Below, piece after piece: positions 1-64,000 of a stretch of DNA of 64,000 bases (positions are counted from its first letter, which is position 1; each line of letters starts with the position of its first letter). The notes beneath the pieces are model-generated. The model searched no databases. It worked only from the letters and a program-made list of their open reading frames with translations, and was not told the DNA's origin. A program made the position numbers and the translations under genes. The DNA comes from Verrucomicrobiia bacterium (GTDB lineage Bacteria; Verrucomicrobiota; Verrucomicrobiia; Verrucomicrobiales; Akkermansiaceae), in contig CANHQJ010000001.1 of the NCBI GenBank assembly GCA_947462875.1, forward strand, positions 1 through 64,000, given 5' to 3'.

Positions 1-50
1 GGTTCAAACCCCACCGGCCCTACTTTATCTGATTTCGTATTATTTTCCTA
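1..50 (+). repeat. tRNA-derived 90-bp repeat, copy 1 (cut by window start)
   Basis: This is the 3' part of the unit that follows at 51-140. It begins in the T-arm (loop TTCAAAC), continues through a CGGCCCT acceptor-like end and a 30-bp AT-rich spacer, and differs from the next copy at two spacer positions. The array must extend upstream of the window. Confidence 0.85.
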
Positions 51-140
51 GGCTGGTTAGAGCAGCCCCGACTCGTCGGGGTTGGTCGTGGGTTCAAACC
101 CCACCGGCCCTACTTTATCTGATTTCGCATAATTTTCCTA
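51..140 (+). repeat. tRNA-derived 90-bp repeat, copy 2
   Basis: The unit holds a D-arm half (GGCTGGTTAGAGCAG), a 16-bp near-palindrome at 66-81 where an anticodon arm would be (arms CCCCGAC/GTCGGGG), a variable-loop-like TTGGTC, a good T-arm (GTGGG, TTCAAAC, CCCAC), the acceptor 3' strand CGGCCCT and a 30-bp spacer. The acceptor 5' strand and the 5' D-stem are absent, so it cannot fold as a whole tRNA. The period to the neighbouring copies is exactly 90 bp. Confidence 0.85.
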
Positions 141-204
141 GGCTGGTTAGAGCAGCCCCGACATGTCGGGGTTGGTCGTGGGTTCGAACCTCACCGGCCC
201 TACT
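141..204 (+). repeat. tRNA-derived repeat, copy 3, next to the nuclease gene
   Basis: Same tRNA-like part as copy 2, with central base changes that make the 16-bp palindrome at 156-171 perfect (CCCCGACATGTCGGGG). Two substitutions lie in the T-arm (TTCGAAC, CTCAC). After the acceptor-like end the usual spacer is replaced by a short leader into the GIY-YIG reading frame, whose ATG is at 216. Confidence 0.85.
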
Positions 205-215
205 ACTCAAAAACA

Positions 216-458
216 ATGGCTTGGGTCTACATGATGAGAGGAACGACTGGACGGTTCTATATAGGAGCCACCGAAGATCTTCAGGCTCGTATCGCTAGGC
301 ATCAAACGGGTATGGTTTATTCTACCAAGCGACTCGGCTTGCCCCTTGAATTCGTTGCCTCTCGTGAATTCAATACCATCGGAGAAGCTTATGCCATGGA
401 GAAAAAGCTCAAGGCTTGGAAAAATCCCTCCAAGTCACTAGCATTCTTACGCGGTTAG
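216..458 (+). CDS. Small single-domain GIY-YIG nuclease, UPF0213-like
   Basis: An 80-residue protein that is nearly all GIY-YIG domain: VYMM near the N terminus, then FYIGATEDLQARIARH with the YIG strand and the catalytic-type Arg, then a Glu in the GEAYAMEKKLKAWK helix. Stand-alone proteins of this size are common in Bacteroidota and Verrucomicrobiota; the substrate is unknown. The gene is enclosed by tRNA-derived repeats: copy 3 ends about 12 bp before the start, and its last codons and stop (TTA CGC GGT TAG) merge into the D-arm half of the copy at 453-512. No Shine-Dalgarno sequence is visible. The arrangement suggests gene and repeat move or amplify together; this is inference. Confidence 0.85.
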   Translation: MAWVYMMRGTTGRFYIGATEDLQARIARHQTGMVYSTKRLGLPLEFVASREFNTIGEAYAMEKKLKAWKNPSKSLAFLRG

Positions 459-512
459 AGCAGCCCCGACTCGTCGGGGTTGGTCCAGGGTTCAAATCCC
501 TGCGGGCCCACT
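453..512 (+). repeat. tRNA-like 3' fragment downstream of the nuclease gene
   Basis: It starts with GGTTAGAGCAG and carries the same near-palindrome at 464-479. It then has a different but well-formed T-arm (CAGGG, TTCAAAT, CCCTG) and the acceptor 3' strand CGGGCCC with discriminator A. The T-arm and acceptor differ from copies 1-3, as if copied from another tRNA gene or kept from the original target. The 5' tRNA half is replaced by the end of the GIY-YIG gene. Expression as a functional tRNA is unlikely. Confidence 0.75.
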
Positions 513-630
513 TTTGAGAGTTTTTACTGTCTTTTCGCCTGGAGTGGATTTTGATTGAACGGGCGCGGGAATCGGGTAGGAAAGAGTTGTTTGCGCGAAG
601 ACGCATGTAACACCTAACACCTCTATTTTT

Positions 631-1038
631 ATGTTCAAAGAATTTAAAGAATTCGCCCTGAAGGGAAACTTGATCGATCTGTCCGTGGGCTTTGTCATGG
701 GAGCCGCGTTTACGAAATTTTCCGGATCTTTCATCGATGACCTGATCATGCCGTTTGTGGCGAAGGCGAGCAGTGGGGCGGATTTTTCCAATGCCTACAT
801 TTCCCTTTCGGAGAAAGTCCCCGCAGGCTTGGCGCTGGTGGATGCCAAGAAGCTCGGTCCTGTGGTGGCCTGGGGGAATTTTGTCTCGATCGGGATCAAT
901 TTCCTGATCGTCGCCTTTGTGATGTTCCTGGTCGTGAAGGCGATGAACAAACTGAAGAAAAAAGAAGCGGAAGCGCCCGCCGCTACGCCTGCACAGGAAG
1001 TCCTGCTCACGGAGATCCGCGATTTGTTGAAAAAATAA
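631..1038 (+). CDS. mscL: Large-conductance mechanosensitive channel MscL
   Basis: 135 residues, the usual MscL length. The inner-membrane homopentamer opens under membrane tension to release solutes in hypo-osmotic shock. The N-terminal helix MFKEFKEFALKGN is typical, followed by TM1 (about 15-45), a periplasmic loop, TM2 (about 88-110, NFVSIGINFLIVAFVMFLV) and a basic C-terminal helix ending in the family-like LLTEIRDLL. The ATG follows a pyrimidine-rich leader without Shine-Dalgarno. truA starts 20 bp downstream on the same strand. Confidence 0.95.
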   Translation: MFKEFKEFALKGNLIDLSVGFVMGAAFTKFSGSFIDDLIMPFVAKASSGADFSNAYISLSEKVPAGLALVDAKKLGPVVAWGNFVSIGINFLIVAFVMFLVVKAMNKLKKKEAEAPAATPAQEVLLTEIRDLLKK

Positions 1039-1058
1039 TCGCGTTCCCTTCGCTGACC

Positions 1059-1856
1059 ATGCGCATCAAACTGACGATCGCCTACGATGGCCGGGCCTTT
1101 GCCGGGTCGCAATCGCAGGCCTGTGGCAATACCGTGCAGGATCATCTGGAGCGGGCGATGGAAGCGACGGCAAAAATGCCGGTGCGTTTGCATCTATCGG
1201 GTCGCACCGATGCCGGGGTGCATGCGCTGGGGCAGGTAGGGCACTTCGACGCGCCGGAACACCTGACGATGAATCCGTACAACTGGCTGCCGGCGCTGAA
1301 CGCGAAGCTGCCGCCGACCTTGCGCGTGATGGAGTGCGAAGAAGCATCCGTCGATTTTCACGCACGATTCTCCGCCACGGGAAAAACCTACGAATACCGC
1401 ATCTGCACGCTGCCCGTATTGCCGCCTTTGTTGGCGGGGCTGGCGTGGCATTTGCCCAAGTTGTTCGATATCGATGTCCTGCGCGATGCCTTGTCCTGTT
1501 ACGAAGGGCGGCACAATTTTGTGTGTTTCGCCGCCGTGCGCGGGAATGAAACGCCGGACATGGATTACCATCGAACGATCACGGAGGCATCCGTGTCGGT
1601 GCGCGATGATGGCTACGTGCTGCGCTTCACGGGTGAGGGATTTTTCTATCGCATGGTACGCCTGCTGACCGGAGCGGCGGTGATGGTGGCGCAGGGGAAA
1701 ATGTCCCGCCAACAACTGCTGGACTACATCGATCCCGGCGATGTTCCGTTCTCGATGACCTGTCCGCATTGCGCTCCGGCGGACGGGTTGACCCTGGTGA
1801 AAGTGTGGTATGACTCGCCGCGCAATCCTGCTTGCCACGGCGGAAAATCCGGCTAG
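1059..1856 (+). CDS. truA: tRNA pseudouridine(38-40) synthase TruA
   Basis: 265 residues. It isomerises uridines 38-40 in the anticodon arm of tRNAs. The catalytic Asp lies in LSGRTDAGVHALGQ (about residues 47-60), and the C-terminal domain has the family motif GEGFFYRMVR near residue 193. Size and both halves match bacterial TruA. A stretch with CPHC near the C terminus (TCPHCAPADGLTL) is common in the family. The gene lies 10 bp before the next ORF and is probably co-transcribed with it. Confidence 0.95.
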   Translation: MRIKLTIAYDGRAFAGSQSQACGNTVQDHLERAMEATAKMPVRLHLSGRTDAGVHALGQVGHFDAPEHLTMNPYNWLPALNAKLPPTLRVMECEEASVDFHARFSATGKTYEYRICTLPVLPPLLAGLAWHLPKLFDIDVLRDALSCYEGRHNFVCFAAVRGNETPDMDYHRTITEASVSVRDDGYVLRFTGEGFFYRMVRLLTGAAVMVAQGKMSRQQLLDYIDPGDVPFSMTCPHCAPADGLTLVKVWYDSPRNPACHGGKSG

Positions 1857-1866
1857 TTTGTTTCCC

Positions 1867-3546
1867 ATGAGCCGTCGTTCCCAACGCAAAGCTGTCGCTG
1901 CGAAAAAATCCTCCCACGGTCCGCGCTGGGGTCGCTGGATGATGCGCCTCACCGTGCTGGGCATGCTGGCGGCGGCGGTGGTATCGGTGGCCGGCTACGT
2001 GTGGCTGCGCTCGTATCTGGCCAGCGCGGAGTTCCGCCGCATGATTCTTTCCTATGCCGAAAACACGCTCAAGGCGCAGAGCACGATGAGTCCGCTGCGC
2101 TGGGATGGCTTTCAGGTCAATACCGATTACTTTGAAGCGAGCGGTCCGGCCGCGATGAAACAAATCTCGGTGGAAGGTGTCAAAACCGGCATCGATGCCG
2201 CGGGCGTCATGCGCGGCGTGTGGAGTGTGAGCCCCAGCCGCATCACCAAACTCTCCGTCACCCTGGATACCACCGCACCCGCTCTGGCCGCGCCTGCGAT
2301 CGATACGAGCGGCACTGCAGCGGAAGCACCGCCAGCCAAAAAATCGTGGTTCGACTCATGGATTCCGAAAAAGTTCGAGACCGACAGTTTGATTGTCAAT
2401 GACTCGCAGGTTCGCGTGATCACCCGCGATGGTGATGCGATCCTTTCCGGCACGCGCTGGGATGTGGAGCCCACGGATTCCCTGGACAAAGCCAAGGTGC
2501 GTGCGAATGGCGGCAAGATCAAACTTCCCTTCGACTGGGCACCCGAGCTGAAGCTGGAGAAGATGCGTCTGACCTACCAGAGCGGCTATCTTTACCTCAC
2601 CGATTCCTCTTTCCGCATCTATGACAACGGTCATCTCGACATGGCGGGCGAGCTCGATCTGGAAAATAAGACTTATGCGTTGGAAGGTTCCCTGCGCGAT
2701 GTCATGTGCAGCGAGGTGCTGCCTGCCGACTGGCGGCAGCGTTTGACGGGCAAGGTGGAGTCTTCCTTCACCGTGCGCTCCAGCCAGACCGCGCCCACGG
2801 TGAAAGGGCATCTGCAAATCGATCAAGGCATACTCACCGCGCTGCCCATTCTGGACAAGCTTGCGGCCTACTCGCAGTCCCTGCGTTTCCGCACCTTGAC
2901 ACTGCACGCGGCGGAGTGTGATTACGAATGGAGTGGCGACCGCATTGTCTTGACCAACGTCAAGCTCGGCTCCGAAGGGCTGGCGCGGATGGAAGGGCGC
3001 ATCACCTTTTCGCGTTCGGGTCCCGGTCAGCCGTATCTGCTGAATGGCGACTTCCAGGTGGGGCTGGCCCCCGGCACGCTGGCGCAGATCCCTGGTGCCG
3101 AGGAAGATGTGTTTATGCCCGGCGAGCGAGGCCTGTTGTGGGCGCCCATGCACCTGAGCGGGACCATGGATGACCCTAAAGAAGACCTGAGCGAGCGCCT
3201 GATGGCGGCGGCAGGTGCCAGAATGTTCGAAATCATTCCCGCCACGGGAGTGAAGGTTCTCAAGTACACCCAGCAAGTGGTGGAGGATGCCGCTACGGGC
3301 ACGGGCGTCGTGAGCAAGGCGGTGGAGACCGGTGGCAAGGTGATCGATCAGGGAACGGACGTGGTCGATCAGGCCGTGCAGGGCGCGACCGGAGTGGTGG
3401 ACGGAGTGTTCGGCTTGTTGGGTGGCAATAAAAAACCCGACGAGCAGAAGCCGAAGATCCCCGCGCCGCCCGTGCCGCCCGTGGATCCGAACAAAGCGCC
3501 GCAGCCGCCCGTGCCGCAGCCGATTCCGCCGCGCATCCCGCAGTGA
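1867..3546 (+). CDS. AsmA-like envelope protein of unknown function
   Basis: 559 residues from the ATG at 1867; an in-frame ATG at 1810 would overlap truA and adds a non-conserved stretch. There is a basic N terminus, one TM helix at about 26-47, a long beta-rich periplasmic region, and a Pro-rich tail (PAPPVPPVDPNK and similar) from about residue 525. Alternating strands and the single N-terminal anchor recall AsmA/DUF748 envelope proteins, but no diagnostic motif is visible. Convergent with chdC, 2 bp between stop codons. Confidence 0.8.
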   Translation: MSRRSQRKAVAAKKSSHGPRWGRWMMRLTVLGMLAAAVVSVAGYVWLRSYLASAEFRRMILSYAENTLKAQSTMSPLRWDGFQVNTDYFEASGPAAMKQISVEGVKTGIDAAGVMRGVWSVSPSRITKLSVTLDTTAPALAAPAIDTSGTAAEAPPAKKSWFDSWIPKKFETDSLIVNDSQVRVITRDGDAILSGTRWDVEPTDSLDKAKVRANGGKIKLPFDWAPELKLEKMRLTYQSGYLYLTDSSFRIYDNGHLDMAGELDLENKTYALEGSLRDVMCSEVLPADWRQRLTGKVESSFTVRSSQTAPTVKGHLQIDQGILTALPILDKLAAYSQSLRFRTLTLHAAECDYEWSGDRIVLTNVKLGSEGLARMEGRITFSRSGPGQPYLLNGDFQVGLAPGTLAQIPGAEEDVFMPGERGLLWAPMHLSGTMDDPKEDLSERLMAAAGARMFEIIPATGVKVLKYTQQVVEDAATGTGVVSKAVETGGKVIDQGTDVVDQAVQGATGVVDGVFGLLGGNKKPDEQKPKIPAPPVPPVDPNKAPQPPVPQPIPPRIPQ

Positions 3547-3548
3547 TC

Positions 3549-4373
3549 TTACAGACAGACGCGGCGGAACAACTCATCCAGCGGCAACTGCATGCCGATG
3601 TAAAAGTCGCCGAACTCGGCATAGCGGGCGGAGACTTCATCGAAGCGCATCTCGTAAACGATGTGCTTGATGTCGATCGTGTCCTTCGCCAGCAAGGTGA
3701 CGCCCCATTCGTATTCGTCCAGGCCGGTGGAGCCTGTGATCAATTGCAAAATGCGCCCCGAGTAGGTGCGTCCCACGCGGGCGTGACCTGCCATGAGCTC
3801 GCGACGGGCTTTGTAGTCGAGCGAGTACCAGTTGTCGTTGCCGCTGCGGCGTTTCGACATCGGATAAAAACAAATCGCCGGCCAGTCGGGCAGCACGGGG
3901 TAGAGGCGGTGCTTGAGATAATGCGCCATGCGGTCTTCAAATTCCTTCAGCGCGGCGTCAAACTCCGGAGTGTCGCGCGACAGTCCTTTTTCCCCGAGCA
4001 ACGTTTCCTCGATGTATTGCTCGGTGGTGGTGGTGTATTCCGAGCCCTCGGTCTGTGAAAGATACGAATAGCAGGCGTTGAGGATGTCCGGTCCCAGCGA
4101 GAGAGTCAGGCGTTTTTCAAAGGCATTGGCCACTTGCAAGTCCGGGGTGAGCAGCATGAAACCGAGATCCGCCTTCGGCGTGGCGATGGCAAAGGTCAGC
4201 AAGTGAGTGTCCGGCGTGGAGCGGATTTCCTGCACCAGTTCCGTCATTCGCGTTTTGGCGCTACGTTTTTCCTCCTGGCTGAGGCATTGCCATTGCGAGT
4301 GGTCGATCTGGTAGAAAAGATGCATGACGTGCCATCCTTCGCGTGGAATCAGTGGAGTAGGTGAAGTGCTCAT
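3549..4373 (-). CDS. chdC: Coproheme decarboxylase (HemQ/ChdC, chlorite dismutase fold)
   Basis: 274 residues. ChdC oxidatively decarboxylates coproheme III to haem b in the coproporphyrin-dependent route. Signature residues are Tyr170 and Lys174 in FYPMSKRR, and the proximal His197 in ELMAGHARVGR, followed by TYSGRILQLITGSTGLDEYEWGVTL. A Gln-substituted variant with chlorite dismutase activity is unlikely because the Tyr/Lys/His set is intact. Its start overlaps the stop of the upstream 418-residue gene by 4 bp, so the two are translationally coupled. Confidence 0.92.
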   Translation of the reverse strand: MSTSPTPLIPREGWHVMHLFYQIDHSQWQCLSQEEKRSAKTRMTELVQEIRSTPDTHLLTFAIATPKADLGFMLLTPDLQVANAFEKRLTLSLGPDILNACYSYLSQTEGSEYTTTTEQYIEETLLGEKGLSRDTPEFDAALKEFEDRMAHYLKHRLYPVLPDWPAICFYPMSKRRSGNDNWYSLDYKARRELMAGHARVGRTYSGRILQLITGSTGLDEYEWGVTLLAKDTIDIKHIVYEMRFDEVSARYAEFGDFYIGMQLPLDELFRRVCL

Positions 4374-5626
4374 GGTGTGAAAAATAATTGTCTCTTGGTG
4401 GAGATGGGTGTGGTGAACAATAGCTTGAATGCGGAGCTCGATGCCGTTTCATCCGGACCTTCATAGACGCGGATGGACCAGGGTTTGCCGAGATAGGCGC
4501 GGTAGGCCTCTTGCTCGCCGAAACTGGTGAAGCCGGTGGTGGAGGGGAAAGACGCGGTGGACGAATCGGTGCTGACAAAGCGGCTGTCGCGATACGGGCG
4601 CGTGATGGTATCGCCGACGATTTCGCCCTTGTCATTATAAAACAAAACGCGAATCACCCCGCTGGGAGCGGCGCAGGAGCCGAGGGTGATGTCGATGACC
4701 GGAATCAAAATCACTTCGCGCTGGGTGGGATCCGCATCGGGACCTTCCTTGACCGGCGGACGCCAGTAGGTCTCTGCCGATTCAATCAGAGCGAGTGCGC
4801 CTTTGGCGGGGAATTCGGGCTCGGTGTAGGGATCGGCCTGGGTCTGTACCTGTTGACGGAAGATCTGCGCCCCCCAAAAGCCACCGCCGATCAGCAGCAG
4901 CAAAAATGCCAGGGACAACATCGTTTCCAGGCGTGAGAAACGGGTGATTTGCCAGGACTTCGAGTGTGAGCCGGGTGCCGGTGGCTCGAACGATTCGGGT
5001 TCCGCTTCCTTGTTCTCACTGTTTTGAGAATCTTTTTCCGCGATCTCTTCCTGTGTGACGGCGGGAGGTTCGGGTGTCGTCTCCCACGTTTCCGCTGGGA
5101 TCGGTGCTGATGGTTCAGGAGAAAGGGGCGGCACCTTGGCATCCGATTCCGAAGCCGGCTCAGGCATGGCTTTCACTTCCGCCATTTTGGAGGGAGGTGG
5201 CACCGGAGCGGGCGAGGGCTCATCATCGATGAAATCACTCCAGATTTCATCTTCGGTCATTCCCAGACCGGAGGGAGCGCTTTTTGGCAGCACCGCAAGC
5301 GGGTTCAATCCAGGTTTGACGGGTGGTGCGGATTCTGATTCTTCCTCCGGCGCTGCAGTTTCGCGCGCCTTTGCCGCCTTGCGGGCGCGGCGTCTGGCAT
5401 CAGGCGATTCGATGCGCGTGATGGCCTCCGGTGCCGATGGCTCCGGCAGGGAGGGTGAGGAAGAAGGAAGCTCGTCCGCTGGTTTTACGCGGGCTGCGGG
5501 CAATTCCTCATCAAGGTTCCACAAATCCGCCTCATTGGGCATCGCCTGCCGTTGCCGGGGCAAATGGAAGTTTTTCGGCTCTTTATCCGGCTTTTTCGGG
5601 CGTTGATCAGAATTTGAATCGGACAT
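4370..5626 (-). CDS. Membrane-anchored protein with long disordered N terminus
   Basis: 418 residues, function not recognised. Residues 1-230 are Pro/Ser/Ala/Glu-rich and probably disordered cytoplasmic sequence, with one Arg/Ala-rich basic patch at 78-92. One TM helix lies at about 234-255. The C-terminal ~160 residues form a predicted periplasmic domain. Such N-out-of-order layouts are common in Verrucomicrobia hypothetical proteins. The 4-bp overlap with chdC suggests a role linked to haem synthesis or simply co-expression. Confidence 0.8.
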   Translation of the reverse strand: MSDSNSDQRPKKPDKEPKNFHLPRQRQAMPNEADLWNLDEELPAARVKPADELPSSSPSLPEPSAPEAITRIESPDARRRARKAAKARETAAPEEESESAPPVKPGLNPLAVLPKSAPSGLGMTEDEIWSDFIDDEPSPAPVPPPSKMAEVKAMPEPASESDAKVPPLSPEPSAPIPAETWETTPEPPAVTQEEIAEKDSQNSENKEAEPESFEPPAPGSHSKSWQITRFSRLETMLSLAFLLLLIGGGFWGAQIFRQQVQTQADPYTEPEFPAKGALALIESAETYWRPPVKEGPDADPTQREVILIPVIDITLGSCAAPSGVIRVLFYNDKGEIVGDTITRPYRDSRFVSTDSSTASFPSTTGFTSFGEQEAYRAYLGKPWSIRVYEGPDETASSSAFKLLFTTPISTKRQLFFTP

Positions 5627-5748
5627 AAGGAGCGAGCGGGAGACACAAGAGAGTAGGGGGAATCACTCGGTCGGAAAAGAGAAAAACAAAAAATCTGATT
5701 GCAAGATGGCGCAAATCAGGCGATGGAAGCGCAGCACAATACATCGCC

Positions 5749-5982
5749 ATGGCTGACAAAGAAGATCGGAACAAAGAGAACGTATCAGGCAAGTTTTATG
5801 TCGACAGTCAATGCATCGATTGCGATCTGTGTCGCGAGACTGCGCCGAAAAATTTCACACGCTCGGACGACGAAGGATACTCCTACGTATTCAAGCAACC
5901 CGAGACTCCGGAAGAGGAGGAACAATGCCGTGAGGCCATGGAAGGCTGCCCCGTCGAGGCCATCGGCGAAGATGGAGAGTAA
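5749..5982 (+). CDS. Single-cluster 4Fe-4S ferredoxin
   Basis: 77 residues, very acidic. Cys22, Cys25 and Cys28 (CIDCDLC) and Cys67 (GCPVEAIGEDGE) form a [4Fe-4S] ligand set. Cys60 is extra and in related monocluster ferredoxins can pair in a disulphide. Likely a soluble one-electron carrier. It starts 122 bp from the divergent 418-residue gene and lies 3 bp before the DUF721 gene, so it heads a short operon. Confidence 0.9.
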   Translation: MADKEDRNKENVSGKFYVDSQCIDCDLCRETAPKNFTRSDDEGYSYVFKQPETPEEEEQCREAMEGCPVEAIGEDGE

Positions 5983-5985
5983 GCG

Positions 5986-6357
5986 ATGAGAAAACCATCC
6001 GCGCATGACTTGATTCGCAGACAAATCCTGCGGGAATGGCGCGGGGCGGATGAACCGCTGGATCTCAATGCCAATGTACATCGGGCCGGTGAAGTCATCG
6101 GCGAAATCATGCGTCTGGCCGGACTGGCCGAAGGCATGGAAGAGGGGCGCCTGCGCGAAATCTGGTCGTCCGTGATGGGCGACTTCGTCGCGAAATGCAG
6201 CGAGCCGGTTTCTCTCAAGCGCGGCTGCCTCACCATCCGCGTGACGCAACCGGCGATGCGCTTTCATCTGGAGCAAATGCGCGGCAGTCTTTTGGCAAAA
6301 ATCCAGAAAGCGGCGGCGAACAACAAAATCCAATCGCTGCGGTTTTCCGTGGGCTGA
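5986..6357 (+). CDS. DUF721 (DciA-like) protein
   Basis: 123 residues. The pattern REIWSSVMGDFVAKCSEPVSLKRG followed by LTIRVTQPAMRFHLEQMR and a short C-terminal strand matches DUF721. Family members related to DciA act in loading the replicative helicase DnaB in bacteria lacking DnaC. Whether this copy does so is inference: it is not beside dnaA or gyrB here. It follows the ferredoxin by 3 bp and precedes the HAD gene by 11 bp. Confidence 0.85.
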   Translation: MRKPSAHDLIRRQILREWRGADEPLDLNANVHRAGEVIGEIMRLAGLAEGMEEGRLREIWSSVMGDFVAKCSEPVSLKRGCLTIRVTQPAMRFHLEQMRGSLLAKIQKAAANNKIQSLRFSVG

Positions 6358-6368
6358 TTTTTATTCTC

Positions 6369-7007
6369 ATGTATCAAAATCTCATATTCGATTGGTCCGG
6401 CACCCTGGTGGATGATCTCGGCCCCACCCTGGAAGCGACAAACGCGGTCTTCTCCCTGCACGGGCGCGCGACGATGGATCGCGATGAATTCCGCCGGCTG
6501 TTCCGTTTGCCGTACTCGGAATTTTACGAAGAGCATCTTCCCGGCATCCGTCTCGAAGAGCTGGAGCATCATTTCCGCCGGGCCTTTGCGGAGTCGCAGG
6601 TACCGGTGACCGTCCTGCCCCATGCGCGGGAAAAACTGGAATGGTGCCGCGAGCGCGAGATCCGTTGTTTTGTGCTGACCAGCATGGATCGCGGCACTTT
6701 CGAAAAGCAGCTCGATGACCTCGACATGCGCGGGTATTTCGAGGCCACCTACTCCGGTGTCATCGACAAGCGCGAGGTGATCGGCGACATCCTCAGCAAT
6801 CATCAACTGCACGCGCCAGCCACGGCGTTTCTGGGCGACATGATCCACGATGTGATCACGGCCAAACACGGCGGCGTGTCGAGCGTGGCGCTGCTGACGG
6901 GTTATACGCACCGGGAGGTGTTGGAGGCGCATGAGCCCGATTGGCTGATGGCGGATCTGTTAGAGTTCCGCACGATGATGGAGCAACAACTGCCCAAGCT
7001 GCCATGA
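6369..7007 (+). CDS. HAD-superfamily hydrolase, Asp-to-Ser in motif I
   Basis: 212 residues from the ATG at 6369; a longer frame from 6195 would overlap the DUF721 gene. Motif I is DWSGTLVDD: the nucleophile Asp8 is present but the general acid/base Asp two residues on is Ser10. This resembles phosphonatase-type (DxA) members more than phosphoglycolate phosphatases. Motif II is VLTSMD and motif IV is GDMIHD. Substrate not assignable. Its stop overlaps the folB start (ATGA). Confidence 0.85.
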   Translation: MYQNLIFDWSGTLVDDLGPTLEATNAVFSLHGRATMDRDEFRRLFRLPYSEFYEEHLPGIRLEELEHHFRRAFAESQVPVTVLPHAREKLEWCREREIRCFVLTSMDRGTFEKQLDDLDMRGYFEATYSGVIDKREVIGDILSNHQLHAPATAFLGDMIHDVITAKHGGVSSVALLTGYTHREVLEAHEPDWLMADLLEFRTMMEQQLPKLP

Positions 7008-7354
7008 ACCCGTGCATCCACATCCAGGGACTGCGCTTGTCCTGCCATGTCGGCGTGCCTGATGAGGAACTCGCGGTTGCGCAGGAGCTGTTGCTTCACG
7101 TGGAAATGGAGCCGCTCGATGATTGGCAAGACCTGCAGGATGACATCAAGCGCACGGTCGACTACGCGCAGGTGGCGGCGGAACTGGAGCGAGTGGCACA
7201 GGCGAAACCCCGGCGTCTGATCGAAACCCTGGCGGTCGATCTGGTCGATTTTCTGTTAGCCACGCACCCGCTGCGCAGAGTCCGGGTGCGCATAGAGAAA
7301 TTCATTTTGCCCCAGACCCAGGCGGTGGCTGTGGTGCTGGAGAAGAGCCTTTAG
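7004..7354 (+). CDS. folB: Dihydroneopterin aldolase FolB
   Basis: 116 residues, typical length. It splits 7,8-dihydroneopterin to 6-hydroxymethyl-dihydropterin in folate synthesis. It has LRLSCHVGVPDEEL near the N terminus, the central VDYAQVAAEL and the Glu of LIETLAVDLVD, and a C-terminal VRVRIEKF strand with the conserved Glu/Lys pair. ATG at 7004 overlaps the HAD stop. The 3' end overlaps the convergent TPR gene by 53 bp. Confidence 0.93.
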   Translation: MNPCIHIQGLRLSCHVGVPDEELAVAQELLLHVEMEPLDDWQDLQDDIKRTVDYAQVAAELERVAQAKPRRLIETLAVDLVDFLLATHPLRRVRVRIEKFILPQTQAVAVVLEKSL

Positions 7355-8135
7355 TCCCGGCATCATCGGTCTTTTCGTCGCCGCCGTAGAAGCTGGCGAT
7401 GTAGCCGAACTCAATAAGAGTATCCTGCCAAGGGGCGATGTAGGCAGGGTTGCCGAACACGCGATTGGCCTTTTGCAGAAATTCCTCGGCCTTGATCATA
7501 TCCTTGTCGCGATAGCAGACGGAGGCCTGGGCGTAGTAGTAAAAGGGAGAGTCGTCGCGCAGAGGATCGTATTTGTTTGCGAGAGCCTTGGCTTCCTCCT
7601 CCATGTCGAGCGCCAGGTAGCAGAGCAGCATTTTCAGCTCCACGATGCGTTTCGTTTGCACGCTGACTTCCGGAATGAGCGGCAGAACCACTTTCATTTT
7701 TTCGAGACACACCTGCCAGTTGCGCGTCACAAATTCGAGCTCGGCGATGTTGAAGAGAACGATGGACGACTTCGGCTCCAGGAGCAGTGCCTTGTCATAG
7801 AATTCCCGCGCTTTGGTGAAATCGCGGAACTCCACGTAACAGCTGCCGAGCAGATTCAAGATATCGACATTGCGATCGAAAATTTTGCGCGCCTCGTCGA
7901 TCTGCTCCAGTGCCTCGAAGATGCGCTTCTGATTGAACAAACGCGAGGCTTCGTTGACGTGCTTGAGGTAATCGACGCGTTTTTGTTCCGGCAGGTTGGT
8001 GAACTCCTTCTGAATCTCGGTGAGTTCCGGCGTTTTTTCCGTATTGAGCTCGGTGGGAGTCACCGTTTGTGCGTGCGCCAAGAATGGCGTCAGCAGAGAC
8101 AGAAGGCCCAGAAGCAGAAGTTTTTTGCGTTGCAT
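7302..8135 (-). CDS. Secreted TPR-repeat protein
   Basis: 277 residues from the ATG at 8135. A signal peptide is clear (QRKKLLLLGLLSLLTPFLAHAQ, cleavage near residue 23). It is followed by tandem helical repeats with TPR-like spacing (RIFEALEQIDEARKIF, FTKAREFYDKALLLEPKS, DMIKAEEFLQKANRVF) and a Pro/Gly-rich tail. It probably scaffolds a periplasmic or outer-membrane complex; no enzymatic motif. Starts at 8171 or 8147 are possible but put the signal peptide inside the protein. Convergent overlap with folB. Confidence 0.82.
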   Translation of the reverse strand: MQRKKLLLLGLLSLLTPFLAHAQTVTPTELNTEKTPELTEIQKEFTNLPEQKRVDYLKHVNEASRLFNQKRIFEALEQIDEARKIFDRNVDILNLLGSCYVEFRDFTKAREFYDKALLLEPKSSIVLFNIAELEFVTRNWQVCLEKMKVVLPLIPEVSVQTKRIVELKMLLCYLALDMEEEAKALANKYDPLRDDSPFYYYAQASVCYRDKDMIKAEEFLQKANRVFGNPAYIAPWQDTLIEFGYIASFYGGDEKTDDAGTKGSSPAPQPPPGSGAK

Positions 8136-8187
8136 AGGGCCATTCATACCGTGCCATGCCTCACATGGCAAGCGGAGAAGCGTGAAA

Positions 8188-8760
8188 TTATTGGTAAAGT
8201 TGTTTGTTCAGGATGTGCGTTCTCACCGCCGGATGCAGCCACTGCGGGTCTAAAAAATGCCCGCCGCCAGGATCGCGCAAAGCGGTGGCCGAGGCGGGAT
8301 GCGTTCCCTGCAAATGAATCATGCGGTAGCCCTCACGCGGCTGGGGGATTTCCCCGCGGCTGAAGACGAGAAACGTGAGATGCCGCGCGAGGATTTCCGG
8401 GTGTTTCCAGCGTGGCAGCGCGTTCCATTGATCGCATCCCATCAGCCAGAACCACTCGGTCTGCGGATGCTCCGCGATGAAATGTTCGACCGTCAGGTAG
8501 CTGAACGATGGTCCCGGAGTGCGTGCCTCGTAATCGCTCACCCGCATCCATGGCTCGGTGGTGGCGAGGCGCAGCATGGCGAGGCGATCGTCGATACAGG
8601 CACTGCTGCTTTGCTTTTTGTGCGGCGATTGCTGGCAGGGGATGAAAATCACCTCATCGAGATGCGCTTGCTGACGGGCGAGGCGGGCCACGCGCATGTG
8701 CCCCTCGTGCACCGGGTCAAAGGTGCCACCGAACAGGGCGATGCGACGCTGCGGGTTCAT
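8188..8760 (-). CDS. nadD: Nicotinate-nucleotide adenylyltransferase NadD
   Basis: 190 residues. It adenylates NaMN to deamido-NAD. The nucleotidyltransferase loop GGTFDPVHEGHM is at residues 11-22, then PCQQSPHKK and a late ASATALRDP replacing the usual ISSTxIR. Start overlaps the end of the DR2241-like gene by 4 bp, so it is the last gene of a three-gene coupled operon with cbiX. Confidence 0.92.
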   Translation of the reverse strand: MNPQRRIALFGGTFDPVHEGHMRVARLARQQAHLDEVIFIPCQQSPHKKQSSSACIDDRLAMLRLATTEPWMRVSDYEARTPGPSFSYLTVEHFIAEHPQTEWFWLMGCDQWNALPRWKHPEILARHLTFLVFSRGEIPQPREGYRMIHLQGTHPASATALRDPGGGHFLDPQWLHPAVRTHILNKQLYQ

Positions 8761-9443
8761 GCTTGCGCTTGCGCTTTTGCTTCGAACTCACGCTTGGATG
8801 CCTTGCGGCACTCGGCCACGAAATGATTGCACGCCTCGCGGCAGAGCAGGGGAATCGCGAGCGGTTCGGGCAGGCCGCTGCTGACGCCGTTGAAGCGCGA
8901 GGCCTCGCTATCGGCGAGCGGGGTGTTTTCATCGAGCTTCCAGAGGATTTTTTTCGCGCACTGATGCGCGGGGCCGCAGACTTCCTGCACGAGTTGTTGC
9001 GCTCCTTCATCACTGATGCTTCGCGCGAAACGATACATCCCTGTCTGGCGATTGAGTTTGTCGCGCAGGTTCTGCACGTCGAGCGTACCGCGTTGTTGCG
9101 CGACCCACAGGCTGAAACACGCGGGGTAGAATCCATCGATCGCCGCGAGCAAATCGGTTGGGTTTTTCAGCTTCATCAGCCAGCCGCCGCGCAGGTTGGT
9201 TTGACCCTTGGTGAAGCGGTATTCGTGATCGGCGGAGTAGGTGGAAATGTCACGGGCCTGGAAGGGATCGCTGGTGAGTTGAAAACCCTCAGGCTCGCCC
9301 TGCGCCGCGAGCACCGCATCGCGATCGGTTTCATGGCAGAGCCAGTAGGGTTCCTCCGCTCGGCCCGTGGGCAGGATTTCCAGCTGCCCGATGCGATGGA
9401 AGCCCTGTGCCAGAAGATGTTGAAGCCAGTCGAGTTGCGTCAT
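8757..9443 (-). CDS. DR2241-like Fe-S domain protein, partner of CbiX
   Basis: 228 residues. A beta-rich N-terminal half (RTKGQTNLRGGWLM region) is followed by a Cys-rich C-terminal half: EVCGPAHQC near 150 and LLCREACNHFVAEC near 200. This fits the region that in Deinococcus DR2241 stabilises an iron-sulfur cluster and is fused to CbiX. Here it is a separate gene whose start overlaps the cbiX stop by 4 bp. I infer it forms one complex with that chelatase. Assignment is from memory of the family, not from an alignment. Confidence 0.7.
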   Translation of the reverse strand: MTQLDWLQHLLAQGFHRIGQLEILPTGRAEEPYWLCHETDRDAVLAAQGEPEGFQLTSDPFQARDISTYSADHEYRFTKGQTNLRGGWLMKLKNPTDLLAAIDGFYPACFSLWVAQQRGTLDVQNLRDKLNRQTGMYRFARSISDEGAQQLVQEVCGPAHQCAKKILWKLDENTPLADSEASRFNGVSSGLPEPLAIPLLCREACNHFVAECRKASKREFEAKAQAQA

Positions 9444-10255
9444 GAGTGAGAGTGGTGTTGTTGGTCGAAGTCGTGGATTTGATCGAGAATGACATCGGCG
9501 ATGAGTCGCTCGGTGCCGATGGCGGAAGAGTAATACAATTTTTTGCCATGCAATTCATGAGGATTGTGGCGGAATACCTCGCGTTGGCTGGCGGCGGCAC
9601 CGACCTCGGACTCGATGCCCAGCAGCACGGGGATGTCCTGGTAGGAATGAAGGCCATCGGCGATGAAAAAGGGCACCACCACCACATTCGGCGTGGTGGC
9701 GAGTTCCGCCCAATCGGCGATGAACGGTTGCTCTTCCATGTAGGTATCGAGCACCGCCGCGTAGCCGGTCTGGCGGAGGATTTCGCATTGGTCCTTGATC
9801 GCCTTGGTGCTGTTGGCGTTGAGGTTGGTGCCATGGCCCACGATGATCAGGGTGGTCTGCGCGGGATCGACATCCGGCGCCACTTCTTTCGCGCGGCGCA
9901 GGAGCAGTTGGGTCATCGAGGGGTGGATGCCCACGGGCGAGCAGTAGTGGAAGGTTTTGCCGCGGACCACGGTCGTGGGGCCCGTCAGTTCCAGTTCGCG
10001 CGGGATGACATCCTGGGTGAAGTAGCCCTCGCTGATGAAATCCGGCACCACGTATATTTCCTCACAATCGGTGAGATACCAGGCTTCACGGAAAGAGGGC
10101 TCTTCTTTCCAAAAAATGCAGTGCACTTCCGCGAAGAGCCCGCGACGGCGGATCTCATCGGCATGCTCGAAGTAGGGCGTGGAAGAGTCAGGATTTTCCG
10201 TGGATCCGTGACCAGCGATGAATAGGGCGGTGTTTGGCTTTGGCTCGATCGGCAT
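9440..10255 (-). CDS. cbiX: CbiX-type sirohydrochlorin chelatase, two-domain
   Basis: 271 residues from the ATG at 10255. Two homologous chelatase halves each start with a His-Gly motif (FIAGHGSTEN near 13, IIVGHGTNLN near 140), and the second half has PFFIADGLHSYQDIPVLLG with the metal-binding His. The family inserts Co2+ or Fe2+ into sirohydrochlorin for cobalamin or sirohaem. The neighbouring DR2241-like gene supports a redox- or cluster-linked version. Which metal is used cannot be told from the sequence. Divergent from the lipoate-ligase-like gene. Confidence 0.85.
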   Translation of the reverse strand: MPIEPKPNTALFIAGHGSTENPDSSTPYFEHADEIRRRGLFAEVHCIFWKEEPSFREAWYLTDCEEIYVVPDFISEGYFTQDVIPRELELTGPTTVVRGKTFHYCSPVGIHPSMTQLLLRRAKEVAPDVDPAQTTLIIVGHGTNLNANSTKAIKDQCEILRQTGYAAVLDTYMEEQPFIADWAELATTPNVVVVPFFIADGLHSYQDIPVLLGIESEVGAAASQREVFRHNPHELHGKKLYYSSAIGTERLIADVILDQIHDFDQQHHSHS

Positions 10256-10297
10256 CTCGGCGATACTGGAGAGAGATTCGAGCGTTTGTAAAATGAT

Positions 10298-10310
10298 AAT
10301 TGCGGCAATT
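10298..10310. promoter_or_regulatory. Short palindrome in the cbiX / ligase divergent promoter region
   Basis: AATTGC-G-GCAATT is a perfect 13-bp inverted repeat in the 94-bp gap between divergent starts, next to AT-rich TAAAATGATAAT. A dimeric repressor could bind here. No known operator was recognised. Confidence 0.3.
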
Positions 10311-10349
10311 CGGAAAAACGTGTGAGATTCCCGCGTGCTGAATCGACTC

Positions 10350-10988
10350 ATGCTCTGGAACGACCCCCAACCACACGACGGTCCTACCAACATGGCGATC
10401 GATGAGTGGCTGTGGCATCACGCGACTCTGCCTGTGCTGCGGGTGTATCGCTGGAGCGGGGACTGGATGAGCATCGGCTATTTCAGCAGGGCGGCACTGG
10501 TTCCAGAGGGGCGGGCATTTGTCAGGAGGCCCACGGGCGGGGGATTGGTGGATCATCGTGCGGACTGGACCTACACGCTGGCGATTCCGCGTGGGCATGC
10601 CATCGCGGAAATGCCGGGGGCGGCGAGTTATGAGCTGGTGCACAGGGCCTTGCGCGAGGTGCTGGTGGCGGAGGGTGTGGACTGTCGATTGACCGGGCAG
10701 GATGGCAGCGAGGCCAGCGCGTTTTGTTTTGATCATCCGGTCACGCATGATCTCATCGGTGCCAGCGGACAGAAACTCGCCGGAGCGGGGCAGCGGCGCG
10801 GCAGACAAGGGCTTCTGCATCAAGGCTCGGTGCAGGTCGCAGAGGGCCGCGACGGCATGCGGGCGCTGCGTTTGGCGGAGCGAATCTGTGAGTTTGCGGA
10901 AGCGGGGGAGATGCAGCCCGATGTGGCATGGATAGCGCATCGGCGTGTGGAGGTCTATGCGCATGCCGCCTGGAACGGGAAAAAGTGA
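10350..10988 (+). CDS. Lipoate-protein ligase A / BPL-LplA family enzyme
   Basis: 212 residues from ATG 10350; a GTG at 10335 adds five residues. The family motif RRPTGGGLVDHRADWTYTL binds the acyl-adenylate or acyl group, and the conserved Lys lies in GASGQKLAGAG. Lacking the LplA C-terminal accessory domain, it may be a lipoate or octanoyl transferase (LipM/LplA-like) rather than a complete LplA. Expected to lipoylate E2 or GcvH domains; neither is in this window. Confidence 0.85.
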   Translation: MLWNDPQPHDGPTNMAIDEWLWHHATLPVLRVYRWSGDWMSIGYFSRAALVPEGRAFVRRPTGGGLVDHRADWTYTLAIPRGHAIAEMPGAASYELVHRALREVLVAEGVDCRLTGQDGSEASAFCFDHPVTHDLIGASGQKLAGAGQRRGRQGLLHQGSVQVAEGRDGMRALRLAERICEFAEAGEMQPDVAWIAHRRVEVYAHAAWNGKK

Positions 10989-11021
10989 ATCGCGCTTGTG
11001 AGAGAAATCTTCGTTGCAGGC

Positions 11022-11049
11022 TTGACGAGTGATGGATTTCCGATAAGAT
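11022..11049 (+). promoter_or_regulatory. Sigma-70-like promoter for the downstream lipoprotein
   Basis: -35 TTGACG at 11022-11027, a 16-bp spacer, and -10 TAAGAT at 11044-11049, 55 bp before the ATG at 11104. It is one of the few convincing consensus-like promoters in the window. Confidence 0.55.
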
Positions 11050-11103
11050 CCCCCTCACCGCGAACGGCAATCAGCCGATGTGCGGCAAACCTCCTATTAC
11101 ATC

Positions 11104-11577
11104 ATGAATCGCACATTTTCCCACGCACTCGGTGCACTGCTTTGCGGTGTGATCATTTCCTCGTGTGTTCCTTACGATGAATACGGTCGTCGCATTCAGC
11201 CGAAAAAGAAGCCGGATCGTTCCACGGTGACGGATCCGAAACAGCAGGAAATTGACGCCAAGCGCGAGGAGATGCGCAAAAAGGAGGAGCAGCGCCGCAA
11301 AGAACTCGGCTTGCCTCCTGAGGACGGCTCGACTGGCGGCACGACCCCGACGACCAGCACGGGCGATTTCAACAACGGCAATGGCCCTGTTGATCCGCCG
11401 AAGAACACCACTCCGCCGAAAAACCATCCCGTGGCCGCAGCCGTTCCCGGCAAACCGGGATTTGTCTTCAGTCCCTTCAACAACAAAGTGGTGGATGTGC
11501 GCGGCATCGCCAGCGGCACGCTCGTCGCCGATCCGCAGTATCCGGCAGCTGACAAAAAGCACTTCCGTGTGCCTTGA
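11104..11577 (+). CDS. Small lipoprotein, Lys/Glu and Thr/Pro-rich
   Basis: 157 residues, function unknown. A type II signal peptide has lipobox ISSC (Cys at about 20). After it come a charged helix (QEIDAKREEMRKKEEQRRKE), a Gly/Thr/Pro linker, and a short C-terminal module FVFSPFNNKVVDVRGIASGTLVADP. The C-terminal module recurs in small Verrucomicrobia lipoproteins as I recall them. ATG 11104 is preferred over 11080 because it places the lipobox normally. A promoter precedes it and a terminator follows. Confidence 0.8.
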   Translation: MNRTFSHALGALLCGVIISSCVPYDEYGRRIQPKKKPDRSTVTDPKQQEIDAKREEMRKKEEQRRKELGLPPEDGSTGGTTPTTSTGDFNNGNGPVDPPKNTTPPKNHPVAAAVPGKPGFVFSPFNNKVVDVRGIASGTLVADPQYPAADKKHFRVP

Positions 11578-11607
11578 TCTGTCCGTCGGCTCAACCGTAT
11601 CTCAAGC

Positions 11608-11637
11608 TTCGCCGGGCATAGCCCGGCGAAATTTTTT
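11608..11637 (+). terminator. Rho-independent terminator abutting tyrA
   Basis: Arms TTCGCCGGGC (11608-11617) and GCCCGGCGAA (11621-11630) pair perfectly over 10 bp with an ATA loop, followed by ATTTTTT. The tyrA ATG is only about 10 nt past the stem, so the hairpin is both the end of the lipoprotein unit and part of, or next to, the tyrA leader. Confidence 0.88.
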
Positions 11638-11640
11638 ATC

Positions 11641-12483
11641 ATGACCCCACTGCATCACATCACCATTCTCGGCGGCGGTTTGCTCGGGGGCTCTCTTGCC
11701 CTTGCCTGCCAATCTCCGTATCGCGCGGTGCTCTGGTCGCGACGTCAGGAATCCACCGCGGAGGCTCTGGCTCTCGGCATCGATGCCACCTCCGACCTGG
11801 CGCAGGCGGTGCGCGACGCCGATTTGTTGGTCTTGTGCGTGCCCGTGGGCAGCATGGCGGGGCTCTTGCAGCAGGCGATCGATGCCGGACTGCCCGGTCG
11901 CTGCATTGTCACGGATGTGGGCAGTGTCAAACGCCAGCCGCATGAAACCCTGCGTCCTCTGCTCCCGTCGGCGGGACTGCGTTTCATTGGCAGCCATCCG
12001 ATGGCGGGCGGCGAAAAAGGCGGCATCGCCCAGGCGCGCGCGGATCTTTTCCGCAATGCGGCTTGTTTGATGACGAATGACGAAGCGGCTCCGCAGCCGG
12101 ACTGCGATGCGGTCGAGCAGTTTTGGAACACCATGGGCTGCCGCACGGCCTGGGGCACGGCATCGGAGCACGATGCGATTGTCGCACGCGTCAGTCATTT
12201 TCCCCACCTGCTCGCCAGTGTGGGTGCCGCCGTGGGCCTCAAGCACGCGGGCTTCGGCCAGTACTGTGGCGGCGGCCTGCGCGATACCACGCGCGTGGCT
12301 TCGGGCAATCCGGCGATGTGGGCGGAGATTTTGTTAGAGAACCGCGATGAGTTGCTGCGTGTGGTGCGGGAGGCACAACAGGAAATGGAGACCATCAGCC
12401 ATTTGCTCGCTGCCGCGGATTATCATGCCGTGGAGGCCTGGCTCGCGGAGGCGAAGAAGAAACGCGATGGTTTGTCTGTCTGA
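11641..12483 (+). CDS. tyrA: Prephenate dehydrogenase TyrA
   Basis: 280 residues. NAD(P)-dependent oxidative decarboxylation of prephenate (or arogenate dehydrogenation) for tyrosine. The Rossmann glycine motif is GGGLLGGS at residues 11-18, then VTDVGSVKRQ, and the substrate-site motif GSHPMAGGEKGG near residue 120. No ACT or chorismate-mutase domain is attached, so it is a monofunctional enzyme. It starts directly behind a strong terminator hairpin; a weak promoter might lie at 11575-11607 (TTGATC, then GTATCT), so readthrough control is possible. Confidence 0.92.
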   Translation: MTPLHHITILGGGLLGGSLALACQSPYRAVLWSRRQESTAEALALGIDATSDLAQAVRDADLLVLCVPVGSMAGLLQQAIDAGLPGRCIVTDVGSVKRQPHETLRPLLPSAGLRFIGSHPMAGGEKGGIAQARADLFRNAACLMTNDEAAPQPDCDAVEQFWNTMGCRTAWGTASEHDAIVARVSHFPHLLASVGAAVGLKHAGFGQYCGGGLRDTTRVASGNPAMWAEILLENRDELLRVVREAQQEMETISHLLAAADYHAVEAWLAEAKKKRDGLSV

Positions 12484-12566
12484 GCGGGCGATAAAGCTTT
12501 TGTCCGATGTGATTGAATTTGCTTGCCTACACTCTCGTTTATACGTCAATGCTGGCTTCCGCAATC

Positions 12567-13541
12567 ATGAGTGAAAATACCAGCATCCAGGCCCTCGGGG
12601 AAATTTTCGATCAGCATCAGACCTTTGCGCTGATGAGTCACATGCGTCCCGATGGCGATGCGATCGGTTCGCAGCTCGGCCTTGGTCTCGCGCTGGAAGC
12701 CATGGGGAAAACGGTCTTCTATTGGAATGAAGACGGTCTGCCGGACAGTCTCGCTTTTTTGCCGGGCTCGGAGAAAATTTCACTGCCCCCGGCGGAAGCG
12801 CCGGAGATCGATGTCGCGATCGCTCTTGATACGGCGACGAAAGTCCGGCTCGGCGAGGGCAATCTCATCGCCGCCGCCAAGGCGAAGCTGTGGGTGAACA
12901 TCGATCACCACATCTCCAACCCGCGCTATGGCGATGTGAATTATGTCGATGCCACCAGCCCGGCCACGGGGCAGATCGTCTATGAGATCCTTCAGCATCT
13001 CGGCATGCCTCTGCCCGATGGCGCGCGTGATGCCATTTATGTGGCGGTTTCCACCGATACCGGATCGTTCCAGTATGAATCCACCACCGCCCGCACCTAT
13101 CGCATGGCGGCGGATCTGATGGATCGCGGATTGAACGTGGGCGACATCAATGCGAAGACGTACGACAGCCATCCGTATCGTCGCATCGAATTGCTGCGCG
13201 CCTTGCTCAATACCCTCGAACTCACGCCGGACGGCAAGGTCGCTCACTGGCAAATGCTCGATCACCTTCGCACCGATCTCGCGCTCAAGCCCGAGGACAG
13301 CGAGGGCCTGATCGACATGATCCGCGCGATCCGCGGTGTGCAGGTGGCGGTGTTTTTCGAAGAACTGCCCGGCGGAAAAGTGCGGGTCTCGATGCGCTCG
13401 AAGGACCGCAGCGTCAATGTGTGCGATATCGCCGCGCAATTTGGCGGCGGTGGTCATGCGCTCGCCGCTGGCATCCGCATGCCTGGTCCCATTTCTGATG
13501 CGAAACAACAAGTGCTCGCGGCGATCACTGCCGCCATCTGA
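12567..13541 (+). CDS. nrnA: DHH/DHHA1 phosphoesterase, NrnA-like oligoribonuclease
   Basis: 324 residues from ATG 12567. DHH-family motifs: HMRPDGDAIGSQL (about 25-37), a central Asp in VAIALDTA, NIDHHISN (about 110), and the DHHA1 glycine loop GGGGHALAAG near 300. NrnA-type enzymes degrade nanoRNAs and dephosphorylate pAp. It lies 6 bp before truB, the same nrnA-truB order as in many bacteria, which strengthens the call. ATG 12513 is a possible longer start. Confidence 0.92.
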   Translation: MSENTSIQALGEIFDQHQTFALMSHMRPDGDAIGSQLGLGLALEAMGKTVFYWNEDGLPDSLAFLPGSEKISLPPAEAPEIDVAIALDTATKVRLGEGNLIAAAKAKLWVNIDHHISNPRYGDVNYVDATSPATGQIVYEILQHLGMPLPDGARDAIYVAVSTDTGSFQYESTTARTYRMAADLMDRGLNVGDINAKTYDSHPYRRIELLRALLNTLELTPDGKVAHWQMLDHLRTDLALKPEDSEGLIDMIRAIRGVQVAVFFEELPGGKVRVSMRSKDRSVNVCDIAAQFGGGGHALAAGIRMPGPISDAKQQVLAAITAAI

Positions 13542-13547
13542 CGAATT

Positions 13548-14282
13548 ATGAATTCCATGGAGATTCCCCAAGGCCCCAGCGGCGTGTTATTGATCGACAA
13601 GGCAGGTGATTTCACCTCGCACGATGTCGTGGCGGTTGCCCGGCGCGCGCTCAATACGAAAAAAATCGGCCACTGCGGCACGCTGGACCCGATGGCCACC
13701 GGCTTGCTCATGCTGGTGGTGGGCCGTGCCACCAAGATCCAGGACTTGCTGATGAGCGAGGATAAGGAATACCGTGGCACCTTGACGCTCGGCAAAGTCA
13801 CCAGCTCGCAGGACAAGGAAGGAGAGGTCATCGAGGAACATCCCGTGGGCGGCCTCACGGAGTCACAAATTCGCGCGGCCTTTGATTCGCTGATGGGTGA
13901 CTTCGAGCAGATGCCGCCCATGGTTTCCGCGATCAAGATCAATGGAGTGCCGCTTTACAAGATGGCGCGCAAGGGGCAGGAGATCGAGCGCAAGACCCGC
14001 CCGGTGAAGGTGACGGGGTATGAAATCCATCGCATCGAGCTTCCGGAAATCGAGTTCACCGTCCGCTGCTCCAAGGGATTTTACGTCCGCACCTATGCCC
14101 ATGACATCGGTCAAAAGCTCGGCTGCGGCGCCCATCTCAGCGAACTGCGCCGCACGCGCTCGGGGAAATTCACCCTCGATCGCGCGGTGACCATTCCGGA
14201 GCTGAAAACGCTGGATCGCGCGGATTTGCTGAACCGCATGATCAGCTTGGCGGAAATCTCGCTGATGCGCGGTGTTTCCTGA
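13548..14282 (+). CDS. truB: tRNA pseudouridine(55) synthase TruB
   Basis: 244 residues. It makes pseudouridine 55 in the T-loop. The catalytic Asp is in GHCGTLDPMATGLL (about 39-52); GVLLIDKAGDFTSHDVV at the N terminus and CSKGFYVRTYAHDIG near 168 are typical. Lacks a PUA tail, as in shorter TruB proteins. Translationally close to nrnA. Confidence 0.95.
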   Translation: MNSMEIPQGPSGVLLIDKAGDFTSHDVVAVARRALNTKKIGHCGTLDPMATGLLMLVVGRATKIQDLLMSEDKEYRGTLTLGKVTSSQDKEGEVIEEHPVGGLTESQIRAAFDSLMGDFEQMPPMVSAIKINGVPLYKMARKGQEIERKTRPVKVTGYEIHRIELPEIEFTVRCSKGFYVRTYAHDIGQKLGCGAHLSELRRTRSGKFTLDRAVTIPELKTLDRADLLNRMISLAEISLMRGVS

Positions 14283-14331
14283 ACGCGATTCTTTCTTTGC
14301 ACGCAAGAGGTTTCCGCCTTACAATACCCGC

Positions 14332-14613
14332 ATGCCCGATAAGAAAAAAATCGCCGACCTCCATTTCATGGACGCGCGCTGCAAACTGATCGATCTCGCC
14401 GCCTTTTTCGATCGCATGGATCGTCATGAAGGAGCGGCGGACTATCGCGATGAAGCGCTGCGCCGGGCGGTGCCGCTTTTGTTGGAAAACCGCGCCGATC
14501 GCGCCAAGGCGATACTCGACCTGCTCTCGGACGACAGCACGGAGTTGCTGGAATCCGCGCCGTTCCAAGGAGCCTTTGGTGCACCCTTGCCCGCGAAAGG
14601 AGGTGCCCGGTGA
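14332..14613 (+). CDS. Small helical protein beside a TatD-like hydrolase
   Basis: 93 residues from ATG 14332, function unknown. Predicted mainly helical, with Asp/Arg/Leu-rich segments (DARCKLIDLAAFFDRMDRHE, DEALRRAVPLLLENRADRAK). It overlaps the next start by 4 bp (GTGA) and carries that gene's strong ribosome-binding site within its last codons. Coupling suggests a subunit or accessory role for the hydrolase. I considered an EboA fragment, but it is too short to claim. Confidence 0.65.
   Translation: MPDKKKIADLHFMDARCKLIDLAAFFDRMDRHEGAADYRDEALRRAVPLLLENRADRAKAILDLLSDDSTELLESAPFQGAFGAPLPAKGGAR
14597..14604 (+). promoter_or_regulatory. Strong Shine-Dalgarno before a GTG start
   Basis: AAGGAGGT, six bases before the GTG at 14610. 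It stands out because most genes here have no Shine-Dalgarno, and it decides the start of the TatD-like gene. Confidence 0.8.
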
Positions 14614-15413
14614 GATACATCGAGCCACACGCGCACATGGTCAGTCGGACCACCGATGACTACCAGAAACTCGCCATCGCCGGTTGCGAAATTCTCTGTG
14701 AGCCCGCGTTCTGGGCAGGCTTCGATCGCTCGTCGGCGGATGGATTTTTCGATTACTTCCGCCAGCTCACCGAGTATGAGCCGAAGCGCGCGGAAAAATT
14801 CGGCATCAAGCACTACTGCTGGCTCTGCATCAATCCGAAAGAGGCGGACGATCCTGTCTTCGCCCGCGAGGTCATGAGCCTGATCCCCGAGTTTTTGGAG
14901 AAAAAAACCGTGCTCGGCATCGGCGAGATCGGTCTGAACAAAAACACGCGCAATGAGTTGAGGATTTTCGAAGAGCACGTGCAGATCGCCCTCACGCATG
15001 ACTTGCCCATTCTCATCCACACACCGCACCTGGAAGACAAAAAAAAGGGCACGCGCCTGATTCTCGATGCCTTGGCGAATTTTTCCCAACTGACCCGCGA
15101 GAAGGTGATCATCGATCACGTCGAGGAACACACGGCGGCGATGGTGCTGGAGCAGGGCTACTGGGCCGGCATGACCTTGTATCCCGAATCGAAATGCACG
15201 CCGAACCGCGCGATCGACATGCTGGAAACACTCGGCTCCGACCGCCTGTGGCTGAATTCGGCCTGCGACTGGGGCGTTTCCGATCCCCTGGCTGTGCCGA
15301 AATGCGCCTTGGAAATGAAAAAACGCGAACACAGCGCGGCATTCATCGAGCAGGTCTGCTACCACAACCCCGCGCGCTTTTTGTCGCAGTCCAAGAATTT
15401 CCATGCGATTTGA
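14610..15413 (+). CDS. TatD-like TIM-barrel metal hydrolase (EboB-type)
   Basis: 267 residues, GTG start set by a strong Shine-Dalgarno. Metal-binding motifs are EPHAHM (residues 5-10), GIGEIGLN, the LIHTPH strand-end His, IDHVEEH and NSACDWG. This divergent amidohydrolase-like family includes EboB-type proteins of ebo clusters; no prenyltransferase, dehydroquinate-synthase-like or other ebo gene lies in the window, so the pathway is not shown. The gene ends within its own terminator stem. Confidence 0.78.
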   Translation: MRYIEPHAHMVSRTTDDYQKLAIAGCEILCEPAFWAGFDRSSADGFFDYFRQLTEYEPKRAEKFGIKHYCWLCINPKEADDPVFAREVMSLIPEFLEKKTVLGIGEIGLNKNTRNELRIFEEHVQIALTHDLPILIHTPHLEDKKKGTRLILDALANFSQLTREKVIIDHVEEHTAAMVLEQGYWAGMTLYPESKCTPNRAIDMLETLGSDRLWLNSACDWGVSDPLAVPKCALEMKKREHSAAFIEQVCYHNPARFLSQSKNFHAI

Positions 15414-15433
15414 TTCGTCGAATCAAACTTTTT
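15409..15433 (+). terminator. Rho-independent terminator of the TatD-like gene
   Basis: TTTGATTC (15409-15416), loop GTC, GAATCAAA (15420-15427), then CTTTTT. The stop codon TGA at 15411-15413 is within the left arm, so ribosomes terminating here overlap the hairpin. Confidence 0.7.
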
Positions 15434-15497
15434 CACAAAAACATGCACTTTTTGCTTGCCAAGGCGTCGTAGTTCGTTACTTTGCGCGTCCACAATT

Positions 15498-15767
15498 ATG
15501 GCAAAAGCAAGCTGGATCGCACGAAACAAACGCAAACAAGCAACGGTGGCAAAGTATGCCGACCTGCGCATGAAATTGAAAAAAGAGAAGGACTATGTTG
15601 GTCTGACCATGCTTCCTCGTGATGCGAGCCCCACTCGTTTGGTGAATCGTTGCGAGTTCAGCGGTCGCCGCCGCGCGTTCCTGCGCCGCTTCCGTCTCTC
15701 GCGGATCAGCTTCCGTGAAATGGCTTCCGCCGGATTGATTCCAGGCGTGACCAAATCAAGCTGGTAA
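15498..15767 (+). CDS. rpsN: 30S ribosomal protein S14, zinc-free type
   Basis: 89 residues. It has the conserved [10 protein letters not shown] start and the [27 protein letters not shown] core. Only one Cys is in that motif, so it is the C-minus, zinc-independent form. In most genomes it sits in the spc ribosomal operon; here it is alone between terminators, with a weak promoter candidate (TTGCCA at 15456, TACTTT at 15478). Confidence 0.95.
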
Positions 15768-15792
15768 TACGGGCACAGTCTGTGCTTGTATC

Positions 15793-15830
15793 GACGCGGA
15801 GCGGAAATTTCCCGTATCCGCGTCTTTCTT
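15793..15830 (+). terminator. Hairpin plus T-run between rpsN and the FmdB-like gene
   Basis: GACGCGGA (15793-15800) pairs with TCCGCGTC (15817-15824); the 16-nt interior can fold further (CGG/CCG). TTTCTT follows directly and the next ATG is at 15831. It may terminate rpsN or act as a leader structure of the next gene. Confidence 0.55.
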
Positions 15831-16091
15831 ATGCCACTCTACGAATATATTGCCGAATCCCCCGAAGACCCGAGTTTATCGTGTCGTATCTGCGCGAAGG
15901 GATTTGAGTTGCGTCGCCCGGTGGATCGCGCGCCTTTGCTGGTTTGCCCCTTGTGCAAACACCCCGTGAAAAAACTCATTTCGCGGGTGAACTCACCCAC
16001 CATCACGAAGCCTATGTCGGTGACCGATGCCAAAAAGGCCGGCTTCACGATTCTGGAGCGCCGTGATCAAGGTGTTTACGAAAAACTCTAA
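15831..16091 (+). CDS. FmdB/CxxC zinc-ribbon protein
   Basis: 86 residues from ATG 15831. It starts with MPLYEYI, the hallmark of FmdB-family regulators. Two metal pairs (CRIC at about 18-21 and CPLC at about 39-42) would bind Zn. The C-terminal part is helical and basic. Role unknown in general; once linked to formamidase regulation. It lies 2 bp before the CNNM gene. Confidence 0.88.
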   Translation: MPLYEYIAESPEDPSLSCRICAKGFELRRPVDRAPLLVCPLCKHPVKKLISRVNSPTITKPMSVTDAKKAGFTILERRDQGVYEKL

Positions 16092-16093
16092 CG

Positions 16094-17506
16094 ATGAACT
16101 CGCTTATTTCCTTGCTCGCCACCGCCCCCACGGAGTATCCTCCGGGTTGGCAGATCATGCTTTATTTGGCGGGCATGTTGTTTTTCCTGCTGCTGAATGC
16201 GTTTTTCGTTGCGGCGGAGTTCGCCATCGTGAAAGTCCGCCCCAGCCAGGTGGAGACGGTGGCCAAGCTGAAGCCGCGCCGCGCGGAATCGACGCGGGCC
16301 ATCATCGAGAACCTCGACCCCTATCTCTCGGCCTGTCAGCTCGGCATCACGATCGCCTCGCTGGCACTGGGTTTCCTCGGTGAACCACTCGTGGAAAGCA
16401 TGGTCGGTCCCTCCCTGAGCAAGCTGTTTCCGAATCTGGTGGCGGTAAAAGTGTTAGGCCTCGACATGATCTCGGCGATTTCGTTTGTGATCGCCATCAT
16501 GTCCTTCACGGCGCTGCACGTGATTCTCGGCGAGCTGATGCCGAAGTCGATCGCGATCCGCAAGTCTCTGGAGACTTCGCTGGAGTTGTCACGTCCGCTG
16601 CAACTGTTCGCTTCCGCCTTTTCCTTGCCGATCCGCTGGATGAACGGTGCTGCCAACTCCTTGCTGAAAAACGTGCTGCGCATCCAGCCCGCCGATGAAC
16701 ATGGTCACGCCCACAGCGCCGAGGAGCTCGTCTATCTGGTCGAGGAAAGCGAGCGCAATCAGAAAGTCACGGAGATCGAGCGCGAGATCCTCATCAATGC
16801 CCTGGAGCTCAACGAAGTGTGGGTGCGCGATGTGATGACGCATCGTGGCGATGTCGTTTACCTCGATGCCGATCAAAGCTTCCAGCACTCGCTCGACATC
16901 GCGCTCAAGTCGCAACACACCCGTTTTCCGCTGGTGCGCGGGCATCTCGATAACACCATAGGCCTGATCCACATCAAGGACATGCTCAAGCTCATCAACG
17001 ATCCCGACCCCGATCTCATGCGCATCAAGCGCGAGATGAAAGTGGTGCCGGAAACGATGCCGCTCGATGTGCTGCTGAAATTTTTCCTCAAAGAGCGCGC
17101 CCACGTCGCCCAGGTGGCGGATGAGTTCGGCCACATCGGTGGCGTGGTGTTCCTCGATAACGTCATCGAGGAATTGGTGGGCGACATTCAGGATGAGTTC
17201 GATAACGACAAGTCCGAATTCACCCGTATCAACGAGCACGAATTTGTCGTCGAGGGCACCACCACGCTCAACGACCTCGCCGATTTCGAAGAAGACCTCT
17301 ACATCGACAGCGGGGAGGTGACCACCGTGGGCGGCTACATCACGCAGTTGTTAGGCCGTTTTCCCGAGCTGGGAGAAACCATCGAGATTCTCGGCTACGA
17401 AGCGCGCGTCACCAGCGTGGACGACAGATTGGTCGGCCAAATCCATTTCCGCAAACTGCAACCCAAAGACGAAGAGGCGGAGAGTGAGAAGGAAGCAGGG
17501 GATTGA
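16094..17506 (+). CDS. CNNM/HlyC-CorC membrane protein with CBS pair
   Basis: 470 residues. DUF21 transmembrane domain (about 15-200) opens with LNAFFVAAEFAIVKVR, followed by a CBS pair (about 215-335; VWVRDVMTHRGDVVYL starts it) and a C-terminal CorC_HlyC domain (about 350-440). Family members export Mg2+ or similar ions; called hemolysin-like historically without evidence of haemolysis. Co-directional with the FmdB-like gene and convergent with the Lon-N gene. Confidence 0.9.
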   Translation: MNSLISLLATAPTEYPPGWQIMLYLAGMLFFLLLNAFFVAAEFAIVKVRPSQVETVAKLKPRRAESTRAIIENLDPYLSACQLGITIASLALGFLGEPLVESMVGPSLSKLFPNLVAVKVLGLDMISAISFVIAIMSFTALHVILGELMPKSIAIRKSLETSLELSRPLQLFASAFSLPIRWMNGAANSLLKNVLRIQPADEHGHAHSAEELVYLVEESERNQKVTEIEREILINALELNEVWVRDVMTHRGDVVYLDADQSFQHSLDIALKSQHTRFPLVRGHLDNTIGLIHIKDMLKLINDPDPDLMRIKREMKVVPETMPLDVLLKFFLKERAHVAQVADEFGHIGGVVFLDNVIEELVGDIQDEFDNDKSEFTRINEHEFVVEGTTTLNDLADFEEDLYIDSGEVTTVGGYITQLLGRFPELGETIEILGYEARVTSVDDRLVGQIHFRKLQPKDEEAESEKEAGD

Positions 17507-17518
17507 TGATCGCCTGAC

Positions 17519-18124
17519 TCAATCCGGCTGCAATGCCTGGCAGAGCCATGCGATGCGGGCGGCGGGGTGTTCCAGTTCCAGCAGCATCTGGCGCATGTCG
17601 GTGTCGTGGATGAATTGCTGGGAGACGATGTCGGCGAGGATGACGGGGTCATCGGTGCGGTGCATCATTTCCATGACGGCTTTTTGCACTTCGTCGGAGA
17701 GGTCTTTGATGGCGTCTTCGATGCAGCCGCGCAAGGTCGCGACGGCGCCGGCGGCTTGGTGGGCGGGTTCGAAAATGGCGGGGATGGGCTCGATCTCGGC
17801 GAAGGGGTAGGGTTTGCCCTCTAGCCAACGCTTGAATTTCACACGGATCACGCCGTGCAGTAGAAGATTCGAGGTGCCGTCCTGTTGCTCGTGCGAGGCG
17901 CGCACGATGCCGATGGTGCCGACGGGTGCGGCGCATTCGTTCGGATCCTCGGAATCGGAGATTTTGTTAGTCACAGCGAAGAAGCAGTGGGTGTCGATCG
18001 CTTCCTGCAACATGATGCGGTAGCGTTCTTCAAAGATGTGCAGCGGCAGTCCGCCATGCGGAAACAGCACGCAGTCGGGCAGGATCATGACGCCGACTTG
18101 TTCGGGCAAATGCAGTGCGGACAT
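17519..18124 (-). CDS. Lon N-terminal (LAN) domain protein
   Basis: 201 residues. The PUA-like Lon-N fold is recognised by VMILPDCVLFPHGGLPLHIFEERYRIM near the N terminus, followed by the YPFAEIEPI strand and a helical C-terminal bundle. No AAA+ or protease domain follows, so it is a stand-alone member of unknown role, perhaps a substrate binder. Starts 6 bp after the lpxA stop and is coupled to it. Confidence 0.88.
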   Translation of the reverse strand: MSALHLPEQVGVMILPDCVLFPHGGLPLHIFEERYRIMLQEAIDTHCFFAVTNKISDSEDPNECAAPVGTIGIVRASHEQQDGTSNLLLHGVIRVKFKRWLEGKPYPFAEIEPIPAIFEPAHQAAGAVATLRGCIEDAIKDLSDEVQKAVMEMMHRTDDPVILADIVSQQFIHDTDMRQMLLELEHPAARIAWLCQALQPD

Positions 18125-18130
18125 GGTTCG

Positions 18131-18979
18131 TCAGAGAGTGGTGGTTCGGGTGAGGATGCCTTTGCGCGAGGGGTTTTCCACGGCCCTGACCAGCACCAGA
18201 GCGGCATCCGACCACTGCATTTGCGCGGCTTGTTGCAGGGCGATCTGGCGGTTTCCTTCCAACAAAAGCCGGAAGGCTCGTTTGATTTCGGCACGTTGAT
18301 CGGGAGAAAATCCAGCGCGTTTCAGGCCGATGACATTGAGCGCGGCGAGCAGGTTGTTGCCGTGGGCCATGCAGTAGGGCGGGATGTCCTGGCTGATGGC
18401 GGCGTTGCCCTGGGCGATGGCGTAGTCGCCGATGTGGATGAATTGGTGAAACACCGAGCCTCCGCCGAGAAAACATTTGTTGCCGACCCGGATGTGGCCG
18501 GCGAGCAGGACATTGTTGGCGAGGACATTGTGGTCGCCCAGTTGTACGTCGTGGGCGAGGTGCACGCCCGTCATGAGGAAATTGTTCGCGCCGATGCGTG
18601 TCATGCCGCCGCTTTGCGAGCCGCGATGGATGGTGACGTATTCGCGCAGGGTGTTGTTTTCCCCGATCTCCACGCCCGAGTCCGTTTGCGGATCGAAATG
18701 CAGGTCCTGCGGGTCGGCGCCGACGATGGAGCCCCAGCCGATCTGCGTGCCACGGGCGATGCTGACATTTCCCTGGATCAGGACGTGGCCCGCGATCACG
18801 CAGCCTTCGGCGATGGTGGCGGGGCCCTCGATCACGGAAAAGGGGCCGACGCGGACATCGGCAGCGATGCGGGCCTCGGGAGAAATCAGAGCGGTGGGGT
18901 GGATCAGCGGAGTGGACAAAGCGAAGGCATTGTGGCGCAGATTTGCGAATCGGAAAGCAGAAAGATCGCCATGTGACAC
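18131..18979 (-). CDS. lpxA: Acyl-ACP:UDP-GlcNAc O-acyltransferase LpxA
   Basis: 282 residues, slightly longer than the usual 255-265 because of an N-terminal extension; a TTG near 18920 would give the common length. Left-handed beta-helix hexads run through about residue 215 (for example TALISPEARIAADVRVG), with the catalytic His in GVHLAHDVQLGDH, and a C-terminal helical domain. It performs the first step of lipid A synthesis, indicating an outer membrane with LPS. Other lpx genes are not in the window. Confidence 0.9.
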   Translation of the reverse strand: MSHGDLSAFRFANLRHNAFALSTPLIHPTALISPEARIAADVRVGPFSVIEGPATIAEGCVIAGHVLIQGNVSIARGTQIGWGSIVGADPQDLHFDPQTDSGVEIGENNTLREYVTIHRGSQSGGMTRIGANNFLMTGVHLAHDVQLGDHNVLANNVLLAGHIRVGNKCFLGGGSVFHQFIHIGDYAIAQGNAAISQDIPPYCMAHGNNLLAALNVIGLKRAGFSPDQRAEIKRAFRLLLEGNRQIALQQAAQMQWSDAALVLVRAVENPSRKGILTRTTTL

Positions 18980-19036
18980 GACATGCGCATTTTGACGTTG
19001 AAAATCGCGCTGAATTGATGCTTGCTCGCGTCGCTT

Positions 19037-20908
19037 ATGTCCGAGAGAAAAACTTTAGAAGAACGCCATCAGATGTCCGATGTGGAACGTCTCCGTCACT
19101 CCTGCGCGCACGTGATGGCCACCGCGATTTCCCGGATTTGGCCTGACGTGCAGTTTGCCGCCGGTCCGCCGGTGGAGAATGGTTTCTATTACGACATGCA
19201 GCTCTCCCATCGCATCAGCCCGGATGATTTCCCGCGCATCGAGGAGGAGATGAAAAAAGTGGTCAAGGACAATGAGCCGTTCGAGCGCGTGGTCGTATCG
19301 CGCGATGAAGCGATGGCACTGGCGCAGAGCGGTCGCCTCAGCTTCGTGGCCGAGCGCCCGGAGCCCAGCATTTTCAAGGTCGATCTGCTCAATGATATCC
19401 CCGAGGGCGAGGAAATTTCGCTCTACAAAAATGGCGACTTCTGGGACCTCTGCGCCGGTCCGCACGTCGGACGCACGGGCAACTGCAAGGCCTTCAAGCT
19501 GATGAGCGTGGCCAGCGCCTTTTACAAAGGCGACAAAACCCGCCCGGTGTTGCAGCGTCTGTATGGCACGTGCTTCAAGAACTCGACCGAGCTGCAAGAG
19601 CATCTGGTCAAGCTGGAGGAAGCGAAAAAACGCGATCACCGCAAGCTGGGTCGTGAGATGGGACTGTTCCATATCGATGAGATGGTGGGGCAGGGACTGA
19701 TTTTGTGGAAGCCGAAGGGCGGACTGATCCGCCGTGCCTTGCAGGAGTTCATCACCTCCGAGCTGGATCGTCAGGGCTACTCGCAAGTCTTCACGCCGCA
19801 CATCGGCAAGCTCGATCTCTATCGCACTTCCGGGCACTTTCCCTACTACCAGGAAAGCCAGTACCCGGCGATTCCCGAGCGCAGTGTGTTGGAAAAACTC
19901 GCCGATGAGGATGCGACCTGCGCGACGCTCATCAACGGGCTGGAAAACGGCGAATACGAGGGCTACATGCTCAAGCCGATGAACTGTCCGCACCACATCA
20001 AGATTTTCGATAGCGAGCCGCATTCGTACCGCGATCTGCCTGTGCGTCTGGCGGAATTCGGCACCGTGTATCGCTGGGAGCAATCCGGCGAGCTCGGCGG
20101 CATGACGCGTGTGCGTGGTTTCACGCAGGATGACGCGCACCTTTTCTGCACGCCCGATCAAGTCGCGGCAGAAGTGCAAGGTTGCCTCGGCCTCGTGAAA
20201 AAAGTGTTAGGCACGCTCGGCATGAACGAGTATCGCGTGCGTCTTTCCCTGCGCGATCCGGATTCCGATAAATATGTCGGCGATCCGGCGAACTGGGAAA
20301 AGGCGGAAAACGCCCTGCGCGAAGCCGTGCAAACCCTGGGCGTGGAGTACAGCGAAGAGCTGGGCGAAGCGGCGTTTTATGGACCGAAGATCGACTTCGT
20401 CGTCAAGGATGTGATCGGTCGCGATTGGCAGCTCGGCACCGTGCAGGTGGACTACAACCTGCCCGAGCGCTTCAATCTGAGCTACATCGGCGAGGACAAC
20501 CGTCCGCACCGCCCGGTGATGATCCACCGCGCGCCGTTTGGTTCGTTAGAGCGTTTCACCGGTTTGCTGATCGAGCATTTCGAGGGCAAGTTCCCCACGT
20601 GGCTGGCTCCCGAGCAAGTGCGTGTATTGCCGATTTCCGAAAAATTCCTCGACTACGCGGAGTTGGTGACGGCGCAGTTGGCCGATCAAAAAATCCGCGT
20701 CAGCATGGATCGCACCTCCGACAAGATCGGCGCGAAAATCCGCAATGCGCGCCTCGAGCGTGTGCCTTACATGCTGATCATCGGTCAGAAAGAGGAAGAG
20801 GAGCAAACGGTCTCCGTGCGTCATCGCGACCGCGATGATCTCGGTTCCTTGCCCTTGGCGGAGTTCGTGGCGAATCTATCGAGCGAAATTCAGACCCGGG
20901 CGATTTGA
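19037..20908 (+). CDS. thrS: Threonyl-tRNA synthetase without TGS domain
   Basis: 623 residues from ATG 19037 (ATG 19022 and 19073 are alternatives). It begins directly with the editing domain (LRHSCAHVMATAI; CAGPHV). The catalytic core has MLKPMNCPHHIKIF (Zn Cys), RGFTQDDAHLFC (Zn His) and MIHRAPFGSLERF (Zn His), and the anticodon-binding domain ends the protein. The usual N-terminal TGS domain of about 60 residues is missing and the frame upstream is closed by a stop, so this is not a start error. Confidence 0.95.
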   Translation: MSERKTLEERHQMSDVERLRHSCAHVMATAISRIWPDVQFAAGPPVENGFYYDMQLSHRISPDDFPRIEEEMKKVVKDNEPFERVVVSRDEAMALAQSGRLSFVAERPEPSIFKVDLLNDIPEGEEISLYKNGDFWDLCAGPHVGRTGNCKAFKLMSVASAFYKGDKTRPVLQRLYGTCFKNSTELQEHLVKLEEAKKRDHRKLGREMGLFHIDEMVGQGLILWKPKGGLIRRALQEFITSELDRQGYSQVFTPHIGKLDLYRTSGHFPYYQESQYPAIPERSVLEKLADEDATCATLINGLENGEYEGYMLKPMNCPHHIKIFDSEPHSYRDLPVRLAEFGTVYRWEQSGELGGMTRVRGFTQDDAHLFCTPDQVAAEVQGCLGLVKKVLGTLGMNEYRVRLSLRDPDSDKYVGDPANWEKAENALREAVQTLGVEYSEELGEAAFYGPKIDFVVKDVIGRDWQLGTVQVDYNLPERFNLSYIGEDNRPHRPVMIHRAPFGSLERFTGLLIEHFEGKFPTWLAPEQVRVLPISEKFLDYAELVTAQLADQKIRVSMDRTSDKIGAKIRNARLERVPYMLIIGQKEEEEQTVSVRHRDRDDLGSLPLAEFVANLSSEIQTRAI

Positions 20909-20920
20909 TCGCTATGGAGT

Positions 20921-20994
20921 AGGGATTTTTAATCCCTTTCTTCAAACCCAGTGCGTATGAATTGTTGAGTGGAAGAAAGGGATTGCAAATCCCT
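20921..20994. repeat. Long imperfect inverted repeat between convergent thrS and the HlyD gene
   Basis: The left arm at 20921-20942 and right arm at 20973-20994 are 22 bp each and match at 20 positions as inverted copies (AGGGATT...CCCTTTCTT against AAGAAAGGGATT...CCCT). Each arm is itself nearly palindromic (AGGGATT/AATCCCT). It may be a bidirectional terminator or a REP-like dispersed element. Confidence 0.65.
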
Positions 20995-21002
20995 TCTCCT
21001 TA

Positions 21003-22253
21003 TCATTTCTCCACCACCCTCGATTGGTCTTTCACCGCATCGGGCGGGTGGAGCAGGACCCGATCGCCGGCGCTGAGTCCGCTGAGCACCTCGCTTTTGC
21101 GGCCATCGCTGTGTCCGATTTCCACATCGGTTTTGTGGGCGATGCCGGCAATCACCCGATAGGCTTTCCAGGCATTGTTTTCGCGGAACAGTCCGCTCGA
21201 TGGCACGACCAACACATCGTCGGCGTGCCAGGTGGCGATGCGGGCTTCCACGCGGAAACGATCGCCGAGAGATTTGGCTTCGTCGGGCGGGTTGATCAGA
21301 TCGATGAGCACGATGACCCGTTGCTCTTCCACGCCCAGTGATGACACCTTGGTAAAGGCCGCGGGCTCGATGCGTCGGACTTTTCCTGCCAGCGGAGCAC
21401 CCGCGCCCCATTGTTCGATCAGCGCATCAGCCCCGGGGCGGATGGTAACGGCATCGCGCGAGAGGATTTCCGCTTCCACTTCGATGTCGGCAGCGTCGCC
21501 GATTTCCAAAATTTCCATTCCCGCATTCGCGATCATCTCGCTCTCCTGCATCACGCGCAGCACCACGCCTGAGACGGGCGCTTTGACCTCGACCAGATTT
21601 TCCGCGAGCTGCGTCGCGGGCCGTGAGAGAACGGCGCGTGCCTGAGCCAGTTCAAACTCGCGGATTTGCCCTTCAAATTCCATGGCTCTCACTTCGGCTG
21701 CCTTGATCGCGGCATCGGCTTCGATGCGTTCACGGTCCGACTGCGATAGAATGCCCGTCGTTTTTTCCGCGCTGATGCGCTGGAGTTCCGCGTCCGCGCG
21801 CTGCCAGGCGAGCTTGGCGACCTTGAGCATTTCCTGCGAGCGCTGTGAGACGGCGACTTGCTGGGAAACGGCGGCCTCGGCTTGTTGGCGCGCGCGCGGA
21901 TCGAGCAATGGCGTGGCCGCGGGCTCGATGCTGGTGATGACGGTCTCATTCGCCTTCACCGCATCGCCCGGTCGGAGCGTCACGCGCTTCATCGTTCCCG
22001 CCACGGGCACGGCGACGATGTAGCGATTGCGGATGCGGGTTTTTCCTTCTTCCAATACCGTGACGGTGAGAGCGGATCGGCTGACCTCACCCGTTTCCAC
22101 GGGAATCGGCTTCGGCCACAATCCGGCGACGATCAAAGCCACCACGGTGATGATGATCAGCCAGGGCAGAATTTTTCGCAGCAAATGCCGGCCCGAACGG
22201 TTGGGAGGATTCGCCCACGGAGCGGTGGTGGAGTGTGATGAGGTATCGGCCAT
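21003..22253 (-). CDS. HlyD/RND-type periplasmic adaptor of an ABC exporter
   Basis: 416 residues. N-terminal TM anchor (about 26-46, ILPWLIIITVVALIVAGLW), a biotinyl-lipoyl half (VAVPVAGTMKRVTLRPGDAV), a long coiled coil (about 120-215, rich in Ala/Glu/Arg), the second lipoyl half (VEVKAPVSGVVLRV), and beta-barrel and membrane-proximal domains. With the two upstream genes it forms a MacAB- or DevBCA-like tripartite exporter; substrate unknown. It starts 21 bp after the permease stop. Confidence 0.9.
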   Translation of the reverse strand: MADTSSHSTTAPWANPPNRSGRHLLRKILPWLIIITVVALIVAGLWPKPIPVETGEVSRSALTVTVLEEGKTRIRNRYIVAVPVAGTMKRVTLRPGDAVKANETVITSIEPAATPLLDPRARQQAEAAVSQQVAVSQRSQEMLKVAKLAWQRADAELQRISAEKTTGILSQSDRERIEADAAIKAAEVRAMEFEGQIREFELAQARAVLSRPATQLAENLVEVKAPVSGVVLRVMQESEMIANAGMEILEIGDAADIEVEAEILSRDAVTIRPGADALIEQWGAGAPLAGKVRRIEPAAFTKVSSLGVEEQRVIVLIDLINPPDEAKSLGDRFRVEARIATWHADDVLVVPSSGLFRENNAWKAYRVIAGIAHKTDVEIGHSDGRKSEVLSGLSAGDRVLLHPPDAVKDQSRVVEK

Positions 22254-22274
22254 GGACAGAGGTAGTGTAGTGCA

Positions 22275-24644
22275 TCAATCGCGTGCTTTCAAGACGCTGA
22301 CGAGATCAAGTTGCGCCAGCAGCCGGCTCACCAGCGCGAAGGAGCTGATGGCGGCCGTCAGCACGACGATGACCGCGATGGAATACGTGGAGGTGTTGAT
22401 CAGAATCGGCAAGCGCACCGTTTCCGTGCTGAAGGAGGAAATGATAAACAGTGCCAGGCCACGGCCGAACAGCAGGCCCGCGGGAATGGCGAGCATGACA
22501 AGAATCCACAGTTCGCCGACCAAGACACCGCGCACTTCCGGCAGGGTGAAGCCGACGACCCGCAGCGTGGCGAGCTCGCGACTGCGTTCCGATAGAGCGA
22601 TGCGGGCGCTGTTATAGACCACGCCGAAGGAAACAATCACCGCGAGCACAAAGTAGAGCGTGCGCAGGATGCCGATGCTTTTTCCCGTGGTATCGCGAAA
22701 GGCCGCGAGTTGGTCCCGCTTCACCATGGTCACCGCGATGCGCGGCGTTTCCTTGATCGTGCTCATGAAGAAATCCCAGTGGTTTTGATCGACGCTGAGG
22801 TAGGCGCCATTCACGGTATCGCCTTCCTGCAAGATGCGCCGCAGGGCATCGATGTCCATGTAGGCCGCGACCCCGGCGAAGTCCATCACCAGCCCGCGAA
22901 TGGGAATCTCCACCTTGCGGCGTTTTCCTTCCAACACCTCGATCTGCACTTCATCGCCGATGCGTGCGCCGAGAATTTCCGCGAGCTTGGCGGACATCAG
23001 CAAACCATCCGACGGCATGGCGATGGGGCGTTCGTTTTCATCGAGCAGCCGGTTCAGGTTCGCATCGTTCGGGATGCCGGTGATGGAGAGCTTTCGCGAA
23101 TACTGCGCATACTTCAGTCGCGCGCTGACACTGCGCACCGGCTCGGCACGCGTCACGCCGGGCAGATGGCTGATATCGTGAAGCCCGCGCGCCGAGGTGG
23201 TTTCATTGAGAAACACCAACACATCGTGGCGTTGCGCGCTGTTCCACTGGAAGGTGAGCAGGTGATCCACGCTATCGCTCATTGCGCCTGGCATGACCAT
23301 CAGCCCCGTGGCGAGGGCGAGTCCGCAACTGGTGAAAAGCGACTGCCACGGACGGCGCTCGATGTTGCGCAAGGCCATGCGAAAAGTCGGGCTGAACCAT
23401 TTGCTCCAGCCGAGTCGTTCTAACAGAGAAGGCCGGAAACTGGCGGGTGGTTCGGGCCGCATCGCCTCGGCAGGCGGGAGATGCACGGCCTGTCGCACCA
23501 CCGACCATACCCCCAGCACCGCGGCACCCATACTGATGCCCAGGGCCACGAGCAGCGCGTGGCCGTTGTATTGGAAATCCAGCGAGGGAAATCGGAAAAA
23601 CAAGGTGTACATGTTGACCAGTTCCTTTCCTAACAAAAATCCGCCGATGCCGCCGAGGATGGAGCCCGTGATGCCGATGAACATCACGAATTTCATGAAA
23701 TGCCAGGCGATCTGGCGCGACGAGTAGCCCTGCGCCTTGAGCTGGGCGATTTGTTCGCGCTGCAAGCGAACCAGACGGGAAAGCACCGCGTTCACCATGA
23801 AGGCCGCCACGCTGAGAAACACCACGGGATACACGTAGGAGAGCGAGTAGAGCACGCGGATCTCGTCATCCAGCCGGCGGGCCGATGCCTGTTCCGTGCG
23901 CTCGTAGGCACCGGTGGCGCCGTAGGAAACCAGCAGCCGATCCAGCTCCGCCATGACCGTGCGCGCCGAGGCTCCGGGCGTGAGGTCGAGGCAGATGTCA
24001 TTGAACGCGCCATCCATGTCGTAGGCCACCGCCAGCGCGCGGTAGTTCATCCACATCACGCTGAAGCGCTTGTGATCCGGCAGGGTCTCCCCCGCGCGTG
24101 CCTCGAACACAAACTCCGGTGACAGCCCGATGCCGCAAATTTGAAACACCTCGCGGCGGCCATTGATCACCGCCGCCAGTTCATCACCGGGCACCAGGTG
24201 ATTCGCCTCGGCAAAGGCCTCGCCGAGAACCACCGCGCGGCGTTCATCGGGGCGGGGGAAGCGGCCCTTGCGCAGGACCACACGGTTGAGTTTCTGCTCG
24301 CCGCCATCGAGCGGCAGGGAAATCACATGCCCCGTGGCGGGCACATCCAGTTCCGGCAAGTCCAGCGTCACATCCACCACCACACGCGTCTCCACGGCGG
24401 CCACGCCGGGGATTTCCGCGATGCGATCCGTCATCGCCAGCGGTGCCCGCTTGACCCGGGCAAACAGGTCCGCCATCGCATACTCTCGATAATACGCTTC
24501 ACGCGTGTTTTCCAACGTAAGGATCAGACTGCGCGTCATGATCATCATCGTCAGGCCGCAAGCCATCACCAGGCTCACGGCGATGATCTGCCCTTTCATG
24601 CGGGCGATCTCGCGAAACAGCTTGCGGTCGAGTGGGGCGATCAT
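22275..24644 (-). CDS. ABC transporter permease with two FtsX domains
   Basis: 789 residues. An N-terminal TM helix (about 18-38) is followed by a large periplasmic domain, a first three-helix FtsX block (about 270-400), a second periplasmic domain, and a second FtsX block ending near residue 785. This duplicated layout is that of LolC/E-like and DevC-like exporters that hand cargo to an adaptor rather than transport across the inner membrane. The gene sits 13 bp from the ATPase and belongs to its operon. Confidence 0.88.
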   Translation of the reverse strand: MIAPLDRKLFREIARMKGQIIAVSLVMACGLTMMIMTRSLILTLENTREAYYREYAMADLFARVKRAPLAMTDRIAEIPGVAAVETRVVVDVTLDLPELDVPATGHVISLPLDGGEQKLNRVVLRKGRFPRPDERRAVVLGEAFAEANHLVPGDELAAVINGRREVFQICGIGLSPEFVFEARAGETLPDHKRFSVMWMNYRALAVAYDMDGAFNDICLDLTPGASARTVMAELDRLLVSYGATGAYERTEQASARRLDDEIRVLYSLSYVYPVVFLSVAAFMVNAVLSRLVRLQREQIAQLKAQGYSSRQIAWHFMKFVMFIGITGSILGGIGGFLLGKELVNMYTLFFRFPSLDFQYNGHALLVALGISMGAAVLGVWSVVRQAVHLPPAEAMRPEPPASFRPSLLERLGWSKWFSPTFRMALRNIERRPWQSLFTSCGLALATGLMVMPGAMSDSVDHLLTFQWNSAQRHDVLVFLNETTSARGLHDISHLPGVTRAEPVRSVSARLKYAQYSRKLSITGIPNDANLNRLLDENERPIAMPSDGLLMSAKLAEILGARIGDEVQIEVLEGKRRKVEIPIRGLVMDFAGVAAYMDIDALRRILQEGDTVNGAYLSVDQNHWDFFMSTIKETPRIAVTMVKRDQLAAFRDTTGKSIGILRTLYFVLAVIVSFGVVYNSARIALSERSRELATLRVVGFTLPEVRGVLVGELWILVMLAIPAGLLFGRGLALFIISSFSTETVRLPILINTSTYSIAVIVVLTAAISSFALVSRLLAQLDLVSVLKARD

Positions 24645-24657
24645 GGGGCGGGGTGGT

Positions 24658-25404
24658 TCACCATTTCAGCGCCGAGGCGGGGAGCCGTTCTTCGTTGTAA
24701 ACCTCATTGACGATTTTTCCGTCCGACAGATACAACACGCGGTCCGCCATTTCCGACATGACGGCATTGTGGGTGATGATGACCGTGAGCGTGCCGAGTT
24801 CGCGGTTGATGCGCTCCACGGCCTCGAGCACGGTGATGCCGGTATGCACATCGAGCGCGCCCGTGGGCTCATCGCAGAGCAGCACTTCCGGGCGCTTGGC
24901 GATCGCCCGCGCGATGGCCACACGCTGTTGTTCGCCCCCCGAGAGCTGGGAGGGGAAGTGATCCATGCGCGCACCGAGGCCGACCATTTCCAGCGCTTCC
25001 TCAGGCGACATCGGATTCGGCGCGAGATTGGTGATGAGCGCGATGTTTTCCCGCGCAGTGAGCGAGGGGATGAGGTTGTAGAATTGGAAAACGAAACCCA
25101 CGCAGTTGCGGCGAAACATCGTCAGGGTTTCATCATTCGCTCCATGCAGCGGCCAGCCTTTGTAGATCAGTTCACCCGAGGTTGGTAAATCGAGCCCGCC
25201 GAGGATGTTGAGCAAAGTGGACTTGCCACTGCCCGAGGCGCCCAACAGGCAAACCAGTTCGCCCGCGTGCAGGGAGAGATCGACACCGTGCAGCGCGACC
25301 AGATCCAGATCACCGGTGTGATAGACTTTGCGCACTTTTTTTGCCTCATACACGATCCCCTCGCTTCTGATCGGTGGTGTCGTGGCTGGCATCATGGACA
25401 ACAT
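24658..25404 (-). CDS. ABC transporter ATP-binding protein, MacB/LolD class
   Basis: 248 residues from ATG 25404 (25395 and 25431 are also possible). Walker [11 protein letters not shown]-loop [16 protein letters not shown], signature [14 protein letters not shown], Walker [13 protein letters not shown] and switch His in ITHNAVM are all present, so it should hydrolyse ATP. Sequence between Q-loop and signature fits the LolD/MacB class. First gene of the three-gene export operon, divergent from the cysteine desulfurase. Confidence 0.93.
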
Positions 25405-25489
25405 GAAGATAAAGGCGATCCCATCAAACACAAATCATTTTTCATGCGAGGGATTGATAGTCCTTGGGATTGCGAGTAGAGTCGCGGCG

Positions 25490-26647
25490 ATGTATCTCGA
25501 TGCGAATGCGACGACGCCACTGGCTGAGGAAGTGTGGGAGGCGATGCTGCCCTGGTGGCGCGAGGGTTTTCACAATCCCTCCAGCTCCCATACCGGCGGC
25601 AAAAAAGCGCGTGCCGCCATCGAACAAGCGCGCGCCCAAGTGGCCGATCTGATCGGTGCGCAGGAAGATGAAATCATGTTCACCAGCGGCGGCACCGAGG
25701 CGATCAATGCCTTGTTGCGGAGCTGGGATGCGCTGGATGACTCCGGGGCTTTTCTCACCACTGCCGTGGAACACAGTGCCGTATTGCGCACGGGGGCGGC
25801 CTTGTCCCGCCCGATGTTGACATGCGGGGTGAGTGAGACGGGTGCGCTCGATCTGTCCGCGTGGCGTGAACATTGTTCCGCAGCGGCCTTTGCTTCGGCG
25901 ATGGCGGTGAATAACGAGACGGGAGTGATTCACGATTGGAAACAGGCGGCGGTTCTGGCGCATGAGGCGGGCAAACCGTTTTTCTGCGATGCCGTGCAGG
26001 CGGCGGGGAAAATTCCGCTGTCGGTAGCGGATGCGGCGGTCGATGCGCTGGCGATCTCGGCCCATAAATTTCACGGCCCCAAGGGCGTGGGCGCGCTCTA
26101 CCTGCGTCGCGGCACGAAGTTTTCTCCTCTGCTACGCGGCGGCGGACAGGAGCGTGGCCTGCGCAGCGGTACGGAAGCGGTGCCTTTGATCGTGGGCATG
26201 GGAGCGGCAGCGGTTTTGGCGAAAAAGCGCCTGTCCGATGGCACCATCGCGAGGATTGCGGAAATGCGCGATGCGTTTGAGCAGGCGGTGGTCGCAGGCG
26301 TTTCCGGCGTGCACGTCAATGGCGATCCGTCATCGCGCGTGGCGAATACCAGCCATGTGTCGTTCGATGATTGCGAGGCGGCGGGTCTGCTGATTTTGTT
26401 AGATGATAAAGGCGTGGCCTGCTCGGCGGGATCGGCCTGCATGGCGGGCAAGCAGCAGCCATCGCACGTGCAGAAAGCGATGGGCTTTTCCGATGCCCGG
26501 GCGAAGAGCAGCCTGCGCATCAGTTTCAGCGCGCACAACACGATGGAAGAAGCGCATCAGGCGGCGGCGATTCTTTGCGCTGCGGTGAAAAAACTGCGCA
26601 GCGTGCAAAGCACGGGTGTGGGACCCGTGGTGATTTACACGCCTTGA
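25490..26647 (+). CDS. Cysteine desulfurase (NifS/IscS type)
   Basis: 385 residues from ATG 25490. PLP enzyme moving sulfur from cysteine for Fe-S cluster or thio-cofactor synthesis. MYLDANATTPL starts the protein, FTSGGTEAIN binds PLP, the Schiff-base Lys lies in SAHKFHGPKGVGALYL, and the active Cys is in the loop GVACSAGSACMAGKQQP. Group I-like short loop. No iscU or suf genes adjoin it, so its client is not evident. Convergent with the giant gene. Confidence 0.93.
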   Translation: MYLDANATTPLAEEVWEAMLPWWREGFHNPSSSHTGGKKARAAIEQARAQVADLIGAQEDEIMFTSGGTEAINALLRSWDALDDSGAFLTTAVEHSAVLRTGAALSRPMLTCGVSETGALDLSAWREHCSAAAFASAMAVNNETGVIHDWKQAAVLAHEAGKPFFCDAVQAAGKIPLSVADAAVDALAISAHKFHGPKGVGALYLRRGTKFSPLLRGGGQERGLRSGTEAVPLIVGMGAAAVLAKKRLSDGTIARIAEMRDAFEQAVVAGVSGVHVNGDPSSRVANTSHVSFDDCEAAGLLILLDDKGVACSAGSACMAGKQQPSHVQKAMGFSDARAKSSLRISFSAHNTMEEAHQAAAILCAAVKKLRSVQSTGVGPVVIYTP

Positions 26648-26665
26648 CGCGGTGATCCGCCGGAC

Positions 26666-29600
26666 TCAGGGAGTCACGCTGACATTGCTGAATTGCGAAG
26701 TGTTCAGGGTGGTGTTGCTGCCACTGCCGACGGCGAGGCCGATGTAGCAGTTGGTGCCGAAGCTGGTGTTCGTGGTGGAACCGACCGTGGTCCAACTCGT
26801 GCCGTTGGTGCTCTTGTATGCGGTGATGGTAGTGCCGCTGCGCACGATTCTGACCCAGGTGTTCGGCACGGTGCCGGAACTGCTGTTGGTGGAGGAAGTG
26901 CTGCCACCGGTGGCGGGGCGGCGGGTCCAGCGGTAGGAGCCGCTGCCGGTCAGGCCCATGAAAATTTCCTTCGAGTTGGCGGCCAACGATTCGCGGATCA
27001 TCACGCCGACGCGCGACGAGTTGCCGGTGTTTTGCAGGCTGCTGATGCGGGCGATGATTTCGCCGTCGCCGGAGATGGACTGGTAGGTGTAGCGGAATGC
27101 GGAGCTTGTGCTGCCGATGACGCCGGAGCCGGCTTGGGTGAAGGTGCCGCTGCTGAATGTGGCGGAACCGGCGAGCATGCCGGTGCCAATGTCTGTGGAC
27201 AGCCAGGGCAGGGGAAGTCCGGCGACGGTGATTTGCAAGGTGGCATCATCGGTCGCGGCATTGCTGTCGGTGGCGCGGACGACAAATGTATTGAGTCCGG
27301 AGCTACCGGCGGTTGGTGTGCCGGAGAGTGTGCCGTTGGCGGCGACGCTGAGCCAGGCGGGGCCGCTGACTTTGGCGTAGGTGATGGTGTCGGCGGCATC
27401 GGCATCGGTGGCTCTGCCCGCGAGGGTTTGACCGGTGTAGGCCACGCCTTCAACGGCATTGGCGGCGACGATGGGATCGACGGTGAAGACTGGGGCGTCG
27501 TTGGCATTGATGACGGTGATTTGCAGGGTCGCCTGCACGGGAGCGGCGATACCATCGCTGACGCTGACGGTAAAACTGTTAGAGCCGACATCGCCATTGG
27601 CGGGAGTGCCGCTGAGGGAGCCGTTCGCTGCCACGCTCAACCACGCCGGGCCGCTGACTTTGGCAAAGACCAGCGAGGCACCGGCATCGGTGTCAGCCGC
27701 GCTGGAAGACAGACTGGCGGTGTAGGCTGTGTCCTCCGTGGCGCTTGCGCCGATCACGGGATTGCTGGTCCAGAACGGCGGACTGTTCGGCGCGAGGATG
27801 GTGATGTTCACACTGTTCGAGGTGCTGCCGTTGAAGGAGGCATCGCCGCCATACACCGCATGGATCGTGTGACCGCCGATGGCCAGGGCGTTTGTGAGGA
27901 AAGTCGCTTGTCCCGAAATCACGCTGCTTGTGCCGAGCACAACTGCGCCCTCCCAGAACGTGACGGTGCCAGTGGCCGATCCGTCACTGACCGTGGCCGT
28001 GAATGTCACCGTGCTGCCAAAGACGGAGGAGGCTGCCGGGCTCGCGGCGAGTGTGGTGCTGGAGGTCAGACCGGTGGGAGTGGCTGAGACCTCATCGGAC
28101 GGCAAACCATCGCCATTGCTGTTGGTGGCACAAATCACATAGTAGTACGTCGTGCCGTTGTTGAGCGGGGTGTCGGTGAAACTGTTAGAGTTCGGGCTGC
28201 CCACGGCGGTGTAGGGCCCGCCGCTGTTCGTGGCGCGTTTCACTTGATACGCTGACGCACCGGAAACGGCATTCCATGTCAGGTCGATCGCGAGCGTGCC
28301 GGAGGTGGCAGAAACGTTGGCAGGTGCCGCGAGAGGAGTGTAAACTTGCAACACATAGACAGTCGAAGTGCTGCCCGCGTTGGTGGCATTTCCTGCATAA
28401 ACGGCGGTGATGTCGTGGCTGCCGTTTGCCAGAGCACTGGTGGTCAGGCTGGCTTGAAAGGAAGCATTGAGAGCGCTGGTGCCGAGCAGCGTGGTGCCCG
28501 CGAAGAACGAGACGTTGCCGGTGGGGGTGCTCCCCGTGACGGTGGCGGTAAAGGTCACGGCTGAGCCGGCGACGGAGGGATTGCTGCCACTGCTGAGCGC
28601 AAGCGCGACGCTGGTGGGCGGCAAGACGGTGATGGTGCCGACGCTGGTGCTGGTGAAATAGCCGTCGTTCTTGAAGGTGGCGGACGATGCGGAGGAGCCA
28701 TATGTTCCCGGCGGCATGTTGCTGCCGCCCAGCGTGAGCGAGGTGACGGCGGCATTTCCGGTGTAGTTGAGATTGGCCTTGGCTCCATTTTCGATGAGCA
28801 GCGCGCCGCGGGCAACCGCTCCCACGGCTTGGAAGCGCAGCGTTCCTGCCTGAATGGTGGTGGGACCGGTGTAACTGTTAGTGCCGATCAGGGTCCACTG
28901 GCTGGTGCCTACCGTTTTGATGCCGCCGGAGCCGCTGACATTGCCCGAGATGCGGAAGCCGCCGGTGTTGCCCAGGTTCACCGTGGCGATGCCGTTTAGT
29001 GTGACAGGACCAGTGAAGACGCTCTCGAAGCTGTTTCCTCCGGAGACGGTTCCGCCGTTTATGGTGATGGCATTGCTCAGAACCGTGCGGTTGCAGCTGA
29101 GGTTCGCGGCTGCATTGATGGTGATGGGTCCGGTGCCGAAGAAGGGAGTGGTGCTGCCATTGCCAGCGGGGAAAGTCACCGTTCCGCGGTCGAGAATGGT
29201 GCCGCCGGTGTAGGTGTTGGTGACGTTGTTGAGGCGCAGCGTGCCGGGGTTGGTTTTGACCATGCCACCGCTGCCGGAAATCAGTCCGTTGAGCGTCAGG
29301 GTGCCGCCGAAATCACCGCCCATGGTCGTGGTCGAGGAAAAGATCAGCGGCGTGGATACCGTGGCCGAGTTGGCGCTGTTGAGATTCAGTCGTGGCAAGG
29401 AGCCGCCGTTGGCGATAAAGGACAGGGCGTTCGTGCCGCCGATGGTCGTCGTGCCGCTGAGGTTGAGCTGATTGAGCTGGAAGCCGTTGCTGAGGTCATG
29501 GGTGACCGTGTAGGTGCCCGTCGGCGAAAAGGTCAGGGTCAGGTTTGGCGCACCCGCCGATGAGGGCGCCAGCGCGCCGACCCATTTGGTGGTATCGCTG

Positions 29601-32600
29601 AGGTTGCCGGCGACGGCGCTGCTCCACGTGTGTGTTTGGGGCAGGGCGGATTGGATGGAAATGGAGACCGTCGCGGGCGAGGAGTCGCCATTGCCGTTAT
29701 TGACAAGGAATGTGAAGCTATCGGTGCCGCTGAAGCTGCTGTTCGGCGTGTAAGTGAGATAGGGCACGGTTCCCGTGAGCACTCCGTTGACCGGTTGGCC
29801 GAGCACGGTGTAGGTCAGTGAGCCGCCGCTGCCGGTGAGGGTGATGGCCTTGGCGATGTTTCGCTGTGTGGTCACCGATTGCGCATGGGCGTAGGGTGTG
29901 CGATTGCTGATGCCGCTGGCGTCGAAAAGATAGGCCTGGGGAATGATCGCTCCGGTGATGCCGGCGACCGAGGGACCGGTCCACTTGAGTTTCGCGGCGG
30001 CCGAGGCGGAGTTTTCGTAATACTCCATCTGGATGTCCACCCGTTGTCCTTTTGTCAGAGAAATGGGTGCCGAGTCCACCCACTTGGCGTTTTGATCGAT
30101 GAAGTTATCGATGACGCAAACGCCATTGACATAAAGGCGCACGCCATCGTTGCTGAGTGAGGAAAAAGTGTAGGAGCAGGTTTCGGGGATAAGGACTTGG
30201 CCGCTCCAGCGCACGCTGAAGGTGTCGGCGGCGATGGAAGCATTGGGTGATCCGGTTCCCCAATCGAAATTCACCTGCGCATCCGTGCGGGTGAGCACGG
30301 GGCTGGAGAAATCGGCATTGTTGAAGTATTCGCCCAAGAGTCCGGTGCCGGCATTTCCCACAACGATGCCGACCGTGGCGGGCTCGGAGGTGGTGAGTGC
30401 GTCCGCCGTGCGGAAGGTGAAATGATCGGGACCCGTGTAGCCGGGTGCGGGCGTGTACGTGAGGTTCTGACCAGAGCCGGAAAGCGTGCCGTGGGCGGGC
30501 TGGGTGACAATCGAATAGGTCACGGACGGCTGGCGCGAGGAGGAGCCTGTGAGAGTGATGGCTTTTGTGGTTCCGGCAGCGGTCGTAACGATTTGGCTGT
30601 TCGCGGCCGCTTTCAAATGGCTGATCGCATAAGGAGACGTCGGCGAAGTGGTGGCGGCTTCGATCGAGTTGATGGCATTCACCAGTGCGGTGTGTGTGCT
30701 GGAGCCGGGCGTGTAGAGCGTCAGCAAGTCGCGCAGGGCGGGCAGGGTCCAGCGGGCGGAATCGCCGAAGGTCGCGATCTCCGCGGCGGCTTGGTCGGCC
30801 GCTTCGCCCGCACCCCAGTTCGGATCGGGTTCGAGCAGCTCCAGGCCGAGTGGCATGGTTTCGAAAAATTTGTATTTCGCCAGCGCACGGATGCCCGAGC
30901 GCCGGCCCGAGTTGCTCCACATGCGGTCGCATTGGGTTTCGTTGCGGATGACGTTGATGAAATCATTCGGCAGTTGCTGGATGTCGCCTATGGGCAGCGA
31001 GAGGAACGAGTATCCGGCAACGCCCGAACGCGAGGCGGAGTCCGGTTGTTTCAGTCCAGCACTGACCGCCGGATAGAGCAGATTTTTCGCGGAACTGGTG
31101 GTGGTCGAGGAAAAGGTGAAACCGCTGGTGCCCGGCGCGCTTTGGAACAGGGCCCACGATAATGCGCTGTTGCCCGCTTGCAGGGGATCGTTCCAGGAAA
31201 TGGTATCCGGATCGGTGGCGTTGGCTGTAAACGCGGCGAGCATGGAGGGCACCTGGGTGTTCGCCGTGGTACCGTAGTTGCGCAGCGCGTAGGCAGCGGT
31301 GGCACGGACCCAGAAATCGGGCTCGATCGTTTTGTCGAGACGCTGGGTGATCATGGGCATGGCGGTGGCGTCCTTGAGGATGCCCAGCGTTTGGCAGGCA
31401 CCCATGCGACCGTTGACATCGGTGCCGCCGAGCATGGAGCGCAGGGTGGTGAGTTCGGCGGATGTCAGCGTGCGCGTGGCGAGCTCTCTGGCCGCAAAAT
31501 TGCGCGTTACCGGATCAAAGTCACTGAGGTCGCCAATGAGTTCGGCATTGGTGCGCGATGTGCGGTCGAACTTGTACGTTGCCTGCGCGATCGCGTGGGA
31601 GAGTTTGGCGGAATCGAGCACGTTCGCCGCGTTGGCATCCTTGCCGGTGATGACGAGGCGTTTTTGTGGCAAACTGAAGGCGATGAGATAGATCGAGTTG
31701 GCCGTGAGTTCGTAATAGGTTGAGGCACCGAGGTAGGTGCCGCCCGTTGTGCTGCCGCCGCCGTATTGCTCCGCGCCGTCGTAGGCAAACGAACCATCGG
31801 TGCGGCGGGAGAGATCGAGATGCCATTGCACTTTGCTGTAGTATTCGGCCAAAGCCTGTGCCCCGCCGACGTGTACGCCCATGCCTTCCCACAGGTAGCT
31901 CAGTCCCTGTCCCGTGTGGCCATACTCGCGACCAAGCCATCCGGCGACGCTCATGCGCGTGTAGTATTCGGTTTCCACCGGCTTGTTGCCCAGAATGCTG
32001 TAAAACACCGCTGCCGCGGTATCTTTGCCGTTCGAGCTATGGTTGTCGGCGGAGGGGTGGTGCTCACCGTAGGGAATGGAGCCTTTGTTGACATACCAGG
32101 CGAAAAAGTCTGCTCCCCGCTGGATGGCGGCATCGATTTGCCCATCGACGCTCTGTGATCCGCTGGTCAATGCCTTGCGACCCAGTGCCATGGCAAGGTT
32201 CGCCGTCACGCCCACGGAATTGACGGGACCGTAGCCGATGCAGGACATGCGTCCGGATCCATCGGCGCGTACCATGGCGGGATTGTGGCCGAAGGTGCCG
32301 AACATGCTTTGCGACTGCGCGAGTTTCAGCGTGAACTGGTTGATGCCCGGTAAAACCAAAGTATCGCCACTGATCAGGTAGTATTCCGAGAGGAAAGTCA
32401 GCGCGTAGGTGAGGGTCCAGATGTTGGTGCCGGTAAGCTGCGGACCGCCGTTGGCAAGGTTGCGAGCATACGTTTGCAGGCGTGGAGCCACCTCGCTGTG
32501 TTCCGGATCGGCGGGGCCGATGCCGGCGAGTAGTCCGAGGGCGTTGGTGGTGGTCGCGAAATGGTTGGCATTGCTAGCCGTGGAGAGCATGCCCGGGTTG

Positions 32601-33229
32601 GCGATCAGTTGGCTGGTGACCTTGGCGCGCAGCGCGGCGAGAACGGCGGTGGATTTCGGGCAGTTGTAGGGTGCGGTGGGCGCGTAGGTTCCCATCGTTT
32701 GTAGTGTGACAATAACATCGCTCTCGACTCCCGCGCGCCAGATGCGCAAGCGCAGGATGCCGCCGTTTTCCGTTTTTTCCGCCTCGGTGATTGCGGTACC
32801 CAAGGCTTTGCGCGCGTCGCTGGTGAAATACGGCACCGCGCCTGTGCCCGACCCCCAGCTCACCCCGAGGATCACATCATCGACCAAAATACCGGCCGTG
32901 CTGGCAGGCGCGCTGGCGACGGTCACCAGAATCTGGCGACTTTCTCCCGACATCGTGCCATCCGCGCCGTGCGTATTCCCGGCACCACCGCTGAGATAAA
33001 TCCATCCGCGCATGCCTGTGGAGCCGAGGTTGTAGGTGGCGCTCCGATTGATGGTGCCGATGACTCCCGCTTGGGTGAGATCCGGTGCCTGGGCGTCGGC
33101 ATGCGGCGTCATCAGTGCCAAAAGGCCTATCGCGAGAAAAGAGCTGGTCCAGCGGAAGAGCCCATGGGCGCGCGGATGTGAAGAGACGCCCGGCTGGCAG
33201 TCAAGTCGCGTTGATGCTTGGATTTTCAT
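26666..33229 (-). CDS. Giant secreted DUF6288-type multidomain protein
   Basis: 2187 residues. Signal peptide with cleavage near 47. By eye: PDZ-like segment (48-178) ending in the family-like TAPYNCPKS, an alpha/alpha-toroid (about 190-520), HEAT-like helices (560-860), a cadherin-like module (878-958), PA14 (963-1103), a second cadherin-like module (1112-1192), autotransporter-type beta-strand repeats (1200-1535), Ig-like (1537-1630), fibronectin III (1632-1718), Ig-like (1720-1812), two near-identical Ig-like modules (1815-1906, 1911-2002) and a C-terminal lectin-like domain (2003-2187). No PEP-CTERM or transporter tail is visible. Probably extracellular polymer binding or processing. Domain limits are approximate. 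Confidence 0.85.
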   Translation of the reverse strand: MKIQASTRLDCQPGVSSHPRAHGLFRWTSSFLAIGLLALMTPHADAQAPDLTQAGVIGTINRSATYNLGSTGMRGWIYLSGGAGNTHGADGTMSGESRQILVTVASAPASTAGILVDDVILGVSWGSGTGAVPYFTSDARKALGTAITEAEKTENGGILRLRIWRAGVESDVIVTLQTMGTYAPTAPYNCPKSTAVLAALRAKVTSQLIANPGMLSTASNANHFATTTNALGLLAGIGPADPEHSEVAPRLQTYARNLANGGPQLTGTNIWTLTYALTFLSEYYLISGDTLVLPGINQFTLKLAQSQSMFGTFGHNPAMVRADGSGRMSCIGYGPVNSVGVTANLAMALGRKALTSGSQSVDGQIDAAIQRGADFFAWYVNKGSIPYGEHHPSADNHSSNGKDTAAAVFYSILGNKPVETEYYTRMSVAGWLGREYGHTGQGLSYLWEGMGVHVGGAQALAEYYSKVQWHLDLSRRTDGSFAYDGAEQYGGGSTTGGTYLGASTYYELTANSIYLIAFSLPQKRLVITGKDANAANVLDSAKLSHAIAQATYKFDRTSRTNAELIGDLSDFDPVTRNFAARELATRTLTSAELTTLRSMLGGTDVNGRMGACQTLGILKDATAMPMITQRLDKTIEPDFWVRATAAYALRNYGTTANTQVPSMLAAFTANATDPDTISWNDPLQAGNSALSWALFQSAPGTSGFTFSSTTTSSAKNLLYPAVSAGLKQPDSASRSGVAGYSFLSLPIGDIQQLPNDFINVIRNETQCDRMWSNSGRRSGIRALAKYKFFETMPLGLELLEPDPNWGAGEAADQAAAEIATFGDSARWTLPALRDLLTLYTPGSSTHTALVNAINSIEAATTSPTSPYAISHLKAAANSQIVTTAAGTTKAITLTGSSSRQPSVTYSIVTQPAHGTLSGSGQNLTYTPAPGYTGPDHFTFRTADALTTSEPATVGIVVGNAGTGLLGEYFNNADFSSPVLTRTDAQVNFDWGTGSPNASIAADTFSVRWSGQVLIPETCSYTFSSLSNDGVRLYVNGVCVIDNFIDQNAKWVDSAPISLTKGQRVDIQMEYYENSASAAAKLKWTGPSVAGITGAIIPQAYLFDASGISNRTPYAHAQSVTTQRNIAKAITLTGSGGSLTYTVLGQPVNGVLTGTVPYLTYTPNSSFSGTDSFTFLVNNGNGDSSPATVSISIQSALPQTHTWSSAVAGNLSDTTKWVGALAPSSAGAPNLTLTFSPTGTYTVTHDLSNGFQLNQLNLSGTTTIGGTNALSFIANGGSLPRLNLNSANSATVSTPLIFSSTTTMGGDFGGTLTLNGLISGSGGMVKTNPGTLRLNNVTNTYTGGTILDRGTVTFPAGNGSTTPFFGTGPITINAAANLSCNRTVLSNAITINGGTVSGGNSFESVFTGPVTLNGIATVNLGNTGGFRISGNVSGSGGIKTVGTSQWTLIGTNSYTGPTTIQAGTLRFQAVGAVARGALLIENGAKANLNYTGNAAVTSLTLGGSNMPPGTYGSSASSATFKNDGYFTSTSVGTITVLPPTSVALALSSGSNPSVAGSAVTFTATVTGSTPTGNVSFFAGTTLLGTSALNASFQASLTTSALANGSHDITAVYAGNATNAGSTSTVYVLQVYTPLAAPANVSATSGTLAIDLTWNAVSGASAYQVKRATNSGGPYTAVGSPNSNSFTDTPLNNGTTYYYVICATNSNGDGLPSDEVSATPTGLTSSTTLAASPAASSVFGSTVTFTATVSDGSATGTVTFWEGAVVLGTSSVISGQATFLTNALAIGGHTIHAVYGGDASFNGSTSNSVNITILAPNSPPFWTSNPVIGASATEDTAYTASLSSSAADTDAGASLVFAKVSGPAWLSVAANGSLSGTPANGDVGSNSFTVSVSDGIAAPVQATLQITVINANDAPVFTVDPIVAANAVEGVAYTGQTLAGRATDADAADTITYAKVSGPAWLSVAANGTLSGTPTAGSSGLNTFVVRATDSNAATDDATLQITVAGLPLPWLSTDIGTGMLAGSATFSSGTFTQAGSGVIGSTSSAFRYTYQSISGDGEIIARISSLQNTGNSSRVGVMIRESLAANSKEIFMGLTGSGSYRWTRRPATGGSTSSTNSSSGTVPNTWVRIVRSGTTITAYKSTNGTSWTTVGSTTNTSFGTNCYIGLAVGSGSNTTLNTSQFSNVSVTP

Positions 33230-33471
33230 GAGTGGCTTGATTTGGATTTTTTCACTACGCCCGTAACAGCATAGGGGGCATGAAACAATGACAGGTTACG
33301 CAACTAATGAATCGATGCCTGAAAGTCGAGAGAATTCCGCACCATGATGGTTGATTTGTTTGAGTTGGGCATCGTTAGATCGATCCGGATCAAGGGATGA
33401 TCCAGCGGGCTTGCCATGGATCATGGCTGAAATGGACAGGCCCATCGACTTTGTCATTGTCATCCAAAGTT

Positions 33472-33484
33472 CCTTGCGGCAAGG
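33472..33484 (+). promoter_or_regulatory. Hairpin over the rnr ribosome-binding site
   Basis: CCTTG-CGG-CAAGG forms a 5-bp stem whose right arm contains the only purine-rich SD-like bases (AAGG) before the rnr ATG at 33492. It could lower initiation; a second short inverted repeat lies upstream (GGATCA, TGATCC, 33387-33403). Confidence 0.4.
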
Positions 33485-33491
33485 TGACACC

Positions 33492-35855
33492 ATGAAATTA
33501 AACGAGCAGGCGATACTGCGATTCATGAGCGATGCGGCCTATAAGCCGATGGACCAATCCCAGATGGCGCGGGCCCTGGAAATTCATTCGAACGATCGCG
33601 CGGCGCTGCGCAACATTCTCAGCAAGCTCGCGGCGGCAGGGAAAATCTTGCAAGGGAAGGCATCGCGTTATGAATTGAGCAAAGAAACGTCCAAGGCACG
33701 CACGCCGAAACAACTGGTCGGCACAATCCGTTTTGCGCCCAAAGGCTTTGCCTGGGTCTATGCGGATGCGGCGGCACCGGAAAACAAGGACTGGGACTTC
33801 ACGCAGTTCGATCGCTTTCGCGCCGAGCAACGCGATTGCGGCACGGCGCTGGATGGGGATCGCGTGTTGGTGAATGTGCTGACGCAGCCGAAGTTTTCCC
33901 GCCAAGGCGGACGTTTCACGGAATCGGAACTGGAAGAAGTGGCACCGAAGGTGCGGGTGGAGCAGGTGATCTCGCGCCGCAGTGGCAAGGTGGTGGGGAT
34001 TTTCAGGCGCAAGGCGAAGTTCTGCTGGGTCGATGTGGATGACGTGGCCTTGAAAGGTTCGGTCGATCTCACGGTCGATACCACCGCGCAGCCGGGGCAG
34101 ATGGTGGTTCTGGAGATCGACCGCTGGGACCAGCCGCAACAAGCTCCGAAGGGCCGTGTGTTGGAGGTCCTCGGATGGCCGGGCGACCCTGGCGTGGATA
34201 TCCTGGCGGTGATCCATCGCAATGGCCTGCGCACGACATTTACCGATGTGGTGATGGCCGAGGCGCATGCCACGCCGGAGACGATTCCGTTAGAGGAAAT
34301 GAAACGGCGTGAAGACTGGCGCGATCGACTGGTGATGACCATCGACCCCGCCGATGCGAAGGACCACGACGACGCGATCTGGGTCGAGCGCATTTCGTCG
34401 GGCTGGCGTCTCGCGGTGCACATCGCCGATGTTTCCTACTACGTCAAGCCCGGCTCGGCGATGGATGTCGAGGCGCAGAAACGGGGGAACTCTACCTACC
34501 TCGTCGATCGCGTCCTGCCGATGCTGCCTCCCGAGTTGAGCAATGGCATTTGTTCGCTCAAGCCGGATGTCGATCGTTTGACGAAATGCGCCATGATGGA
34601 GATCGATCACAGCGGCCGCATCGCCAAGGCGGAGTTTTTTGATGCGGTGATCCACAGCCGCGCCAAACTTTCCTATGAAGAAGCGCAGGCCATGCTCGAT
34701 GGCGATGACAGCGGCGATCCCGAAGCCACGGCGATGGTGCGGGAGGCGTGGAAAATGGCATCGCGCATGCGCGAACTGCGTTTCAAGATGGGCTCGCTCG
34801 ATCTCGAATTTCCCGAGTTCCGCGTGATTCTCGACGACAAAGGCCAGGCCTGCGAGGTGCGCGAGGTGATCCACACCAGCAGCCACCAGCTGATCGAGGA
34901 ATGCATGCTCGCGGCGAACGATGCCGTGGCGCTGGCGCTGAAACGCCGGCAAAAACCGGTGGTGCACCGCGTGCATGAAGATCCGGATTTTGACAAACTC
35001 AATGCCTTCGCCGAGACCGCGCGCGGCTTCGGCTACAAGGTCGGCGATCTCAGCAATCGGGTACATGTCCAGCAGTTGTTAGACTCTGCCAAGGGCAATC
35101 CCGATGAGCACGTGATCAAACTCGGTTTGCTCAAGAGCCTCAAGCGGGCGCAGTATGATGTGGATCCGTTAGGCCACTATGGTTTGGCAAAGCCGGACTA
35201 CTGCCACTTCACCAGTCCTATCCGTCGCTACGCCGACCTCATCGTCCACCGCGCCCTGCAACCCTTGCTGCGCAATGCGCCGAAGGTCTGCGATCGAACA
35301 CCGGCGCAACGCGAATTGATCGAGATCGCCCAGCACATTTCCACTACCGAGCGGACATCCGCCGGAGCGGAAAGCGAGACGAAATTGCTCAAACTCATGG
35401 AGTGGCTGGCGAAGGCGGGCGAGATGAAGGATGCGCCGACCTTCGAGGGTATGATCACCGAGGTGCGGCCCATGGGATTGTTTGTCGAGGCGATTGCCAT
35501 CGGCATGAAAGGCGTGGTCAAGCGCGAGGACCTGCCGCCGGGCGATTGGTACTTCGATGCCGCGCGTTTGCGATTCACGAGCCGTGAAGGCGGCGAATTC
35601 CGCGCCGGGCAGGCCGTGCCCTTGCGTGTGGGCAAGGTCGATTTTGCGAGAAAGTTTGTCGATTTCAGCATCGCTGGGGAAGCGCGTGAACCGCGTGGCA
35701 AAACCGAACGATCCAACAAACAAGGCGCTCGCAAGCAAGGCAACCGCGGCAGAAAACCACAGGGCGCGAAAGAACCGGCACGTCCTGCCACCAAACAAGC
35801 CCGCAAGCGCGAGGAACCGAAAACAGAGAAGCCCAAAAGCAGACGTAGGCGATGA
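33492..35855 (+). CDS. rnr: Ribonuclease R
   Basis: 787 residues from ATG 33492. An N-terminal winged-helix segment and cold-shock/OB domains precede the RNB catalytic domain, whose acidic motif is MTIDPADAKDHDDAIWVE. An S1 domain (GMITEVRPMGLFVEAIAIGMKGVVKRED) and a Lys/Arg-rich disordered tail end the protein. This processive 3'-5' exonuclease degrades structured RNA and acts in rRNA and mRNA decay. ATG 33423 and 33351 are longer in-frame options; 33492 is preceded by AAGGTG. Confidence 0.93.
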   Translation: MKLNEQAILRFMSDAAYKPMDQSQMARALEIHSNDRAALRNILSKLAAAGKILQGKASRYELSKETSKARTPKQLVGTIRFAPKGFAWVYADAAAPENKDWDFTQFDRFRAEQRDCGTALDGDRVLVNVLTQPKFSRQGGRFTESELEEVAPKVRVEQVISRRSGKVVGIFRRKAKFCWVDVDDVALKGSVDLTVDTTAQPGQMVVLEIDRWDQPQQAPKGRVLEVLGWPGDPGVDILAVIHRNGLRTTFTDVVMAEAHATPETIPLEEMKRREDWRDRLVMTIDPADAKDHDDAIWVERISSGWRLAVHIADVSYYVKPGSAMDVEAQKRGNSTYLVDRVLPMLPPELSNGICSLKPDVDRLTKCAMMEIDHSGRIAKAEFFDAVIHSRAKLSYEEAQAMLDGDDSGDPEATAMVREAWKMASRMRELRFKMGSLDLEFPEFRVILDDKGQACEVREVIHTSSHQLIEECMLAANDAVALALKRRQKPVVHRVHEDPDFDKLNAFAETARGFGYKVGDLSNRVHVQQLLDSAKGNPDEHVIKLGLLKSLKRAQYDVDPLGHYGLAKPDYCHFTSPIRRYADLIVHRALQPLLRNAPKVCDRTPAQRELIEIAQHISTTERTSAGAESETKLLKLMEWLAKAGEMKDAPTFEGMITEVRPMGLFVEAIAIGMKGVVKREDLPPGDWYFDAARLRFTSREGGEFRAGQAVPLRVGKVDFARKFVDFSIAGEAREPRGKTERSNKQGARKQGNRGRKPQGAKEPARPATKQARKREEPKTEKPKSRRRR

Positions 35856-35879
35856 GTGGCGGAGGCGTCCCGCCTCCAA
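35856..35879. repeat. GC-rich palindrome, left copy
   Basis: GGAGGCG-TCC-CGCCTCC, a 7-bp stem with 3-nt loop. Reverse-complemented, it matches the element at 36757-36785 through GGCGGGACGCC and a shared CGCCAC. It sits between the rnr stop and the first small membrane paralog. No T-run follows, so it is probably a dispersed repeat rather than a terminator. Confidence 0.65.
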
Positions 35880-35898
35880 GCCGATCTAACGGAATTCC

Positions 35899-36315
35899 AT
35901 GATGGAAGCACCCACGCTATCACGATTTCTTCTCCGCAGCCGAGTGCTGTGGTTGACGATCTTTAGTCTGATGTTCTTTTCCTGGGCTTGGTGGGATTCG
36001 GAGCGATATGTGACAGCATTAAGTGTTGTGGTGGGTCGAAGATTTGAGGTTTTTATGCAAAGTGTCGATGGGGGCTGCTCAATTAATACTAATTCTAATG
36101 GCGGCTATTTTTACGGAGTCCCTGTGCAATTCATTCGCGATCCCATGTATCCTTTTTCTGGGAAAAGGACTCCGATGGATTATTGGTACCCACAAACCAG
36201 CTACTCGACACTGCTGATCCTCACTCTCATCCTCAGCACCTTGTGGCACGCATGGCGTTGGCATGTCATTCGCAAACACTTCCAAGCGACAAACCAAACT
36301 AACGGAATTTTATGA
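35899..36315 (+). CDS. Small two-TM membrane protein, tandem paralog 1
   Basis: 138 residues, function unknown. Predicted TM at about 15-32 and 101-117 bracket a variable, presumably external segment with Cys, Asn and Gly (GGCSINTNSNGGYFYG). The N terminus MMEAPTLSRFLLRSR is the same as in the next gene except for nothing in those 15 residues, and the end (WRWHVIRKH) is alike. The middle is AT-rich and unrelated. Stop overlaps the start of paralog 2 by 4 bp. Confidence 0.7.
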   Translation: MMEAPTLSRFLLRSRVLWLTIFSLMFFSWAWWDSERYVTALSVVVGRRFEVFMQSVDGGCSINTNSNGGYFYGVPVQFIRDPMYPFSGKRTPMDYWYPQTSYSTLLILTLILSTLWHAWRWHVIRKHFQATNQTNGIL

Positions 36316-36746
36316 TGGAAGCACCCACGCTATCGCGCTTTCTTCTCCGCAGCCGCGCTTTGTGGCTGACGGTGTTCATGCTGGTGTTTTTGTCGTGGGC
36401 TTGGCGGGATTCTATGGAATACGATACGGTATTGCATTATCGATCGAAAAGCGGGCGCGCTTTCTCGATTCATTCATGCAATGGCGGCATCGGCTATACT
36501 TCCGGAGGAGATGTTGGTTTGTTTATCATGTTGTTTTCTGAAAAAAAGGTGTTTGGAGACATGAAGATCTTTCGAGGTATCGTATTGGGCGGCGATAATG
36601 AGAAACTTTACATATTATATTCCAGACCTGATGTCACTTATGGGGTTTTGATGGTGATCACTCTAGGGTTATGCAGCGCCTCGCTTTTGTGGCGTTGGCG
36701 TGTGATTCGCAAGCACACTCAAGAAGATAATCTAACAAACAGGTAG
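36312..36746 (+). CDS. Small two-TM membrane protein, tandem paralog 2
   Basis: 144 residues. Same start as the upstream gene (MMEAPTLSRFLLRSR, then ALWLT in place of VLWLT), with TM helices at about 15-30 and 110-126 and the same membrane-exit motif WRWRVIRKH. The middle (RSKSGRAFSIHSCNGGIGYTS and following) shares little with paralog 1. The start codon lies in ATGATG and overlaps the previous stop. Conserved ends around a divergent core suggest duplication followed by diversification or recombination. Confidence 0.7.
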   Translation: MMEAPTLSRFLLRSRALWLTVFMLVFLSWAWRDSMEYDTVLHYRSKSGRAFSIHSCNGGIGYTSGGDVGLFIMLFSEKKVFGDMKIFRGIVLGGDNEKLYILYSRPDVTYGVLMVITLGLCSASLLWRWRVIRKHTQEDNLTNR

Positions 36747-36756
36747 CGTGATTTTT

Positions 36757-36785
36757 TGGCATGCGGGCGGGACGCCCGCGCCACG
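36757..36785. repeat. GC-rich palindrome, right copy (inverted)
   Basis: GCGGGCG-GGA-CGCCCGC, 7-bp stem with 3-nt loop, ending one base before the M48 stop codon. It is the inverse of the 35856-35879 element, so the paralog pair lies between oppositely oriented copies. T-bases lie on the 5' side of the stem, so it is not a canonical terminator in either direction. Confidence 0.65.
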
Positions 36786-38045
36786 TTAGCGCAGTTTTTC
36801 CAAGGCCGCTAGGCGTTGGGCGAGGGGAGGGTGGGAGTAGTCCAGTGCGATGCGCAGGGCGTGCGGGGTGGGGTGCGATAGATTGTCGGTCGTGAGTTTT
36901 TTCAACGCGGTGATCAGGGACTCGGGTGAGCCGGTGTGTTTGGCGGCGTAGGCATCGGCTTCGAACTCATGCTTGCGCGACCAGCGGTTGCTGAAAATTC
37001 CTAACAAGCGCGAGGCGGGGGAAAAGAGGATGCCGAATAGCACCAGCCCGACATGCGGGCTGATGGTGGCGACACCGAAGGCATCGAAGAGCAGTCGCGC
37101 GAAGGCACCCTGCGGATCGGTGGCGAGGCCGATGAGGAAAAACAACACGGCGCTTTGTATGATGGAGGCCACCAGGCGCTGCGGGATGTGTTTGCAGCGG
37201 AAATGGCCGATTTCATGCGCGAGAATCGCCACCAGTTCCTCGGTGCTGTGCTTGGCGATGAGGGTATCGAACAAGGCGATTTTTTTCGTTTTGCCAAAGC
37301 CGGTGAAAAACGCGTTGGCCTTGGTCGAGCGCTTTGAGCCATCCATGACGTAAAGCCCCACGATCGGGAAGTCGCAGCGTTTTGCCATCGCCTCGATCGC
37401 ATCGCGCAGTTCGCCCTCGGGCATGGGCTCGAATTTGTTGAACAGCGGCAGAATCACCGCGGGGGCGAGCCACATCATCAGCAGCTGAAAGGCCGAGAGG
37501 CAGAGCCAGGCCCAGACCCAGGCATGCGCGACGTTGGCAAAAATCCACAGGATCGCTGCCGCCAGCGGCAGGCCGATGACGATGCCTAACAGAATGCTCT
37601 TGATTTGGTCGAGCGCATAGAGTTTCGGCGTCGTTTTGTTGAAGCCGAATTTTTCCTCGATCACAAAGGTATCGTAGATCGCCAGCGGCAGGCTGAGCAG
37701 GTATTGGCTGAAAAACAGAATGCCGAGGAAGGCGAGACCCGTGCGGATGGGGGAGTCGGGGAACCATTGCCGCGTGAGCTCATCCAGCCAACCGAAGCCG
37801 CCCAGGCCCCAGAAGGCCAGCAGAAGGGTCAGGCCGAAGGCGGACTCGGCGATGGAAAAACGCGCGGACGTGATCGAATAGGCACGCGCCTTCTCATAGG
37901 ACTCCTGCGTCCACAAGTCCCGCAGCGCGGCGGGGACGTCCGGGGAAAACGATTTGAGATTCAGCAGCGTGGCGAGCAATTCCAGTTTCCAAAACAGAAA
38001 CAATAGGATAAAAAGCGACACCGCCATGAACTTCCCGTCAATCAT
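36786..38045 (-). CDS. M48 family metalloprotease, Ste24-like
   Basis: 419 residues from ATG 38045 (38027 and 38093 also fit). Zinc site HEIGH in VAILAHEIGHFRCKH, with the third ligand Glu downstream (RKHEFEADAYA). Multiple TM helices at about 7-25, 60-80, 100-120, 145-170 and 180-200. This is the CAAX-protease-like layout used in bacteria for membrane protein quality control. The 5' end meets the divergent lipoprotein gene; starts overlap or nearly touch. Confidence 0.92.
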   Translation of the reverse strand: MIDGKFMAVSLFILLFLFWKLELLATLLNLKSFSPDVPAALRDLWTQESYEKARAYSITSARFSIAESAFGLTLLLAFWGLGGFGWLDELTRQWFPDSPIRTGLAFLGILFFSQYLLSLPLAIYDTFVIEEKFGFNKTTPKLYALDQIKSILLGIVIGLPLAAAILWIFANVAHAWVWAWLCLSAFQLLMMWLAPAVILPLFNKFEPMPEGELRDAIEAMAKRCDFPIVGLYVMDGSKRSTKANAFFTGFGKTKKIALFDTLIAKHSTEELVAILAHEIGHFRCKHIPQRLVASIIQSAVLFFLIGLATDPQGAFARLLFDAFGVATISPHVGLVLFGILFSPASRLLGIFSNRWSRKHEFEADAYAAKHTGSPESLITALKKLTTDNLSHPTPHALRIALDYSHPPLAQRLAALEKLR

Positions 38046-38688
38046 TGCCAAACCTGTAAATTCCGTGAGATGCATACGTACGGGCTTCATCATCGCGATT
38101 GCCGGATGTTTGTCAAACTGTGCGAGCCTGATTGCAAAAAAGGATACCTATGGCAGCAAGGGCCCCGGCGTGAAAATCAATGGTGCCACCGTGCGCATGC
38201 AGGTCAATCCGCAGGGATCTGCGGATGGAGCCATGGCATTCAGCGCGATGGTGGTGGCGGTCGGCGTGGCGACGATGGAGGGCCCCTTTCGCTGGCGCAT
38301 CGAGGCGGTGGGCACGCCGGGAGTGCATCAATCTCTCGTGGTGCATCGGCTGCACACCAGCACGGCGAAATCCAAACGCAAGGAGTGGTATCCGGCGGAC
38401 AAGCTCAATCAACGCGCGGACTTCCGCACCAGCAAGGAGCAGCCCACGCTGTCGCGTGCGCGCTACGAGATTCCCGGTTTGCTGCAAGTCACCGCGGAGA
38501 AAGACGGCAAGCTGACCATTCTCGCCGATGTCTCCGTCAGCACGGCGCAGCGCCGCGAGAGAAAACTGGTGCGTTTCCAGCTCGATCCGCAACAGAAGCG
38601 CGCGGATGAATTCATTTTCCTGCCCGTGGAAATCGTCAAAACGATAGGCAAGGACTGGGACGAACTGGAGGATCCGAATTGGGATTGA
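38026..38688 (+). CDS. Lipoprotein of unknown function
   Basis: 220 residues from ATG 38026. A hydrophobic stretch GFIIAIAGCLSNC offers two lipobox-like Cys (IAGC preferred). An alternative GTG at 38065 would avoid overlap with the M48 gene but makes the signal peptide very short. The mature part is beta-rich with a Pro/Lys patch and ends in EIVKTIGKDWDELEDPNWD. No family recognised. The long antisense frame over this region is a shadow. Confidence 0.72.
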   Translation: MNFPSIIAKPVNSVRCIRTGFIIAIAGCLSNCASLIAKKDTYGSKGPGVKINGATVRMQVNPQGSADGAMAFSAMVVAVGVATMEGPFRWRIEAVGTPGVHQSLVVHRLHTSTAKSKRKEWYPADKLNQRADFRTSKEQPTLSRARYEIPGLLQVTAEKDGKLTILADVSVSTAQRRERKLVRFQLDPQQKRADEFIFLPVEIVKTIGKDWDELEDPNWD

Positions 38689-38739
38689 TGTGCCTTCGGG
38701 GGTGAAAGGTTTGGTGGATGTGGGCCGTATCCATTCCCG

Positions 38740-40071
38740 ATGAGGAAGCGATTCTTGCGGGGCGTGTTGGGTTTGGTGATGTTGTTGGCGCTGCCGATCG
38801 GGGCGGCGCAGCCGGAAGTGGTGGAGACGCTGGACATCGCGCGGGTATGGGCGGGGCATCCGGCGGATTTTTGTTTGCTCACGAAAGCGCCGCATCAGTT
38901 TGTGGCATTTTATGATGACAAACGCCAGTGGACCGTGGCGCAGCGCCGCTTGGAGGAAAAAACGTGGCGTTTCACCAAGCTGCCGCTCACCACGGGATGG
39001 GATAGTCACAACTACCTGACCATGGCTCTCGATGAGGAGGGCTTCCTGCACTTGAGCGGTGATATGCACTGTGTGCCGCTGAACTATTATCGCAGTGAAA
39101 AACCCTACGATGCGAGCTCGCTGCGTCGGATCGACCGCATGGTGGGCGAGCAGGAAAATCGCACCACCTATCCGAAATTTTTCCGCGGGCCGAAAGGGGA
39201 ATTGATCTTCATGTATCGCGATGGCAGCAGCGGCAATGGCAATCAGATTTTCAACCAGTATGATCTCGCGAGCAAGACGTGGAAACGTTTGTTGGATCAG
39301 CCGCTCACCGATGGGGAAGGGCAGCGCAACGCGTATTTTTCCGGTCCGGTGATGGGGCCTGATGGAGCCTTTCATATGTCGTGGGTGTGGCGCGAGTCGC
39401 CCGATGCCGCGACGAATCATGACCTCAGCTACGCCCGTAGCAAGGACCTGCGGACTTGGGAAACGGCGGCAGGAAAAGTGCTGACCTTGCCGATCCGGCT
39501 GAATGATGGCGCGGTGGTGGATGCGGTGCCTGTGCAAGGCGGCATGATCAATGGCAATCATCGCATTGGTTTCGACGCGAAGGGGCAGGTGATTCTCAGC
39601 TATCACAAACACGATAAAAACGGCAACACCCAGCCCTGGAACGCGCGCTGGGAAAACGGAAAATGGAGTTTTTCCCAAATCACCGATTGGCCGTGGCGCT
39701 GGGAATTCGGTGGCGGCGGCACCTTGAATTTCGGCATCCATCTGGGTCCTGTGCAAGCGGAGGCGGATGGCTCTCTGATGCAGAGTTTTCGCCATGCGGA
39801 ATTCGGCGGCGGCACCTGGCGCATCGACCCAGTGACCCTGAAGACCGTGGGCAAAATCAGCCGTAGAACCACGCCGCCGGCGCTCGGTAAACTTGAAGGT
39901 TCTTTTCCGGGGCTTAGCGTGCGTTTCAAGGGCGACGATGGTGACGCGCCCCAACCGCAAACGCACTATCTCATCCGCTGGGAAACGCTGGAAGCCAATC
40001 GCGATCAACCTCGTCCGCAGCCCTGGCCCGGGCCATCGATGCTGCGACTGTATCAGGTGAAAAAGCCCTAA
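38740..40071 (+). CDS. Secreted BNR_4-type beta-propeller protein
   Basis: 443 residues. Signal peptide (FLRGVLGLVMLLALPIGAAQ, cleavage near 23). Repeated blade motifs such as GWDSHNYLTMALDEEGFLHLSG, GPKGELIFMYRDG, GPDGAFHMSWVWRE and SYHKHDKNGNTQPWNARW fit BNR_4 propellers. Relatives include polysaccharide lyases (PL24/25-like), so a glycan-active role is possible, but catalytic residues cannot be confirmed by eye. Stands alone between the lipoprotein gene and the ACIII locus. Confidence 0.8.
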   Translation: MRKRFLRGVLGLVMLLALPIGAAQPEVVETLDIARVWAGHPADFCLLTKAPHQFVAFYDDKRQWTVAQRRLEEKTWRFTKLPLTTGWDSHNYLTMALDEEGFLHLSGDMHCVPLNYYRSEKPYDASSLRRIDRMVGEQENRTTYPKFFRGPKGELIFMYRDGSSGNGNQIFNQYDLASKTWKRLLDQPLTDGEGQRNAYFSGPVMGPDGAFHMSWVWRESPDAATNHDLSYARSKDLRTWETAAGKVLTLPIRLNDGAVVDAVPVQGGMINGNHRIGFDAKGQVILSYHKHDKNGNTQPWNARWENGKWSFSQITDWPWRWEFGGGGTLNFGIHLGPVQAEADGSLMQSFRHAEFGGGTWRIDPVTLKTVGKISRRTTPPALGKLEGSFPGLSVRFKGDDGDAPQPQTHYLIRWETLEANRDQPRPQPWPGPSMLRLYQVKKP

Positions 40072-40136
40072 ACTCCTTACTACGGGCGCGTTCATGAATT
40101 CCTCGCACAAAAATGTGCGTGTGCCACAAGATTTTG

Positions 40137-40156
40137 CTTGTGAAATTTTTCACAAG
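40137..40156. promoter_or_regulatory. CRP/FNR-family-like operator upstream of actA
   Basis: The 20 bases have 9-bp inverted arms (CTTGTGAAA / TTTCACAAG) and contain TGTGA-N6-TCACA, the CRP consensus half-sites. The site is 29 bp before the actA ATG, so it would overlap or lie just downstream of a promoter, as expected for repression or local activation. A second small hairpin (CGCACA/TGTGCG) is at 40104-40119. No crp gene lies in the window. Confidence 0.6.
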
Positions 40157-40184
40157 CAGGCAGATTCCGCCACCGCAACTCGCC

Positions 40185-40898
40185 ATGGCCAATATTTTTC
40201 CTCGCTGGACCAATTTACTACCGTTGAAAATCGCATTTTGTGCTGGAACCGCCGCCGTGGGTGTGGTGGCTGCTTTCACGGTTTATGCGACTCCGAAGGC
40301 GACCGTGGTCGGCTATCAACCTTCGCAACCGATTCCGTTTTCTCACAAAATCCACGTCGATCAGCTCGGGTTGGATTGCCGCTATTGCCACTCGTTTGTG
40401 GACAATTCGGACCACTCGAACCTGCCATCGGCGAACACCTGCTGGAACTGCCACCAGCACGTGCAACGTCAGAGTCCCAAGCTGGAGCCGCTGCATCGCG
40501 CGATGGACAAAACCCATCCGCTCTACGATGGCAAGCCGATCCAGTGGGTGAAGGTGCACAAGGCCCCCGACTACGTGAAATTCAGCCACAGCGCCCACGT
40601 CAACCGCGGCGTGTCCTGCGTCAGCTGCCACGGCCAGGTCGATCAAATGGAAGTCGTCTATCACGCGAAGGCGCACTCCATGGGCTTCTGCCTCGATTGC
40701 CACCGCAACCCCGCCGACAACGTTCGTCCGCTGGAGGAAGTCTTCAATCTGAAATACGATCCTGCCGAGTATCTGAAACAGCATGTGGTGCTCAACGACA
40801 AGGGCGAGCGCATCAGCGACCCGAAAGAGTTCGGCAAGAAATTGTCCGATGTCTTCAAGCTGCAACCGCGTGAAAGCTGCGCCACCTGCCACCATTAA
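40185..40898 (+). CDS. actA: ActA, pentahaem cytochrome c subunit of alternative complex III
   Basis: 237 residues from ATG 40185. One N-terminal TM helix (about 12-34), then five CxxCH haem sites: CRYCH 65-69, CWNCH 86-90, CVSCH 145-149, CLDCH 169-173, CATCH 232-236. ACIII oxidises menaquinol and passes electrons to periplasmic carriers in place of cytochrome bc1. First gene of the locus, behind a CRP-like site. The leader lacks a clear Shine-Dalgarno. Confidence 0.93.
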   Translation: MANIFPRWTNLLPLKIAFCAGTAAVGVVAAFTVYATPKATVVGYQPSQPIPFSHKIHVDQLGLDCRYCHSFVDNSDHSNLPSANTCWNCHQHVQRQSPKLEPLHRAMDKTHPLYDGKPIQWVKVHKAPDYVKFSHSAHVNRGVSCVSCHGQVDQMEVVYHAKAHSMGFCLDCHRNPADNVRPLEEVFNLKYDPAEYLKQHVVLNDKGERISDPKEFGKKLSDVFKLQPRESCATCHH

Positions 40899-40925
40899 TT
40901 TTTCCCAACCGATTTTCCCACGACC

Positions 40926-43900
40926 ATGAGCAAACGCATTTGGCAACATCCAGAAATCCCAGCGGACGAAACCACCGTATCCTGGCGCAGCGTGGGGCAG
41001 CTTGAGGGCAGCCCCGCATTCCGCGAGTATATGGATCGCGAGTTTCCCGCCAGTGCCGCCGCGATGGCGGACGAAGCGGATGCCGAGACTTCACGTCGTT
41101 CCTTCCTCAAGCTGATGGGGGCATCGTCCGCCTTGGCTGGTCTCAGCATGGTGGCTTGCCGCCGCGCCGAGAAATATACCGTGCCTTACACGCAGGCTCC
41201 CGAGTGGGTGATTCCGGGCAAGGCGCTGTATTATGCTTCCGCCATGCCGCGGGCCACGGGGGCTGCTCCTGTGGTCGTGACCACCTTCGAAGGCCGCCCG
41301 ACGAAGCTCGGCCCGAACACCCTGCATCCCGACTCCGATGGCACGGACGCCTTCGTGCAGGCCTCGGTGCTCGACATGTATTCTCCTTCGCGTTCGCAGA
41401 AAATTCTTCATCACGCCAAAGTTGCGACACGTGCCGATCTCGAAAAAGCGCTCGCGGAGGCTGCGGCATCCGGCAAAATCGGTTTCCTTTTCGGCGCCGA
41501 TGAGTCGCCGACCCGCACCCGCCTCAGCAAGGAGCTCACCGCCAAGTTCTCCGGTGCTAAATTCTATTCCTACGAGCCGCTGGCACCCGCAGCCAGCGCT
41601 GCGCGTGCCGTTGCTGATTTTTCGGAAGCCGACCGCATCATTTCGTTCGATTGCGACTTCGCCTCGCTCGATCCCCAAGGTCCGGTGACTCCATTCTTCG
41701 ATCGCCGCAAGCCCGAGGGCAAAGGCTACAAGGCCAAGCGCGATGTGAAGACGATGAATCGTCTTTATGCGGTGGAAAGTATTTTCAGTCTGACCGGCGG
41801 CATGGCCGATCACCGTCTCCGCATCGAGCCGAGCAAAGTTCTCGGCATCGCCGCCGCGATTGCGAAAAAGCTCAGCGTTTCCCATCCGCTGGTCGCCACG
41901 GCCGCGGCTCTCGATGAGAAAACCCAGAAATGGGTGGATGCCGCTGCGGAAGATTTGCTCGCGTCCAAAGGCAAGGCTCTCGCGCTTGCCGGTTCGCGCA
42001 CCGCACCGGCCTTGAAAGCGATCGTGCAAGCGATCAATGAGGCACTCGGAGCTCAGGGAACTACTCTCAAAGTGCTGGCTTCCGACAACGCCGGCTTTGG
42101 TGACATCGCTGGTCTGAAAAAAGACATCGAGAGCGGTGCCGTCGAGTATGTTTTCCTGCTCACTCCCGCGAATCCCGTCTTCGACGCTCCTGCCGATCTC
42201 GCGTTTGTCACGACTCTGCAAAAAGCCAAAGCGAGCTTCCATCTGGGCCTGCGCACGGATGCCACCGCCCACGCGGCGACCTGGCACATTCCCGCCGCGC
42301 ATTATCTCGAGAGCTGGTCGGACGCCCGCTCGGCGAGCGGCTTCCACACACTCATCCAGCCGATGATTCTGCCGCTCTACGACGACTGCGTTTCCGAGCT
42401 GGAATTGCTGTCCGCTCTGCTTGAGGGCAAGCTGGTCACCGGCGAAGAATCCGCGGCCTTTGCGGCCGTGCGCAAGACCTTTGCGAGCGATGCGGCTTCG
42501 TGGAAAAAAGCGCTGCGTGAGGGCTTCACGACCGGTACCTCGGCAGCGGCTCCCATGCCTTCCATCGAGGCCCCGGCACCGAGCTACCAGGCTGTCAGCG
42601 AGCAAAGTCTCGACGTGATTTTCTCCACCGACGGCTCGATTTTCGACGGTCGCTGGATCGACAACGCCTGGCTGCAGGAGTCACCGGATCCGATCTCGAA
42701 ATTGACCTGGGACAATGCCGCCTTGATCGCGCCGAAAACGGCAAAGGCGCTTGGCATTTACGATCAGGTGACCGAGCTGGAAAGCCCGCGCGCGGCCAGC
42801 CCGGTCGATGGCGAGGCCGGCAATCGCCGCGCTCCCATCATCAAGATTTCCCTCGGTGGCAAGGACATCGAGATCCCTGTGCTCATTGCTTTCGGACTTG
42901 CCGAAAACACCATCGTGCTGCCCGTCGGCTACGGCCAAGGCTACGATGCGGAGGATGAACTCAGCCGCGGTCCGCTCAATGCCACGCACGTCGGCCTGGT
43001 CGGCGTCAATCGCGGCGTGAACGTCTATCCGTTGCGCGATTCCGCCACGACTTACATGGCGCAGGGCGCGAAAGTCTCTCTCACCGACAAACGCTACTCC
43101 GTGGCGCTCACGCAAGAGCACCACGCGATGTATGGCCGCGCCCTTGCCCGTGAAATTTCCACGCTCGATGGCGAGAAGGGGAGTTTCGAGAAACAATACG
43201 ATGCCGTCGCCAAACAAGGCAATGACTCCCATGCGCCGAAAAACATGTCCCTCTACAAACAAGAGGGATCGAAAACCTGGGATGCGGACAAAGATGGCAA
43301 TGCCAAGCCGCACCTGAGCGATGACCTGCACCAGTGGGCGATGAACATCGACCTTTCCTCCTGCATGGGCTGCAACGCCTGTTTGGTCGCTTGCCAGGCG
43401 GAAAACAACATTCCGGTGGTCGGCAAGGAGCAGGTCGCGAAAGGCCGTGCGATGCACTGGATCCGCATGGACCGCTACTTCGCGCAAAACAAGGACAATA
43501 CTTTCGATGCCGATAGCCCGGCGATGGTTCCGCAACCGGTTGCCTGCGTGCAGTGCGAGAGCGCACCCTGCGAGACGGTTTGCCCGGTCAACGCCACGGT
43601 TCACACCGAGGACGGCCTCAACGCCATGGCCTACAACCGCTGCATCGGCACCCGCTATTGCGCGAACAACTGCCCCTACAAGGCCCGTCGTTTCAACTAT
43701 TTCGACTACAACAAGCGCAACCCGCTCATCGCGCACAACCTCTACAAAGGTCCTGCTGGCGTCACGCAAGTGGGCGAAGCACCGCACCTTCAGCGCAACC
43801 CGAACGTCACCGTGCGCATGCGCGGCGTGATGGAGAAATGCACGTATTGCGTGCAGCGCCTCAAGGACGCGAAAATCCGTCAGAAGCGCGGTCAGAAGCA

Positions 43901-44207
43901 GGACGTTCTCGCCTCCGGCAAAACGTCTCCTGAAGTCGCCGTCACCGCACAGACCCTGCGCATTCCTGTCGATAGCGTCAAGGTCGCCTGCCAGGAGGCC
44001 TGCCCGGCGGATGCGATCAGTTTCGGCAACCTGCTCGACGAGCAAGCCGCCACCGTCGTTCGCGGTCGCGAACTCGCCCGCAGCTACGAGCTCCTGCATT
44101 ACATCGGCACCATTCCCCGCACGCTCTACATGGCGCGTGTCAAGAATCCGAACGAAAAAATGCCGGACGCCGCGTTTGTCGGAACCGCCACGATCCACAT
44201 GGCCTAA
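40926..44207 (+). CDS. actB: ActB, molybdopterin-type/Fe-S fusion subunit of ACIII
   Basis: 1093 residues. A Tat-like signal (SRRSFLKLMGASSALAGL) starts after about 55 cytoplasmic residues. A molybdopterin-oxidoreductase-like domain follows (about 75-760), which in known ACIII carries no cofactor. The C-terminal ferredoxin-like region has Cys groups at about 812 (CMGCNACLVAC), 874 (CVQCESAPCETVC), 906 (CIGTRYCANNC), 973 (CTYC) and 1021 (CQEAC), enough for several Fe-S clusters. Pyrimidine-rich leader, no Shine-Dalgarno. Confidence 0.93.
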   Translation: MSKRIWQHPEIPADETTVSWRSVGQLEGSPAFREYMDREFPASAAAMADEADAETSRRSFLKLMGASSALAGLSMVACRRAEKYTVPYTQAPEWVIPGKALYYASAMPRATGAAPVVVTTFEGRPTKLGPNTLHPDSDGTDAFVQASVLDMYSPSRSQKILHHAKVATRADLEKALAEAAASGKIGFLFGADESPTRTRLSKELTAKFSGAKFYSYEPLAPAASAARAVADFSEADRIISFDCDFASLDPQGPVTPFFDRRKPEGKGYKAKRDVKTMNRLYAVESIFSLTGGMADHRLRIEPSKVLGIAAAIAKKLSVSHPLVATAAALDEKTQKWVDAAAEDLLASKGKALALAGSRTAPALKAIVQAINEALGAQGTTLKVLASDNAGFGDIAGLKKDIESGAVEYVFLLTPANPVFDAPADLAFVTTLQKAKASFHLGLRTDATAHAATWHIPAAHYLESWSDARSASGFHTLIQPMILPLYDDCVSELELLSALLEGKLVTGEESAAFAAVRKTFASDAASWKKALREGFTTGTSAAAPMPSIEAPAPSYQAVSEQSLDVIFSTDGSIFDGRWIDNAWLQESPDPISKLTWDNAALIAPKTAKALGIYDQVTELESPRAASPVDGEAGNRRAPIIKISLGGKDIEIPVLIAFGLAENTIVLPVGYGQGYDAEDELSRGPLNATHVGLVGVNRGVNVYPLRDSATTYMAQGAKVSLTDKRYSVALTQEHHAMYGRALAREISTLDGEKGSFEKQYDAVAKQGNDSHAPKNMSLYKQEGSKTWDADKDGNAKPHLSDDLHQWAMNIDLSSCMGCNACLVACQAENNIPVVGKEQVAKGRAMHWIRMDRYFAQNKDNTFDADSPAMVPQPVACVQCESAPCETVCPVNATVHTEDGLNAMAYNRCIGTRYCANNCPYKARRFNYFDYNKRNPLIAHNLYKGPAGVTQVGEAPHLQRNPNVTVRMRGVMEKCTYCVQRLKDAKIRQKRGQKQDVLASGKTSPEVAVTAQTLRIPVDSVKVACQEACPADAISFGNLLDEQAATVVRGRELARSYELLHYIGTIPRTLYMARVKNPNEKMPDAAFVGTATIHMA

Positions 44208-44246
44208 CACTCTTTTTCCTCCAATCCTCACCTTTCACCCTGCACT

Positions 44247-45740
<1,494 letters not shown>

Positions 45741-45776
45741 ACATCTGAAATTTTGAAACGCTGAAAAGCTGAAAAC

Positions 45777-46334
45777 ATGAGTACGACACGGAAAAAAGTT
45801 TACGGATACCTGGCAGAGTTCAAGAGCGCTTCGGCTCTCTACAAGGCTGCGGAAAAAGTGCGCGATGCCGGATTTACCAAATGGGATTGTTATTCGCCGT
45901 ATCCGATCCACGGACTGGATGCAGCGATGGGCCTGAAGCGCTCCATCCTTCCCTACATGGTGTTTTTCGGCGGAATGACAGGCACGATCACCGCGTTCCT
46001 GCTGGCCTACACCACGCAGGTGGTCATCTACCCGACCGTGGTGCAGGGCAAACCGACCAACTTCTTCACCTTGCCGGCGTTTTTCCCGATCATGTTCGAG
46101 CTGACGATTCTGTTCTCCGGCTTCACCACCTTGTTCGGTCTGCTCGCCTTGATGAAACTGCCGCGTTTCAACCACCCGCTTTTCGCCAGCAAGCAGTTCG
46201 AGCGTTCGACCGACGATGGATTTTTCATCGCCCTCGAAGCGCGCGACCCGAAATTCTCCGCCACCGGCACCAAGGACTTTCTTGGAGAAATCGGCGGCAG
46301 TAGCATTGAACTCATCGAGGAGGAACCTGCGTAA
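45777..46334 (+). CDS. actD: ActD, DUF3341 membrane subunit of ACIII
   Basis: 185 residues. The N-terminal segment (YGYLAEFKSASALYKAAEKVRDAGF...WDCYSPYPIHGLDAAMGL) is the DUF3341 signature, followed by two TM helices (about 60-82 and 100-125). It stabilises ACIII in the membrane. The leader before it is A/G-rich (GAAAAGCTGAAAAC), unlike its neighbours. Confidence 0.92.
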   Translation: MSTTRKKVYGYLAEFKSASALYKAAEKVRDAGFTKWDCYSPYPIHGLDAAMGLKRSILPYMVFFGGMTGTITAFLLAYTTQVVIYPTVVQGKPTNFFTLPAFFPIMFELTILFSGFTTLFGLLALMKLPRFNHPLFASKQFERSTDDGFFIALEARDPKFSATGTKDFLGEIGGSSIELIEEEPA

Positions 46335-46354
46335 TCCCTGACACTTTTTTGCCC

Positions 46355-47059
46355 ATGAAATATTTCTTTCTCTTTTATGCGATCGTAGCCATTTCCGTGG
46401 TCGGTATTTTCAAGTACCGCGGCCACAGCTTCAGCGAGCCGCCGATCGTCTTGTTGCCTGACATGGACAATCAGGATGTTCTCAAAGCGCAGAAGCAGGA
46501 TGCGTTCTTCGCCGATGGTCAGGGGGCTCGCAAGCCCGTCGCGGAAACCGCACCGCGCGGTTTCCAGGCCGATGGCGCGACGAATCTAGGCGGCATTCCC
46601 GAGTATGAATTCTCCGGCGGCTCCGGCTACTACTACACCGGCCACATGGGTGATTACTTCGGCACAGGCATGCCCGAGGAGCTGAAACTCACTGCCGAAA
46701 CCTCGCAGGAGCTGCTCAAGCGCGGCGAAGAGCGCTACCAGGTGTATTGCTCGGTCTGCCACGGCAAATCCGGCGATGGCGCGGGCGTGACCAGCCTTTA
46801 CGGCGTGCCCGGCATTGCGAATCTGGTGTCGTCTCCGTATTCCTCCGCCACTTATCCCGATGGCCGTTTGTTTGAAGTGATCAGCAAAGGCAAAGGCAAC
46901 ATGTCGGGCTATGCCTACAACATCCCCGTGCGTGACCGCTGGGCGATCATCGCCTACATCCGCGCGATGCAGGTCGCCCGCAGCGCTCCCTATGAGGTCG
47001 TCAAGGACGCCTATGAGGCTGGCAAAAAACAACAAGACGCCGCGACTCCCGCCCCCTAA
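46355..47059 (+). CDS. actE: ActE, monohaem cytochrome c subunit of ACIII
   Basis: 234 residues from ATG 46355. An N-terminal TM or signal anchor (FFLFYAIVAISVVGIF) precedes a linker and a cytochrome c domain with CSVCH in RYQVYCSVCHGKSGDGAG and a late Met (MSGYAY region) as likely axial ligand. In known complexes ActE faces the periplasm. It sits 20 bp after actD. Confidence 0.9.
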   Translation: MKYFFLFYAIVAISVVGIFKYRGHSFSEPPIVLLPDMDNQDVLKAQKQDAFFADGQGARKPVAETAPRGFQADGATNLGGIPEYEFSGGSGYYYTGHMGDYFGTGMPEELKLTAETSQELLKRGEERYQVYCSVCHGKSGDGAGVTSLYGVPGIANLVSSPYSSATYPDGRLFEVISKGKGNMSGYAYNIPVRDRWAIIAYIRAMQVARSAPYEVVKDAYEAGKKQQDAATPAP

Positions 47060-47085
47060 TTTTCTAACATTTTCCCTATAGCACG

Positions 47086-48501
47086 ATGGCACACCACGTC
47101 ACATCCCACGACATTCCTGCAAACGGCGAGCACCTGGATGCATCCAGGATCGGCAAAGTCAAAACGATCGCGCTCGCCGTGATGGTTCTTGGCGGTCTGC
47201 TCAGCGCGTATCTCCTGTTTTTCGCGCCCAAATCGCAGCAGGGGAGCTTCGCCTATTCCTGGGTCTTTGCGCTGTTCTATTTCTTCACCCTGGCTCTCGG
47301 CGGTTGCTTCTGGACCCTTCTGCACAATGTTTCGAACAGCGGCTGGGGCACCAGCGTGCGTCGTGTGATGGAGAACCTCGGCTCGGTGTTTCCGTGGTTG
47401 AGCATTTTTGCCATCCCGTTGCTTTGCCCGAATGTGCAGTATTACCTGTATGAGTGGATGAACATGCACCGCAAGGTGGGCGGGGACATTCCGACGATGA
47501 CGCTCATCACCGAGTGGCTGGCCGGTTCGTGGAACTGGGTGCTGAACGGCTTCCGCTACCTGACGACAGGCGAGACCGTGCCGATGGCTTCGACCATGGC
47601 CGACCGTCTCCATCATGCCGATCACCTGATGTTCAACAAACACTGGTTCATGAACCTGCCGTTCTGGTATTTCCGCACCGTCATGTTCTTCGTGGCGCTG
47701 GGCTATGCGATCTATCGTTTGCGCAAGCTTTCCACCGTGCAGGACACCGACCCGAATCCCGGCACGGTGCATCTGTTCAAGGCCCGCCGTCGCGCCGCTG
47801 CGTTCCTCCCCATTCTCGCCCTGACCGTGACCTTCGCCGCTTTCGACTGGCTGAAAGGCATGGACTACACCTGGTTCTCGACGATGTATGGCGTTTACAT
47901 CTTCGCCGGTTGCGCGATCAACTCGATGGCCGTCATCATCATCACGGTCTATCTTCTGCGTCGTTCGGGTTACCTGAAACATGTGGTCAGCCAGGAGCAT
48001 TTCCACATCATGGGCAAGCTGCTCTTCGCCTTCACGGTGTTCTGGGCCTACGTGACATTCTCGCAGTTTTTCCTGATCTGGTATGCGAACATCACGGAGG
48101 AAACGAAGTATTTCCTCATCCGTAACACCGAGGGCTGGAACATCGCCAGCATCGCTCTGGTGATCATGCACTTCGTGCTGCCTTTCGTGGTCTTGCTGCA
48201 ACAGTGGCTGAAGAAAAAGCCTCATTTGCTCAGCGCCGTGGCGATTTACATGCTGCTCGTGCACATTCTCGACATCTACCTGATCGTCATCCCCGAGCGC
48301 GGCATTTCGCTGGGCAATATCGACCACGCCACCTTCGGCGACATCGCAGTCACCATCAAGGGCGCCTGGCTCGGTGACGTTCTTGCCTTTGTCACCATCG
48401 GTGCCGGTTTTGTGTTTTTCTTCCTTCGCGCGCTCGGCCAGCACGCGTTGTATCCTCACCGCGATCCCCGCATTCTGGAATCCGCGAATCTCTCTAACTG
48501 A
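47086..48501 (+). CDS. actF: ActF, second NrfD-like membrane subunit of ACIII
   Basis: 471 residues, about ten TM helices, with segments such as FAYSWVFALFYFFTLALGG and FFVALGYAIYRLRKL. It pairs with ActC in the membrane and, like it, belongs to the NrfD family. The start MAHHVTSHD resembles that of ActC ([10 protein letters not shown]). Preceded by a pyrimidine-rich leader. It is followed 20 bp later by the extra cytochrome gene. Confidence 0.92.
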   Translation: MAHHVTSHDIPANGEHLDASRIGKVKTIALAVMVLGGLLSAYLLFFAPKSQQGSFAYSWVFALFYFFTLALGGCFWTLLHNVSNSGWGTSVRRVMENLGSVFPWLSIFAIPLLCPNVQYYLYEWMNMHRKVGGDIPTMTLITEWLAGSWNWVLNGFRYLTTGETVPMASTMADRLHHADHLMFNKHWFMNLPFWYFRTVMFFVALGYAIYRLRKLSTVQDTDPNPGTVHLFKARRRAAAFLPILALTVTFAAFDWLKGMDYTWFSTMYGVYIFAGCAINSMAVIIITVYLLRRSGYLKHVVSQEHFHIMGKLLFAFTVFWAYVTFSQFFLIWYANITEETKYFLIRNTEGWNIASIALVIMHFVLPFVVLLQQWLKKKPHLLSAVAIYMLLVHILDIYLIVIPERGISLGNIDHATFGDIAVTIKGAWLGDVLAFVTIGAGFVFFFLRALGQHALYPHRDPRILESANLSN

Positions 48502-48521
48502 TCAATTCCACCCTTTTCATC

Positions 48522-49313
48522 ATGGACCCGTCTCAAGACAACCCTATCCTTCGCTTCAAAGCTTTTTTCTGGGCATTGGCCGTCTTTGGCTTCTTCGGTG
48601 TCGTGCTCGGCATCGTGGCACTGCTGGAGAAAAAAACACCGCAGACACTGGAAGATCTGGCTGCTGCGACCCGCTACCAGAACCGTGATAAGATCAATTC
48701 CGCCCAAGCGGCGAATTTTTCCTACAAGGAAGTGGAAGCCGGCAAAACCGTCCAGGTGAAACCGCAGGATGTCTTCGCTCACGTGAGCCAGCAATTGGCG
48801 GCTACCAAACCATCCGCTGTGGAAAAACCGGAGCAGGTGATCCCTGGCTCAGCTGCGGCCAAGGCGATCGAGGAAGCGGCGAAAAACGCGGCACCTGTGA
48901 CGGTGGCCGAGACGGATCCGAATGCTCCCATCGACCCCGCCGTCATGGATGCGGGTAAAACCGAATACGCCCTGTGCCAGGCCTGCCATGGTGCTGATGG
49001 TGCGGGTGTTCCCGGATTGGCTCCGCCGCTTGCAGGCTCCGAGTGGGTCGTGGGTCCGGTGGAAAATCCGATCCGCATCACGCTTCGCGGTCTCGGCGGT
49101 CCGATCCAGGTCAAAGGTGTCGATTACAATCTGCCAGCGCCGATGATGGCCGTGGCGCACCTTTCCGATCAGCAAATCGCCGCAGTGCTTACCTATGTGC
49201 GCAACTCTTTCGGCAACAAGGCTTCCGCGGTGACGCCGGATCAAGTCAAGGCATTCCGTGGCGAAGTGGGGCTGCCCTCCCTTCAGGCAAGCGACCTCAA
49301 AGCGCCGAAATAA
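48522..49313 (+). CDS. Membrane-anchored monohaem cytochrome c of the ACIII locus
   Basis: 263 residues. N-terminal TM (about 13-34), then an Ala/Pro/Lys-rich linker of about 110 residues, then a cytochrome c domain with CQACH (about 152-156) in ALCQACHGADGAGVPGLAPPL and a Met candidate in NLPAPMMAVAHLSDQQI. Compared with canonical ACIII this is an extra c-type cytochrome between actF and the cbb3-like genes and could link the two modules electronically. Confidence 0.88.
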   Translation: MDPSQDNPILRFKAFFWALAVFGFFGVVLGIVALLEKKTPQTLEDLAAATRYQNRDKINSAQAANFSYKEVEAGKTVQVKPQDVFAHVSQQLAATKPSAVEKPEQVIPGSAAAKAIEEAAKNAAPVTVAETDPNAPIDPAVMDAGKTEYALCQACHGADGAGVPGLAPPLAGSEWVVGPVENPIRITLRGLGGPIQVKGVDYNLPAPMMAVAHLSDQQIAAVLTYVRNSFGNKASAVTPDQVKAFRGEVGLPSLQASDLKAPK

Positions 49314-49343
49314 TTTTTCCCAACCCGTACCCTTTCCGATCTC

Positions 49344-50843
49344 ATGTCAACTGAATCTCCATCATCCGCTGAACAAGACGCGATTCTCCGCACGGCGATT
49401 GACCGTTCGATGCGTCATCCGGTCATGTTCTTTTTCACCAGTGGTGCCGTGTGGCTGGCGCTGTCCCTGATTTTGGGAATCATCGCCGTGGCGAAAATGG
49501 TGTCGCCCGAGTTACTCGATGGCTGCCCGATGCTGACCCAAGGCCGTGTGTTTGCGGCCCACATTTCCACTCTGGTCTATGGCTGGGGCTGCCAAGCGGC
49601 CTTCGGTGTGCTGATCTGGTTGGTGGCGCGTCTGACGCGTCAGGAAAACCGCGCCTCGGGCATCGTGCTGGCTGCCGGACATGCATGGAATCTCGTGGTG
49701 GCCGTGGGCACGATCGCGATTCTCGCTGGCTATGGCACGGGCGTGCCGTGGATGGAGTTTCCCGCGATGGTCTGGCCCGCTTTGTTGGCCACCTACACGC
49801 TGATCGCGATCTGGACGATGATCCAGTTCCGCGTGCGTGCGGCGGGCGAGGTGTATGTCTCGCAGTGGTTCGCTGTGGGTGCCTTGATTTGGTTCCCGTG
49901 GATCGTCGCCACGGCCTATGTGCTGATTTTCCTCGTCGGTGGCAATCCGCTGATGTCCGCGGCAGTGGCGGCATGGTTCCGCTCGGGACTGACGTATCTG
50001 TTCTTCGTGCCCACAGCCGCAGCGGTGGCTTATTATCTTGCGCCGAAAATCACTGGACGCCCTGTCCACAGCTACTCGCTCTCGCTGATCGGTTTCTGGA
50101 CGCTTGCCATCGTCGGTCCTTGGGCTGGCATGCAGAAGCTGGCCGGTGCGCCGATTCCCTTTTTCCTCCCTTACCTCGGTGCTGCGGCGGCTGTCTTGAT
50201 CGGCGTGCCTACCGCCGCCATCGCGATCAGTACCTTACGCACGATGTGTGCGGCACCTGAAAAATTCGCCGCCAGCCCCTCGCTGCGCTTCTCTTCCGCC
50301 GGCGTGGTCTGCATGCTGCTGCTCGGCGTGGCGAGCGTGTTTACCAATCTGCCTGACTCGACCTTGCCACTCTCGCAGTTCAGTATCACCGCTTACGGCA
50401 TGGATATCCTTGCCATTTACGGATGCTTCAGTTTCCTGATGTTCGGTGCGATGTATTTCATCGTCCCGCGCGTGACGCGCCGTGAGTGGTTGTCGAAGCG
50501 TCTGATCAAGCTGCATTTCCTTTTCTCGATGTATGGCGTGATCACCGTGGCCGTGCTTTCGGTGCTGGGCGGCTTGCTCCACGGCCAAGGGCAGGAGGAT
50601 TTCAAATTCCCCTGGGACAGCGCCGTGGCTCGTGCCTATCCGTACTTGATCGCCACCTTGATCGCCTGGTGCTTTGTGCTGTTCTCGAACTTCTTCTTCT
50701 GCATGCATCTGTTGTTGATGTGGATGCGCCTCGGTCGCCGTTCCTCGCATCCGACCTTGCTCGGTCACGCGCATGTGGAAAATCCGCATGGTCCTGAAGG
50801 GGACATCGACAACGCCGGTCCCGGATCCGTGATCGCCCACTAA
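49344..50843 (+). CDS. CcoN-like cbb3 subunit I lacking the active-site histidines
   Basis: 499 residues, about 12-13 TM helices. Overall alignment to CcoN is clear: RVFAAHIST (His73, low-spin haem ligand), YYLAPKITGRPVHSYSLSLIGFW and GAMYFIVPR occupy canonical positions. The CuB ligands are gone: WFRSG (211-215) replaces the W-x-GHN motif, and WAGMQKL (260-266) replaces WAGPHHL. The haem b3 and second haem b ligands (HVHSG) are replaced by LAIYG (about 356-360). It therefore cannot form a haem-copper centre as understood. It keeps a conserved fold, so it may be a structural or quinol/cytochrome docking subunit. Confidence 0.88.
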   Translation: MSTESPSSAEQDAILRTAIDRSMRHPVMFFFTSGAVWLALSLILGIIAVAKMVSPELLDGCPMLTQGRVFAAHISTLVYGWGCQAAFGVLIWLVARLTRQENRASGIVLAAGHAWNLVVAVGTIAILAGYGTGVPWMEFPAMVWPALLATYTLIAIWTMIQFRVRAAGEVYVSQWFAVGALIWFPWIVATAYVLIFLVGGNPLMSAAVAAWFRSGLTYLFFVPTAAAVAYYLAPKITGRPVHSYSLSLIGFWTLAIVGPWAGMQKLAGAPIPFFLPYLGAAAAVLIGVPTAAIAISTLRTMCAAPEKFAASPSLRFSSAGVVCMLLLGVASVFTNLPDSTLPLSQFSITAYGMDILAIYGCFSFLMFGAMYFIVPRVTRREWLSKRLIKLHFLFSMYGVITVAVLSVLGGLLHGQGQEDFKFPWDSAVARAYPYLIATLIAWCFVLFSNFFFCMHLLLMWMRLGRRSSHPTLLGHAHVENPHGPEGDIDNAGPGSVIAH

Positions 50844-50875
50844 CCATTTTCTGCAACCCTCGCACTTCTTCCGCT

Positions 50876-51589
50876 ATGACACTTCGCTTTTTCACTTTGG
50901 GTATGACGGCCTCTTTCGGCACGGCATGGCTGTTTGCCGTGGTGCTGCCATTTTTCAAAACGCGCGAACTGAAACCTGTGCCGTATGTCGAGGCGATCGA
51001 TGAAAAGACGGGTGTCTATTTCCCGAAGCGCACGGGCCAAATCACCAATGGCGCCAAGGTTTACGCACAGAACGGCTGCTACGTCTGCCACACCCAGGTG
51101 GTGCGCCCCACCTACGCCGGCAATGATTTCCATCGCGATGGCTGGGCCGGCTTCAAGGCGGATCCGGATCGTGGTGACACGCGCCGTGAATCGAATGTGT
51201 TCGATTACCAGAACGAGGAGTTCGCGCAGATTGGCCTGATGCGCATCGGTCCCGATCTCTCCAACGTCGGTGCGCGCTACGCGAAAGCGGCGATCGCGAA
51301 AAACACGGAGCTCAAGGAGAAACTGGGCGATGCCTGGAATGACTCGATGAAAATCACGCCGGAGGATCTGTTGTTCGAGCATCTCCACAATCCTCGTCTG
51401 AATGTGGACATGCGCTGGTCGACCTGCCCCGCCGTTCCGTTTTTGTTTGAAAAACCGAAAGCCGATCAGGTGACTCCCGCACCAAAACCCGAAGCGCGCG
51501 CGCTGGTGGGCTACTTGATGTCGATGAAGAAAGACGATGCCGTGCCGGCCTCGATGAACTACTCACCGCCGAAACCTGCTGAGAAATAA
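50876..51589 (+). CDS. CcoO-like monohaem cytochrome c
   Basis: 237 residues. N-terminal TM (about 5-24, LGMTASFGTAWLFAVVLPFF), then one haem site CYVCH (about 65-69) in QNGCYVCHTQVVRPTY and an RIGPDLSNVGARY stretch typical of CcoO. The late NVDMRWSTCP may supply the axial Met. It follows the CcoN-like gene by 32 bp, keeping the cbb3 gene order. Confidence 0.88.
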   Translation: MTLRFFTLGMTASFGTAWLFAVVLPFFKTRELKPVPYVEAIDEKTGVYFPKRTGQITNGAKVYAQNGCYVCHTQVVRPTYAGNDFHRDGWAGFKADPDRGDTRRESNVFDYQNEEFAQIGLMRIGPDLSNVGARYAKAAIAKNTELKEKLGDAWNDSMKITPEDLLFEHLHNPRLNVDMRWSTCPAVPFLFEKPKADQVTPAPKPEARALVGYLMSMKKDDAVPASMNYSPPKPAEK

Positions 51590-51626
51590 CTCCCTCCGGT
51601 TCCTCTAACACCTTTATCTTCCTGAT

Positions 51627-52412
51627 ATGTCACAAGACTCTTCTCCTCAACCTACCGCTCGCCCTGATCTGGACGACTTGATCAACGTAACGAGCGCCCA
51701 CAGCAGCAATGCCACGGCCGCTGCCGCGCGTGAGTATCGCAACCCCGGTGCCGACAAGGAACCGCTCTCCATCGCGGCGTTCGCGCTGTGTGCGGTGATG
51801 CTCATCATCGGCGGCTCGGTTCTTGGCAAAACCTCCGGCGCTTTGTTTGATTATGAGTCGTGGATCAAACCGAACTACGTTCGCGGAAAAGCACCCGGCG
51901 TGGCGGACGATGTGGCCCTGCCACCCAAGCCCATCCTCGACCTCTACGTGAAAAAAGGCCAATCGCTGTATAGCGCGAAGTGCAACGGTTGCCACGGTGC
52001 CGATGGCAAGGGCGATGGCGCCAACTATCCTTCCTTGGTCGGATCCGCTTGGTCCACCGGTCACACGGAACGTTTTTCGCAAATCATTCTCAACGGTCTG
52101 CAAGGTCCCACCAGCACGGGCAAAGTGTTTGGTGCCGGCGTGATGCCCGCCCAGGGTGGTGGCATGAGCGCCCAGGACCTGGCCTACATCATGACCTTCA
52201 TCCGCAACAGCTTTGGCAACACGGTAGGGGATGTGGTGACGGCGGAAATGGCTCAGGCCGCGATCGACCTCGCCGGCAAGCGCCCGAATCCCTCGGCGCC
52301 TGTGACCGCGGACGAACTGAAGTCCTATGAAAAGGATCTGGCTGGTGACAAAATGGATCCCGCCACTCTCGTCGATCCCATCACCTTGAAGCCTGTCGAG
52401 GCGAAGAAGTGA
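51627..52412 (+). CDS. Membrane monohaem cytochrome c in CcoP position
   Basis: 261 residues. One TM (about 50-70, FALCAVMLIIGGSVLG) precedes a cytochrome c domain with CNGCH in KCNGCHGADGKGDGANYPSLVGSAWSTGH. The Met ligand is probably in VMPAQGGGMSAQD. Canonical CcoP has two haems; only one CxxCH is present here. C-terminal tail is Lys/Pro-rich. No ccoQ or ccoS gene is adjacent. A strong terminator follows. Confidence 0.88.
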   Translation: MSQDSSPQPTARPDLDDLINVTSAHSSNATAAAAREYRNPGADKEPLSIAAFALCAVMLIIGGSVLGKTSGALFDYESWIKPNYVRGKAPGVADDVALPPKPILDLYVKKGQSLYSAKCNGCHGADGKGDGANYPSLVGSAWSTGHTERFSQIILNGLQGPTSTGKVFGAGVMPAQGGGMSAQDLAYIMTFIRNSFGNTVGDVVTAEMAQAAIDLAGKRPNPSAPVTADELKSYEKDLAGDKMDPATLVDPITLKPVEAKK

Positions 52413-52443
52413 TTCCATGGTTCGCGCCCGATAGAGCTTTCAC

Positions 52444-52474
52444 AAAAAGCGGTTCCGTAAGGAGCCGCTTTTTT
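52444..52474 (+). terminator. Rho-independent terminator at the end of the respiratory locus
   Basis: AAAAAGCGG (52444-52452) pairs with CCGCTTTTT (52465-52473) and CC/GG extends the inner stem, followed by more T. It lies 32 bp after the last cytochrome gene and probably ends a transcript of about 12 kb starting at the CRP-like site. Confidence 0.88.
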
Positions 52475-52567
52475 GTTCATCGCCACTCCACAGAAACGCA
52501 GCCACCCCCTAACAATCAAAAATTCCCCTTGTCACGGGATAGGGGAATCCGCAATCCTTCACCTATC

Positions 52568-52993
52568 ATGAAGTTACGCACTACGCTCGTCCGCCTCCTA
52601 CTCTGCGCGGTTGGCTTCCTTTCACCCGTGGCGATGGCAGAAGCGCCCGCCAAACCCGCGCCCAAAGCACCGCCGGCGAAACCGCAAGCCAAACCGCAGC
52701 CGAAGCCCCAACCCAAGCCGCAGCCCAAACCAGAGGCAAAGCCGGCTGGTCAGGCGGAGATTCTGAAAAAATACGATCTGGATCACAGCAAGACCTTCAA
52801 TGTGACGGAAGCACGAACGATTCAGGATGCTTACGCCGCCAATCCGCAAGACCCCTTGTTGAAGAAATACGATACCGACAAAAACGGGAAAATCAGCGAT
52901 GCGGAATTCATGAAAATCACGCCGCCGCCCCCGACACCCAAAAAGCCCAAACCGGCCGCGAAAAAGCCGCAGAAACCGCAAAAAAAGAAATAA
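52568..52993 (+). CDS. Secreted EF-hand protein with PK-rich repeat
   Basis: 141 residues from ATG 52568. Signal peptide ending at about AMA (residue 24). A Pro/Lys/Ala-rich stretch with KPQPKPQPK repeats (about 25-60) precedes two EF-hand loops: DLDHSKTFNVTE and DTDKNGKISDAE, both with calcium-type acidic positions. The C terminus is again Pro/Lys-rich. Such small EF-hand proteins are frequent in Planctomycetes and Verrucomicrobia, and their role is unknown. Confidence 0.85.
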   Translation: MKLRTTLVRLLLCAVGFLSPVAMAEAPAKPAPKAPPAKPQAKPQPKPQPKPQPKPEAKPAGQAEILKKYDLDHSKTFNVTEARTIQDAYAANPQDPLLKKYDTDKNGKISDAEFMKITPPPPTPKKPKPAAKKPQKPQKKK

Positions 52994-53013
52994 CGCGCGG
53001 TTCGGCTCAGAAA

Positions 53014-53409
53014 ATGATACTCTACCAACCAATCAAAGATCGATTGCCTTTCTTCACAGGCTGGGACACGGAATTGGCTATGTTCGATACTGGTTGTCCA
53101 CATTGCAAGGCGAGACTGCAAGTGAAGTTTAAGGAGATGCTGGATGCTGCGTGGGGGTGGCAAGATAGGATGGATGAGGACCTCCGAGAACCGCTGGCGA
53201 GGATCTTTGAGATCAATTTATCCAACCGATCGATAGCAACGGGGATGCCTGGAGTGGTCGTGCGGACCTGCCCGAATTGCCAGAAGACCTCCTTTTTCTA
53301 TTTTCACTTCAATGAGACAAGCAACTCGGTCTATTCGATCTCGCTCAGAGCAGCAGCCACAGAAGAACCAAACCAGGCCGAACACGTCGTGGGTGGCAAT
53401 GGCGGATAA
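53014..53409 (+). CDS. Hypothetical zinc-ribbon protein
   Basis: 131 residues, not recognised. Two Cys pairs, CPHC (28-31) and CPNC (86-89), 55 residues apart, could form one zinc site. Between them a Trp-rich helix (LDAAWGWQDRMDEDL). No signal peptide, so probably cytosolic. The region is less GC-rich than the respiratory block before it and the start follows the EF-hand gene by 20 bp. Confidence 0.6.
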   Translation: MILYQPIKDRLPFFTGWDTELAMFDTGCPHCKARLQVKFKEMLDAAWGWQDRMDEDLREPLARIFEINLSNRSIATGMPGVVVRTCPNCQKTSFFYFHFNETSNSVYSISLRAAATEEPNQAEHVVGGNGG

Positions 53410-53486
53410 GCTCCCTCGTTCGCTTCGCTCTGTGAGTCCTGCGCCGCCGTGCCACCACATTTAACGTTGTTTCATCCCCACGGCGT

Positions 53487-53963
53487 TCAGTGATCAAATG
53501 ATCTGAAATACAGAAAACCTTCCTCATACTTTGCGTATAACCAAGTCGTTCCCCCTTCTCTGACGAAGGTGCCTTGCAGATCATCAGTGGGATTCCACCA
53601 TTCGCTGTCTCCTGTCAGATGGCCTGACCACGAAAGCGGATAGGACTCAGAGTAGATACGGGTATCCGTATGGGGAGTGAGTTCCAGATCTTGCACAAAT
53701 TTGTCGAACTCGGGCTTGGTGATGCGGGCACGCAGATAGTAATCGTAGTCTGGCAGAAAACCATCCGCCCATGCATGCTCTTTCACCTCAGTGGCAGTTG
53801 CGGGAAGGCTCGTTCGCCATGAAATCGTCGAATGGCCACCATCCGATGAATCAAATGATTCTAACAGGAAAAATCCCACCGCAATCAGCGTTGCAAAGGC
53901 AATGGCAACAAGGGCTGCCAGAGAACCGGCGATCCACAGGGCGATCTTTAGCGGCTTTTTCAT
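53487..53963 (-). CDS. Hypothetical membrane-anchored protein
   Basis: 158 residues from ATG 53963 (53999 adds an extra N terminus). One TM (about 6-33, ALWIAGSLAALVAIAFATLIAVGFF) is followed by a beta-rich extracytoplasmic domain with many Trp/Tyr/Asp (YYLRARITKPEF, SWSGHLTGDSEWWNP, WLYAKYEEGFLYF). No family recognised. Relatively AT-rich; convergent with the zinc-ribbon gene. Confidence 0.65.
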   Translation of the reverse strand: MKKPLKIALWIAGSLAALVAIAFATLIAVGFFLLESFDSSDGGHSTISWRTSLPATATEVKEHAWADGFLPDYDYYLRARITKPEFDKFVQDLELTPHTDTRIYSESYPLSWSGHLTGDSEWWNPTDDLQGTFVREGGTTWLYAKYEEGFLYFRSFDH

Positions 53964-54008
53964 TTCGAAATTTTCGGCAAGGTCATGGTGCGTTGGCAAG
54001 TGTTCATC

Positions 54009-55262
54009 TTACAAATCGTACGGCGTGATCTTCATCCATTCGCCGCCCTTTTTTGCGGATAAGTGTGCCATCGTGCCGGCGAGAGTCATGTTCAAGGCAT
54101 CTCCGATATCGACGATGGGTTTTCGATCCAGCAGAATCGATTCAATGAAGTCATTGGTCAATCTGCCGTGGGAACCGCCATGACCGCCAGCTCCCACGCT
54201 GGGGGGCAGAGGAGGACGGCTGCCGACGATGGAATTGTCATGGGGCTTCTCCCCGTAGACGCGTCCCTGTTCGCCCGCGGCGTTCTTCATGTCCCAGCTC
54301 ACTCCCATGCGTGAGATGCCACCTTCGCTGGTCTTGAGCATCGCAATCTCGGTGCCGAAGGGGTTCTGATACTGGTTGGCAGCCTCCTGGAAGACCGGGT
54401 AGTAGCTGGCGGTCCCGAGACAGGACACCTCCGTGAAGCGCTTCCCGGTTACGGAAATGTAGTAGGCCGTGGCGTGGGTGGGATACCACATCGGGGGCAA
54501 CGCGCGGCGCCAGCCATACTCGTCGATCCTGCCGTTCTTCGCATTGAAACTTCCGAGCGTGCCGATGCCGTCGTGCCAATATTCGCCCTCCGAATAGAGG
54601 ATCTTGCCGAGTGCTCCCGCCTGGTACTGCATCCTTTTTGCGTAGAGGGCCTCATGAAACGCCGATGTTTCGTTCATCATGTATTTCATGCCGCTTTTCT
54701 TGACGGCATGGAACAATTTCTCCGCTTCCTCTTCCGCCTCAAACCCGAACACCGCCGGAACAGCGCTGCAAACATGCTTGCCGTGCTCCAGCGCCATGAT
54801 GGCCAGACGCGCGTGGCTCGGGGCATCGGTGGCGATGTAGATGGCCTCGAGGCTCTTGTCCTTGATCATTTCTTCGCAGGACGGATAGGTCTTCTTCGCG
54901 CCCACCGCCTGGGCAAGCGCGGCACAGCGAGCGGGATCGAGATCGGTAGCGGCAACCACTTCGACGTTGGGATGGTTCTGGTAAAAGAAAGCGGCACCGA
55001 ATTTGCACAGACCGTATCCGGCGATTCCCACCCTGATCTTGCGATCGGAGACCGGCTGCCAACCCTTCGCCCCGGCCGGATCATCCTTGGTTTTTTCGAA
55101 TCCGGGAATCACTTTCCCCTCGGCATCCTTCGGTGCCTCAGTAGCCCCCGACGTTGGCCCGCCCGTCATTCCCCAGATGGCACCCGTGACCCCAAGCATG
55201 CGCCCGAATTCCCGTCGGTTCATCGGCATGGTCCGCTCGTTCTGATGTATTTCGTCTTTCAT
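54009..55262 (-). CDS. Gfo/Idh/MocA family oxidoreductase, Tat-exported type
   Basis: 417 residues from ATG 55262; starts at 55331 or 55229 also possible. A Tat-like stretch (NRREFGRMLGVTGAIWGMTGG) precedes the Rossmann domain (IRVGIAGYGLCKFG), and the GFO_IDH_MocA C-terminal part includes the catalytic-region motif EYWHDGIGTLGSF. NAD(P)-dependent sugar or myo-inositol dehydrogenases of this secreted type are common in Planctomycetes and Verrucomicrobia. Substrate unknown. No sugar genes adjoin it. Confidence 0.88.
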   Translation of the reverse strand: MKDEIHQNERTMPMNRREFGRMLGVTGAIWGMTGGPTSGATEAPKDAEGKVIPGFEKTKDDPAGAKGWQPVSDRKIRVGIAGYGLCKFGAAFFYQNHPNVEVVAATDLDPARCAALAQAVGAKKTYPSCEEMIKDKSLEAIYIATDAPSHARLAIMALEHGKHVCSAVPAVFGFEAEEEAEKLFHAVKKSGMKYMMNETSAFHEALYAKRMQYQAGALGKILYSEGEYWHDGIGTLGSFNAKNGRIDEYGWRRALPPMWYPTHATAYYISVTGKRFTEVSCLGTASYYPVFQEAANQYQNPFGTEIAMLKTSEGGISRMGVSWDMKNAAGEQGRVYGEKPHDNSIVGSRPPLPPSVGAGGHGGSHGRLTNDFIESILLDRKPIVDIGDALNMTLAGTMAHLSAKKGGEWMKITPYDL

Positions 55263-55775
55263 CTGGTTGTTTTTTCCTTCCTTTATTCGCTTTGTCAGTC
55301 TGTCCAAGCGCTGAACATACGCGTCAAGCAACGTATAGCAAATCCACAGTTAGGAGCAACGGCGGAAGTCTTTTGCTGGAAGGAACTCGCAAGGTGCTAT
55401 CAGGCGAGGTTGACTCTGGTAAGTAATTTCAAAATCCTTGCTCTGACGTGGAATTTCTTCGGTACAGTGTCTCTATCAGGCCTTCTTATCGAGCGAGTTG
55501 TGGGTGAGTATGGGGCTGCTGATGCTGGGACATCAAGGGAGGGAGTCGCGCCCATGCAGGGCTTGGTTTTGTGGGCGGCTTTTTCCCAGGCCGTTGCCGC
55601 TGGGCTGACGAGTTTGGCGCCGTTGGTGCGGGGAGAGGGGGAGATTTTCGATTGATGATCCTCCTTCGTTCCGCGTGGCGGAACTTCGGCGGACAAGTTG
55701 TTGATTTTTGATTTGCGCCCCCTGACCTCTGACCTCTGCACCGAAGCGGACTGAAGTTCCGCGCTCCCTTTTGAT
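55263..55775. other. Gene-free stretch
   Basis: About 500 bp without a convincing gene. It has a short direct repeat (CTGACCTCTGACCTCTG near 55724-55740) and a small hairpin (TTCCGC-GTG-GCGGAA near 55667-55681), not followed by a T-run. The open frames crossing it are shadows of the flanking genes. A small gene shorter than about 60 codons cannot be excluded. Confidence 0.55.
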
Positions 55776-56771
55776 TTACTGGGCCAAGGCCTGGCGGATG
55801 GCTTCGTTGACTTTGTTCTCGGCGGTTTCCATACCGACGCGGAGGGCGTTTTGGATGGCGAGGGCGCTGGAGGAACCGTGGGCGATGATGACGACGCCAT
55901 TCACGCCTAACAAGGGGCTGCCGCCGTAGCTTTCGTAGGACGATTTGGCTTTGAGGGCTTTGAAGGCGCCTTTTGCCATGGCGGCACCGATGGCGCGCAG
56001 GGGATTGGCGGTGAGTTCTTGTTTGAGCCATTTGCCCATGGCTTTGGCAGTGGCTTCGCAGGACTTGAGCACGATGTTGCCCGTGAAGCCGTCGCAGAGC
56101 ACGACGTGGAGCGGCGTTTCAAACAGATCGTGGCCTTCGACGTTGCCGATGAAGTGGATGCCGGGTGTTTCCTTGAGCAGGGCGAAGGTTTCTTTGGTGA
56201 AGGTGGTGCCTTTTTCGTCTTCTTCGCCGTTTGACATGAGGCCGACCAAAGGATCCGTGATGCCCAAGGCATGCTTGGCGAAGGCGGTGCCCATGATGGC
56301 GTAGCCGATGAGGTGCTGGGGCTTGGCCTCGGGGTTGGCTCCGGCATCGAGGATGTTGCAGACGCCGTGCTCGTTCGGGAGCGGGGAGGCGATGCCGGCA
56401 CGATCGATGCCTTCGATGAGGCGGAGTTTGATGGTGGCGGAGGCCACGCAGGCTCCGGTGTTGCCGGCGGAGATGAAGGCATCGGCATCGCCGGCCTTGA
56501 CGAGGTCCATGGCGATGTTGATGGAGGAGTTTTTTTTGCGTCGCACGGTTTTGGCACCGGGCTCTGCCATGCCGATGACTTCGGAGGCATGGACAATGGT
56601 GATGCGTTCGCTTTCGAGTTGATGCTTTTTGCACTCGGCTTCGAGCGTGGAGCCATCGCCGACGAGGAAGATTTTTTGGATTTTCGGATAGAGATCGAGC
56701 GCCTGTTTGGCTCCTAAGATATTGACGGCGGGGGCGTGGTCGCCACCCATGGCATCGAGTGCGAGTTTCAT
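55776..56771 (-). CDS. plsX: Phosphate acyltransferase PlsX
   Basis: 331 residues. It makes acyl-phosphate from acyl-ACP for phospholipid synthesis. The N terminus MKLALDAMGGDHAP is diagnostic, followed by SAGNTGA and the late ANPEAKPQHLIGYAIMG and LLGVNGVVIIAHGSS segments. rpmF, often directly upstream, is absent: argJ lies 8 bp upstream instead. Partner plsY is not in the window. Confidence 0.95.
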   Translation of the reverse strand: MKLALDAMGGDHAPAVNILGAKQALDLYPKIQKIFLVGDGSTLEAECKKHQLESERITIVHASEVIGMAEPGAKTVRRKKNSSINIAMDLVKAGDADAFISAGNTGACVASATIKLRLIEGIDRAGIASPLPNEHGVCNILDAGANPEAKPQHLIGYAIMGTAFAKHALGITDPLVGLMSNGEEDEKGTTFTKETFALLKETPGIHFIGNVEGHDLFETPLHVVLCDGFTGNIVLKSCEATAKAMGKWLKQELTANPLRAIGAAMAKGAFKALKAKSSYESYGGSPLLGVNGVVIIAHGSSSALAIQNALRVGMETAENKVNEAIRQALAQ

Positions 56772-56779
56772 AAGAGGTG

Positions 56780-58033
56780 TCAGATCAGTCCGTCCTTGCG
56801 GGCTTGTTTCCAGTAGGCGTATTCGCTACGGTTGAAGTCGATGTATTCGGGCGAGAGGTCGCTGGTGTACATGGTGTAAGTCGCCTCCCCCTGGTTGAGG
56901 TGGATTTCCACGGTGAATTCCGGCCTGGCAGCGATGGCGCGGAGATCGTCCATGGGGGTGGGAGCTTGCAATCCGCCGAGGCAGGCGGCTTTGCCATTGA
57001 GGAAAATGTCCACCAGCTCCTCGCGGATGCGGGCGCGGGAGTAGCCGACGGCGTGGATGATGCGGCCCCAGTTCGGATCGCCGCCGTTCCAAGAGGATTT
57101 GACGAGCGCGGATTTGCTGACGGCCTCGGCGACTTTTTTCGCGTCGAGATAGGTGCGGGCGCCTTTGACCTCGACGGTGACAAATTTCGTGACGCGTTCG
57201 CCATCGCGCACGACGGCTTTCGCGAGCTCGAGCATGACGTATTTCATCGCCGCGCGGAAGAGCTTGCAGGCACTGGAATTGCGACGGATGACAGGCATGC
57301 CGGATTGGCCGTTGGCGAGAACGAGCACAGTGTCGTTGGTGCTCATGTCGCCATCGATGGTGATGCGATTGAAAGATTCCTCGACCATTTCCAGCGTGCA
57401 TTTGCGCAGGCAGTCCGAGGTGAGATTGGCATCGGTGGTGATGAAGCAGAGCATGGTGGCCATGCTCGGGCTGATCATGCCGGCACCTTTGACGCAACCG
57501 CCGATGCGGACCTTGTGGCCATCGATGTCGAAGGAAATGGCAACCTCTTTCGCGTGGGTGTCCGAGGTGATGATGGCGGCGGCGACGTCCGATCCATGCT
57601 TGGGGCCGAGTTTTTTGACGAGCTCGGGGATGCGTGGTTCGATGCGTGACATGGGCATGGGCAGGCCGATGACGCCCGTGGAGCAAACGCCGACTTCCGA
57701 GGCATTGAGCCCGAGTTCCTTGGCGGCTGCGGAGCACATGACTTTCGCATCGCGGATGCCGACGACGCCGGTGCAGGCATTGGCATTGCCGGAATTGGCG
57801 ATGATGGCGCGCAGTTCGCCGCGGCGCAGGTGGGCCTGGGAGAGCTTGACGGGAGCGGCCTTGACGCGATTGGTGGTGAAAGTTCCGGCGGAAGCGCAGG
57901 GCGTTTCCGAGAAAACCAGCGCGAGGTCCAGGCGGGTCGCTTCGGGGTTTTTGATGCCGCAGGAAATGGCCGAGGTCAGAAAGCCTGCGGGGGCTCCGAC
58001 GCCCCCTTTGATTTTAGTGAATTGTAGGTCCAT
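56780..58033 (-). CDS. argJ: Glutamate N-acetyltransferase ArgJ
   Basis: 417 residues. It recycles acetyl from N-acetylornithine to glutamate; bifunctional enzymes also accept acetyl-CoA. The self-cleavage site is in MATMLCFITTDAN, where the Thr becomes the N terminus of the beta chain; in the preceding stretch the usual Asn is Ser (SPSMATML). Start and GVGAPAGFLTSAISCGIK fit the family. Gene order argC-argJ, 29 bp apart, on the minus strand. Confidence 0.94.
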   Translation of the reverse strand: MDLQFTKIKGGVGAPAGFLTSAISCGIKNPEATRLDLALVFSETPCASAGTFTTNRVKAAPVKLSQAHLRRGELRAIIANSGNANACTGVVGIRDAKVMCSAAAKELGLNASEVGVCSTGVIGLPMPMSRIEPRIPELVKKLGPKHGSDVAAAIITSDTHAKEVAISFDIDGHKVRIGGCVKGAGMISPSMATMLCFITTDANLTSDCLRKCTLEMVEESFNRITIDGDMSTNDTVLVLANGQSGMPVIRRNSSACKLFRAAMKYVMLELAKAVVRDGERVTKFVTVEVKGARTYLDAKKVAEAVSKSALVKSSWNGGDPNWGRIIHAVGYSRARIREELVDIFLNGKAACLGGLQAPTPMDDLRAIAARPEFTVEIHLNQGEATYTMYTSDLSPEYIDFNRSEYAYWKQARKDGLI

Positions 58034-58062
58034 GTCTGCGGAACGCGATAATTAGAGTTACA

Positions 58063-59118
58063 TTACACGGAATGCAATCCCGCTTTTTCATCAAGACCGA
58101 AAATGAGGTTGAATGATTGCACGGCTTGGCCACCGGCACCTTTGACGACGTTGTCCTCGGCACTGGTCAAAATCACGCGACCCGTGCGGGCATCGTGATG
58201 CCAGCCGATGTCGATGAAGTTCGTGCGCGTGACGTTTTTCGTATCGGCACAAACGCCCGCGCCGAGCAAGCGGACGAAAGGTTTTCCGGCGTAGGCGTTT
58301 TCGAGAGCGTTGCCGATTTGCTCGAGGGTGACGCCCGCCCGCAAGCTGGCGGTGATGGCGCTGTGAATGCCTGTGTTCACCGGCACGAGATGCGGGATGA
58401 AGGTGATGCGGAGTTTTTCACCGGCTGCGAGGGAAAGTTCTTGTTCGATCTCGGCGAGGTGGCGGTGCTTCGGCAGGCCGTAGGCGCGCAGGCTTTCGTT
58501 GCACTCGCAAAAGAGGTAGGCGGTATCGGCTTTTTTCCCGGCACCGCTGACACCGCTCATGGAGTTGGCGATGATGCTGTGAGGGTCGAGGAGATTCGCG
58601 CGCAGCAGCGGGATCAGAGGCAGCAGGATGCTCGTGGGGTAACAACCGGGAGCGGCGATGAGGGAGGCGGCGGCGATTTCCTTTTCATACATTTCCGCCA
58701 GACCGTAGACCGAGCTCTTGAGCAGCTCCGGGGCGGGGTGGGGGTGCTGGTAAAATTCCTGATAGACCCCGGGATCGTGAATGCGGAAGTCCGCGCTGAG
58801 GTCGATGACCTTCAAGCCTCTCGCCAACAACGCGGTGGCGATCTCCGCCGCGACTCCATGCGGCAGAGCGAGGAAAGCCACCTGCGCCCCGGTGGCGGCG
58901 ATGGCATCGGCATCGGGCTCCATGAAGGCGAGATCGGCGCCAGGCAGGCTGCGGAAGCGGGGAAACAGCGCCGAGATGGCCTTCCCGGCTTCCTGGCGCG
59001 ATGTCACGGCACAGAGATCCACGTGAGGATGCTGCAATAACAAGCGAAGCAACTCACTCCCTGTGTATCCGCTGGCTCCGACGATCGCTGTTTTGATGCG
59101 CTGCATGGCCATTTTCAT
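58063..59118 (-). CDS. argC: N-acetyl-gamma-glutamyl-phosphate reductase ArgC
   Basis: 351 residues from ATG 59118; 59112 or 59106 are equally plausible, 59235 is too far. NADP motif GASGYTGSELLRLL, the catalytic Cys in APGCYPTSILLPL, and the substrate loop GVSGAGKKAD are all present. First gene of an argC-argJ(-plsX) minus-strand unit. The upstream 290 bp are AT-rich and likely hold its promoter. No Arg operator was recognised. Confidence 0.94.
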   Translation of the reverse strand: MKMAMQRIKTAIVGASGYTGSELLRLLLQHPHVDLCAVTSRQEAGKAISALFPRFRSLPGADLAFMEPDADAIAATGAQVAFLALPHGVAAEIATALLARGLKVIDLSADFRIHDPGVYQEFYQHPHPAPELLKSSVYGLAEMYEKEIAAASLIAAPGCYPTSILLPLIPLLRANLLDPHSIIANSMSGVSGAGKKADTAYLFCECNESLRAYGLPKHRHLAEIEQELSLAAGEKLRITFIPHLVPVNTGIHSAITASLRAGVTLEQIGNALENAYAGKPFVRLLGAGVCADTKNVTRTNFIDIGWHHDARTGRVILTSAEDNVVKGAGGQAVQSFNLIFGLDEKAGLHSV

Positions 59119-59410
59119 GACAGAATCACGAGCGATTGCCAATGCGCAATTCTGCCAGTTTGTGATCCGGTGTGTGTGGCGAAAAACGATCATGGACTCG
59201 TGTGGCATTGCCTTTTCTTCAAGCCGATGATTCAATCGAACGTATGCGGACCTCCTACATCAGACCCGGTTTTTCATGCGATTTTTCCCAATTTGAAGAT
59301 CATGTCAGAATCATAAGTCGTTTTAATCAGTTGAATCGTAGAACTGCATGATTGTTTTTTCGATGGAAATTGATTTCGCTGTGTCACCTATACCACATTC
59401 GTAAACGCTG

Positions 59411-60970
59411 ATGAGACATCTTGCTTTGATTTGGCTCATCGCCTCTTTGTTGTCTGGCTGCGTGCTGTCAAATCGTGAGCTGACCCGACATTCGCCCGAG
59501 AATGCGTCCCATCAAAAACAGGAAGCGCGTGCGGTCAAACTGATTGATAAAGCCTGGGAGGCGGCGGATCGCATGCGCGTCAACAGCGCGGATGTGGCAG
59601 CCGTTCGTCGCTACAACCAAGCAGTGGAAAAGCTCGTTGTGTTACTGTGGAAGCGCGAGGGAAGAGACATGAGGAAAGGGCCGATGCAGTTGGCGGGGGC
59701 GAGAGGCTCGTTTTCCTTCGATATATCCTCCCATTCTGGCTCCGGTGTCTGGGATTCGCGTCGGTTTTCTCGGATGATTCCGGCATCGAGAATCGCTGCG
59801 CACAATTCCGATGCCAGGCGACCGGTTGAGGGATGGGGTGTGCCGATGGTCGGCGTCATCGAGACGAAAGGGGCGCGGGGATTTTATCCTGAGGAGGGAC
59901 TGGCGGCACCAGTCACCGCATTTCTGGGTTTTGCCAAAAACAAGGTGACTTTATCGCTTTTCAATCCCGAACGGACGAGCGCATCCTCATCGGTGATGCC
60001 CCGGGGACCGCTGGCTGCTGATCCGGTGGCGGCACTGGACTGGTATCGCTCGGAGCCAGCCTGGTGGACCGGGGTGATGGGCGCGATTCATGGCTCACGA
60101 TACATGAGTCATTCGGGGCTGTTCATGCTCCAGCCCTACGATGCGCGGCGCATACCGCTGGTGTTCGTACACGGCCTGATTTCCACTCCACAGATTTGGC
60201 GCAAGGTGATCGCCGGCATCGAGAGCGATCCCAAGCTCCGCGGCAAATATCAATACATGGTGTTCCGTTATCCTACGGGAAATCCTGTCGGATACTCCGC
60301 GCTGCGATTGCGAGAGGAACTGGCGCGATTTCAGCAGCTTTATCCCGATGCTCCTGACATTGTGATGGTCGGGCACAGCATGGGTGGGCTCGTGAGCAAA
60401 ATGCAGTCGATCACGGTGACGCGTAAATCGTGGAATGTGATAGGCGAAGAGAAAGCGGAGGCCTTTTTTTCGATTGTCGAACCGGGAAGCGTGGGGGACC
60501 GTGCCACGTGCTATGAGGCGAACCCGGACATCGGCCGTTTGGTATTTATCTGCACTCCACACCGGGGAAGCAGGATGGCGATCGGCTCACTGGGCGAATT
60601 GCTGAGACGTCTGATCGCTCTGCCTGCCGATGTGAGCGGCCCGTTGCAGGGGAACGCCGATCATGCGATCGCAGTTGTTAGTGGCGCACCTGGAAGACTG
60701 CCTAACAGTATCACCGGGCTATCGCCGGGTAGCCCGACACTTCAGGTGGTGGATTCCATTCCGCTTGCGGTGCCTCACCACTCGATTATCGGAGATCGAG
60801 GCAAAGGTGACACTCCGCATAGTTCCGACGGTGTCGTGGAATACTGGAGTTCTCGCATGCCTGCTGCGAAATCCGAGCGCATTGTTCCCGGCGCACATGG
60901 ATCACAGGCATTGCCTGAGACGGTGGACGAACTGCGTCGTATCTTGCGCTTGCATTTGATAGCGCCCTGA
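59411..60970 (+). CDS. Lipase-like alpha/beta-hydrolase lipoprotein
   Basis: 519 residues. Type II signal with perfect lipobox LSGC (Cys 17). The catalytic serine elbow is GHSMGG at about residue 320, with an oxyanion-loop-like FVHGL upstream (about 255-259) and a late His in VPGAHGSQALPET. It may be a membrane-anchored esterase or triacylglycerol lipase with a helical N-terminal domain; substrate unknown. Low-GC upstream region, no obvious Shine-Dalgarno. Confidence 0.82.
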   Translation: MRHLALIWLIASLLSGCVLSNRELTRHSPENASHQKQEARAVKLIDKAWEAADRMRVNSADVAAVRRYNQAVEKLVVLLWKREGRDMRKGPMQLAGARGSFSFDISSHSGSGVWDSRRFSRMIPASRIAAHNSDARRPVEGWGVPMVGVIETKGARGFYPEEGLAAPVTAFLGFAKNKVTLSLFNPERTSASSSVMPRGPLAADPVAALDWYRSEPAWWTGVMGAIHGSRYMSHSGLFMLQPYDARRIPLVFVHGLISTPQIWRKVIAGIESDPKLRGKYQYMVFRYPTGNPVGYSALRLREELARFQQLYPDAPDIVMVGHSMGGLVSKMQSITVTRKSWNVIGEEKAEAFFSIVEPGSVGDRATCYEANPDIGRLVFICTPHRGSRMAIGSLGELLRRLIALPADVSGPLQGNADHAIAVVSGAPGRLPNSITGLSPGSPTLQVVDSIPLAVPHHSIIGDRGKGDTPHSSDGVVEYWSSRMPAAKSERIVPGAHGSQALPETVDELRRILRLHLIAP

Positions 60971-61173
60971 TATAGTCCGAAGAATCGGCATGTGGATGAC
61001 ATGACGGGTGGACGGCAAGAAATGGAATCGATGAGGATATGGCGATCCGTTAGGATGCTGATGTTCTTCACTGGATCGTTGAACCAAAAAGCCGGTGATT
61101 TTGAAAAATTTTTCAGCTGTGTGAACTATGCTTTGTCCTTGCCATCCGGGCATTTGGGGAATAAAAGCACCGC

Positions 61174-62928
61174 GTGCCGTGGTCAAACACACAGGTGAAT
61201 CCGGAGGACCGAACGGTTTGGTCGCGGCGATTGTTATGGCTTGCCTCGTGTTGCGGAATCCTCGCTTTCGTGACCTTGGTGTGGGAAATTGGTTGGCCGG
61301 TATCTCCTTTGACTTTGTCACGGATCCGCGCGGTGACGTGGGGTATGGTGGTGATAGCCGCTCTGGTGGAGTTGGCGTTGAATTTGCTGGAGCGCAAAAA
61401 GGAACACTTCCGCCGCGGGATGATATTGCTGGCATTGCCGGTGATCGCCGGATTGCAGATGTTGTTGGGTCAGCAGATCTGGCCGGTGTTGAATGCGATT
61501 TTTCCCAGTTCATCCGTGCCTTACGTGGCCATGGGGGTGGTGCAGTTCAATCTGATTCTGCCGACTGTCGTGCGTATGATCCGCGTGATGCGTGACCAGC
61601 GCTGGTTCAATCGCATGCCGCCGGGCTTGATCGGTGTCCTGAGTTTTGCCCTTGTCATTCTGATCGGAACGGGATTCCTGATGACGCCCAACGCATCGTA
61701 CGACGGACTGCGCGCCGTGGATGCTCTTTTCATGAGCACGAGCGCCGTCTGTGTGACAGGCCTATCGTCAGTGAATGTGGAGACCCAGCTCACCTTCACC
61801 GGCCAGGCGATTCTGTTGGTCTTGATCCAGATCGGCGGATTGGGGGTGATGACCCTGACCTACTTTCTCGCCCTGGTCGCAGGGCAGGGGATCAATTTGC
61901 GCGACCGCGTGGCCTTGCGCGATTTGCTGAGTGAGGATAACATGGGGCGAGTCGGGAATTTCGTCTGGCACATTGTGGGGGCCACCTTGTTGATCGAACT
62001 GATCGGGGTGTTGTGCTTGCGCTACTTCTGGCAATCGAGCCATCAGATTCCCGGTCGATTGTGGTGGGATTGTGTGTTTCATGGTATTTCCGCTTTCTGC
62101 AATGCGGGATTTTCGACCTATGGCGATGGCTTGATGCATGCCTCTGTCAAAGAGAATTACCCGGTGCATAGCGTGGTGATGGCGCTGATCGTGCTCGGTG
62201 GTTTCGGGTTCGCCCTGCTCACAGAGCTGTCGCGTTACACCACAGCCTGGATCCGGCGCAGGATGACAAAGGAACGGAAACAACTGCCGCGTCTGACCGT
62301 GCATTGTCGGCTGGCGGCGACTACGACGCTGTGGCTGCTGACTCTCGGGATGCTGGGATACTGGTGGAGCGGGCTGACGCCCTGGGAGTCGTTGTTCAAC
62401 TCGGTGAGCACCCGTACGGCGGGCTTCAATATTTCGTTGTTTGGTGAACATGGCACAGCGGCTTTGGTGATCTCCTGTGTGCTGATGGCGATAGGCGGCA
62501 ATCCCGGAGGCACGGCGGGTGGTATCAAGACGACCACGATGGCGATCATTGTATTGGAAATGAAACGCATTTTGCTCGGGCAACGGGACTTGCAGCTGTG
62601 GGATCGCAGGGCATCGCGCGATGCGGTGGAGCGGAGTCTCGCGACGTTGGCGCTGTGTTTGATCTGGATTGCGGCGGCAACCTATTTGGTGGGTCTGTTC
62701 AATCCCCTGGCCTCCGGTGCCGATGTGGTCTTCGAGTGCGTGAGTGCGTTCGGCACGGTGGGCTTGACCCGGGGACTCACAGGCGTGCTGTCAGATCCCT
62801 CGAAAATTGTCATCACCCTGACCATGTTTGCCGGGCGTATCGGGATTCTGACCTTTGCCATGAGCTTGGTCGGTCCGAAGAAACCTTCCAAGATCCGCCT
62901 GCCGGAAACACGCGTGCCGCTAGGCTAA
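61174..62928 (+). CDS. KtrB/TrkH-type K+ transporter membrane subunit
   Basis: 584 residues with GTG start. Four pore-loop filters with glycines: STSAVCVTGLSSVN, AFCNAGFSTYG, STRTAGFNISLF, FGTVGLTRGLTG. An N-terminal extension of about 110 residues adds three TM helices compared with standard KtrB. It should form a dimeric K+ (or Na+-coupled) channel gated by the KtrA-type protein encoded 31 bp downstream. Start could be later (in-frame ATG options are within the extension). Confidence 0.9.
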   Translation: MPWSNTQVNPEDRTVWSRRLLWLASCCGILAFVTLVWEIGWPVSPLTLSRIRAVTWGMVVIAALVELALNLLERKKEHFRRGMILLALPVIAGLQMLLGQQIWPVLNAIFPSSSVPYVAMGVVQFNLILPTVVRMIRVMRDQRWFNRMPPGLIGVLSFALVILIGTGFLMTPNASYDGLRAVDALFMSTSAVCVTGLSSVNVETQLTFTGQAILLVLIQIGGLGVMTLTYFLALVAGQGINLRDRVALRDLLSEDNMGRVGNFVWHIVGATLLIELIGVLCLRYFWQSSHQIPGRLWWDCVFHGISAFCNAGFSTYGDGLMHASVKENYPVHSVVMALIVLGGFGFALLTELSRYTTAWIRRRMTKERKQLPRLTVHCRLAATTTLWLLTLGMLGYWWSGLTPWESLFNSVSTRTAGFNISLFGEHGTAALVISCVLMAIGGNPGGTAGGIKTTTMAIIVLEMKRILLGQRDLQLWDRRASRDAVERSLATLALCLIWIAAATYLVGLFNPLASGADVVFECVSAFGTVGLTRGLTGVLSDPSKIVITLTMFAGRIGILTFAMSLVGPKKPSKIRLPETRVPLG

Positions 62929-62959
62929 CAGAAAATCAATCTCCTACCATCATACGACC

Positions 62960-63634
62960 ATGAATTTTGTCATTTTAGGATTGGGTGCCTTCGGGACCAG
63001 CATCGCGCGGGAGCTCGCGCATTCGGGCCATCAGGTGATGGTGATTGACAATGACGAGAGCCATCTCGATGCGGTCAAGGAACTGGTGACCATTGCGGTG
63101 CAGGGCGATGCCACGGATCGGGATGTTTTGTTAGAGTTGGGCGTGGCCAGTGCCGATGCCGCGATTGTGGCGGTGGGCGAAAACTTCGAGGCCAGCCTGA
63201 TGATGACCGCGCACTTGAAATCGATCGGTGTGAAACGCATTTACACCCGTGTCTTTCACGAGGTGCAGGAGCAGCTGCTCGACCTGATGGGCGTGAGTGG
63301 CAAAATCCGCGTGGAGGCCCTGGCGGCGGAGATGTTCGCGCGCCATGTGTCCAATCGGGCGTTTTTGCGTCACTTTGTGGTCGATTCCACCCACGCGGTG
63401 GTGGAGCTGGTGTGCCCGGATTTCCTCGTGGGCAAGACGCTCAAGGAATCGGAGTTGCGCGGCAAACACGGCCTCAACCTCGTGACCGTGCGTCGCGCGG
63501 ATTCGCGGGAAATGTTACCGGATGACGTGCCGGTGATCGGCGGGCTCCCCGGGCCGGATTTTGTTTTTCAGGCGGGTGACCGTCTGGTGGTTTATGGTCT
63601 GGAGCTGGATATCCAGAAATTCACGGATCACTGA
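62960..63634 (+). CDS. KtrA/TrkA-type RCK regulatory subunit
   Basis: 224 residues. RCK_N Rossmann domain (FVILGLGAFGTSIA, then VIDNDE and VQGDATDRDVL) binds nucleotides, and an RCK_C domain (about 140-220) follows. It gates the upstream transporter subunit. Single-RCK_N size matches KtrA rather than two-repeat TrkA. Stop codon overlaps the 3' end of the PIN gene on the other strand. Confidence 0.92.
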   Translation: MNFVILGLGAFGTSIARELAHSGHQVMVIDNDESHLDAVKELVTIAVQGDATDRDVLLELGVASADAAIVAVGENFEASLMMTAHLKSIGVKRIYTRVFHEVQEQLLDLMGVSGKIRVEALAAEMFARHVSNRAFLRHFVVDSTHAVVELVCPDFLVGKTLKESELRGKHGLNLVTVRRADSREMLPDDVPVIGGLPGPDFVFQAGDRLVVYGLELDIQKFTDH

Positions 63635-64000
63635 GTGTTTCTCTCTTGCTCTTGTGCCAGAGCGAGAAGAAATTGACTGGGACTGTAGATCATCAGCGAA
63701 GAGTCGCGAAAATCGATTTGATTGCGCGTGACGATGCAATCCGCTCCGGCAAGTAAGGCAGAGTGATGCAAAACGGCATCTTCAAAATCTGTAAAACTGC
63801 TGTTAAGCGTTGAATCGATCACGGAGCGATTGACGGGGGAAACCTGACAAATCGCAGTGAGATCAAACATTTTTTCCAGAGTGGCTTTTGCCCCATAGTG
63901 ACGGCGAACGAGATAATAGACTGTCGTGATCGTAGTCGCGCAGACAGTGGCGACGAATTCTCCACGTTCTGCTTTATCCAAGACGAGGGATGAATGCTCA
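63628..64000 (-). CDS. PIN-domain protein, 5' end outside the window
   Basis: At least 124 residues visible, N terminus missing. The late acidic residues are in DFEDAVLHHSALLAGADCIVTRNQIDF, typical of PIN RNases; the first Asp (MKVLIDTN) must lie beyond position 64000. The visible reading frame runs through the window end without a stop. It could be a VapC-type toxin or a stand-alone PIN protein; a partner antitoxin, if present, is outside. Confidence 0.82.
   Translation of the reverse strand, partial: EHSSLVLDKAERGEFVATVCATTITTVYYLVRRHYGAKATLEKMFDLTAICQVSPVNRSVIDSTLNSSFTDFEDAVLHHSALLAGADCIVTRNQIDFRDSSLMIYSPSQFLLALAQEQERNTQ

Follow-up and report, generated by a model that had tools for sequence, protein, structure and literature searches.

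The locus at the start of the window, a stretch of 64,000 nucleotides beginning contig C1 of a Verrucomicrobiia genome (Akkermansiaceae; assembly GCA_947462875.1, G000 below), is probably a copy of a minimal selfish element whose family is widespread; its GIY-YIG nuclease would cut tRNA genes in or near the T-arm, and recombination would insert and amplify the element. The anatomy of these elements, their association with tRNA genes, switching between isotypes, tandem units, distal ends that come from another tRNA allele or isotype, and purifying selection on the gene are observed, and are taken up in turn below.

The array at the start of the window

Base 1 of the window is the first base of C1. 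The 90-bp period described in the original prediction holds, as positions 1-90 and 91-180 are 96% identical. The "three exact copies" of that description do not; the array consists of two near-complete units, an edge remnant (1-23) and a third pseudo-tRNA of 90% identity (Table 1). Strong matches to the unit in the genome are confined to C1:1-514 and the end of contig C22 (E 1e-6 to 1e-28), and all remaining matches have E > 0.03, which places the repeats beyond chance.

Table 1. Features at the start of the window
Feature	Position	Strand	Remark
T-arm 3' part and acceptor, remnant of a pseudo-tRNA-Met	1..23	+	cut by contig edge
Spacer of gene-less 90-bp unit, TTTATCTGATTTCGTATTATTTTCCTA	24..50	+	
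Pseudo-tRNA-Met 1: D-arm half, palindrome for anticodon arm, T-arm, acceptor	51..113	+	
Palindrome CCCCGACTCGTCGGGG in place of anticodon arm, pseudo-tRNA-Met 1	66..81	no strand	
Pseudo-tRNA-Met 2, directly before GIY-YIG gene	about 141..206	+	90-94% identical to pseudo-tRNA-Met 1
Palindrome CCCCGACATGTCGGGG in pseudo-tRNA-Met 2	156..171	no strand	
GIY-YIG nuclease gene, 80 aa	216..458	+	12 bp after last T-arm/acceptor
Distal pseudo-tRNA-Met, source of the gene's stop codon	about 453..514	+	
Palindrome CCCCGACTCGTCGGGG in distal pseudo-tRNA-Met	464..479	no strand	
Flanking ORF, mscL-like (read from sequence)	631..1038	+	downstream flank, outside element

An ARAGORN scan of the window yields no functional tRNA. 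The parental gene, which upstream extension had been expected to reveal, lies across an assembly gap: an intact tRNA-Met(CAT) at G000:C22:76021-76094 (= L018:2022-2095) continues into the same 90-bp array up to the contig end. Since C22 ends in this way opposite the start of C1, the assembly broke inside one array, whose order is tRNA-Met, gene-less units, GIY-YIG unit, distal pseudo-tRNA. The spacer of the gene-less unit also follows the intact tRNA-Met on C22 and is present in the congener G033, which has an ortholog of the mscL-like flanking ORF as well.

The junction between the gene and the copy that follows it (453-514) is as first read. The stop codon TAG (456-458) lies within the D-arm sequence GGTTAG (453-458) of that copy, which is 89% identical to the first pseudo-tRNA and has a different T-arm and acceptor, CCAGGGTTCAAATCCCTGCGGGCCCA.

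Pseudo-tRNAs and the palindrome swap

Each unit in the window keeps the 3' half of the tRNA-Met D-stem to position 27 and resumes at position 43, from where it runs to the 3' end. Alignment to the intact tRNA-Met shows that the anticodon stem-loop, GGGACTCATAATCCC, is exactly exchanged for CCCCGACTCGTCGGGG. The palindrome of the original prediction is thus real and sits exactly at the place of the anticodon arm, whereas its "tRNA 3' portion" has to be replaced by a tRNA-Met gene with a swapped anticodon arm, not one cut at random.

The palindrome has the form CCCCGA..TCGGGG in the window and [C/T]CCCGA(n)TCGGG[G/A] in general, at the same tRNA coordinates across isotypes. The swap is found with tRNA-Lys (L137, L141), with tRNA-Ala in Dehalococcoidia/Chloroflexi (L144, L147) and with tRNA-Val in Flavobacteriia (L152, L155), and a tRNA-Asn version stands upstream of the gene in an Ignavibacteriae genome (L149). 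The palindrome follows the gene in 11 of 12 loci of the window's architecture (type I, see below), against 1 occurrence per 160,789 bp of control DNA. Its conservation across isotypes and in these loci makes it a conserved part of the element rather than a decayed anticodon arm. A tally of 11/288 obtained with our first pattern is no measure of prevalence, because that pattern was overly strict and misses GAGCAGCCCCGA.

Pseudo-tRNAs on the two sides are truncated reciprocally. Those upstream mostly retain their 5' end and stop at -5 to +8 of T54 (13/13); those downstream of an intact tRNA have lost theirs, and most continue exactly to the 3' end. In two Chloroflexi loci (L145, L147), upstream of tRNA-Ala, a second CCCGA palindrome occupies the T-loop of a pseudo-tRNA-Ala, so the hairpin may insert into tRNA loops generally.

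A minimal GIY-YIG nuclease

The small gene (ORF 216-458) does encode a GIY-YIG protein, as predicted. Residues 1-72 of 80 match PF01541 (E = 1.3e-12), the only domain matched, and Y5, Y15, G17, R25, H29 and E62 are invariant in 12 homologues. The structure model (pLDDT 95.7) consists of the GIY-YIG fold alone, and the protein is predicted to be a bare catalytic domain of the SLX1/UPF0213 kind. UPF0213/YhbQ and SLX1 share this minimal domain and are the nearest solved structures by sequence and fold, with I-TevI and UvrC weaker. Proteins of the family have 80-100 aa and no additional DNA-binding domain, unlike I-TevI, which carries one. Matches to PHROG homing endonucleases are weak (phrog_5123, E = 0.0053 for the window protein; best 0.00089), and the best match to TIGR01453 in the family has E = 2.5e-5. 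A domain search finds no HUH/Y1 transposase domain in the window protein. The gene is under purifying selection, with dN/dS of 0.03-0.11 in the 15 closest pairs listed.

Two architectures

The family has two architectures. In type I, the clade of the window, the gene begins 3-46 bp after the tRNA and ends within a pseudo-tRNA; its 3' end is fused to tRNA position 5-23, and the TAG of the pseudo-tRNA is often its stop codon. In type II, the larger clade, the gene lies about 80-400 bp after the tRNA, behind a palindromic leader, and the left end of the element, (CCA)[T/G]CCTTCGC, begins exactly at the tRNA 3' terminus. From position 3 after the CCA, successive positions agree with C in 60, T in 62, T in 59, C in 59, G in 55 and C in 49 of 67 loci. 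The motif is present in 47/67 type II loci vs 5/32 other tRNAs (Fisher p = 3e-7; shuffle expectation 0.6 of 67). At tRNA-Ser elements it makes up one arm, the first, of an imperfect palindrome of 68 bp whose start lies within the CCA. A general test for a hairpin starting at the CCA, which was wrongly anchored at CCACCA, gave a weak result (p = 0.03); the real left-end signal is the conserved CCTTCGC rather than any hairpin at the CCA. Some type II copies close with 19-20 nt copied from a tRNA 3' end. Such a copy is clear after the gene in just 4/64 type II loci vs 0/64 in the reversed control, so the right end of type II is undefined. The two types can meet, as in L138, where a type II start, CCATCCTTCGC, stands directly behind a type I pseudo-tRNA.

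Distribution and association with tRNA genes

A profile of 12 homologues (A1; cut-off E <= 1e-8) has matches in 168 of 387 Verrucomicrobiota genomes (43%), and the family is present in at least three other phyla. A search for carriers among viruses, phages, viral contigs and plasmids gave none, with one weak plasmid match. An artefact was considered and rejected, as the element recurs in single-contig genomes (G048, G177, G208, G349, G352).

Association was counted for 105 distinct homologues with at least 700 bp of upstream sequence. In 78 of them an intact tRNA or tmRNA gene of the same orientation ends within the 700 bp before the gene, against 1/105 with one at that distance on the opposite strand and 3/105 with one downstream on the same strand. 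The genes of relatives thus have tRNA flanks in the great majority of cases, as the window gene does. Integrase islands lying in between account for some of the 27 homologues that have no intact tRNA upstream (for example G033). As a control, UvrC genes of the same genomes were within 700 bp of a tRNA in 0/20 cases, one of them having a tRNA 2 kb off. The YhbQ/UPF0213-like paralogues of these genomes differ from the family in the same respect: neither they nor other small GIY-YIG genes there are linked to tRNAs, they score lower with the family HMM, and the window gene is no YhbQ ortholog.

The neighboring tRNA is intact in every counted case and the gene lies beside it, outside any intron or intein, so the pattern is not that of a group I or other tRNA intron. 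Nor are the flanks confined to a single locus. Partners carry 23 labels, 22 tRNA anticodons and tmRNA, the most frequent being Ala (19), tmRNA (13), Ser (11), Met (9), Leu (6), Val (6) and Pro (6), with Lys, Phe, SeC, Glu, Gln, Asp and Arg rarer. Since T-arm, acceptor and CCA are common to tRNAs and tmRNA, target recognition most likely takes place there.

Two further observations concern individual partners. As a host, tmRNA is about as frequent, with its 13 cases, as any single anticodon type; these hosts include L063, L078, L079, L154, L199, L210, L231 and L234. At tRNA-Leu(GAG), five congeneric species (G162, G208, G241, G352, G432) have the upstream flank, the tRNA and the GIY-YIG gene in common, and alignment of the other four to the query ends right after the gene.

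Evidence of movement

On a tree of 129 proteins that rests on 79 columns and has many open forks, at least 39 changes of isotype are required, the least possible number being 13 and the average of shuffles 57. The elements thus switch isotype often, but not at random. Within the window genome, the copies behind tRNA-Ser(GGA) (C2) and tRNA-Ser(GCT) (C15) share 90% identity over a stretch that starts inside the tRNA 3' end and takes in most of the gene, and the distal end of the Ser-GGA copy, AATCCCTCTCGCTCCGTCA, is the Ser-GCT version. Likewise, the Ser-CGA copy in G023 ends in a Ser-GGA-type 3' end; copies in that genome share ~260 bp past the distal tRNA copy, which a model of simple units leaves unexplained. 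In the window, the 3' half of the distal pseudo-tRNA differs from the adjacent tRNA-Met and equals the native tRNA-Met of the congeners G051, G059 and G088, so two different tRNA alleles met at this locus. In G033, which has one gene-less unit, that unit bears this distal end as well.

Tandem duplication extends to the gene itself. Behind tRNA-Ala in G260 stand two [gene + pseudo-tRNA-Ala] units of 329 bp, 100% identical, and a truncated third, and the gene is duplicated in L137 and in Rubritalea marina (L136). Isotype changes, tandem units and the copies at two tRNA-Ser genes together support the original prediction that the element moves or amplifies and has tRNA genes as its targets. Elsewhere in G260 (L156, L174), three to four gene-less pseudo-tRNA-Pro units of 88-99-bp period end exactly at an intact tRNA-Pro; the stretch fetched around these arrays has no GIY-YIG gene.

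These data also bear on whether this could be an ordinary host gene that is transcribed together with tRNAs and acts in their quality control or in RNA cleavage, the pseudo-tRNAs serving as decoys or regulatory RNAs. Such a function would suit the purifying selection and a position almost always on the tRNA's strand and often only 6-20 bp away, and a GIY-YIG/TrmH-like fusion is on record, reported by Dunin-Horkawicz et al. (PMC1564403). It is nonetheless very improbable for a gene that is confined to fewer than half of the phylum's genomes (168/387), occurs in several copies and tandem duplicates per genome, has tmRNA among its partners and has changed isotype so many times.

At the orthologous Ser-GGA site, G000, G023 and G051 have the element directly against the CCA, and most congeners carry it at this site, which is compatible with vertical descent. 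G010 alone lacks both the element at this site and any GIY-YIG gene of the family. Two other candidates for an empty site did not hold. The element of G033 seemed to have no tRNA because a 13-kb integrase island separates the two, and G042 was probably misjudged as well, as it has the left end of the same island. In G033 the island occupies 2004-15057 of L322 (reverse complement), between tRNA-Ser(GGA) and the element, with TCCGCCA at its far end; its ORFs, as read from the sequence, are tyrosine-recombinase-like, primase-like and restriction/methylase-like.

The island illustrates how the family could be passive cargo of tRNA integration hot spots, carried by tyrosine-recombinase islands. Both use the same tRNA ends, and an integrase lies ~1 kb from two of the genes (G000 C29, G185). 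Tyrosine-recombinase elements that target tRNAs also resemble the family in sitting at tRNA 3' ends, leaving the tRNA intact and carrying pieces of its 3' end. The reading is, however, largely refuted and hardly credible by now: across the complete genomes tested, the PF00589 gene nearest to most copies is tens to hundreds of kb away, no copies of tRNA 3' ends convincingly bound a 20-kb island, and the elements have conserved termini of their own that abut the tRNA exactly. A large island with the element as its cargo was rejected on these grounds. The family further differs from such elements in having no integrase, no att copy at the far end and a total size of about 0.3-0.8 kb, and in that one small nuclease family serves tmRNA and many anticodon types.

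Proposed mechanism and relation to known systems

The reading that we prefer, a selfish element that cuts in or near the T-arm, can be laid out as follows. The element comprises a free-standing GIY-YIG gene and short hairpins, on the same strand behind an intact tRNA or tmRNA gene, and its nuclease may be expressed by read-through from the tRNA promoter. The enzyme would cut tRNA genes at or close to the T-arm, which tRNAs and tmRNA have in common. Repair by recombination against an element-bearing copy would then insert the gene together with the 3' part of a tRNA behind the new tRNA. Alternatively, repair may amplify the unit in tandem, giving rise to the 90-bp array, some of whose units would have lost the gene. 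The palindrome may be a recognition hairpin, or may shield the element's own copy; as tandem arrays have intact T-loops, self-cutting must be restrained somehow. The distal copies at the Ser sites look donor-derived, whereas simple homing with a crossover in the T-arm predicts recipient-derived ones; the window fits either.

Free-standing GIY-YIG homing enzymes beside tRNAs are already known, and the only close case found is SegB of T-even phages. SegB is a free-standing GIY-YIG enzyme tightly linked to phage tRNA genes, cuts inside these genes with a preference for the motif RAWTSGAAC, and drives tandem amplification of tRNA and segB, the 3' end of segB being fused by microhomology to the 5' part of a tRNA (PMC13096335). 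By our own reading, the reverse complement of the motif, GTTCSAWTY, is the T-loop consensus; the text of PMC13096335 does not mention the T-loop. Events of the SegB type would leave the anatomy of type I, with the 3' end of the gene fused to a tRNA and a TAG stop. This precedent and the reciprocal truncation of the pseudo-tRNAs favor cutting in or near the T-arm. SegB resembles the window family in its GIY-YIG catalysis, its place beside tRNA genes of many isotypes and its tandem repeats of tRNA and gene. It differs in being phage-borne and larger, with a weak sequence relationship, and the sections consulted on it report neither a pseudo-tRNA with a replaced anticodon arm nor a conserved element end.

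SegB also lends some interest to a defence or toxin module at tRNA genes, either a nuclease toxin with the pseudo-tRNA as its RNA antitoxin or an anti-phage function through tRNA dosage. Four members have weak PADLOC candidate matches (PDC-S14, E about 7e-5), and SegB-type amplification increases tRNA dosage against tRNA-cutting defences (PMC13096335). Such a module is very improbable here, as the window protein has no PADLOC match, there is no partner gene, and pseudo-tRNAs without an anticodon arm are unable to increase tRNA dosage.

The main rival to T-arm cutting and recombination is a single-strand hairpin or junction route, suggested by the SLX1-like nature of the bare domain and by the palindromic form of the conserved ends. 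An SLX1-like nuclease would recognize hairpins or the cloverleaf and move a single strand to sites abutting a CCA, in the manner of IS200/IS605. A tRNA gene folded in single-stranded DNA forms a cloverleaf, that is, a four-way junction, and the best structural relatives of the protein, UPF0213 and SLX1, are nucleases of branched DNA. The conserved left-terminal hairpin abuts the CCA, no target-site duplication is seen, the element brings the donor's tRNA 3' end along, and the palindrome is conserved in 11 of the 12 type I loci. This route would nevertheless require a ligating partner, since GIY-YIG enzymes are not known to rejoin DNA; moreover, the right end of type II is undefined, and plain recombination makes tandem arrays too. 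We regard it as unlikely on balance. REP/RAYT and IS200/IS605 systems share with the family a small nuclease, conserved palindromes and arrays of gene-less derivatives, but the family has no HUH/Y1 transposase domain and docks at a fixed place, the tRNA end.

A further parallel to the array of the window is E. coli tyrT, where 178-bp tandem repeats follow the tRNA, each with the tRNA-Tyr 3' end. These repeats are not known to have a GIY-YIG gene or a palindrome swap.

A search of open-access full texts (a scope outside which bioRxiv and most subscription papers fall) turned up no account of GIY-YIG genes that follow tRNA or tmRNA genes in bacteria, and none of pseudo-tRNAs with a replaced anticodon arm. 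On the strength of its docking rule, its conserved termini and the swapped arm of its pseudo-tRNAs, the family could rank as a class of its own. Tentatively, and with the chances somewhat short of even, it would represent a bacterial mobile element of a new class, one of the smallest autonomous ones known, which docks on tRNA and tmRNA genes generally (through T-arm, CCA or cloverleaf DNA), using them as site and promoter, is mobilized by a minimal GIY-YIG nuclease, and has a conserved terminus of its own and a pseudo-tRNA with a recognition hairpin in place of the anticodon arm. If true, tRNA genes would be the home of common minimal selfish elements in addition to being integrase targets. 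The elements would account for tRNA-like repeats and pseudo-tRNAs in draft genomes and for some contig breaks at tRNAs, and would be a natural chromosomal counterpart to the SegB amplification in phage.

Isolated tRNA-Met halves

Isolated 5' halves of tRNA-Met (positions 1-40) were encountered at L113:6803, L114:8365, L116:525, L120:2986, L124:426, L126:388, L127:370, L129:360 and L130:437. In most of these loci the half is followed by similar sequence with 'atgcatccttttt...ggatgcac', and in L113 and L114 it lies 6-8 kb from an intact tRNA-Met. The halves look like traces of an island family whose integration site is the anticodon loop, with the 5' half staying behind.

Follow-up and report, generated by a model that had tools for sequence, protein, structure and literature searches.

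Many Verrucomicrobiota keep, beside the genes of alternative complex III (ACIII), a CcoN-like protein that has lost nearly all the ligands of a haem-copper oxidase subunit and is probably a membrane scaffold. Here we describe one such gene in a 64,000-nucleotide stretch of DNA (the window) from an Akkermansiaceae genome. Alignment and selection data indicate that the ligand-less gene does not code for a working oxidase and is not a relic either.

The open reading frame is intact and encodes a protein of 499 aa, which gave a Pfam COX1 match of 134 bits and to which the solved CcoN chains 9g6b_A and 3mk7_A aligned across most of its length. The AlphaFold2 monomer model (pLDDT 78, pTM 0.82) matched CcoN of 3mk7 with a TM score of 0.87 in Foldseek. 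VIA superposed the model on CcoN of a cbb3 oxidase (8smr_E) with a Z score of 43.8 at 2.5 Å over 444 residues, superposition on nitric oxide reductase (39.7) and on A-type oxidases (about 32) being weaker. The window protein thus has the haem-copper oxidase fold of CcoN, and is nearer to CcoN than to nitric oxide reductase in both sequence and fold. The NorB histidine ligands and FeB-site glutamates of cNorB were not found together in it, the histidine sites being the very ones that it has lost. It scored 79.9 bits against the ccoN equivalog, for which the cut-off is 583, a threshold also missed by ligand-intact ACIII-linked relatives (235-254 bits).

Ligand sites were read from an alignment with the canonical CcoN of the same genome and 99 homologues. 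Only one of the six histidines of a C-type subunit I is kept, namely H73, the TM2 ligand of haem b. The CuB histidines are replaced by S214 (GHN reads RSG) and by Q264 and K265 (PHH reads MQK), the haem b3 histidine by M353 and the second low-spin haem b histidine by I355, while G258 stands in place of the cross-linked tyrosine of TM7. The sequence-only reading had described an intact, full-length gene with the fold of cbb3 subunit I, in which GHN, PHHL and HVH had become RSG, MQK and AIY. The frame, the fold and the first two motifs were borne out, but HVH aligns with MDI (353-355), AIY lying a few residues off. Loss of the CuB and haem b3 ligands was likewise correctly seen and yet understated, as the tyrosine and the second haem b ligand are also gone. 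With five of the six ligands and the tyrosine missing, its conclusion that no usual haem-copper centre can be built holds good. When the alignment was searched for other histidines at the ligand positions, no conserved one was found there; the invariant H113, H391, H455 and H469 of the window's group align with none of the ligand sites. On this alignment it is a well-supported prediction that the window protein is catalytically incompetent as an ordinary oxidase. H113, H391 and H455 are invariant in the Akkermansiaceae group, H113 being particular to it. Their helix positions put them close to where TM3, TM11 and TM12 end on the cytoplasmic side, and a new cluster, polar or metal-binding, might be built from them.

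The CcoN-like gene is the eighth of ten genes on the + strand (Table 1), and the nine intergenic gaps of 14-39 bp suggest that the ten may be co-transcribed. A promoter scan of the + strand of the cluster, which is not informative for this phylum, returned no promoter-like site. The locus carries the complete actA-actF gene set of ACIII, together with haem c partners resembling CcoO and CcoP that have one haem motif each, the third subunit being monohaem and not dihaem. This gene order is repeated in relatives with enough flanking DNA, and the ligand-less gene is invariably accompanied by ACIII genes and by genes for haem c partners; the haem c partner subunits keep CXXCH throughout the relatives, and C68, C71 and H72 of the CcoO-like protein are conserved in them. 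The cytochromes at 48522-49313 and 51627-52412, which flank the CcoN-like and CcoO-like genes, are paralogues (38% over 108 aa). The former is present in the window's own subgroup and absent or reduced in many relatives, most other lineages having the downstream copy only. From synteny, the CcoN-like protein may be a physical subunit of ACIII. A small Pro/Lys-rich EF-hand protein is encoded at 52409-52993, with a 4 bp overlap with the end of the ACIII cluster.

Table 1. Genes of the ACIII cluster in the window
Feature	Coordinates	Strand	Evidence
actA-like pentahaem cytochrome c, 5 CXXCH	40113..40898	+	Cytochrome c7/QrcA matches; position conserved in relatives
actB, Mo-like/Fe-S fusion subunit of ACIII	40926..44207	+	699 bits to 6f0k_B, 368 bits to 6btm_B (ACIII ActB chains)
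actC, NrfD-family quinol subunit	44247..45740	+	Pfam NrfD; synteny
actD	45777..46334	+	Pfam ActD, 205 bits
actE, monohaem cytochrome c	46349..47059	+	Pfam Cytochrome_CBB3, one CXXCH
actF	47086..48501	+	188 bits to 6f0k_F ActF
Membrane-anchored monohaem cytochrome c	48522..49313	+	Paralogue of the cytochrome at 51627
Ligand-less CcoN-like subunit	49344..50843	+	ORF, COX1 match, alignment, fold
CcoO/FixO-like monohaem cytochrome c, haem motif kept	50876..51589	+	Pfam FixO, 34 bits
CcoP-like membrane-anchored monohaem cytochrome c	51627..52412	+	Pfam Cytochrom_C and Cytochrome_CBB3

Complete oxidases are encoded elsewhere in the same genome, all 3.95 Mb of which (97.7% complete) was searched with the PF00115 profile. 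Three matches were obtained: the CcoN-like gene, a complete A-type (aa3) subunit I and a canonical CcoNO fusion of a cbb3 oxidase (ccoN 615 bits; contig C3). The cox operon of the aa3 oxidase, whose CoxB keeps the CuA motif CGQLCGEGHGNM, lies on a contig (C6) other than that of the ACIII cluster. Neither a bd oxidase nor a bc1 cytochrome b was found in the 3.95 Mb searched, and the single ActD indicates one ACIII.

A scan of GTDB contigs yielded 40 relatives, all from Verrucomicrobiota and most of them carrying the label Akkermansiaceae or Verrucomicrobiales, whose loci have the ligand pattern of the window protein. A profile search covered 289 genomes of this phylum, and loci were fetched for about 60. 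The CcoN-like family, so named on sequence, fold and synteny, was present in many families of the window genome's class, and absent from 20 listed genomes of one genus (g2) in the window's own family. All six histidines and the tyrosine were found in 21 of the 99 homologues, 13 of them linked to ACIII and 8 (L093-L100) without ACIII genes beside them. The other 78 had 0-3 histidines and never the tyrosine; none had 4 or 5. The catalytic site among the 99 homologues is bimodal, either whole or wrecked, and some ligand-less lineages have no histidine at any of the six positions. In L080-L090 Gln has taken most of the former histidine ligand positions and Arg a CuB site (QQGRHQQ), so that the cavity looks to have been repacked as a polar network. 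L093-L100, from other classes of Verrucomicrobiota, make up a distant CcoN group in which the ligand set is complete; a CcoO-like neighbour is present, whereas ACIII genes are not in the vicinity.

Two genomes that are 98-99% complete (G001, G146) yielded no haem-copper oxidase besides the ligand-intact ACIII-linked protein, and neither bd nor bc1 was found in them, which makes it very probable that the ancestral ACIII-linked form was a terminal oxidase fed by ACIII. Each ligand-less genome checked carries another haem-copper oxidase. In five genomes (G125, G281, G205, G102, G224) the other oxidase is of A-type only, with one ACIII and no bc1, which implies that ACIII is able to feed an A-type oxidase. 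The cox genes directly follow the CcoP-like gene in many loci (L007-L040, L104-L113, L091, L092, L101), and are directly downstream in most Akkermansiaceae, in Verrucomicrobiales family f2 and in methanotrophs. A strict link between ligand loss and downstream cox genes was rejected, the ligand-less clade L076-L090 having no adjacent cox genes and the ligand-intact L115 having them.

To place the losses, a tree of 75 rows was computed under LG+C20 with the ligand columns removed. The ACIII-linked proteins form one clade with 100/100 support and, since the root falls among intact forms, the change is a loss. There are three losses on the best tree. One lies in the big clade that contains the window protein, Verrucomicrobiales family f2 and the methanotrophs; another in the clade L076-L090, where several long branches make the details unsure; and the third, a recent one, in L065 (G173), which is nested among intact relatives. 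A single ancient loss was rejected by the AU test (p=0.0016), and two against three losses gave p 0.142. The oxidase centre thus appears to have been lost more than once, with at least two losses.

In close pairs near the window the ligand-less gene is under strong purifying selection, with a dN/dS of about 0.04-0.06 (0.043-0.053 against L001, L006, L002 and L005), similar to that of actB and of the ccoO-like gene. This value, and a ligand pattern common to the 40 GTDB loci, ruled out a sequence or assembly error, chance or a pseudogene. The Akkermansiaceae group has also acquired invariant positions that are absent from canonical CcoN, e.g. H113, H455 and the C-terminal LGRRSxHPTLL. In L065, dN of the CcoN-like gene was 0.317 as compared to 0.086 for its intact neighbours, the corresponding values for actB being 0.143 and 0.101; constraint has shifted in the CcoN-like gene alone. 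With total ligand loss and a raised dN limited to this one gene, L065 offers a good natural experiment.

The sequence-only reading had offered three roles: a structural partner of ACIII, a membrane module that accepts electrons from it, or a relic recruited for quinone or cytochrome docking. The first of these fits best, whereas a relic does not fit the low dN/dS and the new invariant residues. We consider it moderately probable that the protein is a pseudo-oxidase with a structural role, tethering the CcoO-like and CcoP-like cytochromes to ACIII, with electrons going on to aa3. The CcoN-like subunit would descend from a working ACIII-linked cbb3-like oxidase, and would now bind no haem b3-CuB centre. 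Its barrel would hold the two monohaem cytochromes on ACIII, and electrons from menaquinol would pass through ACIII (ActB/ActA/ActE) to the haem c domains of the CcoO-like and CcoP-like proteins, and from there to CuA of the aa3 oxidase by direct contact or through a small cytochrome c. The catalytic job would have moved to aa3 while the scaffold stayed, and we propose that it was retained for the sake of ACIII and the cytochromes, which would rely on it. Against this reading stand the cox operon of the window genome, which is on another contig, the absence of cox genes near the large clade L076-L090, and the retention of H73 in the window's group, where haem might still be held with some atypical second ligand. 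That the cofactor-free haem-copper fold is a fixed subunit of a stable ACIII - pseudo-cbb3 - aa3 supercomplex across much of the window genome's class is a more tentative proposal, with somewhat less than an even chance of being right. Such a supercomplex, if real, would represent a hitherto undescribed type of respiratory assembly.

Electron acceptance within the CcoN-like subunit itself, the second role offered, is unlikely, the second haem b ligand having been lost as well; electrons would have to travel by way of the CcoO-like and cytochrome c partners, in which CXXCH is retained. In a rival explanation, one low-spin haem b would still sit on H73 with some other second ligand, making the protein an electron-transfer or quinol-binding cytochrome b in the ACIII module. 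H73 is indeed invariant in the 40 relatives that cover the position and in Verrucomicrobiales family f2. However, the second ligand position in the window's group is Ile/Val/Leu/Met, the arginine of canonical and intact forms (R454 in the genome's own CcoN) has become Thr/Val, and the helix positions of H113 and H455 put them close to the cytoplasmic face, remote from the haem b site of CcoN. The methanotroph lineage and most of L076-L090 have lost H73 itself, and we regard this explanation as improbable. Rather less credence still is given to a cofactor-free barrel that would move protons or other ions, driven by ACIII, as NrfD-type subunits are thought to do. Several former ligand sites do carry polar residues (Q/K in the window's group, Q/R/H in L080-L090), with a conserved membrane lysine, K265, at a CuB position, but many polar residues of the intact forms are lost, no coupling machinery was identifiable, and the replacements differ by lineage, so that no common ion path is conserved.

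A terminal oxidase with migrated ligands, for which only the persistence of the fold and of the partner subunits speaks, is very improbable: the window's group has no conserved histidine at or near the CuB and haem b3 positions, some lineages have none at all six sites, and another haem-copper oxidase occurs in every ligand-less genome checked. A decaying relic kept by chance would explain the lost catalytic residues and the raised dN of the recent loss L065, but this reading is scarcely credible, being refuted for the window's group by the low dN/dS, by full-length frames in all complete copies and by new invariant motifs (MQK, LGRRSxHPTLL) across a bacterial family.

The loss of the ligands bears on published physiology. 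In verrucomicrobial methanotrophs the ACIII-adjacent gene set has been called a high-affinity cbb3 oxidase (PMC6688271), and cbb3 oxidase has been counted in these bacteria elsewhere (PMC8498564, PMC10205796, PMC11102522); the genes in question (PMC6688271, PMC8498564, PMC11102522) have the gene order and family of the window locus. Methylacidiphilum kamchatkense Kam1 (G152; a single contig of 2,202,032 bp with four pmoA matches) has one CcoN-like copy (L091/L145), whose seven sites read, in order, S, E, S, S, H, F and V, with five of the six ligands and the tyrosine replaced. Its haem-copper family comprises two aa3-type members, one ba3-like, one cNorB-like and the ACIII-adjacent CcoN-like protein, with no other C-type oxidase. 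The candidate L140 was rejected as a cbb3 oxidase, as it matched no NCBIfam family and carries the NorB-like motifs HLWVEATWE, GHHYFW and AHGHLAFF, and was read as cNorB. On these residues the ACIII-adjacent 'cbb3' of Kam1 is predicted to be unable to act as an ordinary oxidase and, with no other C-type oxidase present, oxygen respiration would have to rest on aa3, ba3 or bd. The physiology of methanotrophs would need correction to this extent, since the enzyme invoked for high oxygen affinity has no catalytic site in Kam1. A ligand-less copy (L082, sites QQGRHQQ) is also found in a genome of 5,957,605 bp which we take to be Opitutus terrae PB90-1 (G099). The latter additionally encodes a haem-copper protein of 618-634 aa (L102/L138), about 27% identical to CcoNO, in which every ligand is present (MHQ, THHF, HSH) and whose gene precedes that of a dihaem partner. 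Where PMC8498564 cites Refojo 2010, methanotrophs and Opitutaceae are the only cases named of a C-type oxidase beside ACIII. Automatic annotation takes ligand-less genes as high-affinity oxidases, and microaerobic capacity is thereby overstated in metagenomes. No description of the ligand loss was found in the open-licence full-text literature, where conserved, strongly selected ligand-less homologues of haem-copper oxidases appear to be undescribed; a subscription journal may already have reported it. As a single phylum offers for comparison both a working, ancestor-like form and at least two losses, the change from oxidase to structural subunit becomes directly testable.

CcoN of cbb3 oxidase (3mk7, 8smr, 9g6b) resembles the window protein in its 12-helix fold, its CcoO/CcoP-like neighbours and the TM2 haem b histidine, whereas the window protein lacks the CuB and haem b3 ligands, the second haem b ligand and the tyrosine, and is linked to ACIII. 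The orphan CcoN isoforms of Pseudomonas aeruginosa are active catalytic isoforms. Like the window protein, CcoN4 and the other orphan isoforms are extra copies beside a complete oxidase (PMC5697931), but the window protein is ligand-less. Cofactor-free integral membrane subunits of a redox complex are known in the NrfD-like ActC and ActF (PMC8076601). The CcoN-like protein would share with these the lack of cofactors, although the folds are unrelated. In the ACIII-aa3 structure of Flavobacterium johnsoniae, ACIII is said to contact subunit III of the oxidase, and a CcoN-like subunit is reportedly absent. The likeness to this supercomplex lies in an ACIII that feeds an A-type oxidase without bc1 (Sun et al. 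2018, as cited in PMC8361435).
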